Source: a virus | IMG/VR virus record: IMGVR_UViG_3300021963_004731 | Location: 1 to 28,476 of that record | DNA: 28,476 nucleotides | Strand: one strand, 5' to 3' | Shown here: in pieces, positions 1-28,476 of the stretch | How the letters are laid out: the number at the start of each line of letters is the position of its first letter | Numbering within the stretch: the stretch's first letter is position 1 | Made by a program: the position numbers and the translations under genes | The notes under the pieces: model-generated | What the model saw: the letters and a program-made list of their open reading frames with translations, nothing else | Told to the model about the DNA's origin: nothing | The model's database searches: none

Positions 1-801
1 AATCACATCCAAGAGTTCCGCAAGACTGTCCGTGTGTCCCCGCTGACCATCGACATCGCTGTTACCGCTGGTGTGAAGGACGAACTGGCTAACAACATCT
101 CAAAGGGCATGACCATGCTCAAGCGTGACATGGAAAGAACCTTTGCGTCTTCCAACCTGCCAAAGACCGACAACGGCTCTACGCAGGGTTATGTCAGCCG
201 TGGTCTCGACTCATGGATTCGCCCAGTCAAGACAACTGGTGGTGCTGTCGGTAACGACAACTACCTCGATGTCCCGACTGCGTTCCTCACTCCTGCCTCC
301 TCATGCGTTGGTAACGCCACCGCTACTGTTGAGTCAACGACTGCTTCCTCGACTCTGACGGAAATCACAGTCCAAGACATCCTCACCTCCATCTACCAGC
401 AGACTGGTCAGTTCCGCTCGTATGATGCGATTGTCGGTCCTCAACTGAAGAGACAGTTCACGAACCTCCTCTACACCAACCGCTCAACTGGTGGTGCTGA
501 GTCACAGGCTCAAATCCGCACCATCAATCGTGATGCCTCAGATGCCTCGTACATCTCGTCCGTGGACATCTTTGAGGGCGATTTCGGTCAGATTCGTCTG
601 CACCCATCGCTGTTCCTCAAGAACAACTTCTGCGGTTATGTGATTCCTATGGACCTCATCGAAATCCGCTATGGCGGTTCCGTTGCTGGCATCAAGGAAC
701 TCACCGACAATGGTGGTGGCCCTGCTCGCCTCATCAACGCCATCGCTTCACTCTGCGTGAAGAACCCGCTGGCGTTTGGTAAGTTCGACTACGCCTCCTA
801 A
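1..801 (+). CDS. Major capsid protein, SU10/DUF5309-type (5' end outside window)
   Basis: The frame is open from base 1 (reads N-H-I-Q-E-F-R-K-T-V-R-V-S), so this is the C-terminal ~266 residues of a longer gene; the GTG at 34 is internal. The pattern QEFRKTVRVS followed by an acidic helix with KRDMERTF matches the region following the N-arm in SU10-type capsid proteins of the HK97 fold. Near the end, VDIFEGDFGQIRLHP and the final VKNPLAFGKFDY also fit that family (typical ending: N-P-x-A plus a short tail). The protein would build the icosahedral shell. Synonymous codons are strikingly C-ending here (aac, ctc, ttc, atc) compared with the AT-richer genes downstream, as expected for the most abundant virion protein. 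Its neighbours are connector and tail genes. Alternative identities are unlikely. Confidence 0.8.
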   Translation, partial: NHIQEFRKTVRVSPLTIDIAVTAGVKDELANNISKGMTMLKRDMERTFASSNLPKTDNGSTQGYVSRGLDSWIRPVKTTGGAVGNDNYLDVPTAFLTPASSCVGNATATVESTTASSTLTEITVQDILTSIYQQTGQFRSYDAIVGPQLKRQFTNLLYTNRSTGGAESQAQIRTINRDASDASYISSVDIFEGDFGQIRLHPSLFLKNNFCGYVIPMDLIEIRYGGSVAGIKELTDNGGGPARLINAIASLCVKNPLAFGKFDYAS

Positions 802-807
802 GCGGAT

Positions 808-1173
808 ATGGCTGATGACATGTTCCAGTCATTGGCTGACAGTATACCCTCCCATCTCCGCAAGGAGATGGAGAGGGAACTCGTCAACGGATGGAGATTA
901 AACGAGGTCAAGGCGGCTATCAAGGCGAAAGAACTCGCCAGTTTTGGCTATAGGAATGAAGTCAATACGATAGACGGCCTTGGCTCTCTTTCTGCAAGAA
1001 TACCTCTCGATGCTTACCACTATTGGGGTCAGCGTCTTGGGTATGAGTGCTGGGATGACAAGCAGTTCCTCAAGGAATTCAAGAGAGACAATCCAGCGGT
1101 GGCGGTCAACAACTACGCCAAAAAAACAGTTGTTAGAGGAGCCGTCTTTACGGCTGATGGTTTCATTACATGA
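808..1173 (+). CDS. Small virion-module protein of unknown function
   Basis: A 121-residue protein between the capsid and adaptor genes. I do not recognise the family. It is mostly helical and charged at the N-terminus (SHLRKEMERELVNGWRLNEV), with aromatic residues in the middle (AYHYWGQRLGYECW). The last residues (VVRGAVFTADGFIT) look like a short beta tail. Its position is the usual place for a head-completion or capsid-accessory protein, but that is inference from gene order only. Its stop overlaps the next start (ATGA), which suggests translational coupling. A run of seven A at about 1120 is not in the frame needed for a classical -1 slippery site. Confidence 0.75.
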   Translation: MADDMFQSLADSIPSHLRKEMERELVNGWRLNEVKAAIKAKELASFGYRNEVNTIDGLGSLSARIPLDAYHYWGQRLGYECWDDKQFLKEFKRDNPAVAVNNYAKKTVVRGAVFTADGFIT

Positions 1174-1934
1174 GAACTGTTGACTTCAACAGAATCCTTA
1201 CGGACGCAATACAACTTTGCGGACTAGACAGGGACGAATTTAATGTGCAAACATTCAGACAGATGCGAGACTTTGCGTCTGCCAGATTGCGTTATGCGTG
1301 GGAATACGACAGATTCCCAGATATTGTCAGATATGTTCTGGCAACTACCACCACGGACGCTAACAGCGTTACCTATGTCACCAAGCCAGCGGATGCTGGC
1401 GAAATTTTAGGCGTTTGGGATAAGAACCCGCTCGCCACAACCAGAGCGTTGTCAATCCCATTCCATATCCTTGTTAGCGATACGGAGGAGCGGTTGATTC
1501 TTCTGCGTGAGTATACTGACGGAGTTTATGTCGAGTACAGGACTAGACCGCCAGAGTTGAACGGAAACCCTTGGGATTCTACGACAACCTATTATGCTGG
1601 GTCGCAGGTATACTTTGATTCCAGTTCAAACAGCGGAAGCCTACAGCCTGTTAGCGGCAAGAACTACACGGCTAACTTCTACGAGTGCTTGGCAACAAAC
1701 ACCAACGCAAATCCAGAAACATCGACTTCCAATTGGACAAAGATTAGGCTTCCGTATATATTCGGACCATACCTTTCTAGGGCAATCTATGCTGACTACC
1801 TTAGGTCTGAGGGTCAGATAGAGTCTGCCAATGTCGCAGAGGCTGAAGCCAAGGCGTTCTTGGATGAGGAAATCGACAAAATCATCAGACAACAAGGACA
1901 GTACCCAAGATATAAATTCATAAAATCATACTAA
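1170..1934 (+). CDS. Putative head-tail adaptor with inserted carbohydrate-binding-like module
   Basis: A 254-residue protein starting inside the previous stop codon. The N-terminal part (FNRILTDAIQLCGLD, RQMRDFASARLRYAWEYDRFPDI) and the C-terminal helices (LSRAIYADYLRSEGQIESANVAEAEAKAFLDEEI) fit the helical adaptor that joins portal and tail in short-tailed phages. The region from about residue 134 to 192 looks different: W-D-S-T-x3-Y-x-A-G-S-Q-V-Y-F, then Y-x-A-x3-Y-x-C, then P-E-x4-S-N-W. This spacing is that of the small chitin/carbohydrate-binding CBM5/12 fold. It appears inserted in the helical adaptor, since the helices resume straight after W-T-K-I. Role: structural connector; glycan binding by the insert is inferred. 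Confidence 0.65.
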   Translation: MRTVDFNRILTDAIQLCGLDRDEFNVQTFRQMRDFASARLRYAWEYDRFPDIVRYVLATTTTDANSVTYVTKPADAGEILGVWDKNPLATTRALSIPFHILVSDTEERLILLREYTDGVYVEYRTRPPELNGNPWDSTTTYYAGSQVYFDSSSNSGSLQPVSGKNYTANFYECLATNTNANPETSTSNWTKIRLPYIFGPYLSRAIYADYLRSEGQIESANVAEAEAKAFLDEEIDKIIRQQGQYPRYKFIKSY

Positions 1935-1935
1935 C

Positions 1936-2235
1936 ATGTCATCAATATCATTATCATCACCGATTCTGAAGTCGTTTGTCCATGCGGACAGTACGATTGG
2001 TACGGCTATCACTCAAGTTTTGGCGGCTAACGCCACCTCATCGAGAAGAGTTATCGTCTTAATACAGAACAAATCAGCAACTGCTTCGATTGAGGTTATT
2101 TTCGATTCAAATGGTTCAAATGGGATTATCGTCCCGCCTCTGTCAAACATTTCGCTTGATAACTACAATGGACCAGTTCGTGCCTTTGCGACAGCCGCTG
2201 GAACTCTTATCCATGTTGCTTACTCTGAAGTGTAA
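1936..2235 (+). CDS. Small beta-rich virion protein
   Basis: A 99-residue protein beginning one base after the previous stop. It consists of an N-terminal S/T-rich strand, a beta-rich core (RVIVLIQNKSATASIEVIF, IIVPPLSNISL) and a C-terminal strand (GTLIHVAYSEV). Similar one-domain beta-sandwich proteins (pattern N-x-S-x3-I-x-V followed by P-P-x-S-x-I) commonly sit beside adaptor and fibre genes in podophage structural modules. The exact role is not known; a head or tail decoration or fibre-attachment role is possible. Its TAA overlaps the next ATG (TAATG), so the two are probably translated together. Confidence 0.7.
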   Translation: MSSISLSSPILKSFVHADSTIGTAITQVLAANATSSRRVIVLIQNKSATASIEVIFDSNGSNGIIVPPLSNISLDNYNGPVRAFATAAGTLIHVAYSEV

Positions 2236-3239
2236 TGAGTATCAATGTTTCTGTCGGATTCCAGATTCCGACCAATGTTGTCGAGGTTGGTAACGAGATA
2301 AGCACCCAGCAGTTGGGTGCTATTACCAGCGGTTCTAGCCCTACATCGGCTAATCCGTTTACGACAGTCAGTTATATTACTGGCCTGTCCTATTTAACAA
2401 CCTCTGCGGCATCAACTACTTACGCACCAAAAGCCAGTCCTACCTTTACTGGTACTGTGACCATTCCTGCTGGTGCTTCTATCAGCGGTTATTTAACCAC
2501 ATCTTCTGCATCTAGCACTTACCAGACAATCTCTGGTATGACTTCATATTTGACCACATCTGCGGCTAGTAGCACATATCAGACAATCTCTGCTATGAGT
2601 TCATATTTGACGGATGCTCCTTCTGATGGCTCTGAGTATGTCCGTAAAAATGCGGCTTGGGCTGTTGCTACAGGTGGCGGTGGTGGTGGCATCTCTGATG
2701 CTCCTTCTGACGGCAATCTCTATGCCAGACAGAATGCGGCTTGGACTTCATTCACAGTTCCTACTCTTTCTGTTACCAACATAGACCTCACAGGTAATTT
2801 CAATGGTTACTCGATGGGTTCTGGGTTTTACTCATTCAAGTACGACTCTACGGCTAATACTCTGCGTATGCAGGATGGTTCTGGCTCTGGGATTACTATT
2901 TCTGCTACTGCTATAACATTCCCAAACTCAACAACACTTTCAACTGGTGCAAAGAGTGTTAATACAGTTACATCTAATTATAACCCTCAGTTATCTGATG
3001 CTAATAACATAGTGTTTTTAAATGGCGGTGGAACACCTATTTCCTTGCAAGTTCAAGATGATGGCACAGTTAATTTTCCAGTAGGTACTGTCATAATTGT
3101 TCTTTCTGATGATACTGCTAACGGAATCAATCAAGGTAGTGCTGGGGCTCCTTCTCTTAACGGAGGTTCTGGAGGTTCTTTACCAAATAGAGTCACTCAT
3201 CTAGTCAAGATTGGTGCTAACTCTTGGTACTATACATAA
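2235..3239 (+). CDS. Repeat-containing tail fibre protein
   Basis: A 334-residue fibre-like protein. Residues ~50-125 hold copies of the unit YLTTSAASSTYQTISGMTS, and two further copies of a second unit, DAPSDG-x2-Y-x-R-x-NAAW, follow at ~131-147 and ~155-172. Both types of unit are familiar from phage tail fibres. Between them is a six-glycine hinge. The C-terminal 90 residues (SNYNPQLSDANNIVFLNGG, then VNFPVGTVIIVL, ending W-Y-Y-T) are a compact beta domain of the kind that ends many phage appendages and probably contacts the host surface. No catalytic motif is seen. The gene overlaps its upstream neighbour by one base. Confidence 0.75.
   Translation: MSINVSVGFQIPTNVVEVGNEISTQQLGAITSGSSPTSANPFTTVSYITGLSYLTTSAASTTYAPKASPTFTGTVTIPAGASISGYLTTSSASSTYQTISGMTSYLTTSAASSTYQTISAMSSYLTDAPSDGSEYVRKNAAWAVATGGGGGGISDAPSDGNLYARQNAAWTSFTVPTLSVTNIDLTGNFNGYSMGSGFYSFKYDSTANTLRMQDGSGSGITISATAITFPNSTTLSTGAKSVNTVTSNYNPQLSDANNIVFLNGGGTPISLQVQDDGTVNFPVGTVIIVLSDDTANGINQGSAGAPSLNGGSGGSLPNRVTHLVKIGANSWYYT
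2388..2750 (+). repeat. In-frame tail-fibre repeats (two families)
   Basis: Copies of a ~57-bp unit encoding YLTTSAASSTY-type residues begin at about 2391 (divergent), 2490 and 2547, with a truncated fourth start at 2604. They run into two copies of a DAPSDG...NAAW unit near 2613 and 2697. Copies are more similar in protein than in DNA except for the adjacent pair at 2490 and 2547, consistent with recent unequal duplication. Confidence 0.75.
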
Positions 3240-3240
3240 T

Positions 3241-3348
3241 ATGATTACTGTTATTTTATCATCAATCGCTTTTCTTGGCGGTCTTTATGTCGGTGTCAGA
3301 TGGTCTGACAAGTTGAGCGGCATATACTACGCTATCTTTAAATCCTAA
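3241..3348 (+). CDS. 35-residue single-pass membrane peptide
   Basis: A short frame fills exactly the space between the fibre and nozzle genes: ATG one base after the fibre stop, and TAA sharing its last A with the next ATG (TAATG). The peptide starts MITVILSSIAFLGGLYVGVR, one hydrophobic helix with a small-residue face, followed by a short polar and aromatic tail ending IFKS. The perfect fit on both sides and the same coupling style as the other genes argue that it is translated. Function unknown; a small accessory membrane or virion peptide is possible. It is too short for default gene callers. Confidence 0.6.
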   Translation: MITVILSSIAFLGGLYVGVRWSDKLSGIYYAIFKS

Positions 3349-5303
3349 TGCCAAACCTACAGCGTTCAGTTGATGGTGACGCTGGGTTTATAGGCATAGA
3401 TACTAGAGCAAATCCAGCGACTCTCAAGGAGGGTATACTTCAAGACGGAAGAAACATCCGCCTTGATTTGCAGACTTTACAGGTTCGCAAGGGCATCGAG
3501 CGTTTGCTCACTCCAGCGGATGCCACAAATGTAGGCAATGTCATAGGTGCTGGGGGATATGTTGATTCAAACGGAGTCGAAAAGATTGCGTTGGTTTCTT
3601 ATCATCCAAATGATGACCAGAACTATCTTACATTATTTGACCCTATTGCTGAATCTATAGGAACAAGATTCCCATTTCCTGCTGGAAGAAAGTCAATAAA
3701 CGGACCGATACAGGTATTACAAGCAAGCAATAAGTTGTATATACTTAGAGGAGAGGCTACTAAATACTTTGAAGCGGCAAGCCCAAGCACATCAGCAAAG
3801 GCTTATAATATCACATCCACAAGAATAGGCGTTAAGACGCTTCTTCCGCATGGTCTGGCTGTCGGGGATGAGTTCGTCATAGAGACACAGCATGCGGCTT
3901 GGTGCGGACCTACGCCATCAAGCAACTTTGTCGTAAGCACAGTACCATCATCTACTGAATTCACATATGTGCTTCCTTCCGCACACAATGGTGCTGACAG
4001 CGGATATGTCGTGCAGGTGGCAAAGCCAGTACTTGTTTTTGATGGGTCAAATCTAGACATAGTAAAGCAGGGGGTTATTGACGGAACTCAACTCGGAGGA
4101 ACTACTCCTACATCGTGCGATTTTCCTCCTACTAGCACAGCCATATATCACAAAAACAGAATATATTGCAAGTATAGCAAGGATGAAATAGCAGTTTCTG
4201 ACTATCTTCCAGATGCCAATGGCAACTGGGTTTTTGACTTAACCATACAAGCGTTGACAATAAACCAAGGAGATGAGCAAAACATCATAGGTTTTCACCC
4301 TTGGACTAGAGACGAAATTCTTGTCTTTAAAAGCAATAGCATATACTCGGCAAAGTTTGCAGACAATACTTCAACGCCAGACATAGTGTTGGCTGATTCG
4401 TATGTTAGGTCTTTGACATTCGACATAGGATGTCTCGCTAAGAACAGCATTGCCAATGTGTCTGGATATGTGTTCTTCCTGTCTAAGAGAGGGGTATATA
4501 GGCTTGAGCCGCAGTTGGATGCCAACCTGCTCGCAAACACGGCTCCTATGTCAACCCAGATACAGAAGTACATAGACAGAATTAACCAGACCTATGTTCA
4601 CAAGGCTGTAGCGACAGTTTACAATGGCAGGTATTACTTGGCAGTACCTCTTGACAACAACTTCTACAATAGCCATGTCCTTGTGTATAACTTGACAAAC
4701 CAGATGTGGGAGTCAGTTGATACATACCCAACCTCATTTAATGCTGATGGTATTGTCATTGCTAAGAGCGGCACTAATGGCACAGTCAATAGGATGATGT
4801 TCTGGACAAGGAACAATGGTATATATCTTTCTGAAGAAACAGAAAACGATGAGTATGGAGATATAACTTCTGCACCATCATTTGCTACTTATCCATATAT
4901 TCCTGCTTCTGTTGACAGTCCAGAAATACCAGAAGGTATACCATTGGACTTCTATCTTGAGCCAAGCGTGTATCAATACACGACAATAAGAGGATATGCC
5001 TTGACAAGAAGGTTCATGTTTAATACACTACAGGACAAGAGATTCACATCAATCTCGACAGACCTTGATTTTTCATCTGTTGGTGCTGTTCAGACATCTA
5101 TTAAAACATATAACCCAGATACGACATCTGTTCTTGATATAGCGTCAACAACATCAATGGAAGACAAGACTCGCATATTTCCTGTCAGAAAAATAGCGGT
5201 AGGTCTCGATGTAGAACTAACTACTCTTTCTGGAAGACCTATAATCAAGTCTGTTGTCGTAGAAGCAACTCAAATCGGAAGAACAACTAAAAACAAAGAT
5301 TAA
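3348..5303 (+). CDS. Putative tail nozzle / tail tube protein B-like
   Basis: A 651-residue protein. The N-terminus (GFIGIDTRANPATLKEGILQDGRNIRLD, then QVRKGIERLL) carries the pattern 'F-x-G-x-D...P-x-L-x3-G...N...R-x-G' common at the start of nozzle/stabilisation proteins of short-tailed phages. The remainder is beta-rich with repeated blade-like units (for example VYNGRYYLAVPL, then VLVYNLTNQMWESV, and RDEILVFKSNSIY), consistent with a propeller-type nozzle. These proteins close the tail and are the last portal for DNA before ejection. Length is in the range of such proteins. Gene order (adaptor, fibre, nozzle, fibre, internal proteins) supports the call. No peptidase or lyase motif seen. 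Confidence 0.65.
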   Translation: MPNLQRSVDGDAGFIGIDTRANPATLKEGILQDGRNIRLDLQTLQVRKGIERLLTPADATNVGNVIGAGGYVDSNGVEKIALVSYHPNDDQNYLTLFDPIAESIGTRFPFPAGRKSINGPIQVLQASNKLYILRGEATKYFEAASPSTSAKAYNITSTRIGVKTLLPHGLAVGDEFVIETQHAAWCGPTPSSNFVVSTVPSSTEFTYVLPSAHNGADSGYVVQVAKPVLVFDGSNLDIVKQGVIDGTQLGGTTPTSCDFPPTSTAIYHKNRIYCKYSKDEIAVSDYLPDANGNWVFDLTIQALTINQGDEQNIIGFHPWTRDEILVFKSNSIYSAKFADNTSTPDIVLADSYVRSLTFDIGCLAKNSIANVSGYVFFLSKRGVYRLEPQLDANLLANTAPMSTQIQKYIDRINQTYVHKAVATVYNGRYYLAVPLDNNFYNSHVLVYNLTNQMWESVDTYPTSFNADGIVIAKSGTNGTVNRMMFWTRNNGIYLSEETENDEYGDITSAPSFATYPYIPASVDSPEIPEGIPLDFYLEPSVYQYTTIRGYALTRRFMFNTLQDKRFTSISTDLDFSSVGAVQTSIKTYNPDTTSVLDIASTTSMEDKTRIFPVRKIAVGLDVELTTLSGRPIIKSVVVEATQIGRTTKNKD

Positions 5304-5305
5304 AA

Positions 5306-6247
5306 ATGCCACAAATATCAGCAGGATTTAATTATACATCCACAGGAGCAAACTCACTTGTTACTGCTGGAAACCTTAATCAACATGTCAACAACGCACA
5401 GTTACAGGGTGGTGCTATTGCTGAACAGACTTCTAACCCTACAACCGCAGACACAGACCTACTTTTGATTGGTAAGGCTGGAAGTCTTTTTAAGCAGACC
5501 AAGTTGCAGTTCACAAACACCATCAATTCTGACGAAATCAATGTTAATGACCTTTCCGTTGATACGGCACAAATAGATAATCTTATTCTTGCTCCTGTCG
5601 TTTCTGGAGTAGTACACCCAGTACTTGACACAAGAGGGACTAATTTTGTTGTTAGCGGTGCTTATCCTCAAATGAGATTTGGATATAGTGCTTATACTGG
5701 GGCTCCGCCTACTGGCTCAAGTTATTTGGATGATGTGTCATTTGCTACAAGAAATTTCTCAATTTATAATCCTGCGTATTCAACAAGTGGGAGAGCCACA
5801 CTTAGTGTTACAGGAAAGGTTGATATTATTAATTCTGCTGGCTCTACTACTGATGCTGAACTTAGCGTTGATGGAGACGCAACAATAGAAGGAGACCTTG
5901 TAGTAAATGGTTCGCTTACTGTCTTAGGCAATCCTGCTCCATCTCTCAAGGCAAGCGGCTCTTGGACTTGGGATGGCACAAACTTAGTCCAAAGAAGAAC
6001 ACCATTCAATTGCTCAATTACCCGACTTGGTGCTGGATACTACAAGATTACATTTACAACACCAATGCCAGATGCAGATTATGTTGTTTCAGCACTTACT
6101 GACCAATGGGGTGGTAATGCTGTAAATTCTGTTGGAACTATTGGAGTAAGAACAAGTGCCGATTTTTTTGTTCAAATACAATATAGAATATTCTCCAGTT
6201 CTGGCGGGTCATCCGATGGTAATGTAGACATTCTAGTTTTTCATTAA
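5306..6247 (+). CDS. Second tail fibre / appendage protein
   Basis: A 313-residue protein with a modular fibre layout. The N-terminus (SAGFNYTSTGANSLVTAGNLNQHV) probably attaches to the tail. Residues ~185-213 contain the triple-stranded fibre motif AELSVDGDATIEGDLVVNGS, in which short beta repeats stack. The C-terminal ~85 residues (RLGAGYYKITFTTPMPDADY...) match a small distal domain common in phage fibres, with the hallmark G-x-Y-x-I-x-F-T-T-P-M-P-D-A-D-Y. The last residues (GNVDILVFH) close the domain. It lies 2 bp after the nozzle gene; no Shine-Dalgarno sequence is visible, only an A-rich stretch before ATG. Confidence 0.75.
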   Translation: MPQISAGFNYTSTGANSLVTAGNLNQHVNNAQLQGGAIAEQTSNPTTADTDLLLIGKAGSLFKQTKLQFTNTINSDEINVNDLSVDTAQIDNLILAPVVSGVVHPVLDTRGTNFVVSGAYPQMRFGYSAYTGAPPTGSSYLDDVSFATRNFSIYNPAYSTSGRATLSVTGKVDIINSAGSTTDAELSVDGDATIEGDLVVNGSLTVLGNPAPSLKASGSWTWDGTNLVQRRTPFNCSITRLGAGYYKITFTTPMPDADYVVSALTDQWGGNAVNSVGTIGVRTSADFFVQIQYRIFSSSGGSSDGNVDILVFH

Positions 6248-6250
6248 TTT

Positions 6251-7366
6251 ATGGCTGAATATGATTCAATAGGTGGTGGAGCAAGCGGAGCCGCATCGGG
6301 TGCAATGTCTGGTGCGATGGCAGGAGCCGCATTTGGTCCAATTGGAATGGGTGTAGGTGCTTTAATAGGAGGACTCTTTGGCAGTAAAAAAACCAAGGTA
6401 AAGAGACCGCCTACATACTCTGAACTGATGAACAACAACTTGACTGCTCAAGAGGGCATTCAAAATCGCTTGTTGGATTTGGAAGGCAAATATAGACCAA
6501 AATATCAAGGGTTGCAAGAGCGTACTCTTAATACACAACTTTATGGTGGGCAAGGTACTCAAGGTTATGTCTCGATGCTTAACGATGCCAACCAAGCCTT
6601 GGCTGGAGTTCAGCAGAATGCGGCTAACACATACATGGATACACTTGGCAGTCTTACTGGACGCTCAAGAAACCTTATTGTTCCTCAAAGAGTGCAGGGC
6701 ATGCAGGACATGTTGTTCGCACAAGCACAAAACGAACTTGCCGCAGGTACAGGGCTTAACGCACAAGACCAGCGTATAGCGTTCCAGAACGCTAACATGG
6801 GAATGGCACAGCGTGGTCTTGGTGGAAGACAGGGCGTTGCCGCTGGCGTTCTTGCCAACTATGGACTTGGATTACAGAGACAGGATAGGGCTAGGCAGTT
6901 TGCTGGCACTATGATGAACTCAGACCTTGGGCTTCAATCGCAAGCGTTGCAACTGGCTGGAAACACTATGGCTCAGTATAATGCTGGCGGTGCTTTCATG
7001 GGACAGGCAAACCAGATGCTCGGTCAATACCAGCCGCAGATATTCCAGCCAGAATCACAGATGGGAACTCAAGCCCAAGGAATGCAATACCAGCATGACA
7101 TGGGACTTGCCAGAGCCAAGATGCAAAGCCAGCAACAACTGATGAACTCGATGGCTTCATTTGGTTCGTTTGCGGCGGCTAATCCAAACCTGTTTAATTT
7201 TGGTAGTAGTTCTATTATTCCATCTAATTTTGGAATTGGTAGTGGAGGTGCTTCTAATTTTGGTGCTGGTGCTGGTCAAACTGCAACAGTAGGCTCTCTT
7301 TCCGCTGGTGGTGCTAGTGCCAATGTTGGAGGATTCTACGGAAACAACTATTCTAATTTCGCATAA
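6251..7366 (+). CDS. Glycine-zipper internal virion / DNA-ejection protein
   Basis: A 371-residue protein. Residues ~8-46 form a glycine- and alanine-rich hydrophobic segment (GAMSGAMAGAAFGPIGMGVG, then ALIGGLFGSKK) of the glycine-zipper kind, able to insert in a membrane. It is followed by a long Gln/Asn/Ala-rich helical region (for example NTQLYGG, AQNELAAGTGLNAQDQR, QRGLGGRQGV). The C-terminus is low-complexity G/S/N-rich. This layout is typical of the small internal proteins that podoviruses inject to build a channel across the cell envelope. It is the first of three consecutive large virion-interior candidates. The function is inferred from composition and position. Confidence 0.6.
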   Translation: MAEYDSIGGGASGAASGAMSGAMAGAAFGPIGMGVGALIGGLFGSKKTKVKRPPTYSELMNNNLTAQEGIQNRLLDLEGKYRPKYQGLQERTLNTQLYGGQGTQGYVSMLNDANQALAGVQQNAANTYMDTLGSLTGRSRNLIVPQRVQGMQDMLFAQAQNELAAGTGLNAQDQRIAFQNANMGMAQRGLGGRQGVAAGVLANYGLGLQRQDRARQFAGTMMNSDLGLQSQALQLAGNTMAQYNAGGAFMGQANQMLGQYQPQIFQPESQMGTQAQGMQYQHDMGLARAKMQSQQQLMNSMASFGSFAAANPNLFNFGSSSIIPSNFGIGSGGASNFGAGAGQTATVGSLSAGGASANVGGFYGNNYSNFA

Positions 7367-7368
7367 TT

Positions 7369-9912
7369 ATGCCAATATTTGGACAATACCAAGGGGGTGA
7401 CGCTTTCAATGTCTCCCAGAACATGGATGCTGTGCTTCAGCAACAGCAAGCCACGGCACAGGCGATGATTAATGTCGGTCCTGCTGTGCAGAAGACCAAG
7501 GAGGAGATGGATGTCCTGCGGAGTACTGCGTCATCTATCCTTAGCCAATACTCAACGGATGAAAAAGGTAAGCCATCTGATGCCGCACCTAAATACATCC
7601 ATGATATCTATAAGTCCATAAACAAGGAAGGTGGACTTGAGTACCTGTCAAAGAGTCAACTTATATCAGCCCTTGAGGGATACAAGACTGGTTCGATGGT
7701 CGAGGAACAGGCTCTCAATGTTCGTGCCAAGCAACAGCAGTATGCCGCAGGTCAGTTAGCCTTAAACAAGGCACAGGCTGAATGGGATGAATACCAGAAA
7801 GTTTTGCTGGCACATAAGTTGGCGATGGAGACCGCTGGAAACGGCACTAACTCTGCGTCTAACATAATTGATACTGTAGCCAAGTATGCTCCAGAAGCCG
7901 CTTCTGCCGCTACATCTTCTGTTGCTACATCGTTAATGCCTAGCCCAATGGGTGTTATTGCTGGTGTGGCTAAACTTGCGTCTGGAAACGGAGTGTCAGT
8001 CACGAATGCAGTTCCTTCTGCAACGCAGGGCATGTCAGCACCAGCCACGCCACAGCCTCAATCCAAGACGCTTGAGTACAAAGTTCCTGCGTCAAGACAG
8101 CAAGAGATGCTTGAACTTGAAAAGGAAAAGTTAAGGGCTCAACTTGAAGCAAAGAAAATAGAACTTGGTGAAATTGGTAAGACTCCTCCTACTGTTTCTT
8201 CTTATGTTCCTAGCAATCCGTTAACTACATCTTACGGACTTTCGCCATCTAATCCTATAACTGAAGGAGCAAGGTTGCTTTGGAATGCTACTTTTAATAA
8301 TGAAAATCCATCTGAAAGAGCCAAAAGAATAGAGGCTCAACAAACTAAGATTTCTGATGAAGAAAAACAGAAGACTAGATTGACCGCTGAGATAGCGGAG
8401 ATTACTGGCAAACTTAAGGCAATGTCACCAGAGGCTCCAGCCAAGCCAGAGCCAGAAAAGCCTGTTGGTGCTACGCCAGTTGCAAAGCCACAGCCGACTA
8501 TACAGGGAGAACTTGATAAGGCAAAGACTAACCTTTCTGCTATTAAGTCATCCGCTCCGATGAAACCAGAGGATGCGTTAAAGGATGGAAATGTCGGAAA
8601 GATTCATGCTGAGTTTGTAAAGCAGACTGGAAGAGCCTTATACACAGGGTCTCCGTTGTGGAGCAGAAAAGACATCATCAGAGACAATCGCTTTGATGCC
8701 ATTTCATCCGTATTAACTGACCAGTACCTTAAGGATACTGGAGTTGATGTTGTCAAGTTAGACTCAGAGGGTCAACTTACGCAGGACATAAAAAATGACT
8801 TCTATGAATGGGCTGATGTTAATTCACAGGAAGGCAAACTTGAAACTTTAAAAGCATTTGCTAAGTCAAACTACGACTCTTGGAAGTACAAGTTTGACAA
8901 CGCAGAAGCACAAGTAAAACTTCTTACTAATGCTGTCACCAGAGAGCAAGCGTCAGCAAAGACTGCTCCAGCGGCTCCACAAGCCGCTCCTACTCCTATA
9001 CCAGCATCCATAGCCCCTGCTGGCTCTACAACGGCTCCTGTAGCCACCCAGAGGCAGTTAAGACCATCTCCAGTCCTTCCTGTTGCCAGCAAGCCAGAAC
9101 TTAAATCTGACGATGAGAAGATTACGGAGGAATATGGTCAATTAACTAGCCGACTTAGAAGTATGGGGGGTGTTCCACTTAATTGGTCTGAGTCTACCTA
9201 TAGACAAATGAGAGGCTATCCGCCTAAGATTCGTATTGTCACAAGCAATGGTGTCAAACTTGTCGGAATCGGTGACAAGTGGGAAGTTATGCAAGATAAA
9301 GCCGCAAATGTTGGAGACCAAATTGCTCTACAAAAGCATGCTATCTTGATTGATTCTATAAGAACAGATAAACTTTCTACTAATAAATGGATATTCCAAG
9401 GAGATATCAGAACCACAGAGGCTAATGAGGCTGGTAAAGTTAAGGAGTCAGTTCTTGCTGTTACAAGAGCCGTTGATGCTCTTGACAGACTTATTGAACT
9501 TGGTGAAACTGGGCTTTGGGACTCTATTACTCCGAATGAAAAGTCTGGTGCTATCGAGGCTATAACCAACTCAGTTCAAGCGGCTGGTAGAACTGAAATT
9601 GCTGGTTCTGGTGCGTTTTCTGAACAAGACGCAAAGAAACTCGAAAGCATTGTTCCATCACTTGCTTCCATAAGCGGTGCTGTATTTAGACAACAATCAT
9701 TGGCTAAACTTAAAGAATATCGTGTTAGAATGGTAGAAAAGGCAAGAGGAATTGGTGATGCTTGGGGTTTCAGAGTTGGAGAAGCATCTAATTCTGGCTT
9801 GACACAGCAACAAGAAGCCCTTATCAGATTAAGGTATAACGAATATCTTAAACAAGGGGCTAGTCCAGAACAAGCGAAACAAGCCGCTCTTGCCGATGTT
9901 CTAAACAAATAA
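7369..9912 (+). CDS. Coiled-coil internal virion protein
   Basis: An 847-residue protein, rich in A, Q, K and P. It contains helical segments (QQQQATAQAMINVGPAVQK near the start), a moderately hydrophobic stretch at ~180-205 (SSVATSLMPSPMGVIAGVAK), strong coiled coils at ~242-270 (EMLELEKEKLRAQLEAKKIE) and ~323-352, and P/A-rich linkers at ~352-385 and ~525-570. The C-terminal ~200 residues look folded; the pattern AGSGAFSEQDAKKLESIVPS resembles a motif I associate with virion or ejection proteins of podophages. It lies between two other probable internal proteins, so it may belong to an ejectosome core. No enzymatic motif recognised. Confidence 0.6.
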   Translation: MPIFGQYQGGDAFNVSQNMDAVLQQQQATAQAMINVGPAVQKTKEEMDVLRSTASSILSQYSTDEKGKPSDAAPKYIHDIYKSINKEGGLEYLSKSQLISALEGYKTGSMVEEQALNVRAKQQQYAAGQLALNKAQAEWDEYQKVLLAHKLAMETAGNGTNSASNIIDTVAKYAPEAASAATSSVATSLMPSPMGVIAGVAKLASGNGVSVTNAVPSATQGMSAPATPQPQSKTLEYKVPASRQQEMLELEKEKLRAQLEAKKIELGEIGKTPPTVSSYVPSNPLTTSYGLSPSNPITEGARLLWNATFNNENPSERAKRIEAQQTKISDEEKQKTRLTAEIAEITGKLKAMSPEAPAKPEPEKPVGATPVAKPQPTIQGELDKAKTNLSAIKSSAPMKPEDALKDGNVGKIHAEFVKQTGRALYTGSPLWSRKDIIRDNRFDAISSVLTDQYLKDTGVDVVKLDSEGQLTQDIKNDFYEWADVNSQEGKLETLKAFAKSNYDSWKYKFDNAEAQVKLLTNAVTREQASAKTAPAAPQAAPTPIPASIAPAGSTTAPVATQRQLRPSPVLPVASKPELKSDDEKITEEYGQLTSRLRSMGGVPLNWSESTYRQMRGYPPKIRIVTSNGVKLVGIGDKWEVMQDKAANVGDQIALQKHAILIDSIRTDKLSTNKWIFQGDIRTTEANEAGKVKESVLAVTRAVDALDRLIELGETGLWDSITPNEKSGAIEAITNSVQAAGRTEIAGSGAFSEQDAKKLESIVPSLASISGAVFRQQSLAKLKEYRVRMVEKARGIGDAWGFRVGEASNSGLTQQQEALIRLRYNEYLKQGASPEQAKQAALADVLNK

Positions 9913-9913
9913 A

Positions 9914-12900
9914 ATGAATACAGATTCTCTTTACCTTTGGAACGCTCCAGAAGGTTCGGAAAACAAAGGGATTGAGGCTGTCAGAAACGACAGACTCGAT
10001 GAAATCCTTAACAAGCCTTTGACTGGTGATGACATAGCCTTGAAGGTTATGATGGCTCAGTCCGCTGGCGAGAACCCGAACTTGAGCATGGATGAGTTCA
10101 AGTTGTATGACGAATGGCATAAGAAACAGGTAGTCAACTGGTGGGAACTTGCCTCTGGTGGAGTAGGCACATTTTTTAGTGACATAGGTTCTGGTCTTGC
10201 GTCTCTCACTCCTTTTGGAACTGACAAGCAAGGCAAGGAGCGTACTATGGGTAGTGCGTTCTTAAACGCCACAACACGCCTTGGTCCTACGGCAACTGAG
10301 GCTCTTGGTCGAGGAACCAGAGATTTGGTTGGTCTTTACGAGGAAGCCAGCAAGAATCAGAATTCACCTCTGTACAACCTTTTCAATCCTAACGGAGATG
10401 TTTACAGCAGATTCGTTGATTTTCATAAACTTGCCGAATGGAGAGCGACATCACAGCGTATTCTTGAAGGTCGTGAGAATGTAGTTATGCCAAACACATC
10501 TGGCATGATTGGCAAAGATGTAAGCACATTATCACCAGAGGAACTGTTCAAGGTCAACAATGACTTGGCACAGGCAGGTTCGTATTTCTTAGACCCACCC
10601 GCTTTGATTACATTAGGTCAAAGCACATTCTTGAAGGCTGGTACTAAGACGGCATTGAGCGGTGTCATGGATGGGCTTGCTAAGGACGCATTAAAAGAAG
10701 GCATTAGCGGTACTGCTTCTGCGTTCAAGAATACTGCGGCACATCTTGATAAAGGAAAGATTTTTGGAGCGAGCCTTACCGAGAAACTTGGCAAGTCGTT
10801 CCGTGTCGCTGGCGAGGCTGTCGATAAGCCTATTAACTCCGTTATTAATTGGATTAAGACACAGGCAGACGAACTGCTTGATACCAATCTTCACACTACG
10901 CCAAACGCTAATCTGCGTATTACTGGACCGACAAAGGGACAGGCAGGTTTTGGTGGCTCTCTTATGGCTGGCTTGGGCATTGGTGCTATAGGTCTGCCTT
11001 ATGCGGCAAGCATAGTTCCCATCTGGGCTGTTGCTAACGCAGGTATCATCGGTGGCAAGTTCATAGAGCGACTGGGCGTTGAGATGGCTAATGGTGCTGG
11101 TGTTCTTGGACGCATGGGACTTGAGCAGACAAGCACAGGCAAACTTGCCAGAATGTTCTCCAAGTGGGGTCCGATGGGTGGCTATGTCGTTGATATGACA
11201 AAGGCTGTTGCCAAGTCTGGTGCTTACGGAGCCGCAATCGGATACCTAGCCAGCGGTGAGGAAGGTGCGGCACAGGGTCTTGGTGTTGGTTCAGCGATTG
11301 GAACAACTCACTATCACTTTGGCGTTGCTCACAATGTCATCAAGGGCAGGTCGAGGGACAAGATGGTTGCTGGTCTTATCAATAACATCAACGAACTCAG
11401 AAGCAACGGATTCACTCATAAGGCTGATACTGTTCTTAAATATCTGAGCGAAATACAGGCACAGCATGGTGACGATGGTTTCTTCAGAAACTTAGGCGTG
11501 TATCTTGCCGCTGAAGCAGACAGCCAAGTTGCCGTGTCATTCTGGGACAAGCAGGACTTCCTGCGTCTTAGGGATGACCCCACAGTTCCAGCCTCCGTTA
11601 AAGACGCTATCAATGAAGTAATCGGTGAAAATGGCGATGCTTGGAACGGATTGTTCATGGGACGCAACGGAAAGTCTGTCCCTTACTTTATTCACAAGGA
11701 TGGTCAGAGCGGAAAGACTCATATTATCATCAATACTTGGGCTAAGGATGTTGCTGGAAAGACCCAAGCGACTGGATTAAAGGGCGAGTTTTACCATGTG
11801 CTGGCTGACGCATATAAGGAAGCCGCAACCAAGCCACGCTTCATCGAGGAAATCTTTGAGGGCGTTGCCAGAACTCTGAACGGAAGCACCACGCCAGAGG
11901 GTCGTGCAAAGTTAGCACAGATGTTCAGAAATGCGGCTGACAACCTTTCGTTCTTTGGTAAGGATGCAAAGGCTCAGAAGGGCATGCCAAAGCGTGTCGC
12001 TAACCATCTCAAACTCACCAACGAGCAAGCACCCAAGGGCTGGGAAGTTGTCCATGTCGTTGGCAATGAGCGAGTCAATGTTGACGGATTTGAAAGACCT
12101 AGATACAGATGGATTGCAAGAGATGAGAGCGGAGCATATGCTGGATACGATATCTACGAGAACGCTAACGGAACATACCAGTTAAACAAGGATGGTAAGC
12201 CTGTGTCAAAGGACTTGCCATCGCTTGCTATGGCGATGAAGCAGTATCGTGAACTCACTTTTAAACCGAGTTACGAGCCTACACAGCAAGGAGAGCCGCC
12301 GCCCAATGTTTCTGGACAGAAGGAAAGAATTGTGCCAGAGCCAGAACAGCCAAAGCCTGTTGACCCAGAGTCAGTCGCTCCTACCAACGCTCAGAGAACC
12401 AACAGCGTCTATGAGGCTATCGACCTGTTTGAGAAAACTGGCAAGATTGACGGAGACAGATTCCATGTTCTTCTTGAGGAACTGGGCGAGTCTATCTTTG
12501 ACGCACATGAGGCTGAGATGCCGTTTGACTACATTTTCCTTGGCGGTGACTTAGGCTTTGCCAGAAACCTCATTGAAGAGGTCAAGCATAGATTTGCCAG
12601 AATCGTTGACAGAAACGGAAGACAGGCTGGATTCGTCCCAGACTTTGAAAAGCCGTTTGTCGATTGGTTCAAGGACATAGACGGCAAGGCTATCGTTGAC
12701 CCATACATGCGTAAACTGTTCAAGCAGTTCCTGCGTGTCCACAGGGAGCGTAGCATGAATCTTGATGGCTACACAGTAGACTTGTCAAAGATGTCTCCAG
12801 CGATGCTCAAGCAGTTTGTCGAGGACAACGGAATGGAGCATGAGTATGATGTCGATGACACTACTGGAAACTATGTCAGAAAGCCAGAAGAGCAGATTAA

Positions 12901-15900
12901 CGCTGAGATGCACAAGCGTTACCAGACGGCATCTTATGAACTGCTTGCGGCTGAGAAAAACGGCATAGCGACTGGATTCTTCTTCTACGCTTCCGAGGCT
13001 GATGCCCCGAGCCAAGGCTCTATGGACAGCCAGAACGAGGGCGGCATGCTCAAGCAGGAAGGCTGGAAGCAGTACAGAACTACCCAAGAGGACATCCTCA
13101 AGGCACAGAGAAAGGGTACGCTTCCTACCAAGGAAGAAATCGAGGCTCTTGTCAAACGCACAGGCGTATGGGGTAACAGAAACAGACCACGCACAGGCGA
13201 GATTGATGACCTTGTTGCCACAGCCAAGAAGGGCTCTATTATCTTCACAGGAATCCCAACTATTGAAGGATTCAAGATTCTCCAGAAGCACCTGCCAAAG
13301 AAGCAGATGGAGGCTATCGCCAAGATTGCTCCCTTAATCATGGATGGCGGAACCACAATGAACAATGTCACCAGAATCAAGTACGCTGGTTTTAGCCATG
13401 TTGATGATTCTGGAACTAAGTTGAAGCGTCCTAAGAATGAGTGGTCTGCCGTTGAGAAGAATATCGTGTTCTACGGCATGGAACTCAGAGCAACGCTCAG
13501 AAACCCAAAGAGCGGCAAGTTTGACTACAAGACTCCGCATGCCGCATTCCTTCTGCGTGGTGTCGATATCGATGTCCTGCAACGCAGAATCCAATGGATG
13601 TGGAAGAATGAGAAGGAGACCAGAAAGCGTTGGGATAACCTTGTCGATTTCGAGAAGGATGTCTATCGACTGGTGGAGAACTACTCAGCCAAGACAGCCA
13701 TTGGCGGCTCCAGATTCTTTGGTGGTGGTGACGAGGGTAAGGCTAAGAAGCGTCTTGCTTGTGCGGCTATCGGTGCTTTCCCGACAAGGAAGATGGTCGA
13801 GGGTCTTGATGCTGATGATGTCGAATTTGACCTGCCAGAAATCGACTGGCATCACTACCAGTTAAGTTCCTACGGCAAGGGCAAGAACGGCAGGGATATT
13901 CCTTGGACTAACATTCGTGCCGATGCCATCAGAACTGTGTTGGGTACTGATGACAAGATGCGTGTTCCTTATGCTGAAAGAGCATACTACAGAGCCCAAG
14001 AACTCTACCAGCAGAACAAGAAGACTGGTGTGAGAGAAGGCGAGGATGTCCCAGTCAATGTCAGAACAATCTCTCTTGATGTCTCTACCAACCCGCATAA
14101 ACAGAAATCTTTTGCTGGAGACCAGCCAGATATACTCTACAGAAATAGCACAAAACCGATGTCATTCTCTCCTTCAGACATTCTGAAAGAGATGCGTAGT
14201 GGGTCGGTAAAGATGGGTGCTAGAGCCGCACAGAACCTCAAGCAATTCGTCAAAGACAGCGTTGGGCATGACTCTGCCACGGACTCTGTGCTTGTCTACT
14301 GGCATGGCTATGTCAACGGAAAGCCGTTTGATGAAGTCAACATGGGGCAGTTTGGTCTTCACATCGGTACGCTTCAAGCGGCAATGAGCAGAAACTACAA
14401 GGTTGGTGATGCTAGAGGAATACCTAATGATGTCTCTTATAACAGCGTCATGCCTCTTGCTATCAACATCAAGAAGCCGTTGCAACTCGTAGATAGAGGG
14501 CTCTGGACTCCTCAGAATATCGCTGAGTCCATACTTGCATCAATTTCTCCAGACCAAAGAGACTCTGCTCATCCGAATGTCTTTGAGTCTTCCTCATCAA
14601 GAGCCAGAATAAAACAACAACTTGGCGAGATAAAGCCTTCAGATGTAGACTTCTTGACTCGTTTCATAGAGCGTCAGCGTCAACTTAAGTCTAAGAATCC
14701 AAACGCATACCAAGAAGCACAGATAGGTCTCCTTTCATCTGCTTCTCTTACTCCAGAATTCATAAGGCATTCCAAGGAAGTATACGCAGAGTCAAAAATT
14801 CTGCATGACTGGCTCAGAACAAAGGGCATAGACGCTATTTCGTACTATAACAGAACAGAGGGTAGTGCCTTGTCTTACATCATTTTTGATGGAAAGAACG
14901 CCAAGAACATCGCTGAGAATGTCGGTGAGTTCAGCCCAGATAGCATATCAATGCTCCGTCAACAGGCTTCCAGATACGGAGCCAAGTCAGCGGAACAGGC
15001 TAGGTCTCTTGAGAGCAACTACGAGGCGGCTATCAAGGAGGGCGATATCTTTGAGTCTATAGCCATCAAGAACAACTTCCTTGGAGATATGCCTCCTAAC
15101 ACTAGGATTGTCAGACAGACCGCTGAAGAGGCTGGCGTTCAAGGCGTGTCGTTAGACCAGTACAATGGTCAATTTGCAACAGGCACTCCGTTTGTGCTTC
15201 CGATGTTGCATGCCACAAAGAACAAAAGCGTTGCAAAGGGAGATTACAATCCTAACTTTGGTGTTGTTGGAAAAAGCGACATGTCTCACTTCAACTCCGT
15301 TTGGTGGGGCTCTCACATGGATGTTGCCAAGTACTTCAGAGATTTCCATGCCGCTAACAGCGGAAAAAACAAGGCTTATATTTCAAGAGCCCTTATAAAG
15401 TCAAAGAACCCTCTGGTTGTTGACGCAAAGGGTGAGTACTGGAACTCTAAGAAACTTAATATCAACAAGTGGCTTAACAAGGGAAGAACAGATGGTCACG
15501 ATTCTGTGATGTTCTTGAACATCTATGATGATGTCGAACAACCAAATAACAGACCTAATCTTCTTCTGCACAATCAAATCGTCCTGTTCCCAGAGTACGC
15601 CAACGATAGCGTTGCCGTGATTGATACCAACATGGATAGGCATCCAGTCCCCAGAGGACTGGGACTTGTCAACGAGGTTCCTATTGAACTTCCGTTCAGA
15701 CAAGAAGCGAATAAGTCTGGCAAGAGCAACGAGGAGGTCAAGCGTACTTTCTATTCCGCTGTCGAGAAGTTCGTGGAAGAGAAGGTCACGGACAAGACAT
15801 CGTTGCAGGAACTCATGGGTCTGCTTGACCCGACCAGAGGCACAGGAATCGTCAAGTCAGAACTTGAGTTCTTGGATATTGCTGGCTGGGTCGAGGAGCA

Positions 15901-18900
15901 GAAGAAACTTAATCCATCAAACAAAGCCAAGGTCAATAAGGCGGCTCTGCTTGAGTATATCAGAACGCACAAGTTTGAACTGCAAGAGGATAAGACCAAT
16001 AAGGCTTGGTACACCTTGCAAGGTCTTGACCCGAATAATCCTCAAGTTCAAAGCCAAGTCGAGGGTGGATATGAAAATTATACCCCAGCAAACAAGGGCT
16101 ACGATGAACTGCATCCTACCACAAACTATCGTGTGCTTATTCTTAGAGCCCCACAGGGAGAAGATTATGCTAGAGGTGCTGGAGGACATTTCCCAAATCC
16201 AGAAACCATCATAGCGTTTGCCAGAGTTGGTGATATTTATCTCGATAGGGAAACGGAGATGCCTTCACCTCTTCCAGAAGCACCCAAATTAGCAGAAAGA
16301 TTTGTACCAAAAGATTTTGATACTTCTCAAAATGCAATATCTGGAAAACAGCGGAAGAACTATACAAGTTTTGAATATAAATTAAAACTGTTTCTTAGGG
16401 AAAATCTTGGTACAACTGAAAAACTTTTTGAACAATTGCCACCAGAAATGCTTTATAGCATCATGGAAGCAAGAGCAAGATATACACATTCAGATGGAAC
16501 ACCAAGACTTAAGGAAGATGATTTAACTCAACTTGGGTTTGTTTTTGATTATCTTACCTCTGCAAGTCCAGAAAAAGCATTAAAAATTTTATATGGATAT
16601 AAATCAATCATAAATGACCACTTTCAAACAGGTGGAACATTTGCTTTTAAGTCAAAATGGAGACTTGAAACGATTGACAAGGATATTGCTATGATTGAAT
16701 CTCCAGATTTTGATAGTTTTGCTTTTGAGCATAAGTCAAATCTTTTTGCTATATTAAGAGATTTGGACGAAAGTCATATTGAAGCAGAAAATTCTTCTGG
16801 ATTTTATCAACCAGATGCTGAAAAGCGTAAACAGGGATTTATCAAATTTTTTGACCTGCTTAAGTCATTGATGGAGCCGTTGGATTTAGATGTGGTTGAG
16901 CAAACGAAATCCAGAAAGAAGATGTTAATGGTTTTTGAATCTCAGTCTGACACGGCTCAGAACATGCAAGCGAGGAATGACCAAAAACTTGAAAGTGTTT
17001 TGACTGAGGCTGATGTGGCAAGAAGAGATATTGTTCAGCAAGAACTTTCTGATTTAAGACATAAAGCCCATTTAGAACAATCAAGAAGACAAAGAGCAAG
17101 CGGAGACTGGGATAACCAATACACAATTGCCGAAATTCTTAGTCCAGAAGACTATGAACAGTTTAAGAAACTCAAAGAAGAGTTAAATAAATATTCTGGT
17201 GCTGAATATAAGAAAGTTATGTCCGAGAGGGAGTTTTTAAAGATTCCAGAAGTTAAAGCAGAGGTAGAAGCAAAAGAAAAACTTTTGGGGGCTTGGGATA
17301 AGTGGGAAAACTCAAGAGATGACCTAATGGATAGAGGTGACCTTGTTGACCAAAATCACAAGGAGGCTATCTTTAAAATTAAGGAAATGATTGGTGATGG
17401 AGATAAACTTAATGCAATAAATGATAGTATTCCTGGCGGTAAGGAAAAATTTATAGAAAATCTTGTTATTTTTATAGACAGAATGCTAAATGCACAAAAT
17501 GCAGGTAGTAAGGCTGATGCTAAAAGAATGACAGATAGATTGGCTGAGATAAAAGAATCAATTCTCAGAAGGGGGAATGTAACATTAGAAGAACTGACAG
17601 CAATTACTACAATTGACCAGTATGGAATGTTTATGACAGACCAATCAAGACTTCCATATTATGATTATCAATATTTCAGAGGACTTTTGAGTGAAAGACA
17701 CACAAAAAGTTATGAAACGGATGAAGCAATAAATAACATAGGAAATTCTCTTAGGAAACAAATATCAGATGCATTAAATGGTGAATTATACGACTACACT
17801 ATAACAGCACAAGGAATGTTTAAAACAGACGATTTCAGCAAAAGAAATCTGTATAGGATAATAGACGAAAAGGTTGACCAATGGCTTGGCACTATGGATG
17901 GTAATGTTACTGGAATGTCGGATATTGCCACAAAGGTGTGGCAACTTTGGGCTGATTATGCATTGAAAGACAAAAATAGCATAGCCTATACGCAATTTAG
18001 AGAAGCAGTTCTTAGAGATACTGTTAAGAAAATTGACCGCTATAAAGGTGCTATTCCATCAAAGAGTGAAGCAAGAATGGCATTACTTAGGAAGTTGGCA
18101 TCTAGTCGTGATACTGTTGTGACTGAATACATGCCATTCCTCCGCACAGAGGATTTCTCGAAACTCATGTTCAAGAAGTTGCTGAAGGAGATGGTCGATG
18201 GTGACTACGAGGGCATCATCATCATCCCACCAGAACTGCCTCAGAAAATTACTGGCGGTGACTCTAAGTATTACTACGGCACGATTCTTCCCAAGGTTAT
18301 AAACAACTACACCAAGAAGTTCGGTGCTAAACTTAGAGAGAACAAAAGTCTTCAGTCACCACTACTAAGTAATGGTGATGTTGCAAGCATGCTTAATATT
18401 GTTAGATACGGATTAAATGGAATAAGAAAGACCACAGGAAAAAACATGTTTGAGGCTATGAATGCTCTTCAAGACATGGCAAGAACTGTTTTGAGTCTTG
18501 ATATGGAGAACATGTCTTCTGACTTGTATAAAGAAATGCACGAAAAAGTCTCAAGTAAACTTGCTTCAGATGGGGGAATGCCAATAACTGCTGGCAGACA
18601 ATTACTTGATTTCGGAATTAATTCTATAAGAGGAACATTGCCAGAAGGTTACAAGTTAATACAGTACGATTTTAATACTAACGATTGGGAAATTCCTTCA
18701 TATGGTGTAGGTAATTTAGAAAAACAAGCCTCCCGCAAAGGTCTTATCCTTGATAGAACTCCTCAGATGGATGCCATCAAGGAAGGTCAACCGCTGTGGC
18801 AAGCGGCGGCTCGCAGGAAGAAAAAGGGTACTGTCGAACAGCCAGAGACTGTCGGTGACCTGCAAGGCAAGACTCCTGCTCAAGAAGAGCCTGTTGTTCC

Positions 18901-20779
18901 TATTGATGTTACTGGAAGGAACATCAGCGACATCTCGCAGGTTGTCGGACTCAAGAGCAACAAGGACAGAGAACTGCTTGATGTCGAAAAGGCTGTCCTC
19001 AAGGATGGTGCTGGAACCTATCGTGGATACAAGATTGTATACGACAAGGCTAACGGAGGGTACAAGATATTCAATCCTGCTGGCAAGGCTGTCGGTGTTC
19101 CTGTGGCATATATCGATAGGGTTACAGGAGAGAAGGTCATCAAGACCGAAAAGCATGTCATCTTTGTCGAGGAAGGCGTTGACTTGATTGACTCCGTTCT
19201 TGGCGGAATGCCAAAGACCGAGGAGCAGAAGTCTATTCCAGAGGCGGCAAAGCCAGCAAAGGTCAATAATCCAGCCAAGCAACAGGTCGTTGCTCCAGAG
19301 CAGAGAGCCATCCCAGTCCAAGACCAGAATGCGGACAAGAACGCTGTCGAGGCTCAAGTCAAGGCTGGCAAGATGGCTGACTACTACGGCATATTCAAAG
19401 TCGGGTTCGACCCTAAGATGGGTAAGTACTTTGCCTTGGACAATGGCGGTCAGCAAGTCCAGATGCTTGTCCCGAGTCCGTTCCAGAGCGGTCCTAGAAC
19501 CCTTAGTGGTCAGTACCACCCAGACCTCGCCTCTGTTCTTCAGCAACTTGACAAGAAGTTCGACAAGACCAAGTATGCTAACAGGGCTCCATCGGCAACC
19601 TACGGACAGGCACAATCGGCTCCTATGGCTCCTATGGCGGCTCCTGTTCAAGCGGAAGCACCCAAGCCAGCACCAAGGCGTGTCGAGGCTTCTAGCGTCC
19701 CTCCAGCGGTTGCAAAGGCTACGCCAGCACCTAAGCCAAAGGTCACACCGCAGACTGCTCCGAAACCAAAAGCGTCAATACCGAGCAAGCCTACTCCTGC
19801 GGCTAACGAGCCAGAGGTTGTCATGCCTAAGCCACAGCCTGTCGCTCCTACGGCAAAGCCTGTTGCTCCTGTCGCTCAGACTGTTGACCCGACTGCACCT
19901 GCGGTTGTCACACCAGACATTGAAGACTTGAAGAGCAGAGCCAAGTCGCTTGGCAAGGGCTTCATCGAGATGCTTAGGGATAAGGAGATGAGACAGTACA
20001 TCATCGACTCCCTCAACATGGACGATGACCTTACCCTTGTCGGAACCACGGAAGATGCCAGCACAGCGGACGGCAGATTCTCAGTCACCAAGAAGGGTCG
20101 CAAGTTGGAGGTTGTCCAGAACAACTACACCTCGCCAATCACAGGTATCGTGTACGACAAGCGACCAATCGCCTATGTCAACACCATCGAACAGGCTCAG
20201 TTGCTTATCCGCAGAATCGAACTTGAGCGTAGCATGGCTATAAGGGCTAAGAACATGTCACCAGAGAATGGTCTGGCTATCCTTGCTCAGCAGAACCCTG
20301 CTTATGTCGAGATTGCTAGGGAGAAGGCTATCAAGGATAACGCCTTGATTCAGATGCTCCTGTCGATGCGTGACCAGAACATCATCCCAATCTACATCGA
20401 CCCAGAAACATTACAGCCTCTGTTGGTGATGATGCCTAGCGAACCAGCCATCTCTATGGTCACAAGACCTAAGAAGAGCGTCCAGATTGCTGGGCTTCTT
20501 CCAGAAAGCGGTGCGGCTGGAGACCCAATGCCGCTGGCTCTGATTGACAAGGCGATAACATTCAACATGTTTGAGGACGCTGAAATCAGAGGTCTTGACT
20601 ATAACACCAAGAATGTGGCTACCAGATTCCGCAACGCTCTTGGCTATGAGATACTGAAGTTCAAGGGCAAGTTCAGATTGTTCAACCCGATGAGGTCGGC
20701 AATCTCAGTCAGAGACGATGAGGAGGCTGTCATCAACGACATCATCGCAGACATCCATAGAAACGGACTTCAGCAATGA
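9914..20779 (+). CDS. Giant polyvalent virion protein with ART-like domains
   Basis: A 3,621-residue protein, over a third of the window. Read in order: hydrophobic Gly/Ala segments at ~346-385 and ~421-470 (possible membrane insertion); a region around residues 625-632 (EFYHVLAD) resembling a degenerate HExxH peptidase-like polyvalent domain; an unassigned conserved-looking region ~880-1380; a first ART-PolyVal-like domain from H1464 (WHGYVNG) to ~1680 (SYIIFDGKNAKNI); a second from H1766 (LHATKNK) to ~1900; and a large polyvalent-protein domain from ~1983 to 2966 with GGHFPN, ESQSD (2342-2346) and LDRTPQM...PLWQ, split by AT-rich insertions. Small beta modules and P/A-rich linkers form the C-terminus. 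I infer a protein ejected with DNA to modify or protect against host factors. No N4-type RNA polymerase motif was found. Confidence 0.7.
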   Translation: MNTDSLYLWNAPEGSENKGIEAVRNDRLDEILNKPLTGDDIALKVMMAQSAGENPNLSMDEFKLYDEWHKKQVVNWWELASGGVGTFFSDIGSGLASLTPFGTDKQGKERTMGSAFLNATTRLGPTATEALGRGTRDLVGLYEEASKNQNSPLYNLFNPNGDVYSRFVDFHKLAEWRATSQRILEGRENVVMPNTSGMIGKDVSTLSPEELFKVNNDLAQAGSYFLDPPALITLGQSTFLKAGTKTALSGVMDGLAKDALKEGISGTASAFKNTAAHLDKGKIFGASLTEKLGKSFRVAGEAVDKPINSVINWIKTQADELLDTNLHTTPNANLRITGPTKGQAGFGGSLMAGLGIGAIGLPYAASIVPIWAVANAGIIGGKFIERLGVEMANGAGVLGRMGLEQTSTGKLARMFSKWGPMGGYVVDMTKAVAKSGAYGAAIGYLASGEEGAAQGLGVGSAIGTTHYHFGVAHNVIKGRSRDKMVAGLINNINELRSNGFTHKADTVLKYLSEIQAQHGDDGFFRNLGVYLAAEADSQVAVSFWDKQDFLRLRDDPTVPASVKDAINEVIGENGDAWNGLFMGRNGKSVPYFIHKDGQSGKTHIIINTWAKDVAGKTQATGLKGEFYHVLADAYKEAATKPRFIEEIFEGVARTLNGSTTPEGRAKLAQMFRNAADNLSFFGKDAKAQKGMPKRVANHLKLTNEQAPKGWEVVHVVGNERVNVDGFERPRYRWIARDESGAYAGYDIYENANGTYQLNKDGKPVSKDLPSLAMAMKQYRELTFKPSYEPTQQGEPPPNVSGQKERIVPEPEQPKPVDPESVAPTNAQRTNSVYEAIDLFEKTGKIDGDRFHVLLEELGESIFDAHEAEMPFDYIFLGGDLGFARNLIEEVKHRFARIVDRNGRQAGFVPDFEKPFVDWFKDIDGKAIVDPYMRKLFKQFLRVHRERSMNLDGYTVDLSKMSPAMLKQFVEDNGMEHEYDVDDTTGNYVRKPEEQINAEMHKRYQTASYELLAAEKNGIATGFFFYASEADAPSQGSMDSQNEGGMLKQEGWKQYRTTQEDILKAQRKGTLPTKEEIEALVKRTGVWGNRNRPRTGEIDDLVATAKKGSIIFTGIPTIEGFKILQKHLPKKQMEAIAKIAPLIMDGGTTMNNVTRIKYAGFSHVDDSGTKLKRPKNEWSAVEKNIVFYGMELRATLRNPKSGKFDYKTPHAAFLLRGVDIDVLQRRIQWMWKNEKETRKRWDNLVDFEKDVYRLVENYSAKTAIGGSRFFGGGDEGKAKKRLACAAIGAFPTRKMVEGLDADDVEFDLPEIDWHHYQLSSYGKGKNGRDIPWTNIRADAIRTVLGTDDKMRVPYAERAYYRAQELYQQNKKTGVREGEDVPVNVRTISLDVSTNPHKQKSFAGDQPDILYRNSTKPMSFSPSDILKEMRSGSVKMGARAAQNLKQFVKDSVGHDSATDSVLVYWHGYVNGKPFDEVNMGQFGLHIGTLQAAMSRNYKVGDARGIPNDVSYNSVMPLAINIKKPLQLVDRGLWTPQNIAESILASISPDQRDSAHPNVFESSSSRARIKQQLGEIKPSDVDFLTRFIERQRQLKSKNPNAYQEAQIGLLSSASLTPEFIRHSKEVYAESKILHDWLRTKGIDAISYYNRTEGSALSYIIFDGKNAKNIAENVGEFSPDSISMLRQQASRYGAKSAEQARSLESNYEAAIKEGDIFESIAIKNNFLGDMPPNTRIVRQTAEEAGVQGVSLDQYNGQFATGTPFVLPMLHATKNKSVAKGDYNPNFGVVGKSDMSHFNSVWWGSHMDVAKYFRDFHAANSGKNKAYISRALIKSKNPLVVDAKGEYWNSKKLNINKWLNKGRTDGHDSVMFLNIYDDVEQPNNRPNLLLHNQIVLFPEYANDSVAVIDTNMDRHPVPRGLGLVNEVPIELPFRQEANKSGKSNEEVKRTFYSAVEKFVEEKVTDKTSLQELMGLLDPTRGTGIVKSELEFLDIAGWVEEQKKLNPSNKAKVNKAALLEYIRTHKFELQEDKTNKAWYTLQGLDPNNPQVQSQVEGGYENYTPANKGYDELHPTTNYRVLILRAPQGEDYARGAGGHFPNPETIIAFARVGDIYLDRETEMPSPLPEAPKLAERFVPKDFDTSQNAISGKQRKNYTSFEYKLKLFLRENLGTTEKLFEQLPPEMLYSIMEARARYTHSDGTPRLKEDDLTQLGFVFDYLTSASPEKALKILYGYKSIINDHFQTGGTFAFKSKWRLETIDKDIAMIESPDFDSFAFEHKSNLFAILRDLDESHIEAENSSGFYQPDAEKRKQGFIKFFDLLKSLMEPLDLDVVEQTKSRKKMLMVFESQSDTAQNMQARNDQKLESVLTEADVARRDIVQQELSDLRHKAHLEQSRRQRASGDWDNQYTIAEILSPEDYEQFKKLKEELNKYSGAEYKKVMSEREFLKIPEVKAEVEAKEKLLGAWDKWENSRDDLMDRGDLVDQNHKEAIFKIKEMIGDGDKLNAINDSIPGGKEKFIENLVIFIDRMLNAQNAGSKADAKRMTDRLAEIKESILRRGNVTLEELTAITTIDQYGMFMTDQSRLPYYDYQYFRGLLSERHTKSYETDEAINNIGNSLRKQISDALNGELYDYTITAQGMFKTDDFSKRNLYRIIDEKVDQWLGTMDGNVTGMSDIATKVWQLWADYALKDKNSIAYTQFREAVLRDTVKKIDRYKGAIPSKSEARMALLRKLASSRDTVVTEYMPFLRTEDFSKLMFKKLLKEMVDGDYEGIIIIPPELPQKITGGDSKYYYGTILPKVINNYTKKFGAKLRENKSLQSPLLSNGDVASMLNIVRYGLNGIRKTTGKNMFEAMNALQDMARTVLSLDMENMSSDLYKEMHEKVSSKLASDGGMPITAGRQLLDFGINSIRGTLPEGYKLIQYDFNTNDWEIPSYGVGNLEKQASRKGLILDRTPQMDAIKEGQPLWQAAARRKKKGTVEQPETVGDLQGKTPAQEEPVVPIDVTGRNISDISQVVGLKSNKDRELLDVEKAVLKDGAGTYRGYKIVYDKANGGYKIFNPAGKAVGVPVAYIDRVTGEKVIKTEKHVIFVEEGVDLIDSVLGGMPKTEEQKSIPEAAKPAKVNNPAKQQVVAPEQRAIPVQDQNADKNAVEAQVKAGKMADYYGIFKVGFDPKMGKYFALDNGGQQVQMLVPSPFQSGPRTLSGQYHPDLASVLQQLDKKFDKTKYANRAPSATYGQAQSAPMAPMAAPVQAEAPKPAPRRVEASSVPPAVAKATPAPKPKVTPQTAPKPKASIPSKPTPAANEPEVVMPKPQPVAPTAKPVAPVAQTVDPTAPAVVTPDIEDLKSRAKSLGKGFIEMLRDKEMRQYIIDSLNMDDDLTLVGTTEDASTADGRFSVTKKGRKLEVVQNNYTSPITGIVYDKRPIAYVNTIEQAQLLIRRIELERSMAIRAKNMSPENGLAILAQQNPAYVEIAREKAIKDNALIQMLLSMRDQNIIPIYIDPETLQPLLVMMPSEPAISMVTRPKKSVQIAGLLPESGAAGDPMPLALIDKAITFNMFEDAEIRGLDYNTKNVATRFRNALGYEILKFKGKFRLFNPMRSAISVRDDEEAVINDIIADIHRNGLQQ
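16250..18115 (+). other. AT-rich insertion region within the giant gene
   Basis: Base composition changes abruptly near 16250 (many aaa, ttt, gaa, att codons) and returns to the gene's usual GC-richer, C-ending codons near 18115. The encoded stretch is highly charged and helical (for example SEREFLKIPEVKAEVEAKEK). It falls inside the polyvalent domain: GGHFPNPETIIAFARVGD lies before it, the ESQSD motif (~16937) sits inside it, and PFLRTEDFSKLMFKK lies after it. A second shorter AT-rich block runs from ~18340 to ~18725. The reading frame is kept throughout, so it is an accepted insertion or replacement rather than decay. Confidence 0.6.
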
Positions 20780-21075
20780 ACGATATGAGCCAAGTGATTG
20801 AAGAATTCAAGAAGGCTGGGTGGCTGTTCGCCATCCTTGGAGGACTTGGGGCTCTGGCTAGGTTGATACTGACCGATGAGAAGTACAATACCATCAAGTG
20901 GATAAGGATGGTAATCGCTGGGGCTATAGTGGGGGTGCTTTGCTACTTCTCGCTGTACCAAGCGGACATCGACCCATTCTACAAGTGTTCGTTATGCTCA
21001 ATCTCTGGCTCGATAGCCCCAGAGTTATTCACATTCGTGAGAAACAAATTCAAGAAACAAACCAATGGCAATTGA
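20776..21075 (+). CDS. Probable holin
   Basis: A 99-residue membrane protein. Two clear transmembrane helices: residues ~14-32 (AGWLFAILGGLGALARLIL) and ~44-62 (MVIAGAIVGVLCYFSLYQ). A weaker third hydrophobic stretch, CSLCSISGSIAPELFTFV, follows, then a basic C-terminus (RNKFKKQ). Size and topology match holins that open the inner membrane at lysis. The gene starts in the stop of the giant gene (ATGA) and the spanin-like gene lies nearby, which supports a lysis role. No endolysin was recognised between them. It could instead be an accessory membrane protein. Confidence 0.6.
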   Translation: MNDMSQVIEEFKKAGWLFAILGGLGALARLILTDEKYNTIKWIRMVIAGAIVGVLCYFSLYQADIDPFYKCSLCSISGSIAPELFTFVRNKFKKQTNGN

Positions 21076-22156
21076 ACTTAGAAAATCAATAAAAGACCCA
21101 GAACTTCAAAGAGCCATATGGGGATTTGAAGTAAAGGATGACTCATACTGGAGAGTTCTTGGAGAAACTATAGATAATAATCCTAACTCTATATATCAAG
21201 ATGTTCTAAGAAGCGGTGCTATAAAAGGTTCTGAAGATTATGGCAGAGAGGCTTATTTTGCATATGGGGCTCCACAGGGTAATTATCTTAGCAATTATAA
21301 GTTAAGACCTAATCAAAATTTCATAATAGAAGCAACAAATAAATTTGACCCTAATGTAAATCCGTTATATAGACCTAACGCATATAGAGCAAACGCACAG
21401 ACTATTAATATATACGGAATGGACATCCCATCACCTAAGGAATTCATGGAAGGAGGCGGTGGCTCAAGGTGGCAATCTCCAGAAGTAATGGGAAGAAAGC
21501 CAGACTTTGGAACATACTCTACTATGCTTCCAGAAAGAGAGACTAGATTTATAGATAGAATAAACCCAGAAAATCAAAGACACATTAGAATGGGTGCTTT
21601 TACTTCTGGAGATGCTTTAGGCAAACCTTGGGAGGGTGCTTTAAAAGGTTTTAAAGGCGGTCCTCCAAAGATTGACTGGAGGTTTGATTACACCAAGCCG
21701 TTCATGCAAACATCGCCATCTCAGCATGCAAAAAACGCACTTCATATTGTTGAAACAGTTGCCGCACAACCAGAGGTCGCAAGGGCTGTAAGTGTTGCTG
21801 GAAAGGGTCTTGTTGCTGTTGGTGCTGGACTTGAGATTGCAAGGGTTCCAAGCAGAATAGATAACTACAAACTCAACGCTTGGAAGAACGATGCCAACTG
21901 GAAACCAGACTTCTCTGATGAGTTAGGCATGGCGGCGGCGGCTGGTGTTGAGACATCTTTGAACTTTGCCACGCTTGGGTTGTGGGATAATAAAGAAAGA
22001 ATAGCCAGAGATGCCACATCTGGTGCTGGATACGGAAAGGGGTATTATGGAACAATGATTCCTCCGTCTGGAACAACAAGCGTACACGAAAACCCGCAGT
22101 CAAGGTATGAGCGTCAAGGCGTATCGCTTGACCACGCCTTGAGTCTTTTCCGATGA
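21065..22156 (+). CDS. Unknown protein with possible ART-like N-terminus
   Basis: A 363-residue protein overlapping the holin gene by 11 bp. The N-terminal ~110 residues (YWRVLGETID..., then YQDVLRSGAIKGS, EAYFAYGAPQGNYL, NQNFIIEA) follow an order seen in ADP-ribosyltransferase-like folds: an R near the start, 'iL-x-sG-x-i-x-G', 'yF-a-x-G', then 'f-i-i-E'. This is a weak resemblance. The middle is polar; residues ~237-262 (VARAVSVAGKGLVAVGAGLE) are mildly hydrophobic. The DNA of the first half (to ~21690) is noticeably AT-richer than the second half, suggesting a mosaic gene. Its place between holin and spanin-like genes is where an endolysin might be, but I see no muramidase, amidase or peptidase signature. 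Confidence 0.55.
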   Translation: MAIELRKSIKDPELQRAIWGFEVKDDSYWRVLGETIDNNPNSIYQDVLRSGAIKGSEDYGREAYFAYGAPQGNYLSNYKLRPNQNFIIEATNKFDPNVNPLYRPNAYRANAQTINIYGMDIPSPKEFMEGGGGSRWQSPEVMGRKPDFGTYSTMLPERETRFIDRINPENQRHIRMGAFTSGDALGKPWEGALKGFKGGPPKIDWRFDYTKPFMQTSPSQHAKNALHIVETVAAQPEVARAVSVAGKGLVAVGAGLEIARVPSRIDNYKLNAWKNDANWKPDFSDELGMAAAAGVETSLNFATLGLWDNKERIARDATSGAGYGKGYYGTMIPPSGTTSVHENPQSRYERQGVSLDHALSLFR

Positions 22157-22860
22157 TTAGAATAGCATTATTGTCCGCATTGCTGGTCGGATGTGCGACA
22201 ACAGAACCGACCAAACCTATAATAATAACCAACAAAGATAAGGACAACTACATTGAAAAAGTCGAACAAATCGTTTCTGACGCAAATTCTGCCATTTCTG
22301 CTGTCGCATCTACTCTCGATGCTGGGGTCAGAAGGGAAATCCTCCAAGGGCAAGTCACCAGACTTTCTGGGGTCAGAGAGCCATCAGTCGAGCGAGTCGA
22401 GTCCTTTAGACGAATGGTTGAAACCAACGACACCAAGGCGGTCAAAGAAGACCAAGAGAAGGCGTTGAAGGTTGAGTCTGAGACTAACCGCCTTTGGGCT
22501 ATAGTAGAGGAACAGGAGACTGAGATTGCCATCGCACACGCAATGGCTGAGAATTCGGAGAACGAGCGTCAAAGGGAGATGAAGGATAAGATACTGTGGA
22601 TGGTGTCCTGCGTTGGCATGGCTATAATGACGGCAGGATTGCTTGCCGTGGCGTTCACTCCGTTCAAGACCAGAGGGCTGGTGCTTGTGGCAGGAGGTAC
22701 GCTGGCAACCTGTCTGGCGTGGATAGTGGACACCAGATGGTTCGCTTGGGTCGTTGGCGTTGGCATAGCGATAGCCATGCTGGACGGACTGTACATCCTA
22801 ATCAGATGGACAATCAATCGTCATCGTCAACAGGCTCACGATAAATCACAGGCATCTTAG
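22153..22860 (+). CDS. Lipobox protein with three C-terminal membrane helices; u-spanin candidate
   Basis: A 235-residue protein. Residues 1-14 (MIRIALLSALLVGC) form a signal peptide with lipobox L-V-G-C, so Cys14 should be lipidated and anchored in the outer membrane. Residues ~30-140 are a helical, charged periplasmic stretch with coiled-coil character (SETNRLWAIVEEQETEIAIA). Three hydrophobic helices follow at ~147-172, ~175-195 and ~198-221. An N-terminal lipid anchor plus a C-terminal membrane anchor is the plan of unimolecular spanins, which fuse the two membranes at lysis; those normally have one membrane helix, so three is unusual. It starts at the preceding stop (ATGA). Its 3' end overlaps the convergent minus-strand gene by 47 bp. 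Confidence 0.55.
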   Translation: MIRIALLSALLVGCATTEPTKPIIITNKDKDNYIEKVEQIVSDANSAISAVASTLDAGVRREILQGQVTRLSGVREPSVERVESFRRMVETNDTKAVKEDQEKALKVESETNRLWAIVEEQETEIAIAHAMAENSENERQREMKDKILWMVSCVGMAIMTAGLLAVAFTPFKTRGLVLVAGGTLATCLAWIVDTRWFAWVVGVGIAIAMLDGLYILIRWTINRHRQQAHDKSQAS

Positions 22861-23104
22861 GATTCTTGGGATTGAATTCGATGTTGTAATCAATCCAAGT
22901 GATGGCTGAGTTTTCATCCCAGTCATTGGCAAGCATGAACGCCAGCACAAGCCTGTCGTAATTGTACTGTACGCAACCACGGCTATGAATCTTTTTATCT
23001 ATAGCCCAGTCAAGGTACTCCCTAGGCTCCAGCATGAAGCACCCTTCATACTTGGAGTCGTTGTCCTTGATTTCCTCGTCAGTCAGTTTTCTTGCTGTTA
23101 GCAT
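22814..23104 (-). CDS. Small early protein of unknown function
   Basis: A 96-residue protein, last gene of the minus-strand cluster. I chose the ATG at 23104 (upstream AAAGAAGA may serve as a ribosome site) over an upstream TTG at 23173, which would overlap the preceding gene by 95 bp. Acidic C-terminus (REPVDDDD). Central part LDWAIDKKIHSRGCVQYNYD and FMLANDW are distinctive but I recognise no family. Stop lies inside the convergent lipoprotein gene. Confidence 0.6.
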   Translation of the reverse strand: MLTARKLTDEEIKDNDSKYEGCFMLEPREYLDWAIDKKIHSRGCVQYNYDRLVLAFMLANDWDENSAITWIDYNIEFNPKNPKMPVIYREPVDDDD

Positions 23105-23270
23105 TGTTCTTCTTTTTGACTCGTTCTGATTCCTGTCTCCAGATTTGCTTCTCCTTTTCGTCAAGTCCGTCAATGTACTTGAGCATAGGCATGCAGATGT
23201 CTATGGTCTCAGCGGATACTCCAAGGAGTACGCTAGCACCAGCGTAGGAAGAGTTAGGTTTCGTTTTCAT
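23079..23270 (-). CDS. Small early protein of unknown function
   Basis: A 63-residue protein with an ATG at 23270. N-terminus SYAGASVLLGVSAETIDICM suggests a small helical fold; the C-terminal half is highly charged (DEKEKQIWRQESERVKKKN). It overlaps the preceding gene by 17 bp and the following one by 26 bp, consistent with coupled translation of this tight cluster. No family recognised. Confidence 0.55.
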   Translation of the reverse strand: MKTKPNSSYAGASVLLGVSAETIDICMPMLKYIDGLDEKEKQIWRQESERVKKKNNANSKKTD

Positions 23271-23460
23271 TCTTGATATCGAAAGTGTCGTTGCGGATTA
23301 CGCAGAAGTCATCGGTCAACATGTGGCGGATTTTCCCATCCTTCTCAAGCACGATTGCAAAGATGTCATTGCAGAATGTACCTGCCTCCTGCACATACAA
23401 AAGGTAGCCGTAGCCAAGTTCCGTCTTCACAGGGATAGGCTTGTTGAATTCGTGAATCAT
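23254..23460 (-). CDS. Small conserved-looking beta protein
   Basis: A 68-residue protein whose ATG overlaps the upstream stop (ATGA). The sequence (PVKTELGYGYLLYVQEAGTF, then NDIFAIVLEKDGKIRHMLTD) is a regular series of short beta strands. It resembles small phage proteins with the pattern 'G-x-G-Y-x-x-Y-V-x-x-x-G-x-F-x-N-D-x-x-x-V-V-L-x-D-G-x-I-R-H-x-x-T-D', which I have seen in early regions of tailed phages but cannot name. A role in regulation or host interaction is possible but not shown. Confidence 0.6.
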   Translation of the reverse strand: MIHEFNKPIPVKTELGYGYLLYVQEAGTFCNDIFAIVLEKDGKIRHMLTDDFCVIRNDTFDIKNENET

Positions 23461-23756
23461 TTCTTGCAGGTCTTACCCCAGTTCGGCTTGCCATCAATGG
23501 TGTCCTTCCACTTGGCGTGGGCGTTTATTAACTCCTCATGTGCCATGCCGTTGAGCATGACAACCATGACTTCCTTGCTCAAGACCTTGCCAGCGTCCTT
23601 GAGTTTTTGCTCACGCTCAATAGCATCAAGCCATTGCTGATTGCGGCTTCTAGCCTCAATCTTCCAGTAGTTGATGTAGTGCTGGGCGGCTTTGATTACC
23701 TCCTCCTTGGTTGCCCACTCGGGAGGCTGGAACTCTTCCTCTATGGAACTGCTCAC
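23457..23756 (-). CDS. Small helical early protein; GTG start
   Basis: A 99-residue protein if started at GTG 23756. That GTG overlaps the preceding stop (GTGA) and has AAGGAGGG 9-10 bases upstream, the best ribosome site in this cluster; a longer frame to 23828 is open but would overlap the upstream gene by 76 bp. Content: WATKEEVIKAAQHYINYWKI, RNQQWLDAIEREQKLK, KDTIDGKPNWGKTCKK; predicted helical. Family unknown. Confidence 0.6.
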   Translation of the reverse strand: MSSSIEEEFQPPEWATKEEVIKAAQHYINYWKIEARSRNQQWLDAIEREQKLKDAGKVLSKEVMVVMLNGMAHEELINAHAKWKDTIDGKPNWGKTCKK

Positions 23757-24082
23757 GACTGCTTGCCCTCCTTGGCGGCGTTCCAGCGGACAACGCTCGG
23801 AGGAATATGGGTGGTCATATGCCCCCATTCAATCCTTACGAGTTCTTGATAATGAAAAGCCATATCATCCCCCGCCTTGCGGAGACGCTCGTACTGTTCC
23901 ACAGGCACAGCCGTCACAAAGGATGATTCCCTAAGACGCTCAACCTCATCAAGCAACCACTTGTAGTCACGCCATTCGACATACTGTCCGTTCTCGTCCG
24001 CTTGCATAACATCACCGCCAAGCGTCTGCTGGGCTTGGATGCTGGCTACATTGTAGCGATTAGGCTTGTTGAGATTTCTCAC
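23753..24082 (-). CDS. Small early protein with YVxWxDYxxLxxEVxRLR motif
   Basis: A 109-residue protein starting at GTG 24082, which overlaps the upstream stop (GTGA). An alternative is the ATG at about 24007. The segment GQYVEWRDYKWLLDEVERLR is a form of the short 'y-V-x-x-x-D-Y-x-x-L-x-x-E-x-x-R-L-R' element often seen in small phage early proteins, in which a strand leads into a coiled-coil helix. The C-terminal half contains another helix (EQYERLRKAGDDMAFHYQEL). Function unknown. Start choice is uncertain. Confidence 0.55.
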   Translation of the reverse strand: MRNLNKPNRYNVASIQAQQTLGGDVMQADENGQYVEWRDYKWLLDEVERLRESSFVTAVPVEQYERLRKAGDDMAFHYQELVRIEWGHMTTHIPPSVVRWNAAKEGKQS

Positions 24083-24339
24083 GGCTTTTCGATATTGATA
24101 GAACGCTCGCAAGTCTGCCAGCCATGTTCTTCTACATACGCACGAACACGAATCGTAACCTGCTGATTTTCAAACTGACAATATATGTTGCAGTCATCAT
24201 TACGCTCGATGGTCATGTTGCCGTCACCGATGCGGATTGTGTCAGTCCAATCTTCCAAGAAGTTGGCAATCTCGTTGTCAGCCCAAGCACCAAATCCAAG
24301 GCGTTGAATCTGGTCTTGCGTCATTTGTTTCTTGTCCAT
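24079..24339 (-). CDS. Small early protein of unknown function
   Basis: An 86-residue protein, ATG at 24339, one base after the upstream TAA (TAACATG). The frame is open further upstream but that part (S/T/R-rich) is a shadow of the neighbouring gene. The N-terminal half is helical (DQIQRLGFGAWADNEIANFL); the second half is beta-rich (NMTIERNDDCNIYCQF, QVTIRVRAYVEEHGW). No family recognised. Confidence 0.6.
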   Translation of the reverse strand: MDKKQMTQDQIQRLGFGAWADNEIANFLEDWTDTIRIGDGNMTIERNDDCNIYCQFENQQVTIRVRAYVEEHGWQTCERSINIEKP

Positions 24340-24340
24340 G

Positions 24341-24625
24341 TTAGGCGTAGAAGTTGTTTTCCTTGAGGAACTCGTCACGCATCCTGCGAGCCTCGATAGG
24401 GTCTTTGGACAGGGGGCGAGAATGGCACTTGGCGTTGATGACAACCTTAAGGTAATACTTGCCATTCAAGCATGCCATATGATGGTCGGGATTATCAAAG
24501 AAGTTTTTCTTGGGTGCGGGAGGAACAATGTTGAGGTCAAAGTTCTTAGGGTTGGTCATCTCGATAGCCCTGTTTAGGGAGATACCAAGAGCCTTTGCTC
24601 GTTGTTTCAATATGTCTTTATTCAT
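24341..24625 (-). CDS. Small protein with possible AP2-like DNA-binding element
   Basis: A 94-residue protein; ATG at 24625 is chosen because upstream codons overlap the metallophosphoesterase gene and lack its codon character. The C-terminal part (ACLNGKYYLKVVINAKCHSR, then PLSKDPIEARRMRDEFLKE) has three short strands followed by an amphipathic helix. That order and the 'G-k-y-y-x-x-v-x-i-x3-x-h-S-x-p-L-x3-p-x-E-A-x3-R-d' pattern resemble AP2/integrase arm-type DNA-binding domains. The resemblance is weak. A DNA-binding role is only a possibility. Confidence 0.55.
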   Translation of the reverse strand: MNKDILKQRAKALGISLNRAIEMTNPKNFDLNIVPPAPKKNFFDNPDHHMACLNGKYYLKVVINAKCHSRPLSKDPIEARRMRDEFLKENNFYA

Positions 24626-24641
24626 CGTAGCGATGATACCA

Positions 24642-25427
24642 TCAGTACAACTTAAAGTCAATAGGTGCGAGCCACTTTCCTCCGACTTTGTGTGCTTGCA
24701 GAACTTTCCAATCTTTGCCCTTGACCCAGCCATATAGCCACCCATTGCCCCACGAACTGGTATTGAGGTTGATGTGAGCATAGCCCATCTTCTTCTTGTT
24801 GCACAAAGCCCCACCGCAGAATCCGACCACGCCCTTGTGACGCTTGGCGTTGGCTTGCATGATGGTGTGCAGGTGTCCAATCAAGGTAGCACCGCCTCTG
24901 GGCGAGTAGTGTACGGCATGCTCTCTTACGCTGTTCTGATTGACGCTGTAGCCATGACAGGTCGATATCGGACCCATCTCAAACACTCCGTCCTCCGCAT
25001 GGTAGGGAAGGATTAACTTGCATCCGTTCTTACGCAGGGTATACTCGATGTCTCTGATGACCCCTTTGCAGTAGTCACGGACGATGCCGTTGCCAGATGT
25101 CTCGATAGCCTTGAACAGACGATGCTCATGGTTGCCGTAGTGGTATACATCGGGCTTGGTCTTTTCCAAGAATTCCAATCCCATCTCGATATCCCTGTCC
25201 ATCGAGTTGTACTCTTCAGCACCGATGGCGTTCTTTCGTAGGGAGCGGATATCGAACCCATCACCGCCATGTATCTTGATGTCGGGGGAGAAATCAGCAA
25301 GGAAGCGAGTCAAGGCTAGGACAGTATCATCGTCCTGCATATCTCCGTGGTTATCGGAGAAGAAAACGAACTTAGTCCAAGCGTTGTGCTTCAGTTTAGG
25401 CTGTCGGTTTTTGTTGTTGATTCGCAT
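24642..25427 (-). CDS. Metallophosphoesterase (calcineurin-like)
   Basis: A 261-residue protein carrying all five motifs of the dimetal calcineurin-like phosphoesterase fold: D25-x-H27 (SDNHGD), G55-D56 (HGGDGFD), G98-N99-H100-E101, H158 (CHGYS) and G184-H185-x-H187 (IGHLHT). The metal ligands appear intact, so it should be active on a phosphodiester or phosphomonoester. The substrate cannot be read from sequence; nucleic acid ends or nucleotides are plausible because neighbours are recombination genes. Start ATG at 25427 overlaps the preceding gene by 32 bp. Length is in the usual range for a stand-alone enzyme. Confidence 0.85.
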   Translation of the reverse strand: MRINNKNRQPKLKHNAWTKFVFFSDNHGDMQDDDTVLALTRFLADFSPDIKIHGGDGFDIRSLRKNAIGAEEYNSMDRDIEMGLEFLEKTKPDVYHYGNHEHRLFKAIETSGNGIVRDYCKGVIRDIEYTLRKNGCKLILPYHAEDGVFEMGPISTCHGYSVNQNSVREHAVHYSPRGGATLIGHLHTIMQANAKRHKGVVGFCGGALCNKKKMGYAHINLNTSSWGNGWLYGWVKGKDWKVLQAHKVGGKWLAPIDFKLY

Positions 25428-25602
25428 CTTTGAGATACTTGGGAACCATGTACGGATTCTTTCGAGGAACCTTGATGTCGAGTTCAGCGATGATTTCCTT
25501 GAGTTCCTTGGGCGTGAAGGTAGCGGAAATATTTCTGGCTATGGATAAGCCAGCGACAATCCTAAACATGGATATGCCCTTACTTTTCTTTTCGTAAGCC
25601 AT
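25396..25602 (-). CDS. Small early protein of unknown function
   Basis: A 68-residue protein. I chose ATG 25602 (MAYEKKSKG); ATG 25620, six codons upstream, is also possible. Basic at both ends, with a central helix pair (FTPKELKEIIAELDIKVPRK). The start lies inside the 3' end of the preceding 56-residue gene and the stop lies inside the metallophosphoesterase gene, so translation is probably coupled. Function not recognised; the KELKEIIAEL segment could be a small protein-binding helix. Confidence 0.55.
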   Translation of the reverse strand: MAYEKKSKGISMFRIVAGLSIARNISATFTPKELKEIIAELDIKVPRKNPYMVPKYLKDANQQQKPTA

Positions 25603-25750
25603 TCTGTTTTTCCCAAGCATCCATCTTGGATTGGAGTTCTCGGAGCATGTCCAAGGCGAGTTCAAGGTCTTCGGGCTTCATGCCAAGGATGGCGGAAGCC
25701 TCTACAATCTTGAACGCTACCGCCTTGGTCTGCGGCTTCTTGCGAGGCAT
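25580..25750 (-). CDS. 56-residue helical protein missed by length cut-offs
   Basis: An uninterrupted frame from ATG 25750 to TAA 25580. The start overlaps the stop of the annealing-protein gene (TGATG). The peptide begins MPRKKPQTKAVAFKIVEASA and continues through PEDLELALDMLRELQSKMDA to end LRKEK: a basic head, then a strongly amphipathic helical body. It fills an otherwise empty ~150-bp gap in a cluster with no other gaps. The downstream gene begins inside its last codons. Function unknown; a small partner of the annealing protein is conceivable. Confidence 0.6.
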   Translation of the reverse strand: MPRKKPQTKAVAFKIVEASAILGMKPEDLELALDMLRELQSKMDAWEKQNGLRKEK

Positions 25751-26514
25751 CAGAACGGAACCTCGTCTTGGCTGTCGCTGGTGTTATTGGAAGCCATGTC
25801 GTAGAGAGCCACAGCGGTAGCCTTCAACTTAGCGTCCTTGGCGGTAACCTTGCCAGTCTTCTCGTAGGGGCGAGGTTCCCATTTGGTAGCCCAGTACTCC
25901 AAGTCCTTGAGCCCAAGTTCGCCAATGGGCGTTCCCTTGTTGTTACCGAAAGGAACAGGAATGGAAGGGTCGATGTCTCCAATAGAAGCAGGAACAGCCG
26001 CAACAGGAGCAGGAGCAGGAACAGTAGCGGTAGCCTTAGGAGCATTGGAAATGTACTTGGTGGTGGTCTGCGGAGCGGACTTCACGATGCGGTCATACTC
26101 GGCATCGTCATCATCGGTAGCCACGCCAGCAACGGAAGCGAGCGAGTACCTGCGGAGATATGAAATCAAAGCACCAGCCTGTTGACCAGTAGCACCCTTC
26201 TCGACAGGGATGAGGCAGGTGGATTCAATCTTGGTTCCGTTGGTGTGGATGATGATGGTCTTGATGCCGACACCCAGTTGCTCATCGGAGAACACGCTGT
26301 TGGAGGAGCAGGGCATCTGGAGGATAGCCAGACCATGCTTGGCGAAAATAGGCTTAATCACCGAAAGGTGAGCCGACAGGCTGGCGTACTTGGACTTATG
26401 AAAAGGATTGTTGCTGTCGGCAACGATGTCCTTGGTCTCAGCCATAGCCTTGATGATTGCGGTGTAGAGTTCGGAGTTATCGACTCCGTTGTTATTCGAT
26501 TCGTTGTTATTCAT
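25750..26514 (-). CDS. ERF-family single-strand annealing protein
   Basis: A 254-residue recombinase. Residues ~14-140 carry the ERF signature: N-P-F-H-K-S-K-Y-A-S-L at 36-46, G-L-A-I-L-Q at 61-66, and G-x-x-I-S-Y-x-R-R-Y-S-L followed by DDDD at ~114-137. ERF proteins anneal complementary single strands during phage recombination and circularisation. An A/P-rich linker follows (150-180), then a second element P-V-P-F-G-N-N-K-G-T-P-I-G-E-L at ~186-200, which resembles the small domain at the C-terminus of exonuclease X-type proteins (DUF3820-like). The last residues, SQDEVPF, look like the acidic tip of single-strand binding proteins. It starts a transcription unit after a terminator, with no Shine-Dalgarno visible. 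Confidence 0.82.
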   Translation of the reverse strand: MNNNESNNNGVDNSELYTAIIKAMAETKDIVADSNNPFHKSKYASLSAHLSVIKPIFAKHGLAILQMPCSSNSVFSDEQLGVGIKTIIIHTNGTKIESTCLIPVEKGATGQQAGALISYLRRYSLASVAGVATDDDDAEYDRIVKSAPQTTTKYISNAPKATATVPAPAPVAAVPASIGDIDPSIPVPFGNNKGTPIGELGLKDLEYWATKWEPRPYEKTGKVTAKDAKLKATAVALYDMASNNTSDSQDEVPF

Positions 26515-26529
26515 CGGGAGAATACATAT

Positions 26530-26558
26530 GGTCTACCATGACACACACGATTCGTCAA
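26530..26558 (-). promoter_or_regulatory. Possible promoter for the annealing-protein unit
   Basis: Reading the minus strand, TTGACG (26558-26553) is a good -35 element. It is followed after 17 bases by TAGACC (26535-26530), a poor -10 element (3 of 6). It lies right after the terminator and ~20 bases before the ATG at 26514, where a new promoter would be needed. The weak -10 keeps this tentative. Confidence 0.3.
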
Positions 26559-26561
26559 GAG

Positions 26562-26598
26562 AAAAAAATCGCCCTCATCCAACCACGAATGAGAGCGA
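26562..26598 (-). terminator. Intrinsic terminator after the helicase-loader gene
   Basis: On the minus strand TCGCTCTCAT (26598-26589) and ATGAGGGCGA (26578-26569) form a 10-bp stem with one G-U pair and a 10-base loop, followed directly by seven T (26568-26562). This is a classic rho-independent terminator. It separates nuclease, initiator and loader from the annealing-protein unit. Confidence 0.8.
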
Positions 26599-26674
26599 AT
26601 AAACCTTGCGGTTTTCCACACGAATAACACTAGCACACTTACGCACGAATGTTATAGGTGTTTTCCTTCTGGGG
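26599..26674. other. Untranslated stretch with repeated CACGAAT
   Basis: A gene-free stretch between the helicase-loader stop and the terminator; it forms the loader transcript's 3' untranslated part. The heptamer CACGAAT occurs at 26619-26625 and 26644-26650, and a third copy lies in the terminator loop and stem (26584-26590). No coding frame of interest. Possible protein-binding sites, otherwise nothing seen. Confidence 0.4.
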
Positions 26675-27358
26675 TCAAGCAGTAATACCAACGAAATAAT
26701 CTCTGAGCCTACGGACAAAGGCAACGCCAGTCTCCTTGCTGTTGAACCTCTCGACCAGCGTATCGCCTGTGTAGTTGGTGGTGATGATGGTTGTACGCAG
26801 ACCAGAGGTACGCTCATCCATGATGGCGAACAAATCGGTCTCCAGTCTGGGCGTAAGCCGCTCCTTGCCCAAATCGTCAAGAACAACGACCTTGGCGGAA
26901 ATCAAAGCGTCAATAACCTTGGAGTGCTTCTTCTCATCAAAGCCTTCCGCAATCTTGGCTTCAAACTTACGCATCTGCAAGAACATGCTATCGGTATGGT
27001 TGTCGAGCCAGAGTTTATTATAAAGCCACCAAGCCGCCCTGCTCTTGCCCAGACCAGTCTGCCCATGCAGGATGACCCCACACTTGCCATCGACAGGAGC
27101 CCAAGCCTTTACCTTACGCATAAAGTCATTGAACTCCATGTCGGTGTTGCGGAAGGCCAACGGCATCTCGGGGTGAATATTGTCACCCACCCACTCGACA
27201 TTCATCTGCTTGAACACTTCCCTGTAGTTATGGGGAGGCTTTAGAGCCCACTCGGTCTCGTAGCACTTCCTGCAAAGAACCATGTCCAAGAACCGCCCAG
27301 TATCCTTGCTGTAGACAGGACTGCCGATTTGACTGCAATGGTGGCACTTAGAAGCCAT
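26675..27358 (-). CDS. DnaC-type replicative helicase loader with zinc-binding N-terminus
   Basis: A 227-residue AAA+ ATPase. Walker A is GQTGLGKS (99-106), Walker B VVVLDD (157-162), sensor 1 TTNY (193-196), and an arginine cluster RRLR (216-219) is in the place of the sensor-2/box VII region. The N-terminus has C5-x2-C8 and C29-x2-C32, a likely zinc site, as seen in some phage and plasmid loaders. It would load the host replicative helicase at the origin, together with the initiator encoded immediately upstream. I chose ATG 27358 because AAGGAGGA lies 7-8 bases upstream; a longer frame exists but is a shadow of the initiator gene. It overlaps the initiator gene by 11 bp. Confidence 0.82.
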   Translation of the reverse strand: MASKCHHCSQIGSPVYSKDTGRFLDMVLCRKCYETEWALKPPHNYREVFKQMNVEWVGDNIHPEMPLAFRNTDMEFNDFMRKVKAWAPVDGKCGVILHGQTGLGKSRAAWWLYNKLWLDNHTDSMFLQMRKFEAKIAEGFDEKKHSKVIDALISAKVVVLDDLGKERLTPRLETDLFAIMDERTSGLRTTIITTNYTGDTLVERFNSKETGVAFVRRLRDYFVGITA

Positions 27359-28013
27359 TGGAATGTTCCTCCTTGGTGGTGACATGCTTGACAGCCTTGC
27401 AAGCCGTCTGAGCGGGAAATAGACCAAGCCATCCGTTACGCATGGACTGGGCAATGGTGTCGATTGCATCCTTCTCGCTGAGTGCGGTCATGTCCTTGAG
27501 TTGAAGAATGATGGTTGTCTTTGTCAAAGGCTTTCGCTTTTCCTTTCGGTAAGCCTCCCAGCATAGCCATGCTTTCTTGAATTCAACCCCATGAGGAAGA
27601 ACATAATCCACCTCGCCCTTTGTATCTTCTCTATTCTTCTTATCCTTCTCTTGTATATATGTAGCCGATTTTTCGGCTAGGGGGTAGCCGATTTTCTGGC
27701 TGGGGGTAGCCGATTTTCTGGCTCCCCCCTTCATGGACTCGGAACCACAGGTACGCAACACCCTTGTCTCCCCGATATTCTCGATTCTAATCACGAATCC
27801 AGAATCAACCAATGAGGATAGATGCTCCTTGACTGTGGACTCGGAGATGTCGCAAGCCTCAGCAAGATATGCGTTGCTGGCGTAGCAACCATCGTTGCCA
27901 TCCAGACATTGGATGACACCATACAACAGTTTAGCCATAGGACTAATCTGGGCATTGAAGACCTCTCTGGGGATGTAAACACCCCCAAAGGTCACGGCAG
28001 GTTTCTGCTTCAT
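27348..28013 (-). CDS. Replication initiator / replisome organiser (lambda O-like layout)
   Basis: A 221-residue protein. Residues ~26-80 form a winged-helix DNA-binding domain (YASNAYLAEACDISESTVKE followed by HLSSLVDSGFV). A charged linker spans ~90-135. The C-terminal ~60 residues (FKKAWLCWEAYRKEKRKPLT, then SEKDAIDTIAQSM, NGWLGLFP) form the kind of domain found at the end of phage replisome organisers. The gene lies directly upstream of a DnaC-type loader, the same order as O and P in lambda-like phages. The linker is encoded by the iteron array, so the origin probably lies inside this gene. ATG 28013 follows the nuclease stop by 3 bases. Confidence 0.75.
   Translation of the reverse strand: MKQKPAVTFGGVYIPREVFNAQISPMAKLLYGVIQCLDGNDGCYASNAYLAEACDISESTVKEHLSSLVDSGFVIRIENIGETRVLRTCGSESMKGGARKSATPSQKIGYPLAEKSATYIQEKDKKNREDTKGEVDYVLPHGVEFKKAWLCWEAYRKEKRKPLTKTTIILQLKDMTALSEKDAIDTIAQSMRNGWLGLFPAQTACKAVKHVTTKEEHSNGF
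27605..27725. other. Candidate replication origin inside the initiator gene
   Basis: Three iterons at 27662-27723 are followed, in the sense of the initiator gene, by an AT-rich stretch of ~45 bases (27616-27661) that is almost all purine on the coding strand (for example AGAGAAGGATAAGAAGAATA), a likely unwinding element. Initiator gene, iterons in its linker, adjacent purine-biased AT-rich segment and loader gene next door are the four elements of the lambda origin. Confidence 0.6.
27662..27723. repeat. Three iterons, two of them exact tandem 22-mers
   Basis: Plus-strand core TAGCCGATTTTCTGGCT at 27685-27701 and 27707-27723, each preceded by GGGGG, makes two identical abutting 22-bp units (27680-27701 and 27702-27723). 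A third, at 27662-27679, is the perfect inverted repeat TAGCCGA-TTTT-TCGGCTA. Starts are 23 and 22 bp apart, so each copy is read in a different codon phase. Confidence 0.85.
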
Positions 28014-28016
28014 CGC

Positions 28017-28476
28017 TTAGATGTCGATGGTGGTAATCTTGTCCTCGTAGGAAGGCCACATGTCGTGGTCGATGCACATCTGCATGTTGGCGAGATTGAT
28101 GTTCAGCAACTCCATCTGACGCTTCAAGGTCTTCTCGGAGATTTCAAACGCACGAACACCATGAGGGGCTTCCTTCTCGACAAAGATGAAGATGAATCTG
28201 AATCCATCGAATCCGTTGTGAGCCAGCAAGGTGAGATACATAGCCGCTTGCAGGTGATACATGTTGTCATCGATGACATTCTTAACCGAATACATGTTCT
28301 TGAGACAGGCGTTGGTGGTCTTGAGGTCGAACACGCACTTATCATCCCAGTTCACCCAGTCCAACTTGCCCTTAATCTTGATGTCCTTGAACGGCAGGAC
28401 ATCGGAGAACACGGCAACTTCAGCGTCACCATTGTTGCAACCTTGGTAGAAGGTCGAGTGGCTACGCACAGCCTCA
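28017..28476 (-). CDS. PD-(D/E)XK nuclease, RecE/RecB type (5' end outside window)
   Basis: The frame has no stop up to the right edge (upstream codons read E-A-V-R-S-H-S-T-F), so this is the C-terminal ~153 residues; the GTG at 28469 is internal or at most an alternative start. Active-site elements: IKGKLDWV (Asp), VFDLKTT (the D-x-K core), and HLQAAMYL, which fits the Q-x3-Y helix of this nuclease group. These are the hallmarks of RecE- or lambda-exonuclease-like enzymes that resect DNA ends. It pairs naturally with the ERF annealing protein a few genes away. Downstream lies the initiator gene, 3 bases after its stop. Confidence 0.78.
   Translation of the reverse strand, partial: EAVRSHSTFYQGCNNGDAEVAVFSDVLPFKDIKIKGKLDWVNWDDKCVFDLKTTNACLKNMYSVKNVIDDNMYHLQAAMYLTLLAHNGFDGFRFIFIFVEKEAPHGVRAFEISEKTLKRQMELLNINLANMQMCIDHDMWPSYEDKITTIDI

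Follow-up and report, generated by a model that had tools for sequence, protein, structure and literature searches.

The replication initiator gene and its surroundings

The window analyzed here, which is the entire IMG/VR record of 28,476 bp, carries on its minus strand a replication initiator gene adjoined by a helicase-loader gene, with three iterons and an AT-rich tract inside the initiator gene (Table 1). The initiator scores 42.1 bits against the HTH_36 domain (PF13730), for which the curated cut-off is 25, and also matches phrog_678, a family annotated as O-like in replication initiation. The loader matches IstB_IS21 of Pfam and phrog_50, the DnaC-like helicase loaders, and its real start may be an inner ATG near position 27358. 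An exonuclease VIII-like gene is located upstream of the initiator gene, and an Erf recombinase gene lies further on, beyond the loader. No helicase gene was seen in the window; the record ends nearby.

Table 1. Features of the initiator locus, in window coordinates
Feature	Position	Strand	Evidence or detail
Replication initiator gene, 221 aa, HTH_36/O-like	27348..28013	minus	Pfam HTH_36, 7.6e-11; phrog_678, 2.3e-19
DNA-binding winged helix, about residues 10-90, with the recognition helix at 58-71	27744..27986	minus	AlphaFold2, pLDDT about 74-90
Iteron 1 (gene order), AGCCAGAAAATCGGCT	27708..27723	minus	
Iteron 2, AGCCAGAAAATCGGCT	27686..27701	minus	22 bp from iteron 1; shifted codon phase
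Iteron 3, AGCCGAAAAATCGGCT	27663..27678	minus	23 bp from iteron 2
Candidate DNA unwinding element (AT-rich tract with purine bias)	27617..27661	minus	69% AT
DnaC/IstB-like AAA+ helicase-loader gene	26675..27469	minus	IstB_IS21, 1.3e-6; phrog_50, 7.8e-19

In the AlphaFold2 model of the initiator, the winged-helix domain is followed by a linker predicted to be disordered (residues 95-131), which is encoded by the iterons and the AT-rich tract, and by a C-terminal helical domain (residues 143-193). Foldseek ranked the plasmid RepA initiators 4pt7, 4pql and 5kbj at the top of its matches to this model, with MarR regulators mixed among the RepA initiators, the best E value being a weak 0.006. A C-terminal tail conserved throughout the family, T..[DE]H.NGF (for example at 27351-27380 of the window, minus strand), lies outside the folded domain and is possibly a docking motif for the loader or the helicase.

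The AT-rich tract, which flanks the iterons, has the highest AT content of any 45 bp in the interval 26675-28476, and its purine bias is among the strongest in the window. The winged-helix initiator with repeats in its linker, the purine-biased AT-rich tract abutting those repeats, and the neighboring helicase loader, all of which an initial annotation had read from the letters of the DNA, agree with the domain matches, the structural model and the base composition. The same annotation had proposed an SU10-like capsid, which was not borne out: PHROG gives a major head protein, and a PDB sequence search returned no match. Elsewhere in the window, an open reading frame of 3621 aa (9914-20779, plus strand) is without a PHROG family match over its first 1695 residues. 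Cumulative GC skew over the window gave no clear signal either way.

Iterons within the coding sequence

The iteron word, AGCC(AG/GA)AAAATCGGCT, is dyad-symmetric and occurs in three copies in the linker-encoding part of the initiator gene, in an array situated about 290 bp into the gene. Iterons 1 and 2 with their spacer form an exact 22-bp repeat, and the 7+4+7 dyad found in iteron 3, TAGCCGA-AAAA-TCGGCTA, is perfect. The coordinates and letters of the repeat first reported, with steps of 22 and then 23 bp, were confirmed. The peptides read from the three copies (ARKSATP, SQKIGYP and AEKSATY) are likewise as reported, and the shifted phases amount to two: iterons 1 and 3, at a distance of 45 bp, are read in one phase, and iteron 2 is shifted.

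The direct repeats exceed the level forced by the protein. When the protein was held fixed and its codons were redrawn from the window's own usage, none of 3000 synonymous recodings reached the observed repeat strength of 50/54 matches, the maximum of this null being 38/54. A search for the same word elsewhere, suggested by the initial annotation, found no further copy of the strict pattern with up to three mismatches in the 28,476-bp window. A weak iteron-like site, AGCAAGAAAACTGACT, two mismatches from a looser pattern, lies at 23081-23096 of the window (minus strand), and the record L002 (contig IMGVR_UViG_3300008261_002536) has a similar site at 5873-5888.

Conservation among close relatives

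In a count over seven related records, each has exactly three good copies, in a cluster. Six related records, with initiator identities of 95%, 75%, about 60% and 57%, have their three good copies at the 22/23-bp spacing, and outside the arrays these records contain stray sites with two mismatches only. No relatives were found in a scan of genome contigs. Where residues are unchanged between relatives, 15-19 codons of the iteron segment are kept and none or one is changed, whereas elsewhere in the initiator unchanged residues keep their codon in roughly half to two thirds of cases in most pairs (Fisher p 0.0001-0.01 in eight of nine pairs and 0.05 in the closest pair). Because the codons of the iteron segment are almost frozen while many synonymous codons differ elsewhere, selection on the DNA is indicated.

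The prediction that related phages would conserve the iterons and let the linker peptide vary is only half right, as close relatives keep the peptide too. The expected contrast between conserved iterons and a freely varying linker peptide is absent among them for this reason; in distant relatives the word and the peptide both change, and what is kept is the copy number and the spacing, not the DNA word. In L002 the initiator gene (788-1319) has a 131-bp frame-breaking deletion that starts directly after the iterons and the AT-rich tract and is either a true deletion or an assembly error.

Survey of distant homologues

A survey that drew on viral contigs as well as isolated phages gathered 131 initiator genes. 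They fall into 51 clusters at 80% identity, the majority of which have three intragenic iterons about 22-23 bp apart, in many different words that include GGAAGAAAACTTCC, GGCAAAAAATTGCC, TGCAAAAAAATGCA, TGAAATTAATTTCA, CTAATCAAAATGATTA and GACAAAAATGTC. The best three-copy repeat beats all 60 synonymous-codon shuffles in 39 of the 51 clusters; the other clusters tie with the null or fall inside it, some being without a clear array. Arrays were scored in 42 clusters, with a threshold of 32/42, a level that the null of some genes also reaches in its upper tail. The spacing is 22/23 bp in 20 of these arrays, the word is read in at least two codon phases in 37, and the tract after the iterons is more AT-rich than the gene in all 42 (mean 67% versus 51%). 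Fifteen genes of isolated phages were inspected, three of them also in the survey: 11 beat all shuffles, two tie, and two are without an array. A cultivated relative, the Pseudomonas fluorescens SBW25 phage Skulduggery (L170), has its initiator gene at 1483-2247 and the DnaC loader gene at 2244-3197.

The homologue L003, at 36% identity, has another word, GAAAAATATTTC; its copies sit in the same linker and are again spaced by 22 and 23 bp. By sequence comparison, the layout is retained among relatives of the window initiator and the DNA word changes. In L003 the AT-rich tract that comes after the iterons contains two direct repeats, ATAGATACTARTAT (4590-4618), and similar tracts of the AATAATACAAGTATTAATA type are present after the iterons of several phages of Gram-positive hosts (LLC-1, LJ and R29.1).

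In the 23 clusters whose dyads could be aligned, distances in the half-site and in the recognition helix are correlated when the rest of the protein is controlled for (partial r 0.34, permutation p 0.0005); helices 1 and 2 gave no signal in the same clusters. In a sliding-window control, windows starting at residues 50-54 were the strongest or nearly so across three data subsets, giving the top signal in two, and with the window's own clade left out, helix 1 windows scored equal to the recognition region. This covariation is supportive and falls short of proof, because the clusters share an ancestry that the test does not fully remove. A simple residue-to-base code, in which Gln at residue 62 would correspond to TG half-sites and Arg to GG, seemed to hold by eye within the survey but failed in LJ and R29.1, and the claim is therefore limited to statistical covariation. 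Two arrays mix half-sites, GGCAA with GGAAG in L053 and GTGAAG with GGGAAG in L061; such mixtures are expected if a word changes by single half-sites, and these arrays are possibly intermediates in a change of iteron word.

We tentatively suggest, at somewhat less than even odds, that an old intragenic origin of fixed geometry, with three iterons at 22 and then 23 bp in the linker, is common to the phage HTH_36 initiators, and that its word co-evolves with the recognition helix by single half-sites, without change of spacing or copy number. If this is true, the family would offer a series of naturally co-evolved pairs of initiator and origin, and both a recognition code and orthogonal phage replicons could be derived from it. 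The surveyed pairs share one geometry and have different words, so that joint change of initiator and site is directly testable.

A candidate origin inside the gene of its initiator

The interpretation that we favor, with a probability of about 0.85, is that a theta-type replication origin of the phage is embedded in the initiator gene. We infer that the 221-aa protein would use its winged-helix domain to bind each of the three dyad iterons, probably as a dimer; that the nucleoprotein complex would bend the DNA and melt the adjacent AT-rich purine tract; and that the C-terminal helical domain would recruit the product of the next gene, the DnaC/IstB-type AAA+ loader, which would put the replicative helicase of the host or of the phage onto the opened strand for use of the origin. 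Iterons would be tolerated in a coding sequence because the disordered linker that they encode accepts almost any peptide. The phage thus very probably carries replication-start sites inside the gene of their own putative binding protein, and the functional reading of the initial annotation, an intragenic origin working like lambda O/ori/P, is well supported. The record is a fragment, so the phage genome may have a second origin elsewhere. A candidate origin is hereby located for an otherwise uncharacterised environmental phage, and the survey suggests that, across this large family of phage proteins, reading the initiator gene directly may be enough to find the origin, including in fragments from metagenomes.

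The repeat, its dyads and spacing, the conservation at the DNA level, the homologous arrays and the domain layout were established by computation, and readings other than an origin were weighed against them. The repeats could be operators to which the initiator binds for autoregulation or copy control, and the protein-DNA covariation would fit any binding role, this one included; we nevertheless consider it unlikely and favor an origin because the array lies about 290 bp within the gene, because the AT-rich tract is constant on its 3' side (42 of 42 arrays), and because the known intragenic origins of SPP1, lambda and pSK41 have a like layout. An action in mRNA, as hairpins controlling translation or stability, is very unlikely: although RNA folding of the segment is strong in four relatives (z -5.1 to -6.8), dyad repeats of any kind fold in this way, mismatches in the arms have no excess of G-U (17, versus 24 A-C), half-site and HTH vary together, and some words in the survey are very rich in AT.

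Selection on the linker peptide, with the DNA repeat merely following, would account for the conservation of the peptide in close relatives, such as L006, which keeps 19 of 21 residues. However, the synonymous codons are frozen too, the copies do not share a single phase in 37 of the 42 scored clusters, the linker is predicted to be disordered, and distant relatives have entirely different linkers with the same spacing. Codon conservation and phase shifts rule out selection at the peptide level alone, leaving this reading highly improbable. A recent functionless tandem duplication, which the identity of copies 1 and 2 over 22 bp might suggest, is scarcely credible when the geometry is kept in relatives at 57-75% identity and, with different words, down to 36%.

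Comparison with known systems

Intragenic origins are known from lambda and some plasmids; the type of initiator found here is, as far as its sequence indicates, unrelated to lambda O. In lambda, the iterons are dyads within gene O; the O protein binds them as dimers and opens the AT-rich region beside them (PMC5043065). The two systems are alike in having dyad iterons in the initiator gene, an AT-rich tract 3' of the iterons and a loader gene next to them, lambda having four iterons and the window array three. In a computed control, the lambda iterons are spaced by 20/24/23 bp, occur in three codon phases and are accompanied by an AT tract of 76%; phase-shifted reading of the word is therefore not new in itself. 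The window initiator has no match to PF04492 (Phage_rep_O) at E 0.1 and an hhalign probability of 0.2%, whereas lambda O itself, as a positive control, matches PF04492 at 5.7e-36; and the window loader is not of the lambda P type but AAA+ and IstB/DnaC-like. The term lambda-like, as first applied to this locus, is thus apt for the architecture and not for descent. The window initiator is better placed, on the strength of its domain match and array, among the HTH_36/O-like phage initiators with a putative intragenic iteron origin.

The closest precedents are SPP1 gene 38/oriL, the pSK41 RepA plasmids and plasmid pPR9. In SPP1, gp38 acts on oriL within gene 38, and gp39 is the loader (PMC6316719). 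By its description this system is similar, with direct repeats that the initiator binds in its own gene and an AT-rich unwinding element followed by the loader gene, but it differs in possessing a helicase gene (gene 40) and, in oriR, another origin. In plasmid pSK41, Rep boxes are located centrally in rep, and the linker encoded there is dispensable (PMC5703833). The pSK41/RepA_N initiators (4pt7, 4pql, 5kbj) resemble the window initiator in their winged helix, in an origin inside the rep gene and in ranking at the top of the Foldseek matches; they differ in belonging to Pfam RepA_N and match its fold only weakly, and RepA_N (PF06970) is absent among the Pfam matches of the window initiator at E 0.1. 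Their C-terminal domain contacts the DnaG primase, and their copy number is regulated by antisense RNA.

For plasmid pPR9, which supports autonomous replication, the Rep N-terminal domain is reported to contain an HTH of PF13730 with a relative among phage replication proteins (PMC5703833); the segment that was swapped spans the N-terminal domain and the origin, and the mini-replicon replicates autonomously (PMC5703833). Unlike the window initiator, pPR9 Rep belongs to a plasmid, and its C-terminal domain is of the pSK41 type. With an HTH of the same family, PF13730, pPR9 is the nearest experimental precedent found.
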